A stretch of 64,000 nt of DNA from Sphingomonas alba. GTDB taxonomy: Bacteria; Pseudomonadota; Alphaproteobacteria; Sphingomonadales; Sphingomonadaceae. Numbering within the stretch: the first letter of the stretch is position 1; each line of letters starts with the position of its first letter. Under the pieces are notes generated by a model. That model searched no databases. It saw only the letters and a program-made list of their open reading frames with translations, and was not told the origin of the DNA. Of this stretch, positions 1 through 64,000 are shown piece after piece. The stretch covers positions 744,001 through 808,000 of the forward strand of contig NZ_JAMGBD010000001.1 in assembly GCF_023516555.1 (NCBI RefSeq), read 5' to 3'. The translations under genes were made by a program, and so were the position numbers.

Positions 1-40
1 CTTCCAGCGGATCGGCCGCCAGTTCGTCGGCAGCCGGCAT
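1..40 (-). CDS. paaC: phenylacetyl-CoA epoxidase subunit PaaC, N-terminal fragment
   Basis: Only the first 13 codons are inside the window ([13 protein letters not shown]). The ATG shares one base with the TGA stop of paaB (TGATG), so it is the next gene of the same leftward operon. PaaC is the structural, non-catalytic partner that holds PaaA in the multicomponent monooxygenase that epoxidises the ring of phenylacetyl-CoA. The assignment rests on the fixed paaA-paaB-paaC order and the coupled start; the fragment is too short to identify by itself. Confidence 0.7.
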   Translation of the reverse strand, partial: MPAADELAADPLE

Positions 41-324
41 CAGATGTGCTTCACTTCATCCGGGATGTCATAGAAGGTCGGGTGGCGGTAAATCTTGTCC
101 TCGGCCGGCTCGAATAGCGGCCCCGCCTCTTCCGGGTCAGACGCAACGATGTCCGTCGATTTCACAACCCACAGGCTGACGCCTTCTAGCCGCCGCGTGT
201 ACGTGTCCCGCGCGTGGCGGAGCGCGAGCTCCTGGTCAGGAGCATGAACACTGCCAACGTGGCGATGCGCAAGGCCACCCTTGGCACGGACGAAAACCTC
301 CCAAAGCGGCCAGTCACTGCTCAC
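40..324 (-). CDS. paaB: 1,2-phenylacetyl-CoA epoxidase subunit PaaB
   Basis: A 94-residue protein whose opening ([20 protein letters not shown]) and end (a [10 protein letters not shown] stretch) are characteristic of PaaB, the small subunit linking the epoxidase catalytic core. The start is a GTG that overlaps the paaA stop codon (GTGA), with GGGAGG seven bases upstream; a longer reading in the same frame runs antisense-like through paaA and is not protein-like. The usual family length is about 95 residues, which fits. It is co-transcribed with paaA and paaC, acting in the aerobic hybrid phenylacetate pathway in the cytoplasm. Confidence 0.93.
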
Positions 325-1304
325 GCTGCCTCCCGAGCCTGTTTCTTGGCGGCATGCGCGGCTGCCGCCTCGCGGACCCAGGTGTTGTTTTCCCAGGCCT
401 CCCGGCGCGCGGTGATCCGCTCCTTCGCGACCGGACCCTCGCCGCGGACGACCGCATAGAATTCGTCCCAGTCGACCTCGCCGAAATCGTGGCCGCCCTT
501 CTCGTCGTTCCACTTTAGCTCGGGATCGGGGACAGTGAGGCCGAGGAAGTCGGCCTGCGGCTTGGTGATGTCGACGAACTTCTGGCGAAGTTCGTCATTG
601 GTCTCGCGCTTGATCCGCCAGCGCATCGAACGTTCGGTGTTGGGGCTGTTGTCGTCGGGCGGGCCGAACATCATCAGGCTCGGCCACCACCAGCGGTTGA
701 GCGCGTCCTGCGCCATCCGCTTTTGCGCGGCCGTGCCGTTCGCCAGCGCGATCATGATTTCGTAGCCCTGGCGCTGATGGAAGCTCTCTTCCTTGCAGAC
801 GCGGACCATGGCGCGGGCATAAGGCCCGTAGCTCGTCCGCTGCAAAGGCACCTGGTTCATGATGGCCGCGCCGTCGACCAGCCAGCCGATGGCGCCTATG
901 TCGGCCCAGGTTAGCGTCGGATAATTGAAGATCGTCGAGTACTTGGCTTTGCCGGAGTGCAGCGCCTCGATCATCTCCTCGCGGCTCGTGCCGAGCGTCT
1001 CGGCGGCGCAATAGAGGTAGAGGCCGTGGCCAGCCTCGTCCTGCACCTTGGCGAGCAGGATTGCCTTGCGCCGCAGCGACGGCGCGCGAGTGATCCAATT
1101 GCCCTCGGGCAGCATGCCGACGATCTCGCTGTGCGCATGTTGCGAAATCTGGCGCACCAGCGTCTTGCGATAGGCCTCCGGCATCCAGTCCTTCGGCTCG
1201 ATGAACTCGTCGGCAGCGACCCGCGCCTCGAAGGCTTCCAGCAGGGCCGGATCCTCGGGCGTCTCGATCGGCTGAACATTCTTGCTGAGCTCGGTCGTGT
1301 ACAT
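321..1304 (-). CDS. paaA: 1,2-phenylacetyl-CoA epoxidase catalytic subunit PaaA
   Basis: 327 residues, the diiron oxygenase subunit that converts phenylacetyl-CoA to its ring 1,2-epoxide with O2 and NADPH-derived electrons. The ferritin-like iron ligands are visible as KVQDEAGHG in the first half and [10 protein letters not shown] in the second, plus the E-rich [12 protein letters not shown] helix. The start chosen is the ATG giving [14 protein letters not shown], with GAGGCG upstream; 23 further in-frame residues upstream look like noncoding sequence. It is first gene of a leftward paaABC operon and shares a 67-bp divergent promoter region with paaG, so the two halves of the pathway are probably co-regulated. 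Confidence 0.95.
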
Positions 1305-1353
1305 GGCTTCGCCTCTAGCAATTGCGCCCTTGCACTTCAAACGCATGAACGAG

Positions 1354-1367
1354 GCGGCTAGAGCCGC
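1354..1367. promoter_or_regulatory. palindrome in the paaA/paaG divergent promoter gap
   Basis: GCGGCT-AG-AGCCGC is a perfect 6-bp inverted repeat ending four bases before the paaG ATG, in the 67-bp gap between divergent paaA and paaG. It could be an operator or a small hairpin over the ribosome-binding region. If paaG instead started at 1345 the palindrome would be coding, so this is a weak call. Confidence 0.3.
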
Positions 1368-1371
1368 TCCC

Positions 1372-2151
1372 ATGGCCTACGAAACCATCCTCTTCGACCG
1401 CGCGGACGGCGTCGTCCGCATTACCCTCAATCGGCCCGACCGGCTGAACAGCTTTACGCGCACCATGCATGCAGAGGTGCAGGCGGGGCTCGACGACGCA
1501 AAGGACGCGCGGGTCATCATCCTGAGCGGTGCCGGCCGTGGCTTTTGCGCAGGCCAGGATCTGAACGATCGCGCGGTCGCGCCGGGAAAGGCGGTGGACC
1601 TTGGCGAGACCGTCGAGGAAAGCTGGAACCCCCTGATCCGGCGCCTCGCGACGATGCCGCAGCCGGTGATCGCCAAGGTCAATGGAGTGGCGGCGGGCGC
1701 GGGTGCCAATATCGCGCTCGCCTGCGACATCGTCGTCGCCGCGAAGGAGGCAAAGTTCATCCAGAGCTTTTCGACACTGGGCCTGATCCCGGACAGCGGC
1801 GGCAGTTGGCATTTGCCGCGCCTCGTCGGCCAGGCGCGGGCATTGGGGCTGGCCCTGACCGGCGAGCCGCTGCCAGCCGAAAAAGCCGCCGACTGGGGCC
1901 TGATCTGGAAGGCCGTCGACGCAGACGCGCTTGACGCCGAAGTTAATGCCATCGCGACCAAACTGGCCTTGCTGCCGCCCCTCGGTCTCGCTGCGATCAA
2001 GGCCATTATTCGTTCGACCGGCGAACGGACGCTGGATCAGGAGCTCAACCTCCAACGCGACGAAATGCGCCGCCTGGGTTTCACCGAGGATTATCGCGAG
2101 GGCGTCGCTGCGTTCCTCGAAAAACGACCGGCAAGCTTCAAGGGGCGGTGA
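1372..2151 (+). CDS. paaG: 2-(1,2-epoxy-1,2-dihydrophenyl)acetyl-CoA isomerase PaaG
   Basis: 259 residues of the enoyl-CoA hydratase/isomerase (crotonase) fold. It would isomerise the epoxide made by PaaABC into the seven-membered oxepin-CoA. Seen in sequence: [14 protein letters not shown], the oxyanion-hole stretch [15 protein letters not shown], and the PaaG-type LIPDSGGSW motif carrying the catalytic Asp near residue 141. The start at [10 protein letters not shown] gives the usual PaaG length; an in-frame ATG at 1345 is possible, and neither has a clear Shine-Dalgarno. Its 3' end overlaps the convergent dehydratase gene by 14 bp. Confidence 0.93.
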
Positions 2152-3100
2152 CCAATTCGGCGAATTTCTTAAGGTCGATATTGCCGCCGGAAACGATGCA
2201 AACGATTGGCCCCTCGCCTGCCTGACCGCTGAGCGCCGCGGCCAAAGCGAGGCAGCCTGCGCCCTCCGCGACGATCCTCGCTTTCTCCGCCTGCAGCCGC
2301 ATTGCCGTTCGTACTTGCTCGAGCGACACCACGATCGAACCGTCGACGACCGGCGTCATGCGGTCCCACATGCGTTGAATGACGCTCTGGCCGCCGGCGC
2401 CATCGACAAAGCTGGCCTGCCAGTCGGGGTATTTGCGCGGCGCGCCTTCAGACAACGACAAGGCGAAAGGCGCCGCCGTCTCGGGTTCAGAGCCCAGCAC
2501 CTGCACATCGGGTCGGAGCGCCTTGATCGGGCTGGCCACTCCGGTGATGAGCCCGCCGCCACCGATGCCGGCGATCACCGTGCGGACATCCGGAGCGTCC
2601 TCGAGAATCTCCAGCCCCATGGTGCCGTGGCCGGCGATGAAATCGTCATTGTCGAAAGGATGGATGAACGTGCCGTCCATTCCTTCGAAGGCATGGGCCT
2701 CGGCCGCCTTCCAGGCCTCTTCATAGGATACGGGGACTACGGTCGCGCCGAGCGCACGCATCCGGTCGAGCTTGGTTTGCGGCGCGGTTTCGACGGCCAC
2801 CACCGAGCAAGGAATGCCGGCCGCGCGGGCAGCGTACGCGACCGCTTGTCCGGCGTTCCCCGCGCTGATCGTCCAGACGCCGCGAGCAAGCTCGTCGTCG
2901 CCGAGTCTGGCTACGGCGTTGGCAGCGCCGCGGATCTTGTAAGAATTGGTCGGCTGCAGGTTCTCGAGCTTGAGCCGGACGTCCGGCCCGTCGGGACCCA
3001 AGTCGAGCGGCACGAGCGGTGTCCGTAGGATCGTCCCGGCAATGCGGTCGCGGGCATCGCGAATTTCCTCAATCGTGATTGGCCTGACCGGCTTTGGCAT
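2138..3100 (-). CDS. PLP-dependent threonine/serine dehydratase
   Basis: 320 residues of the fold-type II PLP family. The Schiff-base lysine is in PTNSYKIRGAAN, the phosphate-binding loop is GIGGGGLITG, and the C-terminal VSGGNID contacts the cofactor ring. No ACT regulatory domain is present, so it resembles catabolic threonine ammonia-lyase or serine racemase/dehydratase rather than biosynthetic IlvA; the substrate cannot be fixed from sequence. The start is the ATG giving MPKPVRPITIEE, preceded by AAAGGGA; 23 in-frame codons upstream look noncoding. It is convergent with paaG and has no obvious role in phenylacetate breakdown. Confidence 0.88.
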   Translation of the reverse strand: MPKPVRPITIEEIRDARDRIAGTILRTPLVPLDLGPDGPDVRLKLENLQPTNSYKIRGAANAVARLGDDELARGVWTISAGNAGQAVAYAARAAGIPCSVVAVETAPQTKLDRMRALGATVVPVSYEEAWKAAEAHAFEGMDGTFIHPFDNDDFIAGHGTMGLEILEDAPDVRTVIAGIGGGGLITGVASPIKALRPDVQVLGSEPETAAPFALSLSEGAPRKYPDWQASFVDGAGGQSVIQRMWDRMTPVVDGSIVVSLEQVRTAMRLQAEKARIVAEGAGCLALAAALSGQAGEGPIVCIVSGGNIDLKKFAELVTAP

Positions 3101-3216
3101 GCTTGTCCCTTTCGGACGCACGTCGTCGGAGGATCGGGCGACAAGGTCAATGGAGCGGGTTGCCAGCAAGGGGCAGTTAGCGGATAGTTAACAAACATCA
3201 ACGGGGGGATGGAGCC

Positions 3217-4506
3217 ATGGCCAAATCCGTTGCGGCGCCGACTGCGAAGCGCCTTGAATCGCTCGACTTCATTCGCGGCTGTGCGTTGTTCGGCATCCTG
3301 ATCATGAACATCGTCGGCATGGGCTTGGGCCCCGCCTACGATAACCCGACCATCATGGGCGGCGACAAGGGCATCGACCTTTGGACCTGGTTCGTCGTCA
3401 ACGTGACGTTCGAAGGCACCCAGCGCGGACTGTTCTCGATCCTGTTCGGTGCGGGCATCATCCTGTTCACGAGCAGGCCCGACTCCACGGATGCCTATTT
3501 CCGTCGAAATCTGTGGCTGATCGCCTTCGGCTTGTTCAACGCCTGGATCCTGCTCTGGGCCGGCGACATCCTCTATTATTACGGGCTGACGGCTCTCTTC
3601 CTGTTCGCCTTCCGCAACCTGAGCGGAAAGCGGCTACTGGCTCTTGGCGTGGCCTCGTTCGTCCTCGGCGCAGCCTGGTCGGGACTCGACACGTCGAACT
3701 TGTTAGGCGCTCACGAGAAGGCGGTGGCGGCCGAGAAAGTCCCTGTCGCCAAGCGGACCGACGATCAGAAAAAAGCAATCGAGGACTGGAAGGAGAAATC
3801 CAAAACCGGGCCTACGCCGGCCGAGATTGAAAAGACCAAAAAGCAGATCCAGGGCAATTATGCCGGCGCACTGATGGCACGGGGACCTCATATCGCGGAG
3901 GGAGAATCCTGGGGGGCGTACCGTTATTTCTTCGACGTGTTCGGCATGATGATGATCGGCATGGGCCTGTTCCGGCTGGGCATCGTCACTCTGGAAGCGA
4001 AGACGCGAACTTACGTGGCGATGATGGTCGGCGGGTATGCGATCGGCATCCCGCTTAACCTCTACGAAGCCAATTGGATCATGAGCCACGGCTTCTCGGC
4101 ACTGGCCTACAATCAAGCCGGCATTACCTATGACGCCGCGCGACTGGCACAGACAACCGGCCATCTTGGCTTGCTGTGCCTGTTCTTGAGATCCGGCGCC
4201 TTCACCTGGCTCCGGCAATCCATGGCGGCGGTGGGCCGGATGGCGCTGACCAACTACCTTACCCACTCGGTCGTAGCGCTGATCATTTTTGTCTTCCTGG
4301 GCTACTGGGGCGAGCTGCAGCGGCACCAGCTCTATTACATCGTCTTCAGCGTCTGGGCGGTGCAGATCGTCATCAGCCCGATCTGGCTGAGGCATTTCCA
4401 TTTCGGGCCGGTCGAATGGCTGTGGCGTTATCTGACGTACGGCAAGGCGCCGCCTTTCCGGCGGGAGACGTCCTCAGGCCAGCCAGAGCTGGTGCCCGCC
4501 GAGTAG
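3217..4506 (+). CDS. DUF418 family membrane protein
   Basis: 429 residues, a polytopic inner-membrane protein with the DUF418 signature: an N-terminal RLESLDFIRGCALFGILIMN segment, a long stretch of membrane helices, and a C-terminal part with GRMALTNYLTHSVVALI and a final GPVEWLWRYLTYGK. A charged, lysine-rich cytoplasmic loop interrupts the membrane helices around residues 165-215. Function in this family is not established; some members are annotated as transport-related. The ATG follows GGGGGGATGGAGCC, a strong ribosome-binding site. It is transcribed toward paaZ, 52 bp away, and may be cotranscribed with it. Confidence 0.85.
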   Translation: MAKSVAAPTAKRLESLDFIRGCALFGILIMNIVGMGLGPAYDNPTIMGGDKGIDLWTWFVVNVTFEGTQRGLFSILFGAGIILFTSRPDSTDAYFRRNLWLIAFGLFNAWILLWAGDILYYYGLTALFLFAFRNLSGKRLLALGVASFVLGAAWSGLDTSNLLGAHEKAVAAEKVPVAKRTDDQKKAIEDWKEKSKTGPTPAEIEKTKKQIQGNYAGALMARGPHIAEGESWGAYRYFFDVFGMMMIGMGLFRLGIVTLEAKTRTYVAMMVGGYAIGIPLNLYEANWIMSHGFSALAYNQAGITYDAARLAQTTGHLGLLCLFLRSGAFTWLRQSMAAVGRMALTNYLTHSVVALIIFVFLGYWGELQRHQLYYIVFSVWAVQIVISPIWLRHFHFGPVEWLWRYLTYGKAPPFRRETSSGQPELVPAE

Positions 4507-4558
4507 GCATTGCGTCCGCCTCTTCTTGCCCGCAATGACGCGGGCAGAAGAGGTGGCC

Positions 4559-6583
4559 ATGAAGACTCCGCAACTGCTCAACTATGCCCGCGACCAGTGG
4601 GTGCCCGGCGAGGCATCGAGCCTGTCCGAGATTGCTTCGGCGATTGACGGCGCACCGGTCGCGACGACCGGCTCGGGCGGTCTCGATTTCGATGCGATGT
4701 TGCGGCACGCACGGGAAGTCGGCGGGCCAGCGCTTCGCCGGATGACCTTCCACGAGCGGGCGCGGATGATCAAAGGCCTCGGCCTTGCGATCCTGGCGCA
4801 GAAGGAAGGGCTGTACGAGCTTAATTACCTCACTGGCGCGACCCGCAAGGATGGCTGGATCGACATCGAGGGCGGCGCCGGCACGATGCTGTCATTTTCA
4901 TCGAAGGGCCGCCGCGAATTGCCGGACGCTCATGTCCTGCTGGACGGCCAGGTCGAGCCATTGTCAAAGAGCGGCTCCTTCATCGGCCAACATATCTACA
5001 CGCCGCTTCAGGGTGCGGCGGTGCACATCAATGCTTTCAACTTCCCGGTCTGGGGGATGCTGGAGAAGCTGGCGCCGACGCTGCTCGCGGGCATGCCGGC
5101 GATCGTCAAACCCGCCAGCGCCACGGCCTATCTATGCGAGGCGGCGGTCAGGGTGATGGTCGAGAGCGGCCTGCTACCTGAAGGTGCGTTGCAACTGATC
5201 GTCGGCGGCGTCGGCGACCTGTTCGATCATCTGGGTGGCCAGGACGTTGTCAGCTTCACGGGCTCGGCGTCGACCGCGCTGAAGCTTCGCTCCCATCCGG
5301 TCGTCCAGCGCGAAAGCGTCAAGTTCGTTGCCGAGCAGGACAGCCTCAACGCGTCGCTGCTTGGTCCTGATGCGGCGCCGGGTACGCCCGAGTTCGACCT
5401 GTTCGTGAAAGAGGTCGTCAATGAAATGACGGTCAAGGCGGGCCAGAAGTGCACCGCCATCCGCCGCGCCATGGCGCCGGCTGAATATCTCGACGCAGTC
5501 GAAGCGGCGATCCGCGACCGGTTGGCTGCAACCAAGGTCGGCGACCCACGCGACAAGGAAAGCCGCATGGGCGCCCTCGTCTCGCTCAGCCAGCGGGAGG
5601 ATGTCCGGGCGCAGATCGGCAAGCTAACGGCGTCTGGAGCTCGCATCGTCGCCGGCAATCCAGATGCGACGCCGGGCGTCAGCGGCGGCGCCTTCATGGA
5701 GCCGATCCTTCTCCGCACCGACGATCCTTGGGGCACAAGCGCCGTTCATGATGTCGAGGCGTTCGGCCCCGTCTCAACCGTGATGCCCTACAAGAACATG
5801 GCGGACGCCATCGCGCTCGCCAATCGCGGCATGGGCAGCCTGGCCTTATCGTTCTTCACCTATTCGCCGGAGGCGGCACGCGAATTCATCCAGGGCGCGG
5901 CGGCCTATCACGGCCGCATGCTGGTCCTGAATCGCGACAATGCGGCGGAATCGACGGGACACGGTTCGCCCCTCCCGGTCCTCGTCCACGGCGGGCCCGG
6001 GCGTGCAGGCGGCAGCGAGGAGATGGGCGGCGTCCGCGGCGTCAAACACTACATGCAGCGCACCGCCATCCAGTCGACGCCTGCCATGATCGCGGCGATC
6101 AGCGAGCAATATGTTCCGGGCGGTCCGAAGCATTTCCTCGAAGCCCATCCCTTCCGCAAGCGGATGAGCGAGCTTCACATCGGCGATACGCTGAAGACCC
6201 CGAGCCGCACCGTCACCATCGCGGACATCGAGCATTTCGCCGAATTCACTGGCGACAAATTCTACGCCCATATGGACGAGGAAGCGGCGAAGGCCTCCCC
6301 GATCTTCGAGGGTCGCGTCGCCCACGGCTATCTCATCCTGAGCTTTGCCGCCGGCCTGTTCGTCGACCCCGATCCGGGTCCAGTGCTGGCGAATACCGGC
6401 CTCGAGAACTTGCGCTTCCTGACGCCGCTCTACCCGGGCGATTCGATGCGCGTCGAACTCACCGTTCGCTCGAAATCCCTGAAGAGTGAGGACACCGGCG
6501 TCGTCCGCTGGGCGGTCGAGATCTTCAATCAGAAGGACGAGTTGGTCGCCACCTACGACCTGCTGACGGAAAACGTGCCTTGA
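4559..6583 (+). CDS. paaZ: bifunctional oxepin-CoA hydrolase / 3-oxo-5,6-dehydrosuberyl-CoA semialdehyde dehydrogenase PaaZ
   Basis: 674 residues. The N-terminal ~515 residues are an aldehyde dehydrogenase with catalytic Cys298 in [12 protein letters not shown]; the C-terminal ~140 are a MaoC-type (R)-hydratase hot-dog with Asp566 in FTGDKFYAH and His589 in [11 protein letters not shown]. Together they open the oxepin ring and oxidise the aldehyde in phenylacetate degradation. The start at [14 protein letters not shown] is supported by AGAGGT seven bases upstream; two earlier in-frame ATGs add only 8 or 11 residues. It lies apart from paaG, the intervening genes being unrelated, so the pathway is split across local operons. 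Confidence 0.94.
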
Positions 6584-6640
6584 CACGAGCAACCGCCCTT
6601 CCCGCCGTTCGTTGATCGGGTGAGAAGGAAGGAGGGCTCC

Positions 6641-7069
6641 ATGAAAGTCAGTGAAGTCATGACGAGCGACGTGCAGACGGTCAGCGCCGACCAGACCGCA
6701 CGCGAGGCGGCGAGCTTCATGCTCCGCGCCGAGGCGGGATCGATCCCGGTAGTTGAAGGGGATGAGGTTATCGGCATCATCACCGATCGCGACATTGCCG
6801 TCCGCGGTGTCGCCGAAGGCCGCAGCCCGGATACGCTAGTGCGAGACCTGATGAGCGACGGCATCATCTGCGCTCACGAAGATGACGATGTCACCGACGT
6901 AGCGCAGCGAATGAGCGAAGAGCAGATTCGACGCTTGCCGGTTTTGGATCACGACAAAAGGCTGGTCGGGATCGTCAGCTTGGGTGACCTTGCCCGCGAG
7001 ACTCGTGGCGAACCAGCTCAGCAAGCCCTGGAAGGCGTCAGCCAGCCCGGGGGCGACCACCAGCAGTAG
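6641..7069 (+). CDS. tandem CBS-domain protein
   Basis: 142 residues made up almost entirely of two CBS motifs (a Bateman pair): VMTSDVQTVSADQTAREAA with GIITDRDIAVR, then DLMSDGIICAHEDDDV with LVGIVSLGDLAR. Such stand-alone pairs bind adenine nucleotides and act as cytoplasmic energy or stress sensors; the partner is unknown. The ATG follows AAGGAAGGAGGG. It sits 57 bp after paaZ on the same strand and faces the F0 ATP synthase operon, from which it is separated by a strong hairpin. Confidence 0.9.
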   Translation: MKVSEVMTSDVQTVSADQTAREAASFMLRAEAGSIPVVEGDEVIGIITDRDIAVRGVAEGRSPDTLVRDLMSDGIICAHEDDDVTDVAQRMSEEQIRRLPVLDHDKRLVGIVSLGDLARETRGEPAQQALEGVSQPGGDHQQ

Positions 7070-7081
7070 AAATGATTGTGG

Positions 7082-7099
7082 CCCCGGCTTCGGCCGGGG
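7082..7099. terminator. TTCG-loop hairpin between convergent CBS gene and atpF
   Basis: CCCCGGC-TTCG-GCCGGGG is a perfect 7-bp stem with a stable tetraloop in the 36-bp gap between two converging genes. There is no U-tract on either side, so it may block both transcripts weakly or act in RNA stability. Confidence 0.55.
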
Positions 7100-7105
7100 T
7101 CGGCA

Positions 7106-7648
7106 TCACTTCAGGCTCGAGATCGCCTGGTCGATCAGCTTGGCGTCGGCCTTGGCGTCGTGCCGGTCGGCGATCAGCTTTTCGGCGGCCTTGCTGGCGG
7201 CAGTGGCTGCAGCAGCGCGCAGCTCCTTGATCGCATTGCGCTCCTCGGCGGCAATCTTCTCTTCCGCCATCTTGGCGCGGCGCTCGACGAGGGCTTCGGC
7301 GTCGGCATTGGCCTTGGCGACGATCGCCTCCGCCTCATGCTTGGCGCGGTCGATCATGGACGCCGCTTCCTTGTCGGCCGCCTTGGCCTTCTTCTGATAT
7401 TCCTTCTTCAGTTGCTCGGCCTCGGCACGCAGCGACGAGGCTTCATCGAGCCGCTTGCGGATCGCCGCGATCTGGTCGTCGAGGGTTTTGGCAACTGCGC
7501 CCGGAACCCGCTTCCAGATCATGATCGCGAAAACCACGATCATGGCGAGGGCCACCCAGCCGCCGGCGTTCAGGCCGAATGCGGTGGGCTCTTCGTGATG
7601 CTCGGCCGGAACCTCGGTCCCGGCAGTCGTGTGCGCTACGTCAGCCAT
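7106..7648 (-). CDS. atpF: ATP synthase F0 subunit b
   Basis: 180 residues: a short acidic N-terminus, one membrane helix (GWVALAMIVVFAIMIW, about residues 31-48) and a long charged Ala/Glu/Lys-rich helix that forms half of the peripheral stalk coiled coil. It is the last gene of the leftward F0 operon, overlapping the b' gene by 8 bp, which implies translational coupling. A heterodimeric b/b' stalk is known for photosynthetic and many other alphaproteobacteria. The F1 genes are not in the window, consistent with the separate F0 and F1 operons of this class. Confidence 0.93.
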   Translation of the reverse strand: MADVAHTTAGTEVPAEHHEEPTAFGLNAGGWVALAMIVVFAIMIWKRVPGAVAKTLDDQIAAIRKRLDEASSLRAEAEQLKKEYQKKAKAADKEAASMIDRAKHEAEAIVAKANADAEALVERRAKMAEEKIAAEERNAIKELRAAAATAASKAAEKLIADRHDAKADAKLIDQAISSLK

Positions 7649-8129
7649 GAGCCGATTCCACTGCCTTCAGCGCCTCTTCCTTGCTGACATTCAGGCCGGC
7701 GACCTTGGCGGCAACGTCCTGGGTCATTTCCGCAGCCGCTCCGAGGATTTCGGCGCGGGCGGATTCGCGAGCCTTGCGGATGCGCTCGTTCGCCTTGTCG
7801 AGTTTCGCCTGGTTCGCAGCGTCGGCCTTGGCGACCTTTTTCTCGATGGCCTTGGCGACATCGCTTTTCGCGGCCGCCGTCAGCTTCATGGCGTCCGCTC
7901 GGCTGGCGTCCATGCGCTCGCGATAGGCTTCTTCCATCTTGTCCGTCTCGGTCCGAGCCGATTCCGCGGCCGTAAGATCCTGGGCGATCTTCTGGTCGCG
8001 CAGGTCGACGGTCGACTGGATCTTCGGCAGCATGCCGCGGGCGATGACGAAATAGATGAACCCCAAAGTGATCGCGAGCCAGAACAGCTGCGACAGGAGC
8101 ACATCCGAAAGCTGGGTAAGTTGAGGCAT
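7641..8129 (-). CDS. atpF2: ATP synthase F0 subunit b'
   Basis: 162 residues beginning MPQLTQLSDVLLSQLFW, typical of the b' paralogue, then a membrane helix to about residue 33 (LGFIYFVIARGMLPKI) and a long alpha-helical coiled coil rich in Ala, Lys and Glu. It pairs with AtpF to form the stator stalk. It is 46 bp after atpE and overlaps atpF by 8 bp. The presence of two diverged b genes side by side supports gene duplication followed by specialisation, as is usual in Alphaproteobacteria. Confidence 0.93.
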   Translation of the reverse strand: MPQLTQLSDVLLSQLFWLAITLGFIYFVIARGMLPKIQSTVDLRDQKIAQDLTAAESARTETDKMEEAYRERMDASRADAMKLTAAAKSDVAKAIEKKVAKADAANQAKLDKANERIRKARESARAEILGAAAEMTQDVAAKVAGLNVSKEEALKAVESAHG

Positions 8130-8175
8130 GGACGTCCCCGGTGCGGGCCGGACTTAGCCGGCCCGCTGCCGTTTG

Positions 8176-8409
8176 TTAGCCGTTGAAGGCGTAAAGGATG
8201 ATCATCGCCACGGCGAACGCCATCAGGCCGAGAAGCTCGGCGGCGGCGAAGCCGATGAATAGGCGACCCTGCTGGCCGTCAGCGGCAGCCGGGTTGCGCA
8301 GCGCGCCCTGGAGGAACGCACCGAAGACGTAGCCGACGCCCGCGGCGGCGGCGCCAACGCCGATAGCAGCAAGACCGGCACCGATGACCTTTGCAGAAGC
8401 GAGATCCAT
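8176..8409 (-). CDS. atpE: ATP synthase F0 subunit c
   Basis: 77 residues forming a two-helix hairpin. Helix 1 has the glycine-rich packing motif (GAGLAAIGVGAAAAGVGYVF), the loop is RNPAAADGQQ, and helix 2 carries the proton-binding carboxylate as Glu in FAAAELLGLMAF. The glutamate and lack of further ligand residues suggest a proton rather than sodium ring, though this is inference. It lies between atpB and the b' gene in the F0 operon, 31 bp after atpB, with AAGGAG visible upstream of its ATG. Confidence 0.95.
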   Translation of the reverse strand: MDLASAKVIGAGLAAIGVGAAAAGVGYVFGAFLQGALRNPAAADGQQGRLFIGFAAAELLGLMAFAVAMIILYAFNG

Positions 8410-8440
8410 TTTAAAACTCCTTGAGAAAAACCGACAAAAC

Positions 8441-9220
8441 CTAGTGAAGATGAACTGCGTCGTTGATGTAGAGCGACGTCAGCAGCGCGAAAACATAGGC
8501 CTGGATGGCACCGACCAGCAGTTCCAGCGCATTGACGAAGATCACGAAGACAAAGCAGAGCGCCGAGACGCCATAGCCCGCGGCGCCACCGCTGTTGAGG
8601 CCCTGGACCACGAAGTTGCCGAACACGTCCAGCAGGATGTGACCGGCGAACATGGCGATGAAGGGACGAAGGCCGAGGCTGAATGGCCGGACGGCGAAGC
8701 TGATAATCTCGACCGGCGTGATCAGCAGCTTGAGGATGAACGGCGTCCCCTGCGGCACGAACAGCGAGAAGAAGTGCAGGCCATGCTTCCAGAACCCAAC
8801 GCCCAACACGATCGCGAAGGTGATGATCGACATCACGCCGGTCACTGTAAACTGGCTGGTGACCGTGAACGGATGCGCGCCCGGCACGACTGCAAACGGC
8901 ATGGCGCCGATGAGGTTCGCGAACAGGATGAAGATGAAGGCGGTGAACACCCACGGCAGGTAGGTGCGGCCTTCCTTGCCGATGCTGGATGTCACCATGT
9001 TGTTGACGAAGCCGACCAGCCCTTCGGCGGCGACCTGCCAGCGGTTCGGGACCAACTCGCGGCGCATTCCCATCAGCATGAAGCCGGTGATCACGGCCAG
9101 GAGGACCAGCATCCAAAGGGAACTGTTGGTGAAGGCGAACGGGTTATTCGAGCCCAGCTGTCCATAGATCGGATCGATCATGAACTGGTGCATCGGGTCG
9201 ATTTTGCTCTCTACGGCCAC
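8441..9220 (-). CDS. atpB: ATP synthase F0 subunit a
   Basis: 259 residues, a polytopic membrane protein that supplies the proton half-channels beside the c-ring. The essential arginine is Arg185 in SLGLRPFIAMFAGH, followed by the late helix VNALELLVGAIQAYVFALL. The window around the arginine departs from the common SLxxRLFANMxAGH: Leu after Arg is Pro and the usual Asn is Ala. The gene begins the membrane-sector part of the operon directly after atpI (3-bp gap), and the rest of the protein looks intact, so it should be functional. Confidence 0.95.
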   Translation of the reverse strand: MAVESKIDPMHQFMIDPIYGQLGSNNPFAFTNSSLWMLVLLAVITGFMLMGMRRELVPNRWQVAAEGLVGFVNNMVTSSIGKEGRTYLPWVFTAFIFILFANLIGAMPFAVVPGAHPFTVTSQFTVTGVMSIITFAIVLGVGFWKHGLHFFSLFVPQGTPFILKLLITPVEIISFAVRPFSLGLRPFIAMFAGHILLDVFGNFVVQGLNSGGAAGYGVSALCFVFVIFVNALELLVGAIQAYVFALLTSLYINDAVHLH

Positions 9221-9223
9221 TGA

Positions 9224-9559
9224 TTACTTCCCTGAGTCCCTGTTCGAGCCCTGCTTCGTAAATCTCATCACGTCCAACACCGCTCCGGCGAAGCCGATGA
9301 ACATCAGCCCCAGCATGATCCACGGCGCCGTGTCGAACAGCCGATCGAGCAGCCAGCCGATAATGGCACCGCCGAGCGGCATTCCGATCAAGCTTTGCGC
9401 GACCCTCTGGCCGACGTTCTTGATCAACGTCGAGGAGTCAATCGGGTCAGGCCCTCGCTCGGCCTCCACCCGCTCGGCCCGCTTCAGTCGCTCCTCGAGC
9501 GAACCTAGTCGTGCGTCCTGGGGGGACGTCGGAACCTCGTCGTTCTCGTCTTCAGCCAT
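9224..9559 (-). CDS. atpI: AtpI/AtpZ family ATP synthase assembly protein
   Basis: 111 residues: an acidic cytoplasmic N-terminus (MAEDENDEVPTSPQDAR), a charged helix, then two membrane helices (IGMPLGGAIIGWLLDRL and WIMLGLMFIGFAGAVLDVMRF) typical of AtpI. This protein helps assemble the c-ring and may carry magnesium. It leads the F0 operon three bases before atpB. Longer in-frame readings to 9853 contain Arg-rich noncoding-looking sequence that would overlap the divergent lipoprotein gene, so the MAEDEN start is preferred. Confidence 0.9.
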   Translation of the reverse strand: MAEDENDEVPTSPQDARLGSLEERLKRAERVEAERGPDPIDSSTLIKNVGQRVAQSLIGMPLGGAIIGWLLDRLFDTAPWIMLGLMFIGFAGAVLDVMRFTKQGSNRDSGK

Positions 9560-9654
9560 GTTACGCAAGCCTCCCGATGTTGTGCGCCAGCGCCTTTGGA
9601 AGGGCAGGCGCGAAAGGCATGGAACATGGCGGCCACGATCCCGCCAAGGCGCCG

Positions 9655-9670
9655 CCCCTTTATGAAGGGG
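9655..9670. promoter_or_regulatory. hairpin in the divergent atpI / lipoprotein gap
   Basis: CCCCTT-TATG-AAGGGG lies in the 170-bp region between the divergent F0 operon and the lipoprotein gene at 9730. It would be in the 5' leader of the atp transcript if the promoter is near 9700. No clear -35/-10 pair could be assigned. Confidence 0.3.
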
Positions 9671-9729
9671 CCGGGACATAGTCAACCGCGGCTTCCCCCG
9701 GTTTCCTACCCCGTATAAGTTCGTACCTG

Positions 9730-10521
9730 ATGAAGTATTTCGCAGCCCTCGCCTTAATCCTCGCAGGTTGCGGACCGAAGGCGTCCGAGACACCGCCGAA
9801 TCAGGCTGCGGACAACGGACAAGCTGCAACGAAACCACTGCCAGCAGCGCCACCCGCCAAGCCCTTCTCGGTCGAGACCAAAAACGATCTCATCGAATAT
9901 GACTTCTCCTACCCGGCCGAGGCTGCCGCCATTCCTGAATTGGTGAAGCGGTTTGCCGGCGAGATGGAGAAGGAGAAGTCGGAGCTGGTCGCCAATGCCG
10001 AGGAGGACAAGGCGATGCGGGAGAAGCTCGGCACCGATTTCAACCCATTCTCAGCCTCGACCGCCTATGAAACCTCAGGCCAGACCGACCGCCTTCTGAG
10101 CCTGCGGGTTGATTCCGGCGGCTACACCGGCGGGGCTCACGGCTATGCCTCGACAGACGCCTTGCTCTGGGATCGGCGGGCGCGTCGCGAGATCAAGTTC
10201 GCCGACCTGTTCGCGGAAGCTTCCAATCGCGACCGGCTGCTGACCCAGCGCTGGTGCGATTCGCTCAACAAGGCGCGGGAAGAGAAGCGCGGCGAGCCGG
10301 CCGGCGGGGGTGGCATGTTCGACGATTACCCGACCCTCGACGACGTCTCGATCATCCCGGTCGACGGCAACAAGGACGGCAAGTTCGAGAAGTTGCTTGT
10401 CGTCGCCTCGCCCTATGTCGCCGGGCCATGGGTCGAAGGCGATTATGAAGTCGAGCTGGCGGTCAGTTCCGACCTGGTCGCCGCACTCAAGAACGAGTTC
10501 AAGCCGAGCTTCAAGGCCTAG
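9730..10521 (+). CDS. RsiV/PdaC-like (DUF3298/DUF4163) lipoprotein
   Basis: 263 residues with a lipoprotein signal peptide (MKYFAALALILAGCG; lipobox LAGC, Cys at 14), then a low-complexity linker rich in Ala and Pro to about residue 45. The body resembles the DUF4163/DUF3298 domains found in anti-sigma factor RsiV and deacetylase PdaC, including the diagnostic SGGYTGGAHG and a C-terminal segment on calcium-like repeated Asp (VDGNKDGKFE, possibly EF-hand-like). Probably anchored in the outer or inner membrane facing the periplasm; the ligand is unknown. It converges with ydbL, overlapping by 4 bp. Confidence 0.82.
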   Translation: MKYFAALALILAGCGPKASETPPNQAADNGQAATKPLPAAPPAKPFSVETKNDLIEYDFSYPAEAAAIPELVKRFAGEMEKEKSELVANAEEDKAMREKLGTDFNPFSASTAYETSGQTDRLLSLRVDSGGYTGGAHGYASTDALLWDRRARREIKFADLFAEASNRDRLLTQRWCDSLNKAREEKRGEPAGGGGMFDDYPTLDDVSIIPVDGNKDGKFEKLLVVASPYVAGPWVEGDYEVELAVSSDLVAALKNEFKPSFKA

Positions 10522-10889
10522 GGCGCGCAGTAACTCGGAATCGAGACATTCTGCATGGCGGTTCGCCTCCGCCAGACATTGTCGGCCAGCAAATAGGGCT
10601 CCCCGACCTCAACCGAGCGCAAGGTCACGCAGCCCGCCGTGATGCCGACGTCTTGCGGAGTGACACCCTTGGCATTGGCCAAGTTCGAATAATGCGAACG
10701 GCGGCGGATGTTGATCGCCTCAACTTCGCGTCGGACCGCGGCAGGCGCGTTCGCAGCCATCCCAAGGTAGCCGTCGTAACGCTCTCCGACCTGCCCGGCT
10801 GCCTTTGCCGCCCGGATCGTCGGCGACATCTGGGCCATCGCCGGCACCGCGACTGCCAGCGCGAGCAGTGCCGCGAGCTTCAGTCTCAC
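10518..10889 (-). CDS. ydbL: YdbL family secreted protein (DUF1318)
   Basis: 123 residues with a cleavable signal peptide (RLKLAALLALAVAVPAMAQ) and a DUF1318 domain, seen as AAKAAGQVGERYDGYLG and, later, RRRSHYSNLANAKGV. Starts at GTG overlapping the ynbE stop (GTGA); no in-frame ATG nearby gives a signal peptide. YdbL is a periplasmic chaperone-like partner that, in enterobacteria, keeps YnbE from aggregating and so helps YdbH-YnbE form an envelope-spanning bridge. Last gene of the ydbH-ynbE-ydbL operon. Confidence 0.85.
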   Translation of the reverse strand: MRLKLAALLALAVAVPAMAQMSPTIRAAKAAGQVGERYDGYLGMAANAPAAVRREVEAINIRRRSHYSNLANAKGVTPQDVGITAGCVTLRSVEVGEPYLLADNVWRRRTAMQNVSIPSYCAP

Positions 10890-11113
10890 GGCTGCCCCCC
10901 TGGCTTCTTCGTCTGCGGGAAGTCCTGCGGATTCTGGTTGATGATATTCTCGACGTCCCGCTGCAGGCGAACGACGACCTCCTGCTCGATCTTGACGTTG
11001 AGGTTGATCTCGATCGGCTTTTCGGGCGCCGCAAGGCTGATGCAACCGCCGAGCGGCACCGCCAGCGCGGCGGCTCCCAGCAGCGATGCCCCCTTTTTGA
11101 TTGTCTCGGTCAT
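10886..11113 (-). CDS. ynbE: YnbE family small lipoprotein
   Basis: 75 residues with lipobox LGGC after MTETIKKGASLLGAAALAVP, so the mature lipoprotein is about 52 residues. The body PIEINLNVKIEQEVVVRLQ is a short amphipathic beta/helix segment of the YnbE type. In enterobacteria YnbE multimerises in the outer membrane and stacks onto the C-terminus of YdbH. Sits between ydbH (10 bp upstream) and ydbL (4-bp overlap), which strongly supports the call despite the small size. Confidence 0.85.
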   Translation of the reverse strand: MTETIKKGASLLGAAALAVPLGGCISLAAPEKPIEINLNVKIEQEVVVRLQRDVENIINQNPQDFPQTKKPGGQP

Positions 11114-11123
11114 TGCGCTTCTC

Positions 11124-14100
11124 TCACTTGGTTGTCGGGGTTGGCGGATTGGTTTCGACTTTCTCCTGGACCGGGGTCTGGGTCTGGGTGTTCTCTTCGT
11201 TCTTGCGGATGACCTCGGTGGTGATGCCCGGCACCTGGTCGAGAGGCCGCGGCAGCACCTCCTCGATCACCTGACGCGGGTCGCGGAAAGCCTTGGCTGT
11301 TGCGATGAGGCCGCGGAACGGCCCGCGGATGGTCAGGTTCAGCTTCAGCGGAATCTTCTTCAGAAGGCCGCGGATGATCCTCTGCGTGCCAGTAGAGCCG
11401 AGGCCGACGCCATCGATGGTCGAACGCGTGACGAACTCGCCCGCCAGGTCGCCGTCGAGACGAATGATCATCGATTTGAACCGCAGGTCGCGTAGCGCCT
11501 CGAAGGCGATGTTCCCCATTGTGCCAAGGTTCGCCTTGTTGACCACGCCATTATACTGGAGGAAGCCGCCGCCTTCGCGAGAATCCAGCCGCCCGCCGAC
11601 GATCCGGCCGCCATTCTCGTCGAAGATCATCGGCAAGACGCCATCGAAGACGCCGGCCGCATCGATTTCGCTGAAACCCATACTGCCGACAAAGGTGTGC
11701 GCGTCGAGACCCACGACTTCGAAGGTCAGGCGCTTGGCGGTCGGCTTGTTGAAGTTGAGGATCGTCTCGTGGAGGATCAGCCGGCCACCCATGAACGGCC
11801 ATTCGCCGCGCTCGATCTTTACGAGGCGATCGGGCAGCAATTGGTAATGCATGACCCCGTCCTCGACGAGGATGCCGGGGTTGACGCTTCCTAACGTCAC
11901 CACCTGGCCCGGGCCGGTTTCGAGGCCGAGGAGGTCGGTGAAATGGATCGTCCCGTTCATGCCGGTGACCGGGCCAAACGGCGCGGCGAGATCCATGTCG
12001 GTGACTCGGAAATCGCCAGTCGAACTAACCTTGCCGGTGCCGTTCCAGGCGATCTGACCCTGCCCGGACAGCCCACCGTTAACGAGGGCGATGATGCCCT
12101 GGGTGATCGGGGTCAGTTCTTCAGGCTGCAGGCTATTGCCGAACCGGATGCCGGGCACGTCAAGGACGGCATTGCCCTCGCCGCTGTCGAGATTGTGGTG
12201 GATCGTAACGTTGGTCACCGGCGTGCCGCTGGCCGGGTGCTTGAGCAGGCCCGTCGCCTCGATGCGGTTGTTGGCCAGCAGGAAGTTCACATTGTCGCTG
12301 CGAAGCGGGTAGAATTTCACCGGGTCGGCCCGGTCGGCGACCGTCATGGCGCCGGTGAGCCCGACGCCGCCCTTGACCATCCTCCACTTGCCTGCTGCCT
12401 CGCTGATTGCCAGCGGCACCCGGCCGATGATGGCGCGACCGCCGCTGAGGGTGCCGGTACCGGAGTAATTGCCCTCCAGCGCCGTTGCGTTGAGCAGTAC
12501 CGGCGCGTCGGCCTTGCCGATCCGCATGGCAAAATCGCCAACTTGGAAGCGCTCGCGCATCAGCCGAGCAAAAGCGGCGGACAAGGCAACGGGTGAATTG
12601 CCGAGCGAGCCGGCAAACTTCGGATTGCGGAGCAGCGCGCCGACCTGGAGCGCCCCGCCGGGCCCCTGGTAGGCGATGGCCGGACCGGTCGGGCAAACCG
12701 GCAGGCGTGCGGCTCCAAGCTTCAACGACCCCATCTGGAAGCTCGCGAACCGCGCATCGAGGCAAGTGCGGCCGAACCGAAAACCAGCCGGACCCCCGAA
12801 CTCGGCATCGACCGGGACCCTGAGGCCGCGCACGAACCCGCCGGGCACAGGTCCGTCCATCAGTGCGATCGTGCGGACGCTCGTCGAGCCGTCGGGGGCC
12901 GCCGTGAAGCGGATTGTGTCGAGCGCCAGCCGGCTATTGCCCGCGCGATAGGGTGCGACATCGGCCGTGCCGGTCATGGGACCGCCGTTGCGTGGCTGGC
13001 GTAGCGATACCTGCGCGGTCGGCAGCCCGCCCCCGGCCATCTGGATGTCCGTGTCGATGCGGACGTAGCCCTTGGGCCAGTAATAATTGAGCCCGTCTCG
13101 GCCCGCGACCTTGGCTCTCGCGCCATTTGGTCCGCTCACGTTCGCCGTCTGGATACGGACGCCGCCGCCGCCCGGATAATTGACCAGCACCAGCCGGCCT
13201 TCGGCGTCGAAATTGCTGACCGTGTTGCGGACGGCCGCGCCCATTGCCCTGGCGATCGGCTCGATCGGCGTGCCGTGCGCGGCTTCGAGCGCGCCGATTA
13301 GCTGCGCGACGAGCGGCCCGGAGAGCCTAGCGCTGCTCGCACCGTAGTTCGCCGCGACTGCCAAGGTGCCCTTGCGTGCCTGGAGGTTATATTTGCCGTT
13401 GAGCCGCGTACGGTCCGCGTAGATGGTCGCGAGGCGCGCCCGTTGTGCCGATAGGTCGAAACCGCCGTTGGCACTGGTCGGCGATCCCTTGAAACTGAGA
13501 TTTGCGACGAGGTTGGCAAGGCCATTGTCTCCCGCCGTGAAGCTGGCGACGGCGAGTTTCCCCTTGCCGTTGAAGTCGGTGAAGGCCTCGGCGAAATTGC
13601 TGTCGACGTCGATCCGCGGCGCGATCATCGTCATCCGGCTGGCCGGGCAGTTGAAACTCGACGCCGCGACCGGCCCCAGCACCCGCGGTCGCCGCGCGAC
13701 GACGCCGATGGCGACATTCGATTTCAGCCGGTCGAGCGAGCATGCGCCAACGTCCAGGTGATGTGCGGCGGTGGCGAGGCGCCCTTTGAAGCCGCCCGTG
13801 AGGTTGCCGCTGCCGACGATGGCGAACCCAAGGCGGCCATAGGGCGTGTTGAGCCGGATCGTGCTGTCGGCGACATCCAGGACGACATCGGGCAGCCGGA
13901 ACGGCTTGCCGCTCGGGGGTGGGAGCAATTTGTCGATCTGGCCCCAACTGACCTTGCCGGTCTTCAGCAGGCGGCCGTTCAAATGCGCGCCGCGGGTGAC
14001 GATCCGGTAAACCTGGACCGAGCCGTTCCACTTCACCCGCATCTGGATGAGGGCCGTTTGTGCCACCAGGTCCGGGTGCTCGGGGTCGCCGATCCTGATG

Positions 14101-14393
14101 TTGCTAATCTGCTGGTTGTGCAGCCCGACCTTGTCGATGGTGTAGGTCGCCTGGACGCCGCGTTTCTCCAGCTCATTGGCGATGACGTTGTCTGCAAGCG
14201 GCTTGCGCCATATCCACAACGCGGCGAAGCCGATGACCGCAATGACCAGAATGGCCAGCAAGCCGGCGCGCGTGACCCTGCGGACCTGATGCCAGCCGGT
14301 GCGGTCGTGGACGAGGACCGGCTCGGCGAGCCCTTCCTTTTCCAGCTCCTCACCGATTTCTTCCGGCAGGCCTTCGTCTTTGTCGGCGCTCAT
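11124..14393 (-). CDS. ydbH: YdbH-like intermembrane phospholipid transport protein (AsmA-like)
   Basis: 1089 residues, longer than the enterobacterial protein. It has an acidic cytoplasmic N-terminus, a single membrane anchor around residues 44-63 (AGLLAILVIAVIGFAALWIW), and a very long periplasmic region rich in beta strands and Gly/Asn, as expected of an AsmA-like repeating beta-groove bridge. The C-terminal ~200 residues (LTISRGP-type FNKPTAKRLTFEVVGLD and later VEVLPRPLDQ) are the YdbH-type end and carry a disordered QTQTPVQEK tail. It probably moves phospholipid to the outer membrane with YnbE and YdbL, which follow directly. Confidence 0.87.
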   Translation of the reverse strand: MSADKDEGLPEEIGEELEKEGLAEPVLVHDRTGWHQVRRVTRAGLLAILVIAVIGFAALWIWRKPLADNVIANELEKRGVQATYTIDKVGLHNQQISNIRIGDPEHPDLVAQTALIQMRVKWNGSVQVYRIVTRGAHLNGRLLKTGKVSWGQIDKLLPPPSGKPFRLPDVVLDVADSTIRLNTPYGRLGFAIVGSGNLTGGFKGRLATAAHHLDVGACSLDRLKSNVAIGVVARRPRVLGPVAASSFNCPASRMTMIAPRIDVDSNFAEAFTDFNGKGKLAVASFTAGDNGLANLVANLSFKGSPTSANGGFDLSAQRARLATIYADRTRLNGKYNLQARKGTLAVAANYGASSARLSGPLVAQLIGALEAAHGTPIEPIARAMGAAVRNTVSNFDAEGRLVLVNYPGGGGVRIQTANVSGPNGARAKVAGRDGLNYYWPKGYVRIDTDIQMAGGGLPTAQVSLRQPRNGGPMTGTADVAPYRAGNSRLALDTIRFTAAPDGSTSVRTIALMDGPVPGGFVRGLRVPVDAEFGGPAGFRFGRTCLDARFASFQMGSLKLGAARLPVCPTGPAIAYQGPGGALQVGALLRNPKFAGSLGNSPVALSAAFARLMRERFQVGDFAMRIGKADAPVLLNATALEGNYSGTGTLSGGRAIIGRVPLAISEAAGKWRMVKGGVGLTGAMTVADRADPVKFYPLRSDNVNFLLANNRIEATGLLKHPASGTPVTNVTIHHNLDSGEGNAVLDVPGIRFGNSLQPEELTPITQGIIALVNGGLSGQGQIAWNGTGKVSSTGDFRVTDMDLAAPFGPVTGMNGTIHFTDLLGLETGPGQVVTLGSVNPGILVEDGVMHYQLLPDRLVKIERGEWPFMGGRLILHETILNFNKPTAKRLTFEVVGLDAHTFVGSMGFSEIDAAGVFDGVLPMIFDENGGRIVGGRLDSREGGGFLQYNGVVNKANLGTMGNIAFEALRDLRFKSMIIRLDGDLAGEFVTRSTIDGVGLGSTGTQRIIRGLLKKIPLKLNLTIRGPFRGLIATAKAFRDPRQVIEEVLPRPLDQVPGITTEVIRKNEENTQTQTPVQEKVETNPPTPTTK

Positions 14394-14512
14394 CCGGGCT
14401 TAGAACCTCTCGTTTCCGCGACCGTTCCGTGTCCGCGACGATGCCGCGTTGCATGGCGCGGCTGCTTTGCCTAGCCTTGGCGTGCTCGGTTGTTGTGTTC
14501 CTGGGAGGCTTC

Positions 14513-15193
14513 GTGGCCGACAATCCGAGCGATTCATCCGGCCATCGGGCCCGGCTTCGCCAGAGATTGTTCGAGGGCGGCGGCAAGGCCCTGCTCGACC
14601 ATGAGCTGGTCGAATATCTCCTCGCCCTCGCCATTCCCCGCCGCGACACCAAGGTGCAGGCCAAGGCGCTGATTGCCCGCTTCGGCGGCATCGGACCATT
14701 ACTCGAAACGGCGCCGGATGTGCTCCGCAAGGAAGGCCTGTCGGAAGGCGTGATCGGCGCGCTCGCCATCGCCCGCGCCACTGCGTTGCGGCTACTCGAA
14801 ACCCGCGTCGAAGGCCGGCCGATCCTGTCGAGCTGGGACGCGCTCGGCGATTATCTCCAGGCGGCCATGGCTCATAGCAGCATCGAGGAGGTCCGCGTCC
14901 TCTTCCTCAACGCCAAGAACATGTTGATCGCCAATGAGGCGATGTGGCGCGGCTCGGTCGACGAAGCCTCGGTCCATGTTCGCGAGGTCATCAGCCGCGC
15001 CATCGCGCTTGGCGCCACGGCAATCATCATCGTCCACAATCATCCGAGCGGAGACCCCTCACCCAGCAGCCAGGACATCCGCCTGACCCGCGACCTGATC
15101 GAGGCCGGCCGGCACATGAAGGTGACCGTCCACGACCATGTCATCATCGGCGCGCAGGGCCGGTCGAGCATGAAGGCGAAGGGCCTGATCTAG
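14513..15193 (+). CDS. radC: RadC family JAMM/MPN+ protein
   Basis: 226 residues with the RadC N-terminal helix-hairpin region (RHRARLRQRLFEGG, DHELVEYLLALAIPRRDT) and a C-terminal JAMM metalloprotease-like domain. The zinc ligands are in HNHPSGDPSPSSQD and the general-base Glu is in the LFLNAKNML-preceding strand (SIEEVRVLF). A GTG start with TGGGAGG upstream gives the usual length; an upstream ATG at 14429 would add a hydrophobic stretch foreign to RadC. Cellular role is debated (originally DNA repair, now unclear). Divergent from ydbH. Confidence 0.9.
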   Translation: MADNPSDSSGHRARLRQRLFEGGGKALLDHELVEYLLALAIPRRDTKVQAKALIARFGGIGPLLETAPDVLRKEGLSEGVIGALAIARATALRLLETRVEGRPILSSWDALGDYLQAAMAHSSIEEVRVLFLNAKNMLIANEAMWRGSVDEASVHVREVISRAIALGATAIIIVHNHPSGDPSPSSQDIRLTRDLIEAGRHMKVTVHDHVIIGAQGRSSMKAKGLI

Positions 15194-15392
15194 CGCGCCA
15201 TGAGCGACATTGGCGGCACCCCTTGGAGGTCGCTTAAGGTCACAAATGTCACAAAAGTCTTGGGATGAGCGACCATTTTTGCGGGCGCGGCGGCCTACTT
15301 TCGTAATCTCGATCTTATCCACGGTTCAAAGAGCGGTAGCGCGAATGCTGGCATGCTCCGGTCGCTGTAGGACAGGAAAATCGACGATGTGG

Positions 15393-15426
15393 CTAATGGC
15401 AGCTTTCGACCCATTGCGGACACTAG
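15393..15426 (+). repeat. dispersed palindrome, copy 1
   Basis: Contains the shared core GCTTTCGACCCATTGCGGAC, with CTAAT on the left and ACTAG on the right. It is one of seven copies in the window, all in the same orientation (core GCTTTCSACCCAWWGC). The outer arms here are imperfect. Confidence 0.75.
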
Positions 15427-15478
15427 TGAGCGATTCGGCTTCTTAGCTTGCGCTGAAACTACCTTCGGCGCAGCATTG

Positions 15479-15490
15479 CCCCCGCGGGGG
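15479..15490 (+). promoter_or_regulatory. palindrome containing the ribosome-binding site of the TIR gene
   Basis: CCCCCGCGGGGG is a perfect 12-bp palindrome whose right half is the Shine-Dalgarno sequence (GGGGGAG), seven bases before the ATG at 15498. A CCCC/GGGG stem could hide the site and limit translation. Confidence 0.4.
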
Positions 15491-15497
15491 AGTACTC

Positions 15498-17423
15498 ATG
15501 GCTGCCGTGTTCTTGAGCTATGACCGGGACGACACGAGCAAGGCGCGACTGATCGCCGTCGCATTGGAGCGTGCTGGGCACGAGGTCTGGTGGGACCTCC
15601 ACGTTCGCGGGGGAGCCCAATTCTCCCTAGTGATCGAAGAGGCGCTGAAAGCGGCCGAAGCTGTGATTGTGTTGTGGTCGAGGAGTTCGGTGAAATCGGC
15701 TTGGGTCCGGGACGAGGCCGCCGCTGGACGCGACAGCGGCCGTCTTATTCCCGTTTCGCTCGGCGAAATCGAGCCGCCCATGGGCTTCCGGCAATTCCAG
15801 ACGGTCGATTTTTCGCGGTGGAAAGGCAGGTCAAATTCTACAGAGCTTCGCCAACTCCTCAGCGCGATAAACGAACTGAGGCCTGCGTCGCCGGACCGAG
15901 AGAAGAACGCCTCATCCGCAATTCTACAGAAGTCCAAACGCGGCTACTTCCGTATAGCGGCTGGCGGAACTGTTGTTTTGGCTATTGCCGGCTTGTCGGG
16001 CTTATGGTGGTTTAAGCACCACTCTCCGGCCGTTCCCACGGTGGCTGTCGTGGCAGCCGATACCTCGTCAAATAGCCGCGCGCTGGCTCGCGACTTGTAC
16101 GTAAAGCTAGGGCGGCTTCGGGCCGGCGATGCTGACACAATCGAGATCGTCGATGCGACGGTCAAGAAAGGGTTAGACTTCACTTTCCAAGTATCGGGCG
16201 CATCCTCGAACGGCAACCCGACCGCCAACATTACGCTGATTGATCAAAACCATGTGTTGCTCTGGTCGAAAGATTTCGAGCGCGCGCAGAATCAGTACGG
16301 TGACCTGAAGCAGGAGCTAGCATTGACATCCGCACGCGTACTCGGCTGCGCTACAAATGCCGCCAGCAATAGCGGCAGCACGCTCGATCAGCGGACGCTC
16401 AGGCTTTATCTAAACGGCTGCTCGACGCTGTCAGAGGCCGCGTGGACAGACTTCCGCAGCCTAGTCCCTGTCTTTCGCGAAGTTACTCGAAGTGCGCCAA
16501 GATTTGAAGGTGGGTGGGCAAAGCTTGTCGAAACAGAAGCGTATGTAATAAATTGGGAATCGCTCTCCAAAACGGCACCGGAAAGAGATGAACTTGCCCT
16601 AGACGTGGCGCGAGCCCGCAAAGTCAATCCTCGAATGGCCGAAGCTTATTTCGGAGAATCCACTCTCCTTGTGGACAATGATCTTGCGAGTTCGTCGGCG
16701 CTCATTGACCGTGCATTGCGCGATAATCCTGATAGCTCACTGATCCAAGGCATGAACGCGACATTTCTGTCGCAGGTCGGAAGGGTGAAGGAGGCGGTGG
16801 AAGCCACGAAGCGAGCGTACGAACTCGATCCTTTGTCAGCAGACACAGCCTCGGGGTATATCGTGGCGCTCGCTTACGCCGGGCAACTTGATGCGGCCCG
16901 AGAAGAGCTGAAAAAAGCGGAGTCGTTCTGGCCGGAGGCCCACCCACTTGTGGAGGCGAGATTTCGGATAAACCTTCGCTACGGCGACCCGCAGGACGCC
17001 TTGCGCGTTGTCCGGTCGGGCCTGAACCCGGGCTACGCCCATTTCGATTCCTTTCTGCTAGCTCGCATCAACCCAACCCAGGAAAACATTGATCACGCTG
17101 TGGCCGACGCGAAAGCTGCCGTAGGGCAATCAGGTCGCGGCGCCGGTTGGCTATTTCTCGCCCTCGCGCAATTTGGACGTGAAGATGAGATTTATCGCAT
17201 CTTGGAAGATCATCCCGACATGGTCCTCGCCACCAAGGAAATGTTCTTTCGGTCAATCTTTGGCCGATTCCGACACGATCTGAGGTTTATGAAATTGGCG
17301 AAGAAGCAGGGTTTAATCGAATATTGGCGAAGCAGTGGTCATTGGCCCGATTTCTGTCATGACCGCGATCTTCCGTATGACTGCAAAGAAGTGGCAGCCA
17401 GTCTGGCTGGCGACCGAACATAG
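15498..17423 (+). CDS. TIR-domain membrane protein with TolB-like and TPR regions
   Basis: 641 residues. Residues 1-125 are a TIR domain: FLSYDRDD box 1, GHEVWWD, and AVIVLWSRSSVKSAWVRDE, with Glu73 in the position of the catalytic glutamate of NAD-cleaving TIRs (SxxWxxE). A single membrane helix spans about 151-172, followed by a segment starting VPTVAVVAADTSSN that resembles the TolB-like region of CadC/cyclase-type TPR proteins, and a helical TPR-like region from roughly 380 to 600. TIR would be cytoplasmic and the TPR part periplasmic. Gene composition is less GC-rich than neighbours and it is flanked by repeat copies, so it may be acquired. No ThsA or other defence partner is adjacent. 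NADase activity is inference. Confidence 0.82.
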   Translation: MAAVFLSYDRDDTSKARLIAVALERAGHEVWWDLHVRGGAQFSLVIEEALKAAEAVIVLWSRSSVKSAWVRDEAAAGRDSGRLIPVSLGEIEPPMGFRQFQTVDFSRWKGRSNSTELRQLLSAINELRPASPDREKNASSAILQKSKRGYFRIAAGGTVVLAIAGLSGLWWFKHHSPAVPTVAVVAADTSSNSRALARDLYVKLGRLRAGDADTIEIVDATVKKGLDFTFQVSGASSNGNPTANITLIDQNHVLLWSKDFERAQNQYGDLKQELALTSARVLGCATNAASNSGSTLDQRTLRLYLNGCSTLSEAAWTDFRSLVPVFREVTRSAPRFEGGWAKLVETEAYVINWESLSKTAPERDELALDVARARKVNPRMAEAYFGESTLLVDNDLASSSALIDRALRDNPDSSLIQGMNATFLSQVGRVKEAVEATKRAYELDPLSADTASGYIVALAYAGQLDAAREELKKAESFWPEAHPLVEARFRINLRYGDPQDALRVVRSGLNPGYAHFDSFLLARINPTQENIDHAVADAKAAVGQSGRGAGWLFLALAQFGREDEIYRILEDHPDMVLATKEMFFRSIFGRFRHDLRFMKLAKKQGLIEYWRSSGHWPDFCHDRDLPYDCKEVAASLAGDRT

Positions 17424-17739
17424 TGTTGAGGACCTAGAGTCCGCTTTCGACCCATTGCGAGCATCAGCTTCCGCCGAACAGTCCCGCACATTTGGCGCAA
17501 AGGTCGTCGTCGGACGGCTTATCTTTTCTGATAGCGAAGGCCTTCCATGGAAAGGAAAGGCAGTCTGGGTGCCAGTGCCAGAACTCATTCTTCCGTTGGC
17601 TCGGAACGCCACGCCGATACTCAACCATGAGTTGTCCCCAATCAACTCAACACAACGCACCAAATTCAACCCATTTTGGAACGAAAAGGCAAGCATAACA
17701 AATGTTTAGGAGTGCAAGCATCGACCCGCTGCGGCCGTC
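17424..17739. other. intergenic after the TIR gene
   Basis: 316 bp with no convincing gene. Its left part carries repeat copy 2; short open readings across it only reflect the repeat and lack ribosome-binding sites or family similarity that I can recognise. A weak relation to the end of the TIR gene is not visible. Confidence 0.5.
17433..17468 (+). repeat. dispersed palindrome, copy 2
   Basis: GTCCGCTTTCGACCCATTGC followed by GAGCATC, starting ten bases after the TIR stop codon. Left arm GTCCGC; the right arm is altered (GCGAGC), so this copy is a decayed hairpin. Same orientation as the others. Confidence 0.75.
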
Positions 17740-17946
17740 CTAGCGGGGTGGCGCAAACGTTTCGGTATCGGGGCTGTCAGGTTCGGCGTGGGATGAGACC
17801 CCAATTTCCATCAAACATACCAGTGTCTGATACTTCTCCGCCATTTCCTGGTGGACGGCAGCGATGTGCGGAGCGTCCGAGGAGGCGGCTCGTTCGCGCT
17901 CCTCCAAAGCTCGCGTTCGGAAATAGTCGGCATGAGTGGAGGACAT
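17740..17946 (-). CDS. small hypothetical protein, sphingomonad type
   Basis: 68 residues, mostly one amphipathic, charged helix: SSTHADYFRTRALEERERAA, then IAAVHQEMAEKYQTLV. Small proteins with this pattern (a tyrosine-rich start, many Glu/Arg/Ala, a His-x-x-Met-Ala-Glu-x-Tyr motif) recur in sphingomonads as unknowns. GGGGAG lies 8 bases before the ATG. I cannot assign a function; it stands alone in the accessory patch. Confidence 0.65.
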   Translation of the reverse strand: MSSTHADYFRTRALEERERAASSDAPHIAAVHQEMAEKYQTLVCLMEIGVSSHAEPDSPDTETFAPPR

Positions 17947-18053
17947 TTCAGCTCCCCTTTCAATTAGCGGGAGCGCGGTCGGTCTCTCAGGCGGGCGGAT
18001 GCTTGCAGAACACGTCGCCCGATGCCCTGTAATAGCACCGATTGGCGTTTGAA

Positions 18054-18100
18054 CCTAAAGTGGCGGCAATGTCCGCTTTCCACCCAAAGCCGCCACTAGG
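18054..18100 (+). repeat. dispersed palindrome, copy 3 (best-formed)
   Basis: Perfect 9-bp arms AGTGGCGGC (18059-18067) and GCCGCCACT (18089-18097) around the core GTCCGCTTTCCACCCAAA; CCTA/TAGG extends the pairing. Sits 95 bp before purB. Confidence 0.8.
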
Positions 18101-18194
18101 ACCATATGTTAATCGCGGCCCGAATGGGTGGATGGCAGGCATTAGCCCTGCTCCGATTTGAAGCATTGAAGCATCCCTGCTAGCCGCTCGCGCC

Positions 18195-19509
<1,315 letters not shown>

Positions 19510-19523
<14 letters not shown>

Positions 19524-20343
19524 GATCCAGCCCTGCGGCTTCCTGGTCGTGCTCGGCCAGGACTGGCGGGTGCGCCACGTGTCCGCGAACATTGCCGACC
19601 ATTTCGCCGATTGCGGCCCGCGCATGATCGGCCAGCCATTGTCGGAGTATTTCGGCGGATCGGCGGTGCACTCACTGCGCAACCAGCTCGCGTTGATGCG
19701 CAATCCGGAAGGGGCGGCGCGGCTGTTCTCGCTCTTTTTCGCCAGCGTGCCGAAGCCGTTTGATGTGTCGATGCACTTCAAGGACGGCTTGATCATCCTT
19801 GAGGCCCTGCCGTCCGCCCATGTCGAGGCTGGTGATCCGGCCGGTATGGCGCGCCAACTCGCGGCCTCTCTCGATGCCTGCGAGACGGTTACCGACCTCG
19901 TCCAGCGCGCGTCACATTTGCTTAGGGCGCTGACCGGCTTCGACAGTGTGACCATCTTCAGGCTCGACGAAAATGGTGAGGGAGAGCGCATCGCCGAGGA
20001 GGGCCGGGGCGCCCCGATCCCTGCAACGCATTGCCCGCCTCCGGAAGTCCGTGTTCTCGCCGACGCGAGCCGGGCCGCGATCCCGTTGGAGCCGGATGCT
20101 CCGACTTCCTTGGTGCAGCACGCGCTGCTGCGAGCGATCGACTCCGGCGAACCGTGCGCGAGCGCCAAGGAGGCTTCGACGTCGCTGTTCGTCCCCCTGG
20201 TGTCGGCAGGGATTCCCTGGGGCGTCGCGGTTTGCTTCAATCGTACCGCGCGCCAGCCGACACTCGATCGGATCGCGGCGGCGGAATTGTTCGGGGATTT
20301 CCTGGCGATGCGCGCGGAGCTCTGCGAAGCCCGCGCCGGCTGA
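19510..20343 (+). CDS. phytochrome-like PAS-GAF protein without kinase
   Basis: 277 residues. The first third matches the PAS_2 domain of bacteriophytochromes (EIQPCGFLVVLG, RVRHVSANIADHF) and the middle matches their GAF domain (FDSVTIFRLDENGEGERIAE). The stretch that holds the chromophore-binding PxSDIP region is absent: sequence goes from RGAPIPATHCPPP straight to EVRVLADASRAAIPL. There is no N-terminal Cys upstream of the PAS, no PHY and no histidine kinase. So it is probably a light-blind relative or a new small sensor. The ATG overlaps purB by 14 bp; it ends immediately next to the convergent dnaJ. Confidence 0.78.
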
Positions 20344-21474
20344 TCAGCCGCGCATCGCGCCTTTCATCCGCTGGAAGAAGCTCTTGGTCGCCGGGCACTC
20401 CTCACCCGTTTCCGTTTCGCGGAAACTCTGCAAGATATCCTTCTGCTTGGCGCTGAGTTTCGTCGGAGTTTCGACAAGAATGCGTGCGATCAAGTCGCCG
20501 CGTCCTCGGCCGTTCAGAACGCTCATGCCGGCGCCGCGATGGCGAAGCGTTTCGCCCGACTGGATACCGGCGGGGATCTTGATTTCGACCTTCTCGCCAT
20601 CAACGCCCGGAACATCGATGGATCCGCCGAGCGCCGCGGTCGTGAAGCTGACCGGGCATTCGGCAATGAGACTCGTGCCCTCACGCTGGAAAATGGCGTG
20701 CCGCTTCATGTGGACGAAAAGGTAAAGGTCGCCGCTGCTGGCGCCGCGAATGCCGCTCTCACCCTCACCGGCGACGCGGATGCGGGTGCCTTCATCGACC
20801 CCGGCGGGGATATCGACACTCAATTTGCGACGGCTGATCGCCCGCCCCTCGCCGTCGCAGGCGTGACAGGGGTCGGCGATGGTTTCGCCCGAGCCGAGGC
20901 ATGAGGGGCAGCCACGTTCGACGACGAAGAATCCCTGCTGGGCGCGAACCTTGCCTGCGCCGCCGCATGTGCTGCAACGCTGCGCCGTCGCCTCTCCGCG
21001 CGAGCCACGCCCCTTGCAGGGCTCGCACTTGGCTAAAGCCTCGACAGTAATCGTCTTCGATGTGCCGGCGAACGCCTCTTCCAGCGTCAGTTCCAAATCG
21101 TAGCGAAGGTCCGCCCCACGGGCGACATTCTGCTGCTGCCCGCGCGGATCCATGAACTCGCCGAAAATGGAGGAGAAGATGTCCGAAAAACCCTCGAACC
21201 CGCCACCGGCACCGAACGGATTGCCGGCGCCGCCACCGCCGTTCTGGAATGCCGCCTTGCCGAAGCGGTCGTAAGCGGCGCGCTTCTGCGGGTCCTTCAG
21301 TACGTCATAGGCCTCGTTCAAGGCCTTGAAGTGCGCTTCCTTGTCGGAACAGCCGCCGTGACGGTCCGGGTGACATTCCATCGCCGCCTTGCGGTAGGCG
21401 GCCTTGATCGTCCGCTCGTCCGCGGACTTGGGCACGCCCAGCAGCTCGTAATAGTCACCCTCAACCACGCACAC
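20344..21474 (-). CDS. dnaJ: chaperone DnaJ
   Basis: 376 residues with the J domain (ELLGVPKSADERTIKAAYRK, HPD in ECHPDRHG), a Gly/Phe-rich linker, four zinc motifs (CEPCKGRG, CSTCGGAG, CPSCLGSG, CHACDGEG) and the C-terminal substrate-binding part. It activates DnaK. No ATG is available: the start is a GTG within a short GT repeat just after the GGGGGT purine run, and either of two closely spaced GTGs could be used. It is 47 bp after dnaK, with a hairpin in the gap, and is probably cotranscribed. Confidence 0.94.
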   Translation of the reverse strand: MCVVEGDYYELLGVPKSADERTIKAAYRKAAMECHPDRHGGCSDKEAHFKALNEAYDVLKDPQKRAAYDRFGKAAFQNGGGGAGNPFGAGGGFEGFSDIFSSIFGEFMDPRGQQQNVARGADLRYDLELTLEEAFAGTSKTITVEALAKCEPCKGRGSRGEATAQRCSTCGGAGKVRAQQGFFVVERGCPSCLGSGETIADPCHACDGEGRAISRRKLSVDIPAGVDEGTRIRVAGEGESGIRGASSGDLYLFVHMKRHAIFQREGTSLIAECPVSFTTAALGGSIDVPGVDGEKVEIKIPAGIQSGETLRHRGAGMSVLNGRGRGDLIARILVETPTKLSAKQKDILQSFRETETGEECPATKSFFQRMKGAMRG

Positions 21475-21489
21475 ACACCCCCGGCCAGG

Positions 21490-21515
21490 CCGTCATCCCA
21501 TGACTGGAATGACGG
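21490..21515 (-). promoter_or_regulatory. hairpin between dnaK and dnaJ
   Basis: CCGTCAT (21490-21496) and ATGACGG (21509-21515) form a 7-bp stem with a 12-base loop in the 47-bp dnaK-dnaJ gap. No U-tract follows on the minus strand, so it may set relative message amounts rather than terminate. Related CGTCAT elements are common between alphaproteobacterial genes. Confidence 0.5.
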
Positions 21516-21521
21516 TCCACC

Positions 21522-23456
<1,935 letters not shown>

Positions 23457-23526
23457 AACTAAGTCCTTCTCTTCGTTGCCCCTCTCGGCTCCCCAACAGG
23501 CAGCCGAAATGTTGATTTCAGGCCGG

Positions 23527-23554
23527 ATATAGGGGGCCGAAATTGAGCGACAAG
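23527..23554 (-). promoter_or_regulatory. RpoH (sigma-32)-type promoter of dnaK
   Basis: On the minus strand CTTG (23554-23551) is followed by a 16-base spacer and CCCTATAT (23534-23527), a close match to the alphaproteobacterial heat-shock consensus. It sits 71-98 bp upstream of the dnaK ATG and fits its expected regulation. Confidence 0.7.
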
Positions 23555-23604
23555 GGTCGCAGCAAGGGATGATTTCTTAGGGCTTTCCGCGCTAGGCACA
23601 GCCA

Positions 23605-24795
23605 ATGGGTGGGGTAATCAGGTCCGGCGACTGGCTGACGCGCGAGCGGATGATGCGGATCGCCGTCATTTGCGGCGTCGTGTCAATCGCGATCCTCGCC
23701 TACCTTCTCGCGACTTCGCAGGGCACGCTGGACTATAGCGGGCGGCCGCTGGGCAGCGACTTTTCGCAGGTCTGGACGGCCGGCAGCATGGTGCTCGACG
23801 GTCGCGCCGCCGAGGTCTGGAACTGGGACAAGCATCGCGCTGTCCAATTGGCATTCCACGGACCAAAGCTCGCCGAATGGTATGGCTGGCATTACCCGCC
23901 GCCCTTCCTGCTGATCGCCGCTGCGCTGGCGACCATGCCCTATCTGCTGGGGCTGTTCGTCTGGCAGGCCGCCACCTTGGCGCCATTCGCGGCGATGATC
24001 CGTCGCTTCACTGGCCGACGCGAGGCATGGCTTTTCGTCCTCGCAGCGCCAGTCACCCTCATTTGCATCATGCATGGCCACAACGGCTTCCTGACCGCGC
24101 TATTGCTCGGCGGCGGGTTGATCTTGCTGGAGAAGAAGCCGTTCGAGGCGGGCCTGCTGCTCGGTTGCCTTGTCTACAAGCCGCAGTTTGCCTTGGTCCT
24201 GCCCCTGCTCCTGCTCGTGCTGTGGAATTGGCGGGCCATCGCCGGTGCAGCCGTTTCATCGCTAAGCCTGATCGGCGTCACGCTGGCGCTCTGGGGCTGG
24301 CCGGTCTGGCAGGCGTTCCTCGATAGCCTGCCGCTCACCCGCCGCATCGTCATCGAACAGGGCCGGACCGGCTGGGAAAAGATCATGTCGCCTTTCTCGG
24401 CGGTGCGCAGCTGGGGCGGCTCAGTCGAATTCGCCTATGCCGTACAGGGCGCCTTCACCGTCGCCACAATCGCCGCAACGCTTTGGCTTGCCCGCAAGGC
24501 GCGCCCGGACATCCGCAACACCGCCGTCACCGCTGCCGTGCTGATCTCGACGCCTTATGTGCTCGACTATGATTTTGTCGTGCTGCTCGCAGGCATCGCC
24601 TTCATCTGGCGTGACGCTGAGCGCCATGGCTGGCTGCCTTGGGAAAAAAGCGCACTTGCGCTCGTCTGGATCGCGCCTTTGTTCGCGCGCAACCTCGCCG
24701 CCGTTACGCTGTTCCCGCTCGGGTTGCTGACGACGATCCTGATGCTTGTCCTGGCCGTCCGCCGCGGCCTTAGAGCATCGCCATCCCGCCATTGA
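23605..24795 (+). CDS. GT87 family (DUF2029) membrane glycosyltransferase
   Basis: 396 residues with about ten membrane helices. Early sequence GSDFSQVWTAGSMVLDGRA carries the acidic residues of the polyprenyl-phosphate-mannose-type active site loop, and WHYPPPFLLI is a GT87 hallmark, as is the CLVYKPQFALVLPLLLL motif. The family moves mannose or similar sugars from a lipid carrier on the outer face of the membrane. The start is uncertain: an ATG at 23605 or the downstream MMRIAV start at 23650, with no clear Shine-Dalgarno. Its 3' end overlaps fabG by 26 bp, tail to tail. Confidence 0.85.
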   Translation: MGGVIRSGDWLTRERMMRIAVICGVVSIAILAYLLATSQGTLDYSGRPLGSDFSQVWTAGSMVLDGRAAEVWNWDKHRAVQLAFHGPKLAEWYGWHYPPPFLLIAAALATMPYLLGLFVWQAATLAPFAAMIRRFTGRREAWLFVLAAPVTLICIMHGHNGFLTALLLGGGLILLEKKPFEAGLLLGCLVYKPQFALVLPLLLLVLWNWRAIAGAAVSSLSLIGVTLALWGWPVWQAFLDSLPLTRRIVIEQGRTGWEKIMSPFSAVRSWGGSVEFAYAVQGAFTVATIAATLWLARKARPDIRNTAVTAAVLISTPYVLDYDFVVLLAGIAFIWRDAERHGWLPWEKSALALVWIAPLFARNLAAVTLFPLGLLTTILMLVLAVRRGLRASPSRH

Positions 24796-25510
24796 CGTGA
24801 AGGGTCTGGCCGGTGACGTAACCGGCCTCCTTCGACGCAAGGTAAACGCAGGCCGCGCCGATATCGTCGCCGCTGCCCATCGCCCCCATTGGGATCTTCG
24901 ACAGGATGGCATCGCGCTGCTGGTCGTTCAGCGCATCCGTCATCGCCGATGTCATGAAGCCCGGCGCAATCGCGTTGACGGTGATGTTGCGGCTGGCAAG
25001 CTCCTGCGCGACCGACTTGGTCATGCCGATAAGACCGGCCTTCGACGCGACATAATTCGCCTGGCCCGGGTTGCCGGTGACTCCAACCACCGACGTCACC
25101 GAAATGATGCGGCCGAAGCGAGCCTTCATCATGGGCTTTGCCGCCGCACGCATCAGCCGGAAGGCGGCTTCGAGGTTGATGCGAATGACGTCCTCGAACT
25201 CCTCGTCCTTCATGCGCATGAGAAGGTTGTCGCGGGTGACGCCGGCATTGTTCACGAGAATATCGAGCTTGCCGCCGAGCGCTTCGACCGCTTGCGGAAC
25301 GAGCTGGTCGACGGCAGCGCCGTCCGACAGGTTGCACGGCAACGCGACATGGTCTCCGCCGAGGCCAGCGCGGAAGCTCTCCAGCTTGTCGACATTGCTG
25401 CCCGAAACCGCGAGGCGAGCGCCCTGTCCGGCCAGTGCCTTGGCGATCGAGCTGCCCAGCCCGCCGCTTGCGCCAGTCACCAGCGCCGTCATACCCGTCA
25501 AATCGAACAT
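24770..25510 (-). CDS. fabG: 3-oxoacyl-[ACP] reductase FabG
   Basis: 246 residues of the SDR family: cofactor loop TGASGGLGSSIAKAL, NAG in LVNNAGVTRDNL, catalytic Ser, and Tyr-x3-Lys in NYVASKAGLIG. The end GQTLHVNGGMAML is standard for FabG. It reduces 3-oxoacyl-ACP with NADPH in fatty-acid elongation. Its ATG shares one base with the fabD stop (TAATG), so it is in the same operon and translationally coupled. Confidence 0.95.
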   Translation of the reverse strand: MFDLTGMTALVTGASGGLGSSIAKALAGQGARLAVSGSNVDKLESFRAGLGGDHVALPCNLSDGAAVDQLVPQAVEALGGKLDILVNNAGVTRDNLLMRMKDEEFEDVIRINLEAAFRLMRAAAKPMMKARFGRIISVTSVVGVTGNPGQANYVASKAGLIGMTKSVAQELASRNITVNAIAPGFMTSAMTDALNDQQRDAILSKIPMGAMGSGDDIGAACVYLASKEAGYVTGQTLHVNGGMAML

Positions 25511-26433
25511 TACGCGATCTCCTTTGCCAGCGCCTCGATGTCCTCAATCGTGACGACGCTGGTGACCTTGGCATCGGGGGCGATGCGTTTGACCATCGGG
25601 CCAAGCACCTTGCCGCCGAGCTCGACGAACTCATCCACACCGGCCGAAGCCATGTTGGCGACGCTTTCACGCCAGCGCACCATGCCGGTGACCTGCTCGA
25701 CCAACTGGTTTCGGATCGTGTCCGGTTCGCTCGTCGGCTGCGCGGTAACATTGGCGTAGAGCGGCACGGCCGGTGCGTTCAGCACTTCATAGCTAAGCGC
25801 ATCCGCCATCGCATCGGCGGCCGGCTGCATCAGCGAGCAGTGAAAGGGTGCCGAGACCGGGAGCTGAATGGCACGCTTGGCGCCCATGTCCTTGGCAAGG
25901 CCGATGGCGCGCTCGATTGCCGAGAGGTGGCCGGACAGCACGACCTGGCTCGGGTCGTTGTCATTGGCGACTTCGCAGACTTCGCCCTGAGCGGCAGCAT
26001 CGGCGATTTTCTTCGCCAGTTCCAAATCCGCGCCCAGCAGCGCCGCCATGGCGCCGACGCCGACCGGCACTGCCGCCTGCATCGCCTTGCCGCGGATCTT
26101 CAGCAGCTTCGCCGTATTTGGAAGCGCCAGCGTGCCCGCAGCACACAGCGCCGAATATTCGCCGAGGCTATGCCCCGCGACGAATTGCGCCTTGGTCGCC
26201 TCGATCCCGAGCGTCCGGAACACCGCGACGGCATGAGCCATGATCGCCGGCTGCGCATTCTCCGTGAGCTTGAGCTCGTCGTCCGGCCCTTCGCGCATCA
26301 GCTTGAAGAGATGCTGCCCCAGCGCCTCGTCGACTTCGGCGAAGGCGTCGCGGGCCGCGCTGCTGGCTTCGGCAAGGGCCGCGCCCATGCCGACCGACTG
26401 GCTGCCCTGCCCCGGAAAAAGGAATGCGCGCAT
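25510..26433 (-). CDS. fabD: malonyl-CoA:ACP transacylase FabD
   Basis: 307 residues. LFPGQGSQSVGMG, the nucleophile Ser in VAGHSLGEYSAL, and His in SAPFHCSLM are all present. It loads malonyl onto ACP to start chain elongation. The operon order fabD-fabG continues leftward. The gene is divergent from the permease at 26504. Confidence 0.96.
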   Translation of the reverse strand: MRAFLFPGQGSQSVGMGAALAEASSAARDAFAEVDEALGQHLFKLMREGPDDELKLTENAQPAIMAHAVAVFRTLGIEATKAQFVAGHSLGEYSALCAAGTLALPNTAKLLKIRGKAMQAAVPVGVGAMAALLGADLELAKKIADAAAQGEVCEVANDNDPSQVVLSGHLSAIERAIGLAKDMGAKRAIQLPVSAPFHCSLMQPAADAMADALSYEVLNAPAVPLYANVTAQPTSEPDTIRNQLVEQVTGMVRWRESVANMASAGVDEFVELGGKVLGPMVKRIAPDAKVTSVVTIEDIEALAKEIA

Positions 26434-26503
26434 TGGAACCCCTGCTATGAACCGCCGGGGCGACTAGGCCGGTTCGGCCAGCTTGCCAAGCGGGGGTCAT
26501 GCC

Positions 26504-27829
26504 ATGAATGCAGCTGAGCACAAGCCGACCATTGGCATTTGGCTGACCACGTCGGTCGTTGTCGGAACGATGATTGGCGCCGGCATCTTTCTCCTGCCGA
26601 TCAGCCTGGCTCCGCTCGGCATCAACGCAGTCGTCGGCTGGCTACTTAGCGCCGTGGGCGCCATGTGCATCGCCTTCTCGCTTACGCGCCTGGTCCGTTC
26701 GGAGGGCGGCGGCATTCAGAGCTATATCGAAGGCGTCTTCGGGCCCACGGTCGCATTCATTGCCACATGGGGTTTCTGGGTCTCGGCGTGGACGGCGGTC
26801 GCTGCTACCGCAATCGCCACTGCGGCCGCCTTGGCGCATCTATTCCCAGCCTTCGAGAATCCCTGGATGATTGCGCTAGGCGCCATCGTCACAACCGGCA
26901 TCATCCAGGCCGTCAATGCCCGCGGCGTCCGGGCTGCGGGCGAGTTTGCGTTCGTTACGACCCTCATCAAGATCCTGCCCCTGCTGGCAGTCATCGCAGC
27001 CGTCCTCGTCCGCAAGAGCTCAGGCCAACCCCTGTCACCGCTTGCTCCTGTTCCTCTTAGCTTCAACAGCGTCGCGGCAGCCGTAGCTTTCACGCTTTTT
27101 GCAATGCTCGGATTCGAGGGAGCGACCGCGCCCGTCGGCAAAGTCCGCAATCCCGAGCGCACCATTCCGCTCGCCATCGTTGCGGGCACGAGCTTCGTCG
27201 CCCTTCTCTATTTGCTCGGCAGCACGTCGGTCAGCCTGATCCTGTCGCCCGAGGCGACGGCCTCGTCGACTTCCCCCTTTGCCGATGCCTTGGTTGCCAA
27301 TTTCGGTGAAACCGCCGCGGCCTTGGCGGCGCTTGCGATAGCAGTGGCGGCGCTCGGCTGCGCGAACAACAACCTGCTGATTACGGGGGAGCTCGGCTAC
27401 TCCATGGGCCTGCGCGGCGACCTTCCGCGCTTTTTCGCGCGGACGGATGAATACAATGCCCCGATCCTCAGCCAGCTGGTTGCGTCGGGGCTGGCGATCG
27501 TCCTCATCCTTTTGAACAGCAGCAAGTCGACGGCCGCGATGTTCACGTTCGTCATCCTGTTGTCGACCACGGCGACGCTTTATCTTTACCTGATTGGCGC
27601 TGTCGCCGCGCTGCGCCGCGATGCATCGTGGCTGGTCAAGGCCGTGATCTCGCTCAGCATTCCATTCTGCCTGTTTGCCTTCTACGGCGCGGGCCTTGAA
27701 GCCAATGTCTGGGGCCTCGTCCTGCTGGCAATCGGCCTCGCCATTCGCTGGCTATGCCACCGCTTCAATTCGTCCGCGGCCACTCTGCCGGAGGCCGCGC
27801 CAGCCGCGCCTCCGGGATCATCCGCCTAA
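26504..27829 (+). CDS. APC-superfamily amino-acid/polyamine permease
   Basis: 441 residues with about twelve hydrophobic helices. The N-terminal GTMIGAGIFLLPISLAPLG is the APC helix-1 motif, and FTLFAMLGFEGATAPVGKV the helix-6 one, typical of arginine/ornithine or basic amino-acid transporters; the substrate is not determinable. GGGGGTC lies 5-10 bases before the ATG. The C-terminal Ala/Pro-rich tail overlaps the convergent oxygenase gene by 65 bp, unusually long for two tail-to-tail genes. Confidence 0.88.
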   Translation: MNAAEHKPTIGIWLTTSVVVGTMIGAGIFLLPISLAPLGINAVVGWLLSAVGAMCIAFSLTRLVRSEGGGIQSYIEGVFGPTVAFIATWGFWVSAWTAVAATAIATAAALAHLFPAFENPWMIALGAIVTTGIIQAVNARGVRAAGEFAFVTTLIKILPLLAVIAAVLVRKSSGQPLSPLAPVPLSFNSVAAAVAFTLFAMLGFEGATAPVGKVRNPERTIPLAIVAGTSFVALLYLLGSTSVSLILSPEATASSTSPFADALVANFGETAAALAALAIAVAALGCANNNLLITGELGYSMGLRGDLPRFFARTDEYNAPILSQLVASGLAIVLILLNSSKSTAAMFTFVILLSTTATLYLYLIGAVAALRRDASWLVKAVISLSIPFCLFAFYGAGLEANVWGLVLLAIGLAIRWLCHRFNSSAATLPEAAPAAPPGSSA

Positions 27830-28931
27830 GCTTAGCCGCGAAGCTTCTTAAGGACACCTCGCTAACCCCCAAGGGCCCGGGCTCGTAGCTGTCCGATTCC
27901 ATGCCGCGCTGGACGCGGCTGATGAGCTCTGTGTCCTCGGCATTCACCCGCCGGTTGATCCGCCAGTTGAGGTAGCGACAGGCGCGCATCTCGCGGCTGT
28001 CGTCCGGCAGCGCGTAGCTGATCTCCCGGATGACGCTGGTGGTCGCGCTGACGGGCAGCCACTGCATGAAATCCACCTGGTCGGGGTAGATGTCGAAAGC
28101 GACGCAGGGGAACAGCTTGTAATAGAGCCACTTGCGCTGGTGACTGTCCGGCAGCCCTTCAACCTTTGGAAGCAAGGCCTGATACGTGCGCTCGGAAGGG
28201 TTGTCCGACAGCTCGTCGACCAATTGACCTTCCATCCTGTCGACCCATTCCTGCGCCTCGACCGCATAGCTGCGCGCGAACAGGCGCGTCAGCCCGGGAT
28301 GACCGATCGGTATGTGCAGGTGATCCGAATAATTGTCGGCGATCGTCTTCCAGTTGAGGTCCCGCGGCCGCAGCGTCACGCGCCCGATCGCCCGCAGATC
28401 CTCGAACCGGTACGGCGCGACCTCGGCATCGTATGGCGCCATCATCTCCGCGACCGACGGCAAGCCCTCTTCCAGCCTTACGAACAGGAAGCCGCGCCAT
28501 TCCTCCAGCGCGATCGGCTTCAATCCCAGCTTCTCGGTCTGCAGGTCCGGATATTCATGGCGATGCGGCACCCCGACAAGTCGGCCGTCGCGGGCATATG
28601 ACCAGGCATGGTATGGACAGGTCAGCACCTTGGCGCAGCCGCTCTCGCCGTCGACCAGTTGCGACCCGCGATGCCGGCAGACGTTCGAGAACGCCCGCGG
28701 AACGCCGTCGTCGCCACGCATGACGATGATGCTTTCGCCAAGGTAATCGAGTTTCTGCCACTGGCCAGGCTCGGCGATGTCGCTGACGTGGCAGACGATC
28801 TGCGGGCTGGCGCGCAGGAAGGCCCGCTTCTCCGCCTCGAAAAACCCCGCATCATGATAAAGCCAACCCGGAAGGCTCCTGCCCGCCAATGGGTCCTGTG
28901 CATCAGACACGGATTTCAGTCGCGTCGCCAT
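27765..28931 (-). CDS. Rieske aromatic-ring-hydroxylating oxygenase, alpha subunit
   Basis: 388 residues. The [2Fe-2S] Rieske ligands are Cys85, His87, Cys105 and His108 (NVCRHRGSQL, LTCPYHAW). The mononuclear iron site is D203-x2-H206-x4-H211 in NYSDHLHIPIGHPGL, the naphthalene-dioxygenase pattern. It needs electron-transfer partners that are not next to it. Possible substrates range from aromatics to quaternary amines; the C-terminal region does not tell. The start MATRLKSVSD avoids an implausible 37-residue extension. It overlaps the permease 3' end. Confidence 0.88.
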   Translation of the reverse strand: MATRLKSVSDAQDPLAGRSLPGWLYHDAGFFEAEKRAFLRASPQIVCHVSDIAEPGQWQKLDYLGESIIVMRGDDGVPRAFSNVCRHRGSQLVDGESGCAKVLTCPYHAWSYARDGRLVGVPHRHEYPDLQTEKLGLKPIALEEWRGFLFVRLEEGLPSVAEMMAPYDAEVAPYRFEDLRAIGRVTLRPRDLNWKTIADNYSDHLHIPIGHPGLTRLFARSYAVEAQEWVDRMEGQLVDELSDNPSERTYQALLPKVEGLPDSHQRKWLYYKLFPCVAFDIYPDQVDFMQWLPVSATTSVIREISYALPDDSREMRACRYLNWRINRRVNAEDTELISRVQRGMESDSYEPGPLGVSEVSLRSFAAKLRRMIPEARLARPPAEWPRTN

Positions 28932-29022
28932 GGCGCCCAAATGCCACTGTGCGGAGGCGGCGGCAATTGGCCTAGTTGATAAATCCCTGTAAGCATTGGC
29001 GCGACAGGTGGGAGGCATTTGT

Positions 29023-29853
29023 ATGCCACTGTACATGGACATTCATACGGTGCCGGGTGCGACGCCGGAGGCGCTCAAGCAGGCGCACGATGCCGATGTC
29101 GCCGTCCAGAACAAGCATCACGTCTGCTACCACAAATATTGGTTCAACGAGCAGGCGGGGAAGGTCTTTTGCCTGGTCGAGGCGCCCAATGCCGAGGCCG
29201 CCGCAGCTGTGCACCGGGAAGCGCATGGCCTTGTTGCGGAGAAAATCATCGAGATTGATCCGGATATGGCGGACGGCATGCTTGGCCCCGGCGTCGTCAG
29301 CATGGCGGGCGCGGTCATGATGCCCGAAGAGCTGGATCGCCGCGACAACGGGATCCGCTCGATCATGTTCACCGACATTGTCGGTTCGACGGAGGCGACA
29401 TCGCGATTTGGCGATGATGCGGCGATCGCCATGCTCGGCACGCATGACCTGATCGTCCGGACGTCGATAAACGATCACGACGGCCGCGAGGTCAAGCATA
29501 CTGGCGATGGCATCATGGCGGCCTTCAACTCCGCGGCGAACGCGGTGAAAAGCGCCTGCAAGATCATCGGCGAGCTCAACGAGCATAACTCTGGCGATCC
29601 CGAATTCCCGGTCATGGTCCGGGTTGGAATTTCCGCGGGTGAGCCGGTTGAGCAGGCATCAGATTTGTTCGGCTCGACTGTCCAACTCGCTGCCCGTCTC
29701 TGCGCCCAGGCCGAGCCCGGGCAGGTGTTGGTGTCGAACGTCGTCTCAGACCTTTGCCTCGGCAAGAACCTGAAGTTCTACGACGCGGGCGAGTGCGAGT
29801 TGAAGGGATTTGAAGGCAAGATCCCGACCAGGGCAGTCGAGATCATCTGCTAA
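29023..29853 (+). CDS. DUF4242 metal-binding domain fused to class III nucleotide cyclase
   Basis: 276 residues. Residues 1-90 are a DUF4242 domain, related to small nickel-binding proteins, with His/Cys-rich NKHHVCYHKYW and FCLVEAPN. The rest is a class III adenylate/guanylate cyclase catalytic domain: metal aspartates Asp118 (MFTDIVGST) and Asp162 (TGDGIMAAF), substrate Lys158, and VRVGISAGEP with TVQLAARLC later. It would make cAMP or cGMP in response to a metal or other ligand. The ATG follows GGGAGG. No downstream receptor is adjacent. Confidence 0.85.
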   Translation: MPLYMDIHTVPGATPEALKQAHDADVAVQNKHHVCYHKYWFNEQAGKVFCLVEAPNAEAAAAVHREAHGLVAEKIIEIDPDMADGMLGPGVVSMAGAVMMPEELDRRDNGIRSIMFTDIVGSTEATSRFGDDAAIAMLGTHDLIVRTSINDHDGREVKHTGDGIMAAFNSAANAVKSACKIIGELNEHNSGDPEFPVMVRVGISAGEPVEQASDLFGSTVQLAARLCAQAEPGQVLVSNVVSDLCLGKNLKFYDAGECELKGFEGKIPTRAVEIIC

Positions 29854-29857
29854 GGAA

Positions 29858-29897
29858 ATGGCGCCCCGGCTTGGGAGCTGAGAAGCCGGAGCGCCAT
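29858..29897. terminator. strong hairpin between cyclase and GST gene
   Basis: ATGGCGCCCCGGCTT and AAGCCGGAGCGCCAT pair with one mismatch over 15 bp around a 10-base loop. It lies in the 84-bp convergent gap and probably ends both transcripts; no U-run follows. Confidence 0.65.
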
Positions 29898-29937
29898 CGT
29901 GCGGCGAGCGTGAGGGGGAGTCCCGCCGCTTGAGAAA

Positions 29938-30633
29938 TCAGGCCGCGATCAGAGCCTTGTCCCTGAGCAGCCGCGACAAGTAGCTGTTCTTGGCAATCAC
30001 GAAATTGAGCAGGCGGTCAGCATAATCGAGCGGCACGGCGCCGATCACCGAAGGCCGGATGCCGATCTCTTCCGACCAGGCCGCAATCCTCCGTCCTCGC
30101 TCGACCAAAGTCATACCCAACTCACGCTCGAAGACGTCGAGATAGCGGAAGACCGGCGCGAAGGCGGCGTCGGCGAGGCCGAAGCGGGCGCCATTGAAGA
30201 ATGGGCCGGCAACCTCGTTTTCGAGAGCATCGAACCGCACCTTCAACGCTCGGAGTGCGTCATCGAAGGCCGCGAAGTCGGGCGCGCTGTACAGCTTGCC
30301 GATATCCGCCAGCGTTGCCGATGCATATTCGATCCAGGCGCGCGTCCGGGCCCGCTGGATGGGCTCGGACGGAAGCAGAGCGTTGAGGGAAATCTCGTCG
30401 AGATATTCGGCGATTACCGCGCTTTCGAAGAGGACATGCACCTTGCCCGCATCATCGACGACCTCAAGCACCGGAACCTTGCCGGTCGGCGAAGTCCTGA
30501 GAAACCAGTCGGGCTTGTTGGCGAGGTCGATGTCGATGCGCTCGAAGTCGATATGCTTCTCAGCGGCAACGATCGCGGCGCGCTGGACGTATGGGCAAAG
30601 CTTGTGGCTGATCAGTCGAAGGCGCTGCGGCAT
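29938..30633 (-). CDS. glutathione S-transferase family protein
   Basis: 231 residues. N-terminal thioredoxin-fold domain with CPYVQRAAIVAAEKH (a Cys-x-x-Val site like omega/beta GSTs) and the SPTGKVPVLE cis-Pro motif; C-terminal helical domain with RARTRAWIEYASA. Probable detoxification or redox role in the cytoplasm. GGAGAG precedes the ATG at 30633; an ATG at 30645 is weaker. It is divergent from a MarR gene with a shared operator region, so it is the likely regulated target. Confidence 0.9.
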   Translation of the reverse strand: MPQRLRLISHKLCPYVQRAAIVAAEKHIDFERIDIDLANKPDWFLRTSPTGKVPVLEVVDDAGKVHVLFESAVIAEYLDEISLNALLPSEPIQRARTRAWIEYASATLADIGKLYSAPDFAAFDDALRALKVRFDALENEVAGPFFNGARFGLADAAFAPVFRYLDVFERELGMTLVERGRRIAAWSEEIGIRPSVIGAVPLDYADRLLNFVIAKNSYLSRLLRDKALIAA

Positions 30634-30648
30634 CTCTCTCTCCATTCA

Positions 30649-30711
30649 ATGCATGTGCATGGATTATTTAGATGCAAGTGCATATATAAGTCAAGATTGA
30701 TGCATCTGCAT
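30649..30711. promoter_or_regulatory. three palindromic operators of the GST/MarR pair
   Basis: ATGCATGTGCAT (30649-30660), ATGCAAGTGCAT (30672-30683) and ATGCATCTGCAT (30700-30711) share the form ATGCANNTGCAT. They lie between the divergent GST and MarR genes, in AT-rich sequence. The repetition and position make binding by the neighbouring MarR very likely. Confidence 0.8.
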
Positions 30712-30731
30712 GAAATTGCTAGGATTTGCCC

Positions 30732-31196
30732 ATGACCGTCACCGCCGATGCCTGCCCAGGAAGCTGCACCGAGGTCGCCGAGCGCGCCTGGGTCCAACTG
30801 ATTCGCGCCCATCGCAGCGCGCTTTGCTCGGTCGAGAAGGCGCTTCGCGCTGCCGAGCTGCCGCCTCTGGAGTGGTATGACGTGCTCCTGGAACTGGAAC
30901 GCGAAGGACCCTTGCGTTCGCGCGACCTGCAGGAGCGGCTGCTGCTCGCGCAGTACAATCTGTCTCGCCTCGTCGATCGTATGGAAGCCGAGGGGCTGAT
31001 CGAACGCACGCGCTGCTCGGACGATGCCCGCTGCCAGTGGATCCGCACGACTACTGCCGGCGACGCGCTGCGCCAGCGCATGTGGCCGGTCTATGCCGAT
31101 GCGATCCGCACGGCGGTCGAGTCGCGCCTGACCAAGCCGCAGGCCGCTCAGCTGGGGGAGTTGCTCGCTCGGCTCAGCAACTGCCCCAAGGCTTAA
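30732..31196 (+). CDS. MarR-family transcriptional regulator
   Basis: 154 residues. Winged-helix part with LSRLVDRMEAEGLIERT and RTTTAGDALRQR, in the usual MarR arrangement, and helices for dimerisation at both ends. Cysteines are unusually plentiful (DACPGSC, RCSDDARC, NCPK), which may make it a redox or electrophile sensor; that is inference. It is divergent from a GST and has three matching palindromes before it, pointing to joint autoregulation and GST control. Confidence 0.88.
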   Translation: MTVTADACPGSCTEVAERAWVQLIRAHRSALCSVEKALRAAELPPLEWYDVLLELEREGPLRSRDLQERLLLAQYNLSRLVDRMEAEGLIERTRCSDDARCQWIRTTTAGDALRQRMWPVYADAIRTAVESRLTKPQAAQLGELLARLSNCPKA

Positions 31197-31301
31197 ATCC
31201 CGCTTCGCCTTGCCTTTTCCACCCCTTTCCGCCATAGGCGCCCCGCTGGCGCGTTGGGTCTCCCTTCGCGCCCGTAATTTTTAGACGATAGCCGGAGGGG
31301 C

Positions 31302-31318
31302 CCCGTAACAGGTACGGG
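31302..31318 (+). promoter_or_regulatory. candidate rpsF leader hairpin
   Basis: CCCGTA-ACAGG-TACGGG is a perfect 6-bp stem 31 bases before rpsF. Many bacteria carry a leader in which S6-S18 binds a CCG-containing structure; a GGCCCCG stretch sits beside this hairpin, so it is a possible version. Evidence is limited. Confidence 0.35.
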
Positions 31319-31349
31319 ATCAGCGATCGGCCAACATGGATGAAGAAAC

Positions 31350-31766
31350 ATGCCGCTCTACGAGCATGTTTTCCTCGCGCGTCAGGATCTGGCCCAGGCC
31401 CAGGTCGATGCGTTGGCGGAAAACGCAACCAAGATCATCGAAGATAATGGCGGAAAGGTCGTCAAGACCGAGGCCTGGGGCCTGCGCTCCCTCGCCTATC
31501 GCATCGCCAAGAACCGCAAGGCGCACTACGTCATGCTCGAGCTGGACGCGCCTGCCGCGGCCCTCGCCGAACTGGAGCGCCAGACCGGCATCAACGAAGA
31601 CGTCATCCGCTACATGACCATCCGCGTCGACGAGCTCGAAAAGGGCCCGACCGTGATGATGCGCAAGGGCGACCGTGACCGCGGCGAGCGTGGCCCGCGC
31701 GGCGACGGCGACCGTGGCGGTTTCCGTTCCGAACGCGCCCCGCGTGGCGAAGAGATGGAGGCCTAA
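31350..31766 (+). CDS. rpsF: 30S ribosomal protein S6
   Basis: 138 residues, starting [14 protein letters not shown], with the ferredoxin-like S6 core ([20 protein letters not shown] and [13 protein letters not shown]) and an Arg/Gly-rich disordered tail ([14 protein letters not shown]). Binds S18 and 16S rRNA in the platform of the small subunit. First gene of rpsF-rpsR-rplI, with a candidate feedback leader ahead. Confidence 0.96.
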
Positions 31767-31769
31767 ACC

Positions 31770-31994
31770 ATGGCACGTGCATTCTTCCGCCGCCGCAAGT
31801 CCTGCCCCTTTTCGGGCAAGGATGCCCCGCGCATCGATTACAAGGACGTCCGCTTGCTCCAGGGTTTCATCTCGGAGCGTGGCAAGATCGTCCCGAGCCG
31901 CATCACCGCGGTCAGCACCAAGAAGCAGCGCGAGCTGGCGAAGGCGATCAAGCGCTCGCGCCACATCGGCCTTCTGCCCTACGTCGTGAAGTAA
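31770..31994 (+). CDS. rpsR: 30S ribosomal protein S18
   Basis: 74 residues, ending [12 protein letters not shown], with the S18 signature [19 protein letters not shown] and [15 protein letters not shown]. It forms a complex with S6 on the ribosome. It is three bases after rpsF, as in most bacteria. Confidence 0.97.
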
Positions 31995-32006
31995 GGAGAC
32001 TAGGAC

Positions 32007-32660
32007 ATGGAAGTCATCCTGCTTGAACGCGTCGAGAAGCTGGGCGCCATTGGCGACGTCGTCTCCGTCAAGAACGGTTTCGCCCGCAACTACCTGCTCC
32101 CGCGCAAGAAGGCGCTCCGCGCCAACGCCAGCAACAAGAAGCTGTTCGAGGCCAATCGCGCCAAGATCGAAGCGGACAATGCGTCGCGCCGCACCGACGC
32201 CGAAGCCGCCTCGAAGGGCGTTGACGGCAAGACCGTGCAGTTGATCCGCCAGGCTTCGAACACCGGCCAGCTCTACGGTTCGGTTTCGGCCCGTGACATC
32301 GTCGAGGCGCTCGACGCCGAAGGCGCCAAGGTCACCAAGAGCCAAATCGTGCTCGACCGCCCGATCAAGGCGATCGGCGTCCACGAGGTGCGGGTTGCGC
32401 TGCATCCCGAGGTCAGCGTCACCGTCAAGGTGAACGTCGCCCGGTCGCCGGAAGAAGCCGACCTCCAGGCTCAGGGCGTCGACGTCCTCGCCCAGATGTT
32501 CGAGGAAGAGGCTGCTCCGATCGCCGTCGAGGAGATTGCCGAGGCTCAGGCCGAGGAAGCTGAAACTGCCGAGGCTCCTGCCGAGGTTGAGGAAGCTCCC
32601 GCCGAGGTTGAAGAAGCTCCGGTCGAGACGGCGGAAGCCGAAGGCGACGCCGAGGCTTAA
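32007..32660 (+). CDS. rplI: 50S ribosomal protein L9
   Basis: 217 residues, longer than the typical ~150. The N-terminal RNA-binding domain (MEVILLERVEKLGAIGDVV, KNGFARNYLLPRKKALRA) and C-terminal domain are normal; an acidic tail of about 60 residues rich in Ala/Glu/Val with repeats such as EVEEAPAEV follows, as in other sphingomonads. It stabilises the large subunit. A strong intrinsic terminator follows at 32684. Confidence 0.95.
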   Translation: MEVILLERVEKLGAIGDVVSVKNGFARNYLLPRKKALRANASNKKLFEANRAKIEADNASRRTDAEAASKGVDGKTVQLIRQASNTGQLYGSVSARDIVEALDAEGAKVTKSQIVLDRPIKAIGVHEVRVALHPEVSVTVKVNVARSPEEADLQAQGVDVLAQMFEEEAAPIAVEEIAEAQAEEAETAEAPAEVEEAPAEVEEAPVETAEAEGDAEA

Positions 32661-32683
32661 GCCTTTACCGCATCAAGGAATTG

Positions 32684-32716
32684 GGCCGTCGGGGGCATTG
32701 TCCCGGCGGCCTTTTT
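32684..32716 (+). terminator. intrinsic terminator of the rpsF operon
   Basis: GGCCGTCGGG and CCCGGCGGCC pair (one mismatch) across an 8-base loop, followed by TTTTT. Located 24 bp after rplI. Confidence 0.9.
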
Positions 32717-32844
32717 CTTCGCCATTTCAATCCGTTCGTCGCATCGCCCTCCGTTCGTCGCATCCACTGGCTTCGGCACCGGAACGGTTTTCGCGGCCGC
32801 TCGCTTTACCTGTCGAGAGCATGGGGCGAACGAGGAGGCAGTGT

Positions 32845-33258
32845 ATGACCGACAACAATCAGGACCGTTCGCAATCCGAAGGACAGAACAGCGCCGATCG
32901 GGAGACGTCGCAGCGTAACCAGGAAAACGAGACCGGTCAGAGCCAAGGCCAGCAGCCCGGCCAGGGTCAGCAGGGCGAATCCGCCTTCGGCCAGCAAGGT
33001 CAGTCGGCTGGCGGCGACACCAAACTCGCCGACAGCGACCAGGCCGGCCAGTCCGGCGGCCAGGCCGCTACGGGCCAGAGCGCATCCGACCAAAACGGCG
33101 GCTTCGTCGGCTCGGGTCAGGACAATAGCAGCGACTATCTGACCAAGGGTGAAGACAATCAGGACGGCCAGGGCGCCCAGGAAACCAGCCAGGGTCGCTC
33201 GGATGTCGAAACCGGCCAGTCGCAGGACAGCAACTCGACCGATGACGGTTCGAACTAG
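32845..33258 (+). CDS. intrinsically disordered Gln/Gly/Ser-rich small protein
   Basis: 137 residues with hardly any hydrophobic side chains: very rich in Gln, Gly, Ser, Asp and Asn (for example NQENETGQSQGQQPGQG). No signal peptide or domain visible; it resembles the hydrophilic low-complexity proteins found in stress or desiccation responses, but I do not recognise it. GAGGAGG precedes the ATG by six bases and an intrinsic terminator follows, so it looks like a free-standing transcript with its own promoter. A longer in-frame reading extends back into the rplI region and is rejected. Confidence 0.7.
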   Translation: MTDNNQDRSQSEGQNSADRETSQRNQENETGQSQGQQPGQGQQGESAFGQQGQSAGGDTKLADSDQAGQSGGQAATGQSASDQNGGFVGSGQDNSSDYLTKGEDNQDGQGAQETSQGRSDVETGQSQDSNSTDDGSN

Positions 33259-33281
33259 GGCCTAGGCCATAGGGAAGACGG

Positions 33282-33313
33282 CGCCGCGCTCCTTCGGGGG
33301 CGCGGCGTTTTCT
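33282..33313 (+). terminator. intrinsic terminator of the disordered-protein gene
   Basis: CGCCGCGC and GCGCGGCG form a GC-rich stem around a 10-base loop, followed by TTTTCTT. It also lies just past the end of the convergent GST gene. Confidence 0.85.
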
Positions 33314-33963
33314 TATGCGGCTTCCCGGACCTTGGCGAGGATCGCGGCTTCCCGTTCGATCCATTGGCTGAAGCTAGGCCGCGCCAGGATCCGCCGGACG
33401 TAGGCGGCCGTGCGCGGATAGTCGTCGATCGAAACCTCCGTATGCCGGAAGTTGGCGAATGGGCCAGCGACCGCAATGTCCGCTAAAGTGATGCTGTCGC
33501 CGACGAGATAGCCGGTCTCGCCCGGCACGATCGATTCAAGATAGGCCATGATCGGCGGCAACTCGTCGCGGATGGCGCATTCCGCGGCGGCCTCATCGCC
33601 TTCGCGTTTGAGGAAGTAAGGCGCCACGACCCGATTGAAAAAGACTTTGGCGCCGCAACCAAACAGGATCGTATCGGAGAATTCCTCGAACCAGATCGTT
33701 CGTCCCCTTGCCCGGGGTTCAGCCGGGATCAGCGCCGGTTCGGGATATTTTGCTTCAAGGTAATGGATGATCGCCGATGAATCGGCGAGCTCGTAGTCAC
33801 CGTCTTTCAGGGCCGGCATCTTCTTGAAGGGGCTGGCGGCACAGAAGTCCGGCTCATGATTGGGGGCGCCGGTCGGCTTGAGCTCGATCTCGACGCCCTT
33901 CTCACCGGCAAAGGCCATGACCTTGCGGACGAATGGAGAGAGGGTGGAACCGTATAAAATCAT
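33313..33963 (-). CDS. glutathione S-transferase family protein
   Basis: 216 residues. N-terminal domain: LYGSTLSPFVRKVMAFAGEKG (SPFVRK motif with active-site Ser), PFKKMPALKDGD (cis-Pro) and ADSSAIIHYLE; C-terminal helical domain with ITLADIAVAGPF (N-capping box). Distinct from the GST at 30 kb. The start MILYGSTLSPF is preferred, with AAGGGG upstream. Cytoplasmic; substrates unknown. Confidence 0.9.
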   Translation of the reverse strand: MILYGSTLSPFVRKVMAFAGEKGVEIELKPTGAPNHEPDFCAASPFKKMPALKDGDYELADSSAIIHYLEAKYPEPALIPAEPRARGRTIWFEEFSDTILFGCGAKVFFNRVVAPYFLKREGDEAAAECAIRDELPPIMAYLESIVPGETGYLVGDSITLADIAVAGPFANFRHTEVSIDDYPRTAAYVRRILARPSFSQWIEREAAILAKVREAA

Positions 33964-34027
33964 CGCATTCCCCTTTCGCGCATCGGGCTTCACTGCCTTC
34001 TAGTGCCACTCGAACACCTCCGCCAGT

Positions 34028-34522
34028 TCACCTGATCCGATAGAAGTTGGCGACGCGGTCGAGCGCGATCGTCAGCACGACCTTTCCCGCTCGCGCTGGC
34101 CAGCCGAGCGCCGTCTCGGCATCGCGCATCCCCTCCCCTCCGCAGACAATGCGCCAGAGAATATCCTGCAGCCCTGGACCGGCAGCCTGACTCGCTGCTT
34201 CGAAGCGTTTTCGGCAGTCGATCTGCCGCGCGTGCAGATCGGGTGCGCCGCCGGTCCCGCCGCGTCCGCTGCTGATCGGTGACGCGTCCCAAGTCATCGT
34301 TACCCGCGAAGCCAGTTGCCCCTTTTCCCAGTCGCCGCGCAGTGTCTCGCCGGCATCATATTGCCGGCGACTGATATGCCCGCGCGTGAATAACCAGCCG
34401 AGCGGCGACTCCACCTGGTTGACCGTCACGGACCGCCGAGCCCGCTTGGTCGCCGTCGGCTTGATCGTCCCACCGACGTCATCTCCCTCGATCAGGCATT
34501 CCTTCAGCAGCAGCTTGCCCAT
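34028..34522 (-). CDS. DUF6456 family protein
   Basis: 164 residues. The diagnostic part is ESPLGWLFTRGHISRRQYDA followed by LRGDWEKGQLASRVTMTWD and, at the C-terminus, LGWPARAGKVVLTIALDRVANFY, matching a domain widespread in Alphaproteobacteria of unknown exact role, often placed near DNA or cell-cycle control genes. The start at the second of two ATGs is 4 bases after GGAGG. It is divergent from an XRE regulator across a 96-bp gap. Confidence 0.8.
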   Translation of the reverse strand: MGKLLLKECLIEGDDVGGTIKPTATKRARRSVTVNQVESPLGWLFTRGHISRRQYDAGETLRGDWEKGQLASRVTMTWDASPISSGRGGTGGAPDLHARQIDCRKRFEAASQAAGPGLQDILWRIVCGGEGMRDAETALGWPARAGKVVLTIALDRVANFYRIR

Positions 34523-34572
34523 CATACCTCCATCCGAATCGCATCGAAGGAAGGGGTTGCCACAACGGCAAA

Positions 34573-34603
34573 ACTGTAGGACAGTATAAAAACCATATTG
34601 GTT
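34573..34603. promoter_or_regulatory. two palindromes in the DUF6456/XRE divergent gap
   Basis: ACTGT-AGG-ACAGT (34573-34585) and AACCA-TAT-TGGTT (34591-34603) are two 13-bp inverted repeats, centre spacing 18 bp. A TATAAA-like -10 box (34586-34590 region) lies between them. Likely operators for the adjacent XRE protein. Confidence 0.5.
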
Positions 34604-34618
34604 ACAACGGGCATTCGC

Positions 34619-35182
34619 ATGATCACTCGCATCCGGGAAGTCCGCAAAGCCAAGGGCCTGACCCTCGATGATGTCGGCCAGCGTTGTGATCCACCAACCA
34701 CGGCGCAGACGATCGGCCGGCTCGAGACCGGCACTCGGACAGTGTCGGTCGGCTGGCTCAATCGCATCGCATCGGCGCTCGGCGTCGACGCGGCGGACCT
34801 CGTCGATCACCCTGACCGCGCGGAGATGGAAGTCGTCGCCGTACTCGGCACGCATGGCGCCCAGGCGCCGAAGCGCCACGGCCTCGTCGTGCCGCCGCGC
34901 AATTCCCCGGGACAGGTCGCCATGACAGTTGCGGCCAGCATCGGCGATTATCGCGCCGGCGATGAGATCTGGTGCGACCGCGTCGGCCCAGAGGAATTCG
35001 CGCTTGCCCTCAACCGCGATGTGCTCGTTCCCCGGCCTGCGGGCCGTTTCCTGTTCGGACGCCTCATCAACCGGGACGCTGACAAGCTGCAGCTCCTGCC
35101 ACTCGAAGCAGGTGGACGGCAGCAGGTGATTCCAAATCCACCCTGGCTGGGAGTGGCTGTAAAACTGGTGCGCAGTCTCTAA
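34619..35182 (+). CDS. XRE-family helix-turn-helix regulator
   Basis: 187 residues. Residues 1-60 are an XRE HTH (MITRIREVRKAKGLTLDD, TTAQTIGRLETGTRTVS and WLNRIASALGV). The C-terminal part (IGDYRAGDEIWCDRV ... GRFLFGRLINRD) looks like the beta-barrel of LexA/CI S24-like repressors, but no Ser-Lys peptidase pair is evident. So probably a non-cleavable repressor. Divergent from DUF6456, with two palindromes between. Confidence 0.85.
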   Translation: MITRIREVRKAKGLTLDDVGQRCDPPTTAQTIGRLETGTRTVSVGWLNRIASALGVDAADLVDHPDRAEMEVVAVLGTHGAQAPKRHGLVVPPRNSPGQVAMTVAASIGDYRAGDEIWCDRVGPEEFALALNRDVLVPRPAGRFLFGRLINRDADKLQLLPLEAGGRQQVIPNPPWLGVAVKLVRSL

Positions 35183-35224
35183 GCGCTTGACCAATGGCGG
35201 ACCGAAAGTCAGTGACGGCCCAGA

Positions 35225-35300
35225 GGGCGCTTAGCTCAGTTGGTAGAGCATCTCGTTTACACCGAGAGGGTCGGCGGTTCGAGCCCGTCAGCGCCCACCA
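35225..35300 (+). tRNA. tRNA-Val (anticodon TAC)
   Basis: 76 nt. Acceptor stem GGGCGCT pairs with AGCGCCC; D-arm TAGCTCAGTTGGTAGAGC; anticodon arm CTCGT-TTACACC-GAG with anticodon TAC; T-arm GTTCGAGCC; 3' CCA is encoded. Reads GUA and probably other valine codons through modification. Confidence 0.97.
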
Positions 35301-35303
35301 GTC

Positions 35304-36437
35304 CTAAAGATACTCTGTCAGGACCAGTGTGACTTCGCGCCTCTGGCCACCGCGTACCACCGCGAGCGAAACTGGATCACCGGGCCTACCGCCTAGCTGG
35401 CGAATGAGATCACGGAATTCGCCATCGATGCGGTCGCCCGGAACGATTCCGGCCTGTTCCGCAGGACTGCCCCTCCCGACCATCGTCGCCTTGATGTCCC
35501 TTCCTTTCTCGTCAATCCACAGCCCGGAAAGATTGTATCGGTCGGGCCTGCCAGGATTTCCGTTCGGCCGGGTCCAGAGCCGCGCGGCCTGCACCTCCGT
35601 CGCCAGGTTGAGGCGCTGAATCAGCGAAAGTCCGACCAGGCCATCTTCGATGAAGTTGGGAAATTCGTCTGCGACAAAGACAAGCGGCTTCTCGATTCTG
35701 AAACCGCCAATCTCGAGTGGCGCGCTGGCGCGGTAGAGGCGTCTTGGCTGGCCGCCCGCCATCACCGGCGACCAATTTTGCCGGTCGACGTCGATCCCGC
35801 ATTTCCGCGCGACCTTGGAGAAGATGGAAATCGACCCAGGAGCGCCGGTATCAAACAGGCAACGCAGCTTCTGGCCTGCCAGAGAAACCTGTCCGTACAA
35901 ATGCGGCGAGCCCACATCATTTGTTTGGATGGCGCGCTCATGCGCGACCCACCCCGTCCGGTCGGGCCCGCCATCAGGGTAAAGGCGCCACTGCATCGCC
36001 GAAAAATCGAGTTCGGCATCCATGGTTGTCAGGCAGCCAGCGGCGAGCATTCCAACGACGTCACGCCCCAAGGGAAAGTCGATGCCGGCAAACAGCACGC
36101 GCTCCTGCCGGAAGGCATTGCCGAAGATAATCTCACGCGCCTCGAACATCGGAAAGTTCTGATAGCGTCCAGCAATACCGAGCGGCGTCACTCCGTGTTG
36201 TTTGAGGTCCAGGCGCTTGGCAAGGTCGGCCGAGATGATGCTGGTCAGGCTGCCTGTGTCGATACCGAGTTCGAACGGTCCCTTGCCTTCGATCATGCAG
36301 CTGACCGCCAGCCGGCCTGACTGCAGGCTGATGGGCACGCGGTAAATCCTCCCCGCGGCCGCCAGTGCACTGCGTGGAATGGCAAGGAAGGCAAGTGCCG
36401 GGCCGCAGCCCAGCAAGACATCACGACGAGTGACCAT
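35304..36437 (-). CDS. secreted aspartyl-protease-like protein with PDZ domain
   Basis: 377 residues with a Tat-type signal (TRRDVLLGCGPALAFLAIPR). There are two retropepsin-like domains in one chain, each with an aspartic motif: Asp60-Thr-Gly (GIDTGSLTS) and Asp196-Thr-Gly (LFDTGAPGS). Single-chain arrangement would bring the two together, as in pepsin. The last ~70 residues form a PDZ domain (GRGSPAEQAGIVPGDRIDGE). Probably periplasmic quality control or processing; substrates unknown. The start avoids 85 noncoding-like residues. Confidence 0.85.
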   Translation of the reverse strand: MVTRRDVLLGCGPALAFLAIPRSALAAAGRIYRVPISLQSGRLAVSCMIEGKGPFELGIDTGSLTSIISADLAKRLDLKQHGVTPLGIAGRYQNFPMFEAREIIFGNAFRQERVLFAGIDFPLGRDVVGMLAAGCLTTMDAELDFSAMQWRLYPDGGPDRTGWVAHERAIQTNDVGSPHLYGQVSLAGQKLRCLFDTGAPGSISIFSKVARKCGIDVDRQNWSPVMAGGQPRRLYRASAPLEIGGFRIEKPLVFVADEFPNFIEDGLVGLSLIQRLNLATEVQAARLWTRPNGNPGRPDRYNLSGLWIDEKGRDIKATMVGRGSPAEQAGIVPGDRIDGEFRDLIRQLGGRPGDPVSLAVVRGGQRREVTLVLTEYL

Positions 36438-36505
36438 GGATTCGGACCCCAGAACGCAACCCGAGCCTGCGCATCGAGCATGCTGGCACGGCAATTGTCT
36501 AGGGG

Positions 36506-37426
36506 TCAGATGACGGCCGGTTTGATCACCTCGGCGAAATAGCGCCGCATTGCGCTGCTGGCGGCGGGCGCCAGTTCGACGAAGACGCGCCGGCCGTCGT
36601 GCGGATCGGCTCGGCGCCCGAAAAGGCCCTGCTCCGTCATTGTCTTGATCCAGCGTAGCGCCGTGGTCGCCGGCACGGCCGCAGCGATGCAAAGCGACGA
36701 CACCGGCACGCGCAGCTGGGCGATTTCCGCCTGCAACAGGTCGAGCAGCATGTCCCAGGCAGGATCGGCGAACAGCTCCTCCGAAAAGAAGCGAGAACGC
36801 AGCCGACGGGCGCGGATGACGGTACGGACTGCATCCGCATCGACGTCGGGAACTTCCGTCCTCGCCTCCACCGGCTTTAATGCCGGACTGCCCGGTCCGC
36901 TCGACAGCCGGGCCAGGGTAGATGCGATGCGCCCCATTTCATCGGAAAGCTGGCGCAACCGTACGGCATTGTCCTTGCCGACGTCGCTAACATTACGGCC
37001 CTCCCGCGCACCGAACAAAGCCAGCGCCAGCACGGCGGCGCGCTGTGCGTCGTCGGCGTCGATCAGGATATCGCTTGAGCGATCCGTCAACCTGGCGGCG
37101 ACCATATCGACGAGTTCGATCGGCGTGGACGCGACAACGGGGATACCCTGCGTTTCCGCAAGCTGGTTGAGGCGGCCAAGGAGGCGATCGAGCTCCGGCG
37201 TGTCGTCCTCTTCGCCAAGCTCAACCCAGGCCAGCCCCAACGAAACCTGATCGTCAAGCCGCTCCATGCCTTCTTCGATGGAAAATGACCCGACCAGGCG
37301 GACTCCGGAGGCGGCCAGGGCCTCTTCTGCTCGACGCTGTCGTGAACCCGTGGCGAATAACAAGGCGGGTTTGGAAAGATGATAATCGACGGCGTAACCC
37401 GCCTGGACCTGCTCGAATTCGCTCAT
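36506..37426 (-). CDS. winged-helix DNA-binding regulator
   Basis: 306 residues. The C-terminal third is a MarR-like winged helix (FADPAWDMLLDLLQAEIAQL, SSLCIAAAVPATTALRWIKT, DPHDGRRVFVELA), a pattern common in sphingomonad regulators. The N-terminal ~150 residues look like an altered receiver/sensor region (LFATGSRQRRAEEALAASG, IPVVASTP), with no phosphorylation Asp that I can confirm. Sensed signal unknown. It is the first gene in its leftward set, next to the protease gene. Confidence 0.8.
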   Translation of the reverse strand: MSEFEQVQAGYAVDYHLSKPALLFATGSRQRRAEEALAASGVRLVGSFSIEEGMERLDDQVSLGLAWVELGEEDDTPELDRLLGRLNQLAETQGIPVVASTPIELVDMVAARLTDRSSDILIDADDAQRAAVLALALFGAREGRNVSDVGKDNAVRLRQLSDEMGRIASTLARLSSGPGSPALKPVEARTEVPDVDADAVRTVIRARRLRSRFFSEELFADPAWDMLLDLLQAEIAQLRVPVSSLCIAAAVPATTALRWIKTMTEQGLFGRRADPHDGRRVFVELAPAASSAMRRYFAEVIKPAVI

Positions 37427-37598
37427 AACGCGCCTTCCCAAGAAATGACGGCGTGAAAGAAAGAACCGAGCAGGTTGTTAGTATCCGTCAAACCGGCGCC
37501 AGGACAGATTAAATTGACTCCGGTACGGACATAACCATCACCGTTAATTCATTTCATGCCAATATCGGCGCTTCCCGAAGGAAGGGGGCGAGGAAACC

Positions 37599-37847
37599 TT
37601 GAGTCCGCGTAATTCAGACCAGGATCGCTGGCTCGCCGAGGCGGCGGCTGCCCTTGCCGAAGCAGAAAGACTGACCGGCCTCCTGGCTCTCGCCCGTCAT
37701 CGCAACGAATTGGCCCTGGCGTCGGCCCAGGCCGAAATCATGGGGCTGCGCCGCGAGATCGAGCGCATCCAGCGCGAACGTATCGGCGAACGGCGGCGCG
37801 AATTTCATCCGGACTGGTTGCGATCCGCCTGGAGCGCGACGCGTTAG
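37599..37847 (+). CDS. small coiled-coil hypothetical protein
   Basis: 82 residues, mostly one charged helix (EAAAALAEAERLTGLLALAR, LRREIERIQRERIGERRREF). No family is recognised. The start is a TTG (seven bases after GAGGAAAC); no ATG is suitable. Expression and function are uncertain. It runs 4 bp into the convergent cysQ. Confidence 0.55.
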   Translation: MSPRNSDQDRWLAEAAAALAEAERLTGLLALARHRNELALASAQAEIMGLRREIERIQRERIGERRREFHPDWLRSAWSATR

Positions 37848-38692
37848 ACGCCCTCAGGCAGGTCGCCGCCGCCTGCGAAATCCTCCAGGAACGAGTGGCA
37901 TTCAGGTGCATCCCAACCCCCGGTGGCCACGAACGCGCGATTAAGGAACGCGGGCTTGCCGTAACGCAACGGTTGTCCGTCCGGACCCACGACGCGCCCG
38001 CCGGCACCGAGCAGCACTGCATGGCCGGCGGCCGTGTCCCATTCGCTGGTCGGCGACAGGCGTGGATAGAGGTCGGCACGGCCTTCGGCGACGATGCAGA
38101 ACTTCAGGCTCGATCCCACGGCTTCGTAGCCACAGCCCGGCGCCGCCTGGGCCAAATAGTCAGAAGTGTTCTGCGTGAAATGCGACTTGGAAGCGACGAC
38201 GATGATCGGGTTGGCGCAATCGCGGCACGTGATGAGCTCGCGGCCCTCCCCCTCGTCCAGCCAAGCATATTGACCCGCAATGCCGCCGTGCAGCCGCCCG
38301 GTCGCCGGAGCGAAGACGGTGCCGACCACGGGGCTTCCATCGGCCACCAAAGCGATGTTGACGGTGTAGTCGTCGCCGCCGCGCACGAATTCCTTGGTGC
38401 CGTCGAGCGGGTCGACCAGAAAGAAGGTGCCATCGTGATCTGGAATACGTCCGGCGGCGACTTCCTCTTCGGCGATGACGGGCACGCCGGGCGCCACCCG
38501 AGCCAGCGCCGCGAGGATTACCAGTTCGGCGGCACGGTCCGCCTCGGTGACCGGCGACAAATCGCCCTTCTGCTCGACGTCGAAGCCCCGCGCGACGACC
38601 TCAAGAATCGCCGCCCCCGCCTCACGCGCCGCAACGGCAATGTCGTCGAGTAAGCGCTCGTGATCCAATGAATCTTGGATTGCAGGGCCCAT
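37844..38692 (-). CDS. cysQ: 3'(2'),5'-bisphosphate nucleotidase CysQ
   Basis: 282 residues of the inositol-phosphatase-like family. Motifs: EEE near VIAEEEVAAG, DPLDGTKEFVRGGD, and SEWDTAAGHAVLLGAGG. It removes the 3' phosphate from PAP(S), a product of sulfate assimilation. The start at MGPAIQDSLDH is used because the longer option is a TTG. It lies 20 bp after the SDR gene, probably in the same transcript. Confidence 0.93.
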   Translation of the reverse strand: MGPAIQDSLDHERLLDDIAVAAREAGAAILEVVARGFDVEQKGDLSPVTEADRAAELVILAALARVAPGVPVIAEEEVAAGRIPDHDGTFFLVDPLDGTKEFVRGGDDYTVNIALVADGSPVVGTVFAPATGRLHGGIAGQYAWLDEGEGRELITCRDCANPIIVVASKSHFTQNTSDYLAQAAPGCGYEAVGSSLKFCIVAEGRADLYPRLSPTSEWDTAAGHAVLLGAGGRVVGPDGQPLRYGKPAFLNRAFVATGGWDAPECHSFLEDFAGGGDLPEGV

Positions 38693-38712
38693 CCTAACCA
38701 ACCATGGCCCGC

Positions 38713-39492
38713 TTACTTGGGCGCCATCCGAATGCCGCCGTCTAGGCGGATCGATTCCGCGTTCAGGTACGGCGTTTCGACTATGAAGGTGGCGAGGTCG
38801 CCATATTCCTCGGCCTTGCCGAGCCGCTTCGGGAACGGGACCTGCGCGCCCAAGGCGTCCTGCACGTTGGGCGGCATCATCGCCACCATCGGCGTTTTGA
38901 ACACGCCCGGGAGGATCGTGTTCACGCGGATCCCGTCGTTCATCAAATCGCGCGCGATGGGCAAGGCCATCGCCAGCACACCGCCCTTGGACGCGGAATA
39001 GGCCGCCTGGCCGATCTGGCCGTCCTCGGCCGCAACCGACGCAGTATTAATGATGCAGCCGCGTTCGCCGTCCTCCAGCGGGTCGAGATTGACCATGCCG
39101 TAAGCGGAATGCGCGATGCAGCGGAACGAGCCGATGAGGTTGATCTGAATCGCCAGCTCAAACTGGTTCATCGGGTAGAATTTCGGAGCCTTGGTTTCCT
39201 TGTCGCGGCCGACGGTCTTGGCAGCGTTGGCGACGCCGGCGCAATTCACCAGCACGCGTTCCTGCCCATGAGCCGCCCGTGCCTTTTCGAACGCCGCGGC
39301 GACCTTCTCGTCGCTGGTGACGTCGACTTCGCAGAAGACACCGCCGATCTCGGCAGCGACCTTTTCGCCCTTGTCCGCGTCGCGGTCGAAGACGGCGACC
39401 TTGGCGCCCTTGGCCGCGAGTGCCCGCGCCGTCGCCTCCCCCAGTCCCGACGCGCCGCCGGTGACGACTGCCGCAATTCCGTCGATCTTCAT
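38713..39492 (-). CDS. SDR 3-hydroxyacyl-CoA dehydrogenase (HSD17B10-like)
   Basis: 259 residues. Cofactor motif [27 protein letters not shown], catalytic Tyr-x3-Lys in [13 protein letters not shown], and a long [13 protein letters not shown]. Similar to type-2 (HSD10-like) 3-hydroxyacyl-CoA dehydrogenases, which serve isoleucine and branched fatty-acid catabolism. Downstream of mccA across a REP pair, so its transcription may be partly separate. Confidence 0.88.
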
Positions 39493-39510
39493 GCCCTACC
39501 CTTTCCGTCA

Positions 39511-39586
39511 CCCCGGACTTGATCCGGGGTCTGCCTGTTCTTTCCACCGCTCCAAAAGGAAGGCGGATGCCGGGTCAAGCCCGGCA
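39511..39586. repeat. pair of opposed REP-like hairpins (BIME-like)
   Basis: CCCCGGA-CTTGA-TCCGGGG (39511-39529) and TGCCGGG-TCAAG-CCCGGCA (39568-39586). The two loops are reverse complements, so they are mirror-image copies of one element. They lie between mccA and the SDR, and can fold on the RNA; they may stabilise message or dampen read-through. Confidence 0.75.
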
Positions 39587-39593
39587 AGACGAA

Positions 39594-41459
39594 TCAGCTA
39601 TTCGCTTCCACCAGAGCCAGTGTCGTGCCTTCGCTGACCTGCGTACCGGCCTTCGCGGTCAATTCCGTGACGGTCCCGTCGAACGGAGCGACCAGTCCAT
39701 GCTCCATTTTCATGGCTTCAAGGGTGAGCAAACGTTGTCCTTTGGCAACCTTTTCTCCCCGCGAAACTTCGACGCTGGTGACCTTGCCCGGCATCGGCGC
39801 AATCAGCGCGCCGTCGGCGGCGGAGGCACCCACGCTGCCGCGCGCTGCCCGCTCGAACTCATAGGCCTGCCCCTCATAGAATACGACCACGCGCTCGTCG
39901 TCCCGGAAACCCGAGGCGGCCGCAATTGGCTCATCGTCGAGAAGCACGCGCCGGAATTCTCCGCCATGCCCCAGGCTCGCCGATGGCTGGCTCATCGCAT
40001 TCAGACGGAAGCCCGCGAGTCCGGCGGCCGGATCGCCCTCGTCTTCTGCCGTCGCCACCGCGGCGGCGGCACGCCAGATCGAATCATCCGGATCGGCATT
40101 GGGCACCAATTGATCGAGCTTGCGCTCGATGAACCCGGTATCGATCCGCGCATCGCCGAAATCTTCATCGAGCAATGCGTTGAAGAGGAAACCGGCATTG
40201 GTCTTCACCGGCCAGACCTCGGCCTCATCCAGGATCGACGCCAGCTCGCCAATCGCCTCCTCACGCGTGTCGCCGCGCGCCACCAGCTTGGCGATCATCG
40301 GGTCATAGAAGGGCGAAATCGCATCGCCTTCTTCGACTCCGGTCTCGATGCGGCCGTCCTCGCCCAGGTCGAAATGTTCGAGCTTGCCGACACTGGGCAG
40401 GAATCCCTTTGCAGGATCTTCCGCATACAGGCGCGCCTCGATCGCCCAGCCGTCGATGGCCAACTCGTCCTGCGCCAGCGGTAGCGTCTCGCCGCTCGCC
40501 ACACGCAGCTGCCATTCGACCAGGTCCTGCCCCGTAATCTCCTCGGTCACCGGATGCTCGACCTGAAGGCGGGTGTTCATTTCCATGAACCAGATGCGGT
40601 CGCCCTTGAGGCCTTCGCTGGCGTCAGCGATGAACTCGATGGTCCCGGCGCCTTCGTAATTGACCGCCTTGGCCGCGCGTACCGCGGCCGACGTCACCGC
40701 CTCGCGCGTTGCCTCGTCCATGCCGGGCGCCGGTGCTTCCTCGATCACTTTCTGGTGCCGCCGCTGCAGCGAGCAGTCGCGCTCGAACAGGTGGACGACA
40801 TTGCCGTGGCTGTCGCCGAACACCTGCACCTCGATATGGCGCGGCGAGAGGATGTATTTTTCGATCAGCACGCGATCGTCGCCGAAGCTCGACGCTGCCT
40901 CGCGCTTGCAGCTTTCCAGCGCGTCCTGGAAATCCTTGGAGGCATCGACCTTGCGCATGCCCTTGCCACCGCCGCCCGCGACTGCCTTGATAAGCACCGG
41001 GTAGCCGATGGCGCCGGCCTCTTTCTGCAAGCGCTTGGAATCCTGGTCCTCGCCGAGATAGCCGGGCGTCACCGGTACGCCGGCATCCGCCATCAATTTC
41101 TTGGCGGCGTCCTTCAGGCCCATGGCGCGAATGCTGTCAGGCTTCGGTCCGACCCAAACGAGGCCGGCCTTGATCACCTTTTCGGCGAAGTCGGCATTCT
41201 CGGACAGGAAGCCATAGCCCGGGTGGATGGCCTCGGCGCCCGTCTCCTTGGCCGCGGCAATGATCTTTTCGCCGCGCAAATAGCTCTCGGCCACGGCCGG
41301 AGGCCCGATATGCACCGCCTCGTCTGCCATGCGCACGTGCAGGGCCTTGGCGTCCGCATCCGAATAGACGGCGACCGTCCAGATCCCGAGCCGCCGCGCG
41401 GTTCGGATGATGCGGCAGGCGATCTCGCCCCGGTTGGCGATCAGCAGCGACTGGATCAT
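39594..41459 (-). CDS. mccA: methylcrotonyl-CoA carboxylase biotin subunit (alpha)
   Basis: 621 residues. Biotin carboxylase domain with ANRGEIACRIIRTARRLG, ATP-grasp loop GGGGKGM and MEMNTRLQVEHPVTE, then a linker and a C-terminal biotinyl domain with the biotinylated Lys in LEAMKMEHGL. It carboxylates 3-methylcrotonyl-CoA in leucine catabolism with the MccB subunit 2.1 kb upstream (acetyl/propionyl-CoA carboxylases share this form, but the pairing with isovaleryl-CoA dehydrogenase favours MCC). Overlaps the acyltransferase gene by 4 bp (ATGA). Confidence 0.9.
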   Translation of the reverse strand: MIQSLLIANRGEIACRIIRTARRLGIWTVAVYSDADAKALHVRMADEAVHIGPPAVAESYLRGEKIIAAAKETGAEAIHPGYGFLSENADFAEKVIKAGLVWVGPKPDSIRAMGLKDAAKKLMADAGVPVTPGYLGEDQDSKRLQKEAGAIGYPVLIKAVAGGGGKGMRKVDASKDFQDALESCKREAASSFGDDRVLIEKYILSPRHIEVQVFGDSHGNVVHLFERDCSLQRRHQKVIEEAPAPGMDEATREAVTSAAVRAAKAVNYEGAGTIEFIADASEGLKGDRIWFMEMNTRLQVEHPVTEEITGQDLVEWQLRVASGETLPLAQDELAIDGWAIEARLYAEDPAKGFLPSVGKLEHFDLGEDGRIETGVEEGDAISPFYDPMIAKLVARGDTREEAIGELASILDEAEVWPVKTNAGFLFNALLDEDFGDARIDTGFIERKLDQLVPNADPDDSIWRAAAAVATAEDEGDPAAGLAGFRLNAMSQPSASLGHGGEFRRVLLDDEPIAAASGFRDDERVVVFYEGQAYEFERAARGSVGASAADGALIAPMPGKVTSVEVSRGEKVAKGQRLLTLEAMKMEHGLVAPFDGTVTELTAKAGTQVSEGTTLALVEANS

Positions 41460-42091
41460 GCCAAATCGCCTAGCCGGTTCACGGCGCCGTTGGGAAGTCC
41501 GGGCCTATCCCGAACATCACGATCGATTTGCCCGAAACGCGCATTGTCCGGCTCCTGGGTTCGATAAAAGTCCGCAATTCGCCTCAAGTCCGCGGCATAA
41601 TCGCCAGTCGGCCGGATCGCCGGGCCGATCGCTGCCCTTCGCGTCCGGCGATTGATCCATGCAGGCACGACCGGCACCCCGGCGCCCATGGCGATATGGT
41701 AGAATCCCGATTTCCAGTGGCCGTCGCTGTCGCGCGTCCCTTCGGGTGCAATCACCAGCGCAAGCTCATCACGGCGCGCGAACTCGGCAACCACCTGCTC
41801 GACGTAATTCGACCGCTTTGTGCGATCCACAGGGATGCCGCCCATGTCGAACATGAAGCGCCGCATCGGCCAGCGGAACAGGCTGTGCTTACCGATGAAG
41901 CTCGGGTGGATGCCAAGCTCATCCGTGGCGCCGAGGAAAACCGCGAAGTCCCAGTTGGACGTGTGCGGGGCTCCGACCAGGATGAACTTCCTGTCCGCCG
42001 GCGGGGCACCCTCAATGTGCCATCCGCGCATCCGGTAGAGCGCGACTAAGACTGAACGGACCAGTCGCGAAGAGAGCGAAGGCGACGCCAA
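41456..42091 (-). CDS. PlsC-like lysophospholipid acyltransferase
   Basis: 211 residues. Acyltransferase motif H-x4-D in GAPHTSNWDFAVFLG and EGTR in IAPEGTRDSDGHW; also FIGKHSLFRWPMRRFM. A membrane-associated acyl transferase, with acyl-CoA or acyl-ACP as donor. Start unclear: the first available codon is a TTG without a good Shine-Dalgarno. It lies inside the mcc operon, overlapping mccA by 4 bp. Confidence 0.85.
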   Translation of the reverse strand: MASPSLSSRLVRSVLVALYRMRGWHIEGAPPADRKFILVGAPHTSNWDFAVFLGATDELGIHPSFIGKHSLFRWPMRRFMFDMGGIPVDRTKRSNYVEQVVAEFARRDELALVIAPEGTRDSDGHWKSGFYHIAMGAGVPVVPAWINRRTRRAAIGPAIRPTGDYAADLRRIADFYRTQEPDNARFGQIDRDVRDRPGLPNGAVNRLGDLA

Positions 42092-42121
42092 TCCCGGCTC
42101 AGCACCAGCTGGGAGGCTGCA

Positions 42122-43105
42122 TCATTCGGCGGCCACGCGCATCGGCTCTTCGGCTTCCAGCGGCCTGAGGCCGAGCTTCGCGAACATCGCCGCGTCCCTG
42201 CCGCCGCCCGCATTCGGCGTCGTCAACAACTTCTCGCCGGTAAAGATGCTGTTTGCTCCCGCGAGGAAGCAAAGTGCTTGCGTCGATTCACCCATGCTCT
42301 CGCGGCCCGCTGAAAGGCGCACCATCGATTGCGGCATGGTGATGCGCGCGACCGCGACGGTGCGGACGAACTCGATGTCGTCGATCGGACGCTCCTCGCC
42401 CCACATGTCGCCGAGCACCGTGCCTTTGACCGGCACCAGCGCATTGATCGGAACGCTTTCCGGATGACGCGGCAGCGTTGCCAGCGCATGGATGAAGCCG
42501 ACCCGGTCCTCGCGGCGCTCGCCCATGCCGACGATCCCGCCGCAGCACACCGCCATCCCCGCGTTGCGCACCTCTTCCAGCGTGTCGAGCCGGTCCTGGA
42601 ATGTGCGCGTCGTGATGATATCGCCGTAATGCTCGGGCGAGGTGTCGATATTGTGATTGTAATAGTCGAGGCCGGCCGCGCTCAGCGCCTTTGCCTGGCT
42701 CGCGGTCAGCATGCCGAGCGTCATGCAGGTTTCGAGGCCCAATCCCTTCACTTCGCGCACCATGTCGCAAACCGCATCAACGTCGCGATCGCGAAGCTCG
42801 CGCCACGCCGCGCCCATGCAGAAGCGTTGCGATCCGGACGCCTTCGCCTCTCGTGCCGAGGCGATGACCGCATCCACGTCCATCAGCTTCTCGGCCTTGA
42901 GCCCGGTGTGGGCATGAGATGACTGCGAGCAATAGCCGCAATCCTCCGGGCAGCCGCCGGTCTTGATCGACAGCAAAGTGCAAAGCTGGACCTCGCCCGC
43001 TGGATGGTTGGCGCGATGCACCTCCGCCGCGCGGAATACGAGCTCCGTGAACGGCAGCTCGAAAAGCTCGGCGACCTCGTCGCGGGTCCAGTCGTTGCGG
43101 TTCAT
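42122..43105 (-). CDS. bioB: biotin synthase
   Basis: 327 residues, a radical-SAM enzyme with the CxxxCxxC cluster in [13 protein letters not shown], the [2Fe-2S] ligands on CMGAAWREL and MTLGMLT-type segments, and GYYNHNID. It inserts sulfur into dethiobiotin. Start ATG overlaps the preceding gene's stop codon (ATGA). It lies between the two subunits of a biotin-dependent carboxylase, away from other bio genes. Confidence 0.95.
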
Positions 43106-43575
43106 TGTGCCGGGCAATCCGTCGTCCGAGACGAGAAAGTCAGGTTCATCACCTTCCATGCGCCATTGTCGCGGACCAGGTCGAAGTGATCGACGCCGCA
43201 ATTGCTGACTTTGCCGCCCACACGGACGACGAACGGTGCCCAGACCATGGCGATGTCGCCGTCTATCTCGACCGCCGGATCGCTGATGCTCTCCTGGAAC
43301 CGAGTTGTCGGCGTCACGTGGGTCGCGAACTCTGTCCAATTCATCTGGCGAAGGCCGCTGGTCGTGGCGCGCGTTCCCGTTGCTGTCACCCGACCCTCCG
43401 GATGAATCAGGCGAAGCATCGCCGCTGAATCCCCGGCTTCGAAGGTAGCGAACAGCTGCTGGATTGGCGTCAGGATATTCGCCGTTTCAAAGTCGGGCGC
43501 AGGAATCGGCTGCGCCGGGGGCAAACGGGTCGTGTCGGCCTGGGCCGCGAGAAGTAGGGACAAGATCATGAGCAT
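43102..43575 (-). CDS. secreted NTF2/SnoaL-like protein
   Basis: 157 residues with an N-terminal hydrophobic segment ([11 protein letters not shown]) acting as a signal peptide, then a SnoaL/NTF2-like cone fold: [20 protein letters not shown], and [17 protein letters not shown]. No catalytic residues identifiable. Coupled between mccB (TAATG overlap) and bioB (ATGA overlap), which is odd for a periplasmic protein and suggests conserved, tight coregulation. Confidence 0.8.
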
Positions 43576-45176
43576 TACATCCTGAAGACGCCGAACTGCG
43601 GCCGGTCGGGGATCGGCGCATTCAGCGTTGCGGCGAAGGCGAGGCCCAGCACGTCGCGTGTCTGGGCGGGGTCGATAATCCCGTCGTCCCACAGCCGCGC
43701 GGTCGCGTGCCAGGGATTGCCCTGCGCTTCGTAATCGTCGCGGATCGGCTGCTTGAAGGCCTCGGCCTGTTCGGGCGTCCACTTGTCGGCGTCGCGGTGG
43801 ACGGTCGCCAAGACGCTTGCCGCTTGCTCGCCCCCCATCACCGAAATGCGGCTGTTCGGCCATGTGAAAAGGAAGCGTGGGCTGTAGGCCCGGCCGCACA
43901 TGCCGTAATTGCCGGCGCCGAAGCTGCCTCCGATCAGCACCGTAACCTTGGGCACCGTCGCCGTCGCCACTGCCGTCACCAGCTTGGCGCCGTGCTTGGC
44001 GATGCCCTCGGCCTCATATTTGCCGCCGACCATGAAGCCGCTGATATTCTGCAGGAACAGCAAGGGGATGCGCCGCTGGCAGGCCAGTTCGATGAAGTGC
44101 GCGCCCTTGACCGCGCTCTCGCTGAACAGGACGCCGTTATTGGCGAGGATCGCCACCGGCATGCCCCAGATATGCGCGAAACCGCAGACCAGGGTGCTGC
44201 CGTAAAGCGCCTTGAACTCATGGAATTCGCTGCCGTCGACGATGCGTGCGATGACCTCATGCACATCATATGGCGCGCGCACGTCGTCCGGAATGACGCC
44301 GTATAATTCTTCGGGATCGTATGCGGGCGGCCGCGGTTCGCGCAGCTCGACATCTGCGCCAACTTCCGCGCCGAGATGCGACACGATGTCGCGGACGATG
44401 GTCAGTGCATGCTCGTCATTCTCGGCCAAATGGTCGACGACACCCGACTTGCGCGCATGGAGGTCGCCGCCGCCCAGATCCTCGGCAGAAATCTCCTCGC
44501 CCGTGGCCGCCTTCACCAGCGGCGGGCCCGCAAGGAAGATCGTGCCCTGGTTGCGAACGATGACGCTCTCGTCGCTCATCGCCGGAACGTAAGCGCCACC
44601 GGCGGTGCAGCTCCCCATGACGCAGGCGATCTGGGCGATCCCTTTCGAGCTCATCTGCGCCTGGTTGAAGAAAATGCGGCCGAAATGCTCGCGGTCGGGG
44701 AAGACCTCCGCCTGGTGCGGCAGGTTCGCACCGCCGCTATCGACCAGGTAGACGCACGGAAGCCGGTTCTGCTCGGCAATCTCCTGCGCGCGGAGGTGCT
44801 TCTTGACCGTCATCGGATAGTAAGTGCCGCCCTTCACCGTCGCGTCATTGGCGACGATCATCACCTGGCGGCCGGCAACGCGCCCGACACCGGCGATCAT
44901 GCCCGCGCCAGGCACTTCGCCCTCGTACATGTCGCATGCAGTCAGCTGGCCGATTTCGAGGAACGGCGAGCCCGGATCGAGCAACCGCTCCACCCGTTCG
45001 CGCGGAAGCAGCTTGCCGCGTTCGACGTGGCGCGCGCGATGTTTTTCCGGTCCGCCTTTGGCCGCTTCGGCGACATCGCCGCGCAATCGCTCGGCGAGCG
45101 CGCGATTATGATCGTAACGCGCGCGGAACTCTTCGCTGTCCGGGGAGATTTTACTGTCGATTCGCGGAGCGCTCAT
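43575..45176 (-). CDS. mccB: methylcrotonyl-CoA carboxylase carboxyltransferase (beta)
   Basis: 533 residues of the acyl-CoA carboxyltransferase family, with N- and C-terminal crotonase-like folds: [36 protein letters not shown] and [15 protein letters not shown]. It accepts the carboxyl from MccA biotin and moves it to 3-methylcrotonyl-CoA. First gene of the leftward operon; AAGGGC lies upstream of the start. Divergent from the M13 metallopeptidase. Confidence 0.92.
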
Positions 45177-45263
45177 GCCCTTCAGCCACCCGTTGGTCGA
45201 AATCTACTCCCGACCGCCTAGCCGCTCGCTAGGGGCATTGCAAAGCAGTGAAAGGCTCAATCG

Positions 45264-47345
45264 ATGAAACGTCCATCCCTTCTCGTCTTCGCTTCCGCGC
45301 TTGCGCTCACCGTCGGCGTCTCCGCCTGCCAGAAGGCCGGCCAGGAACAGACCGCCGAAGCCGCTAAGGGTACGGAGCTTGGCATCACCAAGGCATCGAT
45401 GGACACCAGCGTAAAGCCGGGCGACGATTTCTACGCTTATGCCAATGGAGCCTGGATGAAGTCGGCGGAGATCCCGGCCGACCGCTCCAGCATCGGCAGC
45501 CACCTCGTCGCCGACCAGCAGACCGAGAAGAACCTCAACGAGCTGATCGCCGGCCTGCAGAACTCGAACCCCGATATCAATAGTGACGCCGGCCGGGTGA
45601 AGGCGGTCTACAACAGCTTCCTCGACACCGCGACGATCGACAAGCAGGGCATGCAGCCGATCCAGGCCGACCTGCAGCGCATCGCAGCCATTCAGGACAA
45701 GACCCAGCTTGCAACCGCCATCGGCGCCAATGTCCGCGCCGACGTCGACCCGCTCAACGCCACCGACATGTCGACCGAAAACCTGTTCGGCGTCTTCGTC
45801 AGCCAGGCGCTCGCCCAGCGCGAGGTCGTGCCTTACATCATGCAGGGCGGCCTCGGCATGCCGGAGCGCGAATATTACCTCTCGGGTGACGCCGACATGA
45901 AGGCGCACCAGGCGGCCTATCGCAAATATGTCGCCGACGTGCTGACCGCCGCGGGCATTCCCGACGCCGCCGCCAAGGCCCAAAACATCTGGAATCTCGA
46001 ACTCAAGATCGCGCAGGCGCAGGCCACCCGCGAAGAGCGCGACGATTGGTCCAAGGCGACGCAAATCTGGAGCCAGGACGATTTCGCCAAGAAGGCGCCG
46101 GGTCTCGACTGGAAAGCCTTCTTCGCCGCCGCGCAGCTCGGCAACCAACAGAAGTTCGAGGCCTTCGACGCCGGCGCCATTCCCAAGCTCGCGGCGCTGG
46201 TCGGGTCGGAACCGCTCGACAGCTGGAAAGACTGGCTGACCTTCCACCAGATCAACCAGAACACCGCCGTCCTGCCGACCAAGCTCGACCAATTGAGCTT
46301 CGCCTTCAATGGCCAGGAACTGACCGGCGCCGAACAGCCGCGGCCGCGCGACAAGCGCGCCATCGGCTTCGTCAACGCCAATGTCGGCGACGCGCTCGGC
46401 AAGCTCTACACCGACAAATATTTCCCGGCCTCGGCCAAGGCCGCGATCCAGGAGATGGTGAAGAACATCAAGGACGCCTTCGTCCGCCGCATCGACACTT
46501 TGGCCTGGATGGCGCCGTCGACCAAGGAGGAAGCCAAGAAGAAGGTCGCGTCGATGACCGTCGGCGTCGGCTACCCCGACAAGTGGACCGACTATTCGTC
46601 TCTCAACGTCGCCGCCGACACCGCCTATGCCAACAAGCAGGCGGCGGAGAAGCTGCGCTACACGCAGCAGCTCGCCAAGATCGGCAAGCCGCTCGACACC
46701 GGCGAATGGTGGATGAACGCGCAGCTGGTCAACGCCGTCAACCTGCCGGTGCAGAACGGCCTCAACTTCCCGGCCGCCATCCTGCAGCCGCCCTTCTATG
46801 ACCCGAAGGCGGAAGCCGCGTTCAACTATGGCGCGATCGGCGCGGTCATCGGCCACGAGATCAGCCACAGCTTCGACGATGCCGGTGCCCAGTTCGATTC
46901 CACCGGCCTGATGCGCAACTGGTGGACTCCGCAGGACTTCACGACGTTCCGGCAGCACAGCAAGGCGCTGTCGGACCAGTTCGACACCTACGAGCCCTAC
47001 CCGGGCCTGCACGTGAAGGGCATGCTGACGCTGGGCGAGAACATCGCCGACGTCGCCGGCCTGCAGGCTGCCTATGACGCCTATCACGCCTCATTGGGCG
47101 GCAAGGAAGGCCCGACGATCGACGGCTTCACTGCCGACCAACGCTTCTTCCTCGCTTATGCGCAGTCCTGGGCGACGAAGATGCGCGAAGCCGCCATGCG
47201 CCAGCGCATCGCCACCGACGGCCACGCCCCGGGCCAGTATCGCGCCCTCACGGTCCGCAACATCGACGCCTGGTACAAGGCCTTCAACGTCCAGCCGGGC
47301 GAGAAGCTGTACCTGGCACCCGAGAAGAGGGTTCCGATCTACTAA
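45264..47345 (+). CDS. M13 family (neprilysin/PepO-like) zinc metallopeptidase lipoprotein
   Basis: 693 residues with a lipoprotein signal (lipobox VSAC). Zinc site HEISH in VIGHEISHSFDDAGAQ, followed by the third ligand Glu in GENIADVAGLQAAYD. The N-terminal half is the all-helical M13 lid. It degrades peptides up to a few kDa at the envelope. Similar proteins occur in many sphingomonads. It ends with a strong hairpin. Confidence 0.92.
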   Translation: MKRPSLLVFASALALTVGVSACQKAGQEQTAEAAKGTELGITKASMDTSVKPGDDFYAYANGAWMKSAEIPADRSSIGSHLVADQQTEKNLNELIAGLQNSNPDINSDAGRVKAVYNSFLDTATIDKQGMQPIQADLQRIAAIQDKTQLATAIGANVRADVDPLNATDMSTENLFGVFVSQALAQREVVPYIMQGGLGMPEREYYLSGDADMKAHQAAYRKYVADVLTAAGIPDAAAKAQNIWNLELKIAQAQATREERDDWSKATQIWSQDDFAKKAPGLDWKAFFAAAQLGNQQKFEAFDAGAIPKLAALVGSEPLDSWKDWLTFHQINQNTAVLPTKLDQLSFAFNGQELTGAEQPRPRDKRAIGFVNANVGDALGKLYTDKYFPASAKAAIQEMVKNIKDAFVRRIDTLAWMAPSTKEEAKKKVASMTVGVGYPDKWTDYSSLNVAADTAYANKQAAEKLRYTQQLAKIGKPLDTGEWWMNAQLVNAVNLPVQNGLNFPAAILQPPFYDPKAEAAFNYGAIGAVIGHEISHSFDDAGAQFDSTGLMRNWWTPQDFTTFRQHSKALSDQFDTYEPYPGLHVKGMLTLGENIADVAGLQAAYDAYHASLGGKEGPTIDGFTADQRFFLAYAQSWATKMREAAMRQRIATDGHAPGQYRALTVRNIDAWYKAFNVQPGEKLYLAPEKRVPIY

Positions 47346-47359
47346 GCATAAGCCGCCAA

Positions 47360-47399
47360 GCCTAGCGACGCCGGCGCGAAAGCGCCGCCGGAGCTAGGC
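47360..47399 (+). terminator. GAAA-loop hairpin after the M13 peptidase
   Basis: Outer pairing GCCTAGC with GCTAGGC, inner GGCGC-GAAA-GCGCC, with two short mismatch bulges. It is 14 bp after the stop codon. No U-tract, so termination is likely but not typical. Confidence 0.6.
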
Positions 47400-47476
47400 G
47401 AGAGACGGCGCATGCCGGCCGACCGGCGCAAAGCGACCGGATCGACGTCACGGGATTCACTCCCGTGACGGCCTCG

Positions 47477-47516
47477 GCGCTAATGTCTGCTTTCGACCCA
47501 AAGCGGACGCTAGTGC
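47477..47516 (+). repeat. dispersed palindrome, copy 4
   Basis: A 40-bp near-palindrome: GCGCTAATGTCTGC and GCGGACGCTAGTGC pair at 10 of 14 positions, the rest as G-T-compatible changes, around TTTCGACCCAAA. It overlaps the end of the next gene, whose TAG stop is inside the repeat. Confidence 0.8.
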
Positions 47517-48118
47517 AGCCAGCGAAGCAAACTCGGTCCGGCACCAGTGGTGAAGTCGAGGGTCAACAAAAGTAGACTCACCAAGACTATCAGATTGGCC
47601 CTATTTCCTGCCGCCAAGATTCCGGCGGCCTGCAGGAAATAGTAAAAACCTAATTCGATATAGTCGTACCGGTGGAATCCCGGGATTGCGAAGGAGCCGA
47701 CCAGCCAGCTGCGACCCATAAAGGTCGTGATATTGGACGCGAAAATTAGGCTGAAAATTAGACCTTTTTGCCGGAAGAAGTGGTGGTCTAGGTCGCTCCC
47801 GCGATCAGCCTCTTCCGGAAAGACCCAGCTGGCCGCCACGTAATAAAGTCCAGTAACAAGCAGGCCCGAGGCAAGCGTCAGCGGCGTGACCGCGATCCTG
47901 TCTTGCAGGGTCCATGCCACAAGCCAGAAGCTCGTAATGTCTAACATCAGGAATATTGCGAGCAGCGGTGTGAGAAACCCCAGCCGATGCCCGTCGTGAT
48001 TTTGACGGACCGCGTTGTGCCGCAGCCCGATGGACCTTGCCAAGCCCGTCAGGACCTCTGTCAACGCTAGCGCGAGCACTACTGCATATAACGAAAAAAC
48101 CCAGTTGAGCCTGTCCAT
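47510..48118 (-). CDS. hypothetical multi-spanning membrane protein
   Basis: 202 residues with about six hydrophobic helices (for example VFSLYAVVLALALTEVLTGL and LGFLTPLLAIFLMLDI). No recognised domain; similar small proteins recur in sphingomonads. GC content is lower than the core genes. Its stop codon lies in a repeat copy and other copies sit directly upstream, so it is probably part of a recently acquired patch. Confidence 0.65.
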   Translation of the reverse strand: MDRLNWVFSLYAVVLALALTEVLTGLARSIGLRHNAVRQNHDGHRLGFLTPLLAIFLMLDITSFWLVAWTLQDRIAVTPLTLASGLLVTGLYYVAASWVFPEEADRGSDLDHHFFRQKGLIFSLIFASNITTFMGRSWLVGSFAIPGFHRYDYIELGFYYFLQAAGILAAGNRANLIVLVSLLLLTLDFTTGAGPSLLRWLH

Positions 48119-48176
48119 CGTTGCGCAACACTAACGAATGCACACGCAGAGTCATAGCCTACGCAGCCCTGGGCAG

Positions 48177-48240
48177 TGCGCAGCGGCAGCTTTCCACCCA
48201 ATATTGCCGCGTCCGCTTTCGACCCATTGCGGACATAAGA
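48177..48240 (+). repeat. dispersed palindrome, copies 5 and 6 in tandem
   Basis: Copy 5 (48177-48210) has core GCTTTCCACCCAATATTGC with GCGGCA/TGCCGC arms. Copy 6 (48211-48240) has GTCCGC-TTTCGACCCATT-GCGGAC, a clean 6-bp stem. They touch with no gap, both in the same orientation. Confidence 0.8.
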
Positions 48241-48272
48241 CGACCTGTTAGCTACAGACGCTTACCGCTCGG

Positions 48273-48710
48273 CTACTGGTTGCGCCCACGCCCCCGATCC
48301 GCCCTCTTTTGCGCGATCATCTCGAACTTCTGACCGCGGTGGTAGCTGACGATGCCGCACATCCGCTTCCCATCGGATGCGAGAGAGCCGTCGAAACGCA
48401 CATCCCCCTCGCGTGATGCCACAATCATCGTCACGGTCTGGCCGTCGAGCGACAGACTGCGAACCACCACGACGCCGGCCGATAGGGCGAGCGACCCTCC
48501 TAACTCGGTGCCGGACGTCCCAAGGGAGAGAAGACCGAAGCTGGGAACGCCTGCCACATCCATAACTACGTCCCACAGGCCTGAAAGGTCAGTCGACTGA
48601 ATCGGCTTTGTGATAGGTGCGCGGCATTCGAAACGCATGGTTGTGGCCTCGCTTTCCGCCGCCGGTACAGCTGCAGTTGCCAATGCTACGCCAGCGATTA
48701 TCCGATTCAT
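48273..48710 (-). CDS. small secreted protein of unknown function
   Basis: 145 residues with a short signal peptide (MNRIIAGVALATAAVPAA) and a probably beta-rich body (SGLWDVVMDVAGVPSFGLLS, GTELGGSLALSAGVVVVRS). Nothing recognisable. It reads on the opposite strand to the LytTR regulator at 48778 and lies in the lower-GC patch, so regulation by that protein is possible. Confidence 0.6.
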   Translation of the reverse strand: MNRIIAGVALATAAVPAAESEATTMRFECRAPITKPIQSTDLSGLWDVVMDVAGVPSFGLLSLGTSGTELGGSLALSAGVVVVRSLSLDGQTVTMIVASREGDVRFDGSLASDGKRMCGIVSYHRGQKFEMIAQKRADRGRGRNQ

Positions 48711-48777
48711 TGCTTTCTCCCTGTCAACACCTTGACGTTTGTGCTGGCCGGATGACGGGTTGCGATGCCGGTCGACA

Positions 48778-49587
48778 ATGGGGAAAGTCGTGAATAGCCT
48801 TCGACATTTCGTGACCGGTAGGCCGATGCAATTGGCGATGCGTGAATGGCGTCAAATGGGGAAGTGGCGAGGGCTGATTAGCGCCCTCACTATTGGTGCA
48901 TTGCTTGGCGTGACAGGGCCCTTCGGATCGCAGACCGCTTTCACACCGGCCGTGCGATATCCTTTCTGGATGGTGATTGCGCTCGTCGGCTTTGGCGCGG
49001 CGGTTGCCGCGGAGCGAGTCCTTCAGTTCAATTGGTCAAGCAAGCGAACGGCAGCGCGGCTCGTCGCGATAGCGGCTGCATCCGCAGTACCGATGACGTT
49101 CTTCGTGGCGTGGGCTCTCTCTGTGGTTCAACCAGGCAGGACGTTCAGCCCCGTCCAACTGCTCGTGTTGTTCCCGTTCGTCATGTTGGTCCAGCTGCTG
49201 ATCGCCCGCGTCATATTCCCGGACGGCCCGCAGACGATTGCCGCACCGGTGGAACGACAAGCCGCCGCTCCCGAATACCCGCCGGAGTTCGTGTCAAAGC
49301 TTCCGGTTGCTCTGCGCCAGGACATACTCGCACTTGAAGCTGAGGATCATTACTTGCGGGTGCACACGCTCCACGGCTCGGCACTGGTCTTGATGCGGCT
49401 GGCGGACGCGGCGGCGCTCATCGATCCCCGGTTGGGCCTTCGCGTGCACCGTAGCTGGTGGGTCGCCAAGGACGGGGTTCGTGCGCTCGAAACTCGCGGA
49501 CGAGCAATTGCCCGGCTGGTTGATGACACAGCAGTTCCGATCAGCAGGGCACGATTGTCGGCCGCGCGGGCCGCATTGGCAGACTAG
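48778..49587 (+). CDS. LytTR-family membrane transcriptional regulator
   Basis: 269 residues. Four hydrophobic helices in the first ~150 (ISALTIGALLGVTGPFG, FWMVIALVGFGAAVAAERVL, VAIAAASAVPMTFFVAWAL, QLLVLFPFVMLVQLLIA), then a LytTR DNA-binding domain: LALEAEDHYLRVHTLHGS, and LRVHRSWWVAKDGVRAL. Membrane-anchored LytTR proteins of this form often control a neighbouring gene through a membrane inhibitor. The start at MGKVVNSLRH is uncertain; other in-frame options exist. Confidence 0.8.
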   Translation: MGKVVNSLRHFVTGRPMQLAMREWRQMGKWRGLISALTIGALLGVTGPFGSQTAFTPAVRYPFWMVIALVGFGAAVAAERVLQFNWSSKRTAARLVAIAAASAVPMTFFVAWALSVVQPGRTFSPVQLLVLFPFVMLVQLLIARVIFPDGPQTIAAPVERQAAAPEYPPEFVSKLPVALRQDILALEAEDHYLRVHTLHGSALVLMRLADAAALIDPRLGLRVHRSWWVAKDGVRALETRGRAIARLVDDTAVPISRARLSAARAALAD

Positions 49588-49958
49588 CTGTATCGAACCG
49601 ACTTGGGCTGGGCGCAGGCTGGATGACCTAACGTCCGCTTTCCACCCAAAGCTGCCACTAGATTTCCCTGTCCTACAGCCCATTGCCCATGCAAACGAGC
49701 CAATGGCTCATTCGCATCGTTATGATCGTCCCCCCGCGCACACACGCGTGCGAACCCGCGCACGCGCACGCCGTGAGGGTGACTTTAGTGAACTTTGGCC
49801 GCGGGAAACGCGGCTCGTCACTGTGAACATTCGGCGGGCCGGCGCGGAGTAAATCCGCGCCGTCGGTCCTGTCCCGCCAGGGCGGGCAGGCCGTCCGGCC
49901 TTCGCCATCTCTCGCGTAACGACGCTCGCTGCGCTCCGCTTACGTTACGCCCGGCGGC
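49588..49958. other. intergenic between LytTR gene and isovaleryl-CoA dehydrogenase
   Basis: 371 bp with no gene seen. It contains repeat copy 7, an alternating CG/CA stretch (49737-49772), a CCTGTCCCGCC-AGG-GCGGGCAGG inverted repeat and an 8-bp inverted repeat GCGTAACG/CGTTACGC (49914-49950). It is a patchwork of short repeats. Confidence 0.6.
49627..49661 (+). repeat. dispersed palindrome, copy 7
   Basis: GTCCGCTTTCCACCCAAAGC with CTGCCACTAG on the right, close to copy 3. The left arm is only partial. Same orientation as all other copies. Confidence 0.75.
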
Positions 49959-51110
49959 TCAGGCCCCGATCAGTTCCCGCCCAATTAGCATCCGGCGGAT
50001 CTCGTTCGTCCCCGCACCAATGTCGAGCAGCTTGGCGTCGCGGTAGTAGCGTTCGACCGGCCAGTCCTTGGTATAACCGGCCCCGCCAAGCGCCTGCACG
50101 GCTTCATTGGCGACCTTCACCGCGCTTTCGCTCGCCAGCAGGATGGCGCCGGCCGCGTCGAAGCGCGTCGTCTTGCCTGCATCGCAAGCTTTGGCGACCT
50201 GGTAGACGTAGGCGCGCGCCGAATTGAGCGCGACATACATGTCCGCGACCTTGGCCTGCATCAGCTGGAAGCTGCCGATCGGTGTTCCGAACTGCTTGCG
50301 CTCGCGGACATAGGGCATGACCGTATCGAGACAGGCCTGCATGATGCCGAGCTGGATGCCGGCAAGCACGGTGCGCTCATAATCGAGGCCGCTCATCAGC
50401 ACGCCGACGCCGCCATTTTCCGGGCCCATGATGTTGTCGGCGGGGACGAAGCAGTCCTCGAACACCAGTTCGGCGGTCGGTGAGCCGCGCATGCCGAGCT
50501 TGTCGACCTTCTGGCCGATCGAGAAGCCTTCCATCCCCTTTTCAATGAGGAAGGTGGTGATGCCGCGGCTGCCCTCGCCGGTCTTGGCATAGACGACCAG
50601 CACGTCGGCGTCGGAGCCGTTGGTGATCCAGAATTTGGTGCCGTTGAGCCTGTAGCCATTGCCCGACTTCTCGGCCTTCAGCTTCATCGAGACGACGTCG
50701 CTGCCTGCCCCCGCCTCGCTCATCGCCAGGCTGCCGACATGCTCGCCGCTGATCAGCTTGGGGAGGTATTTCTTCTTCTGGTCCTCGTTTGCCCAGCGCC
50801 GGACCTGGTTGACGCAGAGGTTGGAGTGCGCGCCGTAGCTGAGGCCCACCGATGCCGAGGCCCGCGCCACTTCCTCCTGCGCGACGACATGTTCGAGATA
50901 GCCGAGGCCAAGGCCGCCCCATTCTTCCTCGACCGTAATGCCGTGCAGGCCGAGCTCGCCCATCTGCGGCCAGAGGTGCTTGGGGAATTCGTCCTTCTCG
51001 TCGATTTCCGCCGCGATCGGCGCGATCTGCTCACGCGCGAACCGCTCCGTCGTGTCGCGGATGGTATCGGCCATTTCGCCGAGATCGAATTCGAGGCCGG
51101 GCATGGACAT
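49959..51110 (-). CDS. isovaleryl-CoA dehydrogenase
   Basis: 383 residues, acyl-CoA dehydrogenase family. The catalytic base Glu245 is in the isovaleryl-type position, [14 protein letters not shown], rather than at the later position used by short- and medium-chain enzymes. Also [14 protein letters not shown] and [21 protein letters not shown]-dependent; makes 3-methylcrotonyl-CoA from isovaleryl-CoA in leucine breakdown. Product feeds MccAB 4.8 kb away. Divergent from the thiolase. Confidence 0.92.
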
Positions 51111-51217
51111 GCGGTTCTCCCTGATTGGCCGCGTCGCTAGCAGAGCGTTAGAGGCTTTTACAGAGCGCCCCGACTCCCTATGTGCGCTGCAACATCAAAG
51201 CTCCGCGAGGCAAAGCC

Positions 51218-52411
51218 ATGGCCACCACCGCCGAAGATCCCATCGTCATCCTCTCCTATGCCCGTACGCCGATGGGCGCGATGCAGGGCTCGCTTGCCGA
51301 TGTTGCCGCCACCGATCTCGGCGCCGCCGCCGTGAAGGCCGCGGTCGAGCGCGCCGGTGTGAAGCCCGACGACATTGACCGGATCTACATGGGCTGCGTG
51401 CTTCCGGCCGGTCTCGGCCAGGCCCCTGCCCGGCAGGCGGCGATCAAGGCGGGCCTCCCCAAATCGGTGCAGGCGACGACCGTCAACAAGGTCTGCGGCT
51501 CCGGCATGCAGACGGTGATCATGGGCGAAGAAGCGCTGAAGGCCGGCAACGCCGACCTCATCGTCGCCGGCGGCATGGAGTCGATGACCAACGCCCCTTA
51601 TCTGCTGAAGAAACACCGTTCGGGAGCGCGTATCGGCCACGACACAGCCTATGACCATATGTTCCTCGACGGCCTTGAGGACGCTTACGAGCCCGGTCGC
51701 GCCATGGGCACCTTCGCCCAGTGCACCGCCGACGAATATCAGCTGACTCGCGAAGACATGGACAATTACTCGATCGAGAGCCTGTCACGCGCCAAGTCGG
51801 CAATCGACAATGGCGGCTTCAAGGACGAGATCGTTCCAGTCACCATCAAGGGCCGCGCCGGAGACACCGTCGTCGATACCGACGAGGCGCCCGGCAAGGG
51901 CCGCCCCGACAAGATCCCGCAGCTGAAGCCCGCTTTCGCCAAGGAAGGCACGATCACCGCCGCGACCAGCTCGTCGATCTCGGACGGCGCCGCCGCGGTC
52001 GTCCTCGCCCGCGAGTCCACCGCGTCCGAACAGGGCCTGTCGCCCGTCGCCCGCATCGTCGCCAGCGCCGCCCATGCACAGGAACCGGCGCAGTTCACCG
52101 TCGCCCCGATCGGCGCCATCGACAAGGTGCTGAAGAAAGCCGGATGGGGCGTTGGCGACGTCGACCTCTGGGAAGTCAACGAAGCCTTCGCCTGCGTCGC
52201 CATGTTCGCGATGAAAGACCTCGGCATCCCGCACGACAAGATCAACGTCCACGGCGGCGCCACCGCGCTCGGTCACCCGATCGGCGCCAGCGGCACCCGT
52301 ATCATCGTCACGCTTATCAATGCGCTCAAGGGCAAGGGCCTGAAGCGCGGCGTCGCCACGCTCTGCATCGGCGGCGGCGAAGCGACGGCGGTGGCTGTCG
52401 AACTGGTCTAA
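51218..52411 (+). CDS. acetyl-CoA acetyltransferase / thiolase
   Basis: 397 residues. Active-site Cys in NKVCGSGMQTV, His in GGATALGHPIGASG, second Cys in LCIGGGEATA, plus VNEAFACVAMF. Similar to biosynthetic/degradative AtoB-type thiolases acting on acetoacetyl-CoA. The start MATTAEDPIV fits the family. Divergent from the dehydrogenase, joining leucine and acetoacetyl-CoA metabolism; a role in PHB synthesis is possible. Confidence 0.93.
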   Translation: MATTAEDPIVILSYARTPMGAMQGSLADVAATDLGAAAVKAAVERAGVKPDDIDRIYMGCVLPAGLGQAPARQAAIKAGLPKSVQATTVNKVCGSGMQTVIMGEEALKAGNADLIVAGGMESMTNAPYLLKKHRSGARIGHDTAYDHMFLDGLEDAYEPGRAMGTFAQCTADEYQLTREDMDNYSIESLSRAKSAIDNGGFKDEIVPVTIKGRAGDTVVDTDEAPGKGRPDKIPQLKPAFAKEGTITAATSSSISDGAAAVVLARESTASEQGLSPVARIVASAAHAQEPAQFTVAPIGAIDKVLKKAGWGVGDVDLWEVNEAFACVAMFAMKDLGIPHDKINVHGGATALGHPIGASGTRIIVTLINALKGKGLKRGVATLCIGGGEATAVAVELV

Positions 52412-52438
52412 GCCAGAGGGAGGCTGGCCCGAGGGCGC

Positions 52439-52900
52439 CTATTTCCTGGGGTCGTAGGCAATGCACTCGACCTCGAGCAGCGCTCCCATCGCCAGCCCGT
52501 TGGCGCCGAATGCCGAGCGCGCCGGAAATTTGCCGTCGGGAAAGTAGGTGACATAGACCTGGTTGAAGGCCGGCCAGTCCTTCATGTCGGCCAGGAACAC
52601 CGTGCATTTGGCGACATCGCCCCAGCCGAGCCCGGCCTGCTTCAGCGCGGCACCGAGGCCGTCCATCGCATGCTTGGACTGGGCCGCAATGCCCTCGCCG
52701 AGCTTGCCATCTGCGCCAATGCCGAGAGAGCCCGAGAGGTAGACCGTGTCGCCCGCGCGGACTGCGCTCGAAAACGGCAGCCGCTCTCCGTTGAAACTTG
52801 GCTCACCAATCCGCTCGATTTGTGCCGAGGCGTTGCCCGTCATCATCAAAACTCCAGTTATAAATGCCGTCAGAAATCTCATGAGCGCCCCCGCGTTCAT
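52439..52900 (-). CDS. secreted RidA/YjgF family protein
   Basis: 153 residues. A signal peptide (LMRFLTAFITGVLMMTGNAS) precedes a RidA domain with FPARSAFGANGLAMG (conserved Arg) and LEVECIAYDPRK. Most RidA proteins are cytoplasmic enamine/imine deaminases, so export suggests a periplasmic variant. The ATG at 52900 overlaps the dioxygenase stop (ATGA), implying coupled translation, although a shorter start at 52882 would also give a signal peptide. Confidence 0.82.
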   Translation of the reverse strand: MNAGALMRFLTAFITGVLMMTGNASAQIERIGEPSFNGERLPFSSAVRAGDTVYLSGSLGIGADGKLGEGIAAQSKHAMDGLGAALKQAGLGWGDVAKCTVFLADMKDWPAFNQVYVTYFPDGKFPARSAFGANGLAMGALLEVECIAYDPRK

Positions 52901-53535
52901 CCCATCAGGACGATGTCCCAATTGTATTTGTTCGGGTCGTTGGTGTTGCGGACAGCGACGCTGGTTCCCGCTTCCGAACCCAGTCCTTTGTAGAGCATGT
53001 CGCCCGCGTTGAGCTTCGCCTCCTCGGGGAAATAGAGCTGCGCGATATTGCGCTGGATCTTGCCCCGGATGTCGAAATGGATGTGCGGCGTGCGGCGTCC
53101 AATCGGCGAGTCATAGCTGCCGGGCTTGATGGTCACGATCCGCCAGTCACCCTTTGAATCGCTGACAATCGAGGCGAAACCCTGGAAATCAGGATCGAGC
53201 GGCGCAACTGCCGGGTCGCTGGGATGAGCATAGCGCCCCGCCGCATTGGCCTGCCAGAGGTCGAGCCGGGCGCCGGCGATCGGATTCCCCTTTTCGTCGA
53301 GCACACGACCGGTCACTTCAATCACCTGCCCGCTCGCCCGCTTCGAATGGCCCTTCAGCCATGTCAGGTCCGCATCACTTTCTGCGGGCGGCGATAGCGG
53401 GAAGAACGGGCCCAACGGCGACTCGGCGGTTAATGGCCGCTCGGCGAATGCGCGTGCGCCTGTCGCCAAAACCAGCCCCGCCGATGCCAGACCGGTTCCG
53501 GCGAATGTCCGCCGCGAAAGATGGATTTGCCCCAT
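52897..53535 (-). CDS. secreted intradiol ring-cleavage dioxygenase-like protein
   Basis: 212 residues with a Tat-type signal (LSRRTFAGTGLASAG). Intradiol dioxygenase fold: LDLWQANAAGRYAHPSDP (Tyr ligand), PGSYDSPIGRRTPHIHFDI (Tyr, His, His ligands). Related to protocatechuate/catechol dioxygenases but smaller and exported, so the true substrate is unclear. Coupled to a RidA gene. The ATG follows AGGGGGC. Confidence 0.85.
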   Translation of the reverse strand: MGQIHLSRRTFAGTGLASAGLVLATGARAFAERPLTAESPLGPFFPLSPPAESDADLTWLKGHSKRASGQVIEVTGRVLDEKGNPIAGARLDLWQANAAGRYAHPSDPAVAPLDPDFQGFASIVSDSKGDWRIVTIKPGSYDSPIGRRTPHIHFDIRGKIQRNIAQLYFPEEAKLNAGDMLYKGLGSEAGTSVAVRNTNDPNKYNWDIVLMG

Positions 53536-53603
53536 GGCCCTGCCCCCTGTTCCCGGAAGGGCCGGAGTCCTGCGCCGTCAGGCAGATCAAGTCAAACGCC
53601 CAA

Positions 53604-53634
53604 AAGGAAACGGCGGCCTCTCGCGAGACCGCCG
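53604..53634 (-). terminator. terminator of the autotransporter gene
   Basis: On the minus strand CGGCGG and CCGCCG pair around CTC/GAG-paired inner bases, followed by TTTCCTTTT. It lies 53-83 bp past the autotransporter stop codon and fits an intrinsic terminator. Confidence 0.75.
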
Positions 53635-53686
53635 CTCCCCAGGTACCGCGCTGTTGCCGCAAGAGCGGTAGCAGCCGCGGATTTGC

Positions 53687-56600
53687 TTAGCCGCGTTCCG
53701 GCTCCGGCGGCGGCGGCGGCGGTGGCGGTGGCGGTGGGCAGGCGTCCGTCGCCAGGATCACCGAGCCGTCCGGGCAGGTCTGGGTTGCCGGCGGCGGAGG
53801 TGGTGGCGGCGGCGGAGGCGGAGGCGGCGGCGGCGGAGCAACCACTTCGGCAGCGCCGCCTAGGCGCCAGCCGGCCCTCAGGCCGAAGCCCTTCTTGTCG
53901 CCAATGTCGCCCCACAGCGCCAGGATCGGTCCAGGGCCGTCGTTACCGCTGAGACCGGCCTCAAGCCGCAACCAGGTGGCATTGCCGTTGGTGTTGAGGT
54001 TGTAGACGTTGGCGCCGTCGAACACGTCGACGTCTCCATCGCCATTGAACTCATGGTAGACGGTCGCCTCGGCATAGGGGGCGATGCCGCCGCCAAACAC
54101 CGCACGGACACCGGCCCGGCCACGGGTCGAGGTGACCTTGCCAAGGTCGTAACTGAAGCCGAACGCGTCGATGTCGTCGGCCTTCGACACGACATGGCTG
54201 ATGCCGATCGAGGGATCGATCGTCATTCCGCCCATGCCGAAGCGATAACCGATTGCGCCGTCCAGGCCGAACTCATGGAAGTCGGCATCCACGCCGTCGA
54301 ACACTCCCGAGTCGAACTCGCCGGTATACTTGTCGTACTTGGCCAGCGCCTCGCCATGGAACCCGGTGAGGCCACCAAATTGACCATAGAGCCCGATATT
54401 CCAGCCGTGGGCCTTCAGGCCGACGTCGGTGAGATCGTTGCTCTCGTTATCGGATTTGGCCCAGGCATAGCCGGCGGTGATCCCGGCCCGGGCATTGCCC
54501 CAGCCGTAATCGGCGCCCAGCTGGATGCCGTGCCGCTTGGTCTTCAGTCGGTTGTCGACATCGAAATCGACGCCGGCGACAGACACGGTGTCATCATGAT
54601 CGCCATATTTGTCGCGGCTGAGGTAAACATCACCCCAGTAGCTAAAGCCGACCGTCGTGGCCGGCTTGGTGGTTTCGGCGAACACCTCGTCGGCACTCTG
54701 GTACCACATGGTCGCCATCAGATTGTTGACCGCCAGCGGGCTGAAGGCCGCTGCATTTGGTACGGAAACGAGGAAGAAGTCGCCTCCCGACTGCAGCAGG
54801 CTGACATCGACCAGTGGGCTCGAACCGGTCAGGTCGCCGAGGACGAACGCCCCCGCCGTTGCCGTTGTGGCATCGACCACTTGCACGCCGGTGAGGTTGA
54901 TGAGGCCGCCGCCGACGAAGTTGGCGTCGACTGCCGTTGTGCCGCTGGCCGCGCCGATGATCGTCAGCAGGTCCGCAGTCGTGTCGCTGAAGTCGACCGC
55001 AAGCGTCGACCCACCTGAGCCGACGAACGGGCTGTTGATGGTCAGTTGGTCGCCGACTGCGCCGTCCTGCAGGTCGATCGTTCCCGTATTGGCGAACGTC
55101 GTCTGCCCGGTGATCGAGCTCGTGCCCTCGTCTGCCAGGATCGTCCCACTGTTGGTGAACGTGCCCGCGACCGTCGTGAACACGCCCGGTCCAAGATCCA
55201 GGACACTGGCGTTACTGAAGCTCGTGAAGCCAGCGAGCCCGGCATTGCCGTTAGTGTCGATCGTCCCGGTATTCGTGAACGCGATTGCCGGACCAGTCAG
55301 AACGAAGGTGTTGAGATTCAGCCGACCAGCGTTTGTCAGCGTCTCAAGGCCTGCAAGCGTCGTGTTACTATTTACATTGACTGTTCCTGCGGCGCTGTTC
55401 GTCAGGCTGTCGGCGCCGCCGAGAAAGTCGATCGTGCCACCGACGTTCATCGTGCCGGTGTTGGTCACCGCGGTGTTGCCCGCGTCGAACAACAGGCCTG
55501 CGTTAGCCGACAAGGTGCCGGCGTTGTTCAGGGTCTCAAGGCCGAGGAATGACGTCCCCGTGCTGGCGACCACAAGGCCACCCGCATTGTTGGTAAGGAT
55601 GTCAGCGCCCGCACCGAAGTCATTCGCGCCTGCGGTGTTGAACGTGCCTGTGTTGTTAAACGCGTCGGCACCGCCGCCGGTCAGCAAGACAACGCCATTG
55701 ATGACGCCGCCAGTACTGTTGTTGATTACGACCGTTGAGGTGCCCGTGGCTACGGCAGTCCCGGTTGTCGTCGCGCCGATGGTGCCACTGTTGTTGACGG
55801 TTCCGGCACCGCCTCCGTTGAACGTGATGTCGTTGCCGGCGGTGCTGTCGATCGTCCGGGTCGCCGAAACGTTTACGACCTTGGCGCCTGACGATGACAG
55901 GGTGACTCCGTTCGCAGCAGACGTGATGTTGCCGTTTACGTTGGCCGTGATGGCGCCACTGGTTGAGGTGCCGCTGATGCCACCAACGTTGGCGTTGATT
56001 GTACCGTTGGCATTGATGACCTGATTGCCGGTCGTCGTCGAAGTATCGATGGCGTCACCCGCCGTCGTCGTGATCGCGCCGGTCGTAATGTTGAGACCGC
56101 CGGTTCCGGTGGCCGTCGAACTGACGCCGGTGCCAGCAGCGGTGATCGCGCCTGCGACGTTGACGGTGGTAAGGCCATCGACCGCCGTCGTTGTAACGCC
56201 ATTGCCGCCGGTTGCGTTGACGGTGCCGCCGGCAGTCGTAATTACGCTGACCGTTCCAGCGCCCGTCGTATAACCTTCGATACCGGTCAGGCCGGAGATC
56301 GCTCCGCCCCGAGTGATGCTGATATCGCCGCCGTTGGACTGTCCGACGATCGTACCCTGGAGGGCGCCCGTAACAATGCCGTTGCCCGTGATGGTAACAT
56401 CGCCGCCGCCGGTGCTGACGGCATAGAGCGTGCGGCCTCCGTTACCGGCACCGATGTAGTCGCCATCGCCGGAAATTATGATGTTGCCCGAACCATTATT
56501 GGTGGTCGAGACGCCGTAGAAGCCGTTGAAGCTGTCGTTGTTGGTGATCGAGATGTTGCCCGTCGATCCGGCGCCAAGCTCGGCCCAGACGCCATTATTG

Positions 56601-57469
56601 AAGCCAAGATTGCTACCCGTGACCGCCCCGTTCGCGACGATTGTCAGGTCGCCGGCAGTGTTATTGAGCAGTGCATGAATGCCATCGATCGACCCGGTGA
56701 CATCGTCCACGGTGATGCTCGTCGCGCCGGATCCGGCGGCATTGGTGACGATAACGCCATAGCCGGCGGTGGTGGATACATCATCGCCAAGGTTGATCGT
56801 CGTGGTGCCCGTGCCGCTATTGTTGACCGAGACTGCATCGCCCCCGGTGGAGGTTATGGTGTTCCCCGCTGTGGAGGTCAGCAGGACATTGCCGGTGGCC
56901 GCCGCATTGGTCGTGGACAGAACGACAGCCGGCCCGGCAGACGTAATGTCTCCATCGACGGTGACATTGACCCCGCCAGAACCTGCTCCGCCATTGGCCG
57001 TCGCAGAAAAAGCAGTCGAACCGGCACCGATGGACGTAATCGTGCCGGTGTTAGCTGTAATGCTGGGCGCGGTAATGCTGAGGATCGTCGCGCCAGTCGC
57101 GCCTGCCTGCCCGACCAAAGTCGAGCCGGTCCCCGTGTAGGTAAAGGCATTCGTGCTATCGAAGCGCAACACGCCTCGGCCCGCAGTCGTGGATTCAATG
57201 TACCCGTTAGTGACGCTGGAGTTCAAGTCGCCAGACGTATCCACCACCGCTAGCGCCGACCCAATAGTCTGGGCGATGCCGCTCGTGGCTTGGGTATCGT
57301 TAGTGCCGTTGCCGTTGCCGTCGGTGCACGTAGCGAGGAAGCCGAAGGGAAGCGAACTTGACGTAACGCAGGCAGAATCCGCTTGGGCTGGCGTAGCGGC
57401 GGCCATCGTCAAACCAATGGCTAAGGATGCACCCGCCAACAGGCGGCCACGGGATGCGGAAAATGTCAT
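53687..57469 (-). CDS. autotransporter with beta-helix passenger and C-terminal proline-rich tail
   Basis: 1260 residues. Sec signal (LLAGASLAIGLTMAAATPAQA), then a passenger of ~850 residues rich in Thr/Gly/Asn with repeating parallel-beta-helix turns, and a C-terminal autotransporter barrel (FSYWGDVYLSRDKYGDHDD, IGYRFGMGGMTIDPSIGIS, GLRAGWRLGG). After the barrel there is an unusual ~65-residue tail of polyproline, a TQTCPDGSVILATDACP cysteine segment and more proline. Similar tails are seen in sphingomonads. Probably an outer-membrane adhesin. A hairpin-containing AT-rich promoter region lies upstream. Confidence 0.88.
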   Translation of the reverse strand: MTFSASRGRLLAGASLAIGLTMAAATPAQADSACVTSSSLPFGFLATCTDGNGNGTNDTQATSGIAQTIGSALAVVDTSGDLNSSVTNGYIESTTAGRGVLRFDSTNAFTYTGTGSTLVGQAGATGATILSITAPSITANTGTITSIGAGSTAFSATANGGAGSGGVNVTVDGDITSAGPAVVLSTTNAAATGNVLLTSTAGNTITSTGGDAVSVNNSGTGTTTINLGDDVSTTAGYGVIVTNAAGSGATSITVDDVTGSIDGIHALLNNTAGDLTIVANGAVTGSNLGFNNGVWAELGAGSTGNISITNNDSFNGFYGVSTTNNGSGNIIISGDGDYIGAGNGGRTLYAVSTGGGDVTITGNGIVTGALQGTIVGQSNGGDISITRGGAISGLTGIEGYTTGAGTVSVITTAGGTVNATGGNGVTTTAVDGLTTVNVAGAITAAGTGVSSTATGTGGLNITTGAITTTAGDAIDTSTTTGNQVINANGTINANVGGISGTSTSGAITANVNGNITSAANGVTLSSSGAKVVNVSATRTIDSTAGNDITFNGGGAGTVNNSGTIGATTTGTAVATGTSTVVINNSTGGVINGVVLLTGGGADAFNNTGTFNTAGANDFGAGADILTNNAGGLVVASTGTSFLGLETLNNAGTLSANAGLLFDAGNTAVTNTGTMNVGGTIDFLGGADSLTNSAAGTVNVNSNTTLAGLETLTNAGRLNLNTFVLTGPAIAFTNTGTIDTNGNAGLAGFTSFSNASVLDLGPGVFTTVAGTFTNSGTILADEGTSSITGQTTFANTGTIDLQDGAVGDQLTINSPFVGSGGSTLAVDFSDTTADLLTIIGAASGTTAVDANFVGGGLINLTGVQVVDATTATAGAFVLGDLTGSSPLVDVSLLQSGGDFFLVSVPNAAAFSPLAVNNLMATMWYQSADEVFAETTKPATTVGFSYWGDVYLSRDKYGDHDDTVSVAGVDFDVDNRLKTKRHGIQLGADYGWGNARAGITAGYAWAKSDNESNDLTDVGLKAHGWNIGLYGQFGGLTGFHGEALAKYDKYTGEFDSGVFDGVDADFHEFGLDGAIGYRFGMGGMTIDPSIGISHVVSKADDIDAFGFSYDLGKVTSTRGRAGVRAVFGGGIAPYAEATVYHEFNGDGDVDVFDGANVYNLNTNGNATWLRLEAGLSGNDGPGPILALWGDIGDKKGFGLRAGWRLGGAAEVVAPPPPPPPPPPPPPPPPATQTCPDGSVILATDACPPPPPPPPPPPEPERG

Positions 57470-57629
57470 CTGGATTCCCCTTTTCGCTCGCGCGCCGGGG
57501 TGGCACGCACACTAAGAACCGGTCGGGGAACAAGGGACCGAAAGAAACGGTTCCATCACAATTTCAATTAATTTGAGTTGTTGCTGAAAGAGCACGCCGA
57601 TCTGGGAACAATTGCTTAGGGAATACTTC

Positions 57630-57645
57630 GTTTCGGTTGCGAAAC
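57630..57645 (-). promoter_or_regulatory. inverted repeat near autotransporter and SH3 genes
   Basis: GTTTCG-GTTG-CGAAAC is a perfect 6-bp inverted repeat in an AT-rich 194-bp stretch. It may be an operator for the autotransporter or a small terminator of the SH3 gene that ends 20 bp before it. Confidence 0.4.
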
Positions 57646-57663
57646 ATTTTCTGTAGCTTATAT

Positions 57664-58140
57664 TTACTCGACGACTTCTTTCTCACTCACGCCCCAGAGG
57701 TCGGATGTGTGAATACGGCCTACGCGTTTGTCGACGGCGATCCGGCACCAGCCGTCGGCGCACTTGTCGATACGCCCCACCACGCCGGGCTCCAGGAGGT
57801 ACGATACCCGGCTAGAGTCATCGGCGCGCTCGTGGACCTTTCGCGGCTCTCCGGGTTTGACGATCGCCGTGCGCCGATCGCTGAGGAGCGTCACCAGCAT
57901 CCAGCCGCGCGTACCATCGGGGTCCTCGATGAGCCGCCAGTTTGGATAGAGTTTGACAACCCGCACCGGCAGGTCGCGGCGCTTGTAAAGCCAGACGCCG
58001 GGGTAATTCTTGCCCGGGCCCGTGCGCATCATGGCCTCGCCGCTGGCGATCGATGCCCAATAGGGTGGCTGCTTTTCCTGCGCGGCCGCGGGCGCCGCGA
58101 GCGACAGCAGCGCGGCAATCAAAACCCCCTGCTTCAGCAT
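57664..58140 (-). CDS. secreted SH3-domain protein
   Basis: 158 residues with a signal peptide (MLKQGVLIAALLSLAAPAAA) and two bacterial SH3-like stretches: RTGPGKNYPGVWLYKRRDLP and VSYLLEPGVVGRIDKCADGW. Such domains bind cell-wall peptides or act in periplasmic signalling. Its ATG overlaps the TGA of the upstream enzyme gene (TGATG), so it is the second gene of a small operon. Confidence 0.87.
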   Translation of the reverse strand: MLKQGVLIAALLSLAAPAAAQEKQPPYWASIASGEAMMRTGPGKNYPGVWLYKRRDLPVRVVKLYPNWRLIEDPDGTRGWMLVTLLSDRRTAIVKPGEPRKVHERADDSSRVSYLLEPGVVGRIDKCADGWCRIAVDKRVGRIHTSDLWGVSEKEVVE

Positions 58141-59549
58141 CAAGCCCCCGTCAGGATACGGTCGACGAGTTGCTTCACGGTCGGCACGAACCCGTTCGAA
58201 TAGAAGGGGTCGGACTTGAAGCGGAATGCGGCATGGCCGGCGAACATCAGATTCTGTTCGACAGGGCCGCCATGAGCGATGTCCTGCAGCGTCTTCTGGA
58301 TGCAGAAGCTGCGAGGATCGGCCAGACGACCGGTCGAATTCTTCTCATTGTCCGCCCAGGACGAGAAAGCGCATTGGCTGAGGCAGCCCATGCAGTCGGC
58401 CTGGTCCTTGCGGATGACGGCTTTTTCTTCCGGCGTGACGAATATCAGCGTCTCGTCGGGCGTCTTCACGGCTTCAGTATAGCCGGCGCCATACCATTCG
58501 CGCGCATGCTGCAGATCGCCCTTGGTAACCCAATAATTTTTGCGGCCATTGAGGCCGACATCGAGCTCGAAATGATGGTCGCCCAGGGAGTCCTTGGTGA
58601 AGGCGATCTGTCGTTCCGACCGCGCTTCCAGCGCCCGCAGGAACGGATTGCGCACGGCCGAGGAATAGAAGCCGGTCGGCGAGAAACGGTGGAGCAGGAC
58701 ATCGCCCTCCTCCAGCGTCATCAACCGCGCCTTCCATTCGGGCGGGATCGGGCTTTCCTGCGTCAATAGCGGCCGGGTGCCGAACTGGAAGACGATCTGC
58801 CCGAGTTCGGGGTTGTCTATCCAGTCGTTCCACTCGTCGAGCCGCCAGACGCCGCCGGCCATGACGATGGGGACGCTGTCGGCGATGCCGTTCTCACGCA
58901 TCGTGGCGCGAAGTGCAGCAACGCGCGGGTAAGGATCCTGCGGCTTGCGCGGGTCTTCGGCGTTGCTCAGGCCATTGTGACCGCCCGCCAGCCAGGGATC
59001 CTCGTAAACGACCGCCGCCAGCCACTCCGCAGCCTTGTGGTAGGCACGCTTCCACAGGGCACTGAAGGCGCGGGCCGAACTGATGATCGGCAGGTAATGC
59101 ACGCCGTATGAGGCGGCGATTTCGCTGAGCTTGTAGGGCATGCCCGCGCCGCAGGTAACGCCACTGACGAGACCCTTGGTCCGCTCGAGCACGCCGTGGA
59201 GGACACGCTGTGCGCCGCCCATTTCCCACAGAACGTTGATGTTGATGGCGCCCTTGCCGCTGGCCATTTCATAGGCCTTCTGAACCTGTGCGACGGCGCC
59301 GTCGACGGCGTACCGGATCAACTCTTCATGACGCTCGCGGCGGGTCAGTGCGTTGTAGACCTGAGGGATGATACGCCCTTCAGCATCATAGCTGTCGGCA
59401 TTGACCGCGCTCACCGTGCCGATCCCGCCCGCAGCGGCCCATGCACCCGAGCTGGCGTGGTTGGTCGCCGAAACGCCCTTGCCGCCTTCGACCAGCGGCC
59501 AGACCTCGCGGCCGCCGTACAGGATGGGCTTCAGGCCCTTAAACAACAT
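58140..59549 (-). CDS. nitronate monooxygenase-like FMN enzyme with C-terminal cysteine cluster
   Basis: 469 residues of the NPD/2-nitropropane dioxygenase TIM-barrel family: VVYEDPWLAGGHNGLS and SVPIVMAGGVWRLDEWNDW. The C-terminal ~120 residues are an extension with four cysteines, CMGCLSQCAF and SFCIQKTLQ, a pattern suggestive of a metal or iron-sulfur site; not part of the basic family. AAGGAGAGG precedes the ATG. Substrate unknown; coupled to the SH3 gene. Confidence 0.82.
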   Translation of the reverse strand: MLFKGLKPILYGGREVWPLVEGGKGVSATNHASSGAWAAAGGIGTVSAVNADSYDAEGRIIPQVYNALTRRERHEELIRYAVDGAVAQVQKAYEMASGKGAININVLWEMGGAQRVLHGVLERTKGLVSGVTCGAGMPYKLSEIAASYGVHYLPIISSARAFSALWKRAYHKAAEWLAAVVYEDPWLAGGHNGLSNAEDPRKPQDPYPRVAALRATMRENGIADSVPIVMAGGVWRLDEWNDWIDNPELGQIVFQFGTRPLLTQESPIPPEWKARLMTLEEGDVLLHRFSPTGFYSSAVRNPFLRALEARSERQIAFTKDSLGDHHFELDVGLNGRKNYWVTKGDLQHAREWYGAGYTEAVKTPDETLIFVTPEEKAVIRKDQADCMGCLSQCAFSSWADNEKNSTGRLADPRSFCIQKTLQDIAHGGPVEQNLMFAGHAAFRFKSDPFYSNGFVPTVKQLVDRILTGA

Positions 59550-59625
59550 GCCTCTCCTTGAGCGTTCGGCGCCCATATAGGAGCGAAACGCTTATTGGGA
59601 AAATGAAATGCTACGAGGCGTTTGC

Positions 59626-60180
59626 CTAGCAGTGGCCTGAAGCCACCGCCGCTCCCGTAACAGCGCCTACCGCACCGCCGATCGCCGCCCCGGCGCCGGC
59701 ATCGCCGTGGCCAGCAGCCGCTGCCCCGAGGACTGCTCCAGCCGCACCGCCGACAACCGCGCCGGCGGCCGGATCGCCGCAATGATAGCCGTGATAGGCA
59801 TAGCCGCCAGGGTACGCGTACCCCGGATAGCCATAACCATAAGGATAGGCTGGCGGATAGCCGTAGCCATAGCCGTAATAACCGTACGGATACGGATAAT
59901 AGGGGTAGGCATAGCCCGGGTAGTAGGCGCCGTAGCCGTAAGAATATGGATAATAGCCGATGCGCACATAAGTGCCGCCGCGGTAACCCCAACCGCCGTA
60001 GCCATATCCGTAGCCCCGATATCCCCAGCCGCCGTGGCCACCGTTCCAGCCGCCGTGCCTGCCGCTCCAGCCGCCGTGGCCGCCGTTCCAGCCGCCGTGG
60101 CCATGCCCACCCCGAGCGTCGGCGATTGACGGCATCGCGGCTAGGAGCGCCGCGCAAAGTGCAAATTTGAGAGTGTTCAT
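59626..60180 (-). CDS. secreted Gly/Tyr/His-rich protein with glycine-zipper end
   Basis: 184 residues. A signal peptide (NTLKFALCAALLAAMPSIA), then repeats of Gly with His and Trp (GGHGGWNGGHGG) and a Tyr/Pro/Gly-rich middle. The last ~50 residues are glycine-zipper helices (AGAVVGGAAGAVLGAAAAG), as found in small outer-membrane or periplasmic stress proteins. His clusters may bind metal. Function is unknown. Shares its strand with the neighbouring nitronate enzyme gene. Confidence 0.75.
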   Translation of the reverse strand: MNTLKFALCAALLAAMPSIADARGGHGHGGWNGGHGGWSGRHGGWNGGHGGWGYRGYGYGYGGWGYRGGTYVRIGYYPYSYGYGAYYPGYAYPYYPYPYGYYGYGYGYPPAYPYGYGYPGYAYPGGYAYHGYHCGDPAAGAVVGGAAGAVLGAAAAGHGDAGAGAAIGGAVGAVTGAAVASGHC

Positions 60181-60321
60181 CGGTAAGCCTCCTCCGGCTC
60201 CCCTGTGCACTCGCGCATGTGCGCGCGAGGCCCCACACGAGCCATACGGGTTATTCCGGAGACGTTACGGTCCGTACGAGCATAGAGCAGTTGGCTGTCG
60301 GCGACTTTGCCGACGCCACCA

Positions 60322-61206
60322 TCACCCGGCGAAGTTTTGCAGGGAATAGTCGAGGCCGATGTCGACGGCTGGCGCCGATTGCGTGATCCGGCCGACGGAG
60401 ATGAAATCCACACCAGTCTCGGCGATGCCGCGGATCGTGTCGAGGTTAACCCCGCCAGACGCCTCGAGCGGCACGCGCCCATCGACGATGTTCACTGCCT
60501 CGCGCAACATGTCGGGTTTCATGTTGTCGAGCAGCAACCGATCCGCGCCTGCGGCCAGAGCCCGCTCGATCTGTTCCAGTCGGTCGACCTCGACCTGGAT
60601 CTGCAGGCCCTTATTGGCGGCAACCGCCTTCTTCACTGCCGTCTCGACGGATCCGCAGACCGCAACATGATTGTCCTTGATCAGCATGCCGTCGTCGAGC
60701 CGCATGCGGTGATTGTGCGCCCCGCCCATGCGCGCCGCATATTTGCCTAGCAGGCGCATGCCCGGCACCGTCTTGCGGGTGTCGAGCAGGATCGCGCCCG
60801 CGCCATCGATCGCATCAACATAGCGCCGGGTCAGCGTCGCAATCCCGGATAGATGCTGCAGCGTGTTGAGAGCCGACCGCTCCGCCGACAGCATTGCGCG
60901 CGCATTGCCTTCCAGCCGCATCAGGATCGTGCCGGCGGGGACGGTGTCGCCGTCGTTGACCTCTTTCTTGATCCGCACCTCGCGGTCCAGCGAACGGAAG
61001 AAGGCGATCGCGATGTCGAGGCCGGCGACGGTGATCGGCTCGCGGCAATTCATCTCTGCGGTAAAGCGGGCGTCGGCGTCTATGGTCGCGTCGGATGTGA
61101 CGTCGCCCCCAGAGCCCATGTCCTCTGCCAGCACCCTGCGAACGAATTCCTGGAGGTCGAACTGGGACGGCTCCAGCTTCTTGTCGCTCAGTGCCGCCTC
61201 GGTCAT
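60322..61206 (-). CDS. nadC: nicotinate-nucleotide pyrophosphorylase (quinolinate phosphoribosyltransferase)
   Basis: 294 residues. Active-site core LDTRKTVPGMRLLGKYAA and GGAHNHRMRLDDGMLIKDNH, plus VPLEASGGVNLDTI. Makes nicotinate mononucleotide from quinolinate in NAD biosynthesis. The ATG at 61206 has GGGGGAG at a good distance, whereas the ATG at 61212 is too close. Not near nadA or nadB. Confidence 0.95.
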   Translation of the reverse strand: MTEAALSDKKLEPSQFDLQEFVRRVLAEDMGSGGDVTSDATIDADARFTAEMNCREPITVAGLDIAIAFFRSLDREVRIKKEVNDGDTVPAGTILMRLEGNARAMLSAERSALNTLQHLSGIATLTRRYVDAIDGAGAILLDTRKTVPGMRLLGKYAARMGGAHNHRMRLDDGMLIKDNHVAVCGSVETAVKKAVAANKGLQIQVEVDRLEQIERALAAGADRLLLDNMKPDMLREAVNIVDGRVPLEASGGVNLDTIRGIAETGVDFISVGRITQSAPAVDIGLDYSLQNFAG

Positions 61207-61264
61207 TTCCATCTCCCCCAGTGATACCTTTCCCTAGGCCCCAGCCCGCCCCCGGTTCAAGCGC

Positions 61265-62107
61265 TCAATCGGCAGGCTCGGCTTCGACCGGCCGATGCGC
61301 CAGCCGCCAATGATTTCCCCCCCGGGCATATGTCTGTTCGTCGCCAGCCACGAATTCAGTCCCGTTCCAGGTCTGGACGATTAGCGTCACGCGGTCGCCC
61401 TCGACATCGATGCGATTGAAGCTTTGCGCCTCTTCACGCAGCCGCGTCGATGTAGCCGTGCCCGCCTGGATGACCAGCGCCCCGCCCGCCCGCGTCGCCA
61501 GATCGCGAGCCTCGGCCGAAGCCTTGTGAATATGCCCGGCGAGCAGGATATCGACCCCCGCCTCGGCGATGGCGTCCAGCGCCAATTCCTGCCGACCGAC
61601 GGCTTCAGCCGGTTCCGATTCATCGCCGACCGGCAAGGCGAACAGCGGGTGATGGGTGACCAGGATACGCGGCACGTCCGTTGCCCGCTCGAATGTGCGG
61701 CGGATGAAGTCCATCTGCTCGTGGCTGATGCGCCCGTCCTTGAACGTCAGCGACCGCGCCGTGTTGATGCCCAGCACCGCGGCCCCTTTGATCTCCTGGA
61801 AAGGGCACAACGTCTCGTCGATGTACCGCCGGTAACGGGTCAGCGGCGACAGGAAACGCCGCAGGACGTCGTACAACGGCACATCGTGATTACCGGGTAC
61901 GCCCAGGACCTCGTGGCCAGCGTCCTTCAGCCGCTCCAGGAACCGACATGCTTCCTTGAACTGGTCGGTCCGCGCCCGCTGCGTGAAATCACCGCTGATG
62001 ATGACGAGGTCGGGTTTTTCCTCGTCGACACGCCGTTCAACGGCCTCGACCAGCAGGGGATCGTGGGCGCCGAAATGCAGGTCGGAGAGGTGGATCAACC
62101 GGGGCAT
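61265..62107 (-). CDS. calcineurin-like metallophosphoesterase
   Basis: 280 residues. The five metal motifs are present: LSDLHFGAHD, ISGDFTQRA, GVPGNHDVPLYD, ILVTHHPLF and LLAGHIHKA. Related to class III phosphodiesterases such as CpdA that act on cyclic nucleotides, but specificity is unproven. Its presence in a window with two predicted cyclase proteins makes cNMP turnover an attractive but untested idea. Confidence 0.9.
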   Translation of the reverse strand: MPRLIHLSDLHFGAHDPLLVEAVERRVDEEKPDLVIISGDFTQRARTDQFKEACRFLERLKDAGHEVLGVPGNHDVPLYDVLRRFLSPLTRYRRYIDETLCPFQEIKGAAVLGINTARSLTFKDGRISHEQMDFIRRTFERATDVPRILVTHHPLFALPVGDESEPAEAVGRQELALDAIAEAGVDILLAGHIHKASAEARDLATRAGGALVIQAGTATSTRLREEAQSFNRIDVEGDRVTLIVQTWNGTEFVAGDEQTYARGGNHWRLAHRPVEAEPAD

Positions 62108-62157
62108 GGCGCAGGAACGCGTTGCGAGGCCTGCGGTTCACCGCCTACATCGGCGGA

Positions 62158-63225
62158 ATGAACCGAACCGAAGCGAACAGCGGTACGCGCGAGGTTTCCG
62201 AGCGCCTTCGCTTCGATGAAGCCGCTCTCGTCCTCTGGATGGAAGGCAATGTCGCCGGTTTCCGCGGCCCGCTCTCGGTCCAGCAGTTCAAGGGCGGCCA
62301 GTCCAACCCGACCTATAGGCTCGACAGCCCGTCCGGTTCCTACGTCCTCAGGCGCAAGCCGCCGGGGAAACTCCTGCCCGGCGCCCATGCTGTCGACCGA
62401 GAATATCGCGTCCTCGCCGCGCTTGGCGCCGCAGCCTTTCCGGTCCCGCGCGTCCACGGCCTGTGCGAAGACGAAACCGTCATCGGCACTCCGTTCTACG
62501 TCATGGACATGGTCGAGGGCCGCATCGTCTGGGAAGCGCAATTCCCCGGCATGTCGAAACAGGAGCGAGCCGCCCACTTCGACGCGATGAACGCGACCAT
62601 CGCCCGGCTTCACAGCTTCGACCCCCAGGCTATCGGCCTTGGCGACTACGGCCGCGCCGGCGGTTTCGTCGAGCGCCAGGTCGCCCGCTGGTCGAAGCAA
62701 TATGAAGGCGATGTCGAGGCCGGCCGCGTTCCCGCCATGGACCGGCTCGTCGCCTGGCTGCGCGCCAACCTGCCCGGCGACAGCGGCGACTCCCGCGTGG
62801 TCCACGGCGACTTCCGCTGCGACAATATGATCTTCGCGGCGAACGAGCCTCGCGTCGCCGCCGTCCTCGACTGGGAATTGTCGACACTTGGCGATCCGGC
62901 CGCCGATTTTGTCTATCATCTGATGATGTATCGCATGCCCGCCGGAATGTTCACCGGCCTCGCCGGTCTCGACCTCGACGAACTCGGCATCCCCAGCGAG
63001 AAGGAATATATCGAAGCCTATTGCCGCCGGACCGGCCGCGACGGCCTGCCCCATGTCGATTATCTCGCCGTCTTTGTCATGTTTCGCCTCGCCGCCATCT
63101 GTCATGGCATCCGCGGCCGCCTTGCCCGCGGCAGCGCCTCTTCGGCCCATGCCGAAGCCACCGCGGCCGTCACCGATCCTCTCGCCGAATTGGCCTGGAA
63201 ACAGGCGGAATCCGCCCGCCTTTAA
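62158..63225 (+). CDS. APH-family phosphotransferase (ACAD10-like)
   Basis: 355 residues. Kinase-like fold with catalytic VVHGDFRCDNMIF and metal-binding VLDWELSTLGDP, Gly-rich KGGQSNPTYRL and FYVMDMVEG. Related to the kinase domain fused to acyl-CoA dehydrogenase in eukaryotes, where it phosphorylates 4-hydroxyacyl-CoAs. Plausible role in unusual fatty-acid catabolism. Divergent from the phosphoesterase, with a 50-bp gap. Confidence 0.85.
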   Translation: MNRTEANSGTREVSERLRFDEAALVLWMEGNVAGFRGPLSVQQFKGGQSNPTYRLDSPSGSYVLRRKPPGKLLPGAHAVDREYRVLAALGAAAFPVPRVHGLCEDETVIGTPFYVMDMVEGRIVWEAQFPGMSKQERAAHFDAMNATIARLHSFDPQAIGLGDYGRAGGFVERQVARWSKQYEGDVEAGRVPAMDRLVAWLRANLPGDSGDSRVVHGDFRCDNMIFAANEPRVAAVLDWELSTLGDPAADFVYHLMMYRMPAGMFTGLAGLDLDELGIPSEKEYIEAYCRRTGRDGLPHVDYLAVFVMFRLAAICHGIRGRLARGSASSAHAEATAAVTDPLAELAWKQAESARL

Positions 63226-63341
63226 GAGTCCCCGCGTGGGACTCAGCCCCCTCGCGTTAACTCGCAAATTTTCTTACCAGGGGTTAAACGCCTCTTAACC
63301 AACACGACTCGGCTTGATTCAGGGGACCGGCGGGGACGGTG

Positions 63342-63395
63342 ATGCTTCGATTGGCAGTCCTTTTTGCGCGCGCGCGACGGAGCCGTCGCGGCTAG
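63342..63395 (+). CDS. short leader ORF before the CHASE2 gene
   Basis: 17 codons (MLRLAVLFARARRSRRG) with GGGGACGG upstream of the ATG and a TAG five bases before the next start. Its arginine-rich end overlaps a hairpin. It may couple translation or sense arginine availability, but could also be chance. Confidence 0.4.
   Translation: MLRLAVLFARARRSRRG
63373..63390 (+). promoter_or_regulatory. hairpin before the CHASE2 gene
   Basis: CGCGACGG-AG-CCGTCGCG is an 8-bp inverted repeat (practically a 7-bp stem with a 4-base loop) inside the leader ORF, ten bases before the next ATG. It could modulate translation. Confidence 0.45.
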
Positions 63396-63399
63396 ACGC

Positions 63400-64000
63400 A
63401 TGGACAAGGCGCCCCATTGGCGGAACGCGGCGGACCCGCTGACCGAACAGGCGAAGCCGACCCTCGCGGCGGTACGCGAGGACTTGGCGCGCGTGCCGCT
63501 GGCCCGCCGCATCGTCACCATCGTCTTTGTGCTCTTCGCCATTTTCATCGCTCGTTCGTCCTGGGACCTGGAAATCGCCGGCCATGACGTCCCCGGCGTC
63601 AAGGCGTTCATGCGCAATGCCGAGCGCGCCCTCTACGACACCCGCTCGCTGACCGCTTCGCTGCGCAAGCCGGTCGAGCAGGACAAGCGAATCATCCTCA
63701 TCCCGTTCACGCCGGATACGCAGCGGACGACGGGGGAGCGCTCGCCACTCGACCGCACGACCCTCGCCAATGCTCTGACCAACATCGACAAGATGGGGGC
63801 CAGGTCGATCGGCATCGACATCCTGATCGATCAGGCCCAGCCCGACGACCCCCTGCTGGTGAAGGCGCTTCACGACATGAAGACACCTGTCTGGCTGGGC
63901 TTCGCCACGAACGCGCACAACAGCTTTGATGTCGACGTCTGGCAGCAGGAGTTCATGGCGAACTTCGTCAAGCAGATCGGCAATCCGAACGTCCGCAAGA
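63400..64000 (+). CDS. CHASE2-domain sensor (cyclase or kinase), N-terminal part
   Basis: At least 200 codons, open to the window end. A membrane helix at about residues 37-54 (RIVTIVFVLFAIFIARSSW) is followed by a periplasmic CHASE2 domain: VKAFMRNAERALYDTRSLTA, RIILIPFTPDTQRTTGERSP, MGARSIGIDILIDQAQPDD. In full-length relatives CHASE2 is followed by membrane helices and a class III cyclase or histidine kinase; that part is beyond the window. Start is preceded by a leader ORF and hairpin; no obvious Shine-Dalgarno. Confidence 0.85.
   Translation, partial: MDKAPHWRNAADPLTEQAKPTLAAVREDLARVPLARRIVTIVFVLFAIFIARSSWDLEIAGHDVPGVKAFMRNAERALYDTRSLTASLRKPVEQDKRIILIPFTPDTQRTTGERSPLDRTTLANALTNIDKMGARSIGIDILIDQAQPDDPLLVKALHDMKTPVWLGFATNAHNSFDVDVWQQEFMANFVKQIGNPNVRK

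Follow-up and report, generated by a model that had tools for sequence, protein, structure and literature searches.

In the bacterial TIR systems known to us, infection is sensed within the cell and the response is a defensive one. A gene of Sphingomonas alba raises the question of what a TIR domain does when it is joined, through a membrane helix, to a module predicted to lie on the other side of the membrane. The gene is found at 15498..17423 of the window, the whole stretch of 64,000 nucleotides that was analysed (contig NZ_JAMGBD010000001.1, positions 744,001 to 808,000), and it was originally suggested that it might encode an envelope-triggered NAD-depletion or signalling switch of horizontal origin. 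Its product looks like a modular envelope sensor with a TIR enzyme as output.

The gene and its predicted domains

The open reading frame, which encodes 641 amino acids on the forward strand (as are its parts and the two flanking repeats), is real: it is borne out by Pfam, by AlphaFold2 and by full-length homologues, and a Shine-Dalgarno-like GGGGGAG stands before its ATG. Homologues at E<=1e-10 number 943, and those with organism names are Sphingomicrobium MAGs. An AlphaFold2 model made with a 120-sequence alignment (mean pLDDT 91.3, pTM 0.75) has a TIR fold, a long 22-residue helix, an alpha/beta domain and TPR-type helices in that order, with the linker at residues 133-152 predicted poorly and the BB-loop residues 35-38 at low confidence; the sensor modelled by itself reached a pLDDT of 91.1 and a pTM of 0.90. 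The TIR domain (residues 1-127; 15498..15878), predicted to be cytoplasmic, is matched by Pfam TIR_2 at residues 4-121 (E 2.2e-22, 80.2 bits against a cut-off of 28). The single predicted transmembrane helix (residues 152-173; 15951..16016) overlaps a hydrophobic peak at residues 151-169, and is followed by two domains predicted to be periplasmic. The first, the alpha/beta domain (residues 181-290; 16038..16367), is matched by no Pfam model as a 'TolB-like' part, and that label is a name which we presume to apply from the predicted fold. The second, a TPR-type helical domain (residues 298-613; 16389..17336), is seen both by AlphaFold2 and by Pfam, TPR_14 matching at E 3.1e-5, barely above its cut-off. 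A C-terminal cap with a WPDFC...LPYDC tail (residues 614-641; 17337..17420) is near-invariant in the family and is also present in sister proteins in which the sensor is fused to a winged-helix (wHTH) domain.

Charge bias and cysteine placement fit a TIR domain inside the cell and a sensor outside it with two disulfides. Across 130 TIR proteins, Lys/Arg average 3.4 in the 15-residue stretch preceding the helix and 1.3 in the one following it, an excess before the helix being observed in 116 proteins and an excess after it in three. Conserved cysteines are confined to the predicted outer part: in 120 aligned sequences, 479 of the 481 sensor cysteines fall in four columns (C284, C308, C620 and C629), and the TIR part holds 36 cysteines in 15,813 residues. 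Cys284 and Cys308, whose codons (16347-16349 and 16419-16421) bound the stretch 16347..16421, are invariant (120/120), while Cys620 and Cys629 (17355-17357 and 17382-17384; stretch 17355..17384) are kept in 119/120 and 120/120. The membrane helix with a TPR part across the membrane, as the original prediction had it, agrees with both patterns, and a single helix followed by a periplasmic sensor, the layout of CadC/ToxR-like regulators, is present in the receptor by prediction.

One sensor family on four outputs

One sensor family is carried on four N-terminal outputs, namely TIR, a CadC-type winged helix, a BTAD regulator and a class III cyclase. A search with the sensor only (residues 178-641) gave 373 matches, and the 120 listed comprised 87 TIR proteins, 29 wHTH proteins and four without a label. 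Nine of the 61 genomes examined (own included) hold sensor loci at E<=1e-20, 14 in all with the receptor gene counted: seven with TIR, five with wHTH (PF00486), one with BTAD (PF03704; L106, the sensor gene truncated by the contig end) and one with a cyclase (PF00211). The four cysteines are invariant in 22/22 aligned sensors carrying TIR, wHTH, BTAD or cyclase, an alignment built from 21 of the 24 loci prepared (without L101, L123 and L125), and the receptor has both these cysteines and an alignable sensor after its helix.

The winged-helix form occurs in the receptor's own branch, with sensor identities mostly of 30-43%. Its clearest representative, L072, has PF00486 at residues 48-116, a membrane helix after it and, last, a sensor 38% identical to that of the receptor over its length and ending in the same tail. 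Class III cyclase domains were found in L093 (identical with L114) and L122, whose sensors are 22-23% identical to the receptor's and lie in a more distant branch, which was recovered by the sensor profile of the receptor's family. For L122 the match is weak: the full-length protein gave none to the Pfam cyclase model at 0.001, and an N-terminal piece of 200 residues scored 23.7 bits (E 4.1e-5; cut-off 21.9). In a further survey, 20 of 29 places were classified, as 17 TIR, two cyclase and one unclear (L118), the N-terminal part of L118 appearing to be frame-shifted.

On its well-supported branches, a tree of 71 sensors must switch four times between TIR and wHTH, where shuffles need 13 to 14 switches; the output label is thus clustered yet not single, and a single clade of all 15 wHTH/SARP rows is rejected (p-AU 6e-86). 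An earlier, overlapping selection of 79 rows gave three changes, two of them forced; the exact count is uncertain, L013 and L108 being long branches. For these careful trees far and long-branch rows were excluded and the rows thinned to 79 and 71; before the first tree, the unlabelled P0124, P0125, P0129 and P0151, the duplicate locus L097 and two-thirds of the TIR proteins beyond P0030 had been removed. L112 covers no more than 34% of the alignment columns behind the 71-row tree, and L121 is partial and on a long branch.

The tree of 20 sensors from the distant branch places its two cyclase rows apart, among TIR rows, and rejects one clade for them (p-AU 2e-10). Because the cyclase domains of L122 and L114 are 59% identical while their sensors are placed apart, the histories of cyclase and sensor differ. 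The sensors of L122, from a single-contig genome, and L131, a TIR protein, are 63% identical, and in either protein the similarity sets in where the membrane helix ends. In the TIR/wHTH pair P0102/P0128, which is 45% identical, the breakpoint falls just after the helix; since the helix itself is poorly conserved, the true joint may sit somewhat earlier. It was also observed that L093 and L122 carry closely related cyclase domains on sensors from different TIR subclades.

The architecture and the exchange of outputs can be stated with high confidence. The parts are known; their combination on one exchangeable sensor was not found in the open-access literature searched. That literature, which lacks most subscription papers, also yielded no description of a CadC-type receptor with a TIR.

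Defence, scaffolding and mobility

An anti-phage abortive-infection receptor, with a periplasmic part that would detect adsorbing phage or a damaged envelope and a TIR that would deplete NAD+ and so kill or stall the cell, is an unlikely reading, though one with several points to its credit. The best PADLOC matches of the receptor are TIR effector models (SAVED5--SAVED_TIR, 1.9e-9; Aga_TIR-PNTD1-PNTD2, 1.7e-8), the best-matched TIR folds include SPARTA, the distribution is patchy and accessory (17 of 71 genus genomes match at E<=1e-60, wHTH forms included), and several TIR genes occur per genome, some of them clustered. However, PADLOC matched nothing at E<=1e-5 in nine nearby window genes, neither a ThsA nor a short Argonaute among them, just as no defence partner had been noticed originally. 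As to the suggested search for the same architecture near known defence genes, 131 neighbours of other loci (of 146 listed, called with a simple custom script; those of L081 and L084 excluded) yielded 17 PADLOC models at E<=1e-10, each from one member, the best being MzaA (6.4e-25) and several DpdF models possibly reflecting one protein. The 25 most frequent of 130 neighbour Pfam families are mostly ordinary cellular ones, phage records gave no receptor match, and the three matching plasmid records each covered less than 80% of the receptor (70% of its length at 31% identity, or the TIR alone). The exchange of outputs with transcription factors and cyclases argues in the same direction. A search of the own genome for a STALD receiver gave no match, but its control also matched nowhere, which makes the search uninformative.

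Two named defence systems were compared with the receptor. For SPARTA, the match to the Aga_TIR-PNTD models ends within the TIR, at residue 107 of the receptor and position 119 of the 430 in the model, and the region after the TIR of the Argonaute-associated protein is missing. For Thoeris ThsB, ThsB_TIR scores 18.1 bits, under its cut-off of 21.2. SPARTA TIR-APAZ and CBASS TIR-SAVED proteins, which sense nucleic acids or nucleotides in the cytoplasm, have an N-terminal TIR of similar fold or profile to the receptor's, but their PADLOC models cover only the TIR part of it.

The TIR domain carries a putative NADase motif, W69-xxx-E73 (15702..15716), which lines up with the W-xxx-E of the solved bacterial TIRs 7uxr, 7uwg/8g83 (AbTIR) and 3h16. 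The motif is present in 130/130 TIR rows, and both residues are invariant in 120/120 aligned family members, query included (the best 120 of 943). Glu73, originally proposed as catalytic, is thus retained on a predicted TIR fold in the spacing of NAD-cleaving TIRs, and NADase activity of this domain is probable. The receptor shares the TIR fold and the aligned motif with AbTIR, 7uxr and 3h16, and differs from them in that its TIR, of putative activity, is joined through a membrane helix to a predicted periplasmic sensor. A non-enzymatic TIR, acting as a scaffold for other TIR proteins or a partner and keeping E73 for structure, would accord with the four TIR_2 genes of the own genome and with the survey PMC7075850, where TIR domains are described as serving most often in complex formation and the Glu as conserved in more than 70% of them all; yet the invariance of W69 and E73, spaced as in the NAD(+) hydrolase AbTIR, makes such a role improbable. 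The fourth TIR_2 gene of the genome (G000:C1:1602972-1603160) has a TIR and a long TPR region and is distinct from the receptor family.

The receptor gene lies between radC and purB. The nearest purB genes with a name come from Sphingomonas MAGs and are 86-87% identical. Its GC content, which had been noted as low, is indeed 0.53-0.60 over the gene windows (0.57 for the whole interval) against mostly 0.61-0.70 around. Of the genus relatives, 22 had purB, and the loci of all but G001 and G016 were fetched; among these 20, purB was found in every one and radC nearby in 18, the gap between them being 46-77 bp in six relatives and 277-4120 bp, of varying content, in 12, and tblastn found no TIR gene in the 20 fetched loci. 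Given this variable interval and the absence of the TIR gene from the relatives, the receptor gene is accessory, and its location, on the synteny check that had been suggested, is not conserved. The interval itself (15193-18195) ranges from 46 bp to 4.1 kb in the 18 relatives, with differing cargo, and is a small insertion hotspot. A paralog in the own genome, 42% identical, sits between an EF-Ts gene and an AA_kinase gene, a location that is syntenic in G005. At the family level, matches at E<=1e-40 were found in 23 of the 149 genomes sampled, many places having the TIR part only or the sensor only. Clusters of related TIR-TPR genes were seen at L080:9713-14979, L081:2791-6130 and L084:8596-17417, and G035 (two contigs) has eight matches to the family profile.

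Palindromes flank the gene at 15399..15420 and, just after the stop, at 17440..17461. They are copies of a genus-wide dispersed repeat, ATGTCCGC-TTTCGACCCATT-GCGGACAT, and not part of the receptor. The window copies (15399, 17440, 47486 and 48212) are all intergenic, and the core has four matches there at up to two mismatches against 0.06 expected. The 17-nt core occurs in 19 copies in the own genome at up to one mismatch and in none in the reversed control, and the 22-nt form in 24 of 37 genus genomes (own included) and none of 24 others, sometimes clustered as at G022:C1:2295217-2320336. No Rfam family exceeded its cut-off at the palindrome, the sole Rfam match of the window being a tRNA. 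The palindrome was looked for in 20 further fetched loci holding TIR or sensor genes and turned up in L076 alone (up to three substitutions). As the copies are spread genus-wide and all but absent from these loci, the flanking repeats are no insertion mark, and the original view of them as borders pointing to mobility was abandoned. A recently acquired, repeat-bordered mobile cassette with no stable role, as the low GC, the variable interval and the missing TIR gene in relatives might suggest, is very unlikely in view of repeats independent of TIR genes, an intact frame with its many homologues, and a paralog with a syntenic copy in a second genome.

A probable receptor built like CadC

The receptor is built like CadC, and membership in the CadC/ToxR-like regulators is not claimed for it because a TIR replaces their N-terminal winged-helix domain. 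An N-terminal cytoplasmic output, one membrane helix and a C-terminal periplasmic sensor are shared with E. coli CadC/ToxR-like proteins (predicted for the receptor), whereas CadC has a wHTH where the receptor has its TIR, and the sensor sequences are not alignable. In the sister proteins, the winged helix resembles that of E. coli CadC (HHalign 96.8%, E 2.5e-10) and is matched by the NCBIfam CadC model (1.6e-11, far below the whole-protein cut-off). The top Foldseek PDB matches in both runs were CadC periplasmic domain entries (E 9.9e-6 and 8.1e-6), with low TM-scores of 0.22-0.41 and generic TPR proteins close behind; no CadC entry was among the 50 VIA matches listed for either run, which is no proof of absence. 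At the sequence level no homology of the two sensors was seen, the sensor profile missing the periplasmic domain of CadC (HHalign probability 0.2%, E 0.32). According to PMC3096576, a periplasmic disulfide of CadC supports the inactive state and a periplasmic change acts on the cytoplasmic domain; a match to the receptor's cysteines is not implied.

Cyclase-TPR and actinobacterial TIR-TPR proteins have the same kind of parts, with no shared sensor family implied, and L006, a cyclase and TPR protein of the own genome, shows by eye a TolB-like stretch. TIR plus TPR as such is not new, since PDB 9m0n/9umd, an 824-aa 'Tetratricopeptide repeat protein' (TPR by name), pairs them, the TIR profile matching its residues 1-86. 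No paper was found under these PDB codes, and the function of the protein may be known to others. The pairing is also reported, in the survey PMC7075850, for its group 6. Animal Toll-like receptors likewise have an ectodomain, one membrane helix and a cytoplasmic TIR (PMC7075850), but with the parts in reverse order and an LRR ectodomain, so the likeness is an analogy only.

The computed basis of our reading consists of the open reading frame, the domains, the conservation of the motif and the exchange of outputs within one sensor family. On balance, we favour a CadC-like one-component membrane receptor with a TIR in place of the transcription factor, in which a signal sensed in the periplasm would control the assembly of the TIRs and, probably, their cleavage of NAD+. 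The protein would be a single-pass receptor of the inner membrane, with its N terminus inside as the topology suggests, and its alpha/beta and TPR module, probably held by disulfides, would sense an envelope or extracellular signal. The signal would cause dimerisation or re-orientation across the membrane helix and so bring the cytoplasmic TIRs together, and the assembled TIRs may then use E73 to cleave NAD+, the outcome being either a nucleotide signal or a graded drop in NAD+. Such gating by a periplasmic event would follow from the likeness to CadC and to TIR enzymes, the activity of which arises on assembly.

Because this one sensor family also serves transcription factors and cyclases, regulated signalling is favoured over a dedicated kill switch, and the likeliest role shifts from a defence switch to a signalling receptor, which we consider the probable one. 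The interpretation first proposed is borne out in part.

A TIR domain in the position that a transcription factor or a cyclase takes in sister proteins is a natural experiment, with one sensor family and several outputs. Which genes the wHTH sisters control may show what the common sensor responds to, and this offers a route to the ligand. Tentatively, TIR domains may belong to ordinary envelope signalling, in receptors of Toll-like topology that exchange TIR, cyclase and transcription-factor outputs on a single family of periplasmic sensors, the TIR making an NAD-derived second messenger as the cyclase makes a cyclic nucleotide. The family makes it testable whether bacterial TIRs also act as regulated signalling enzymes for the envelope.
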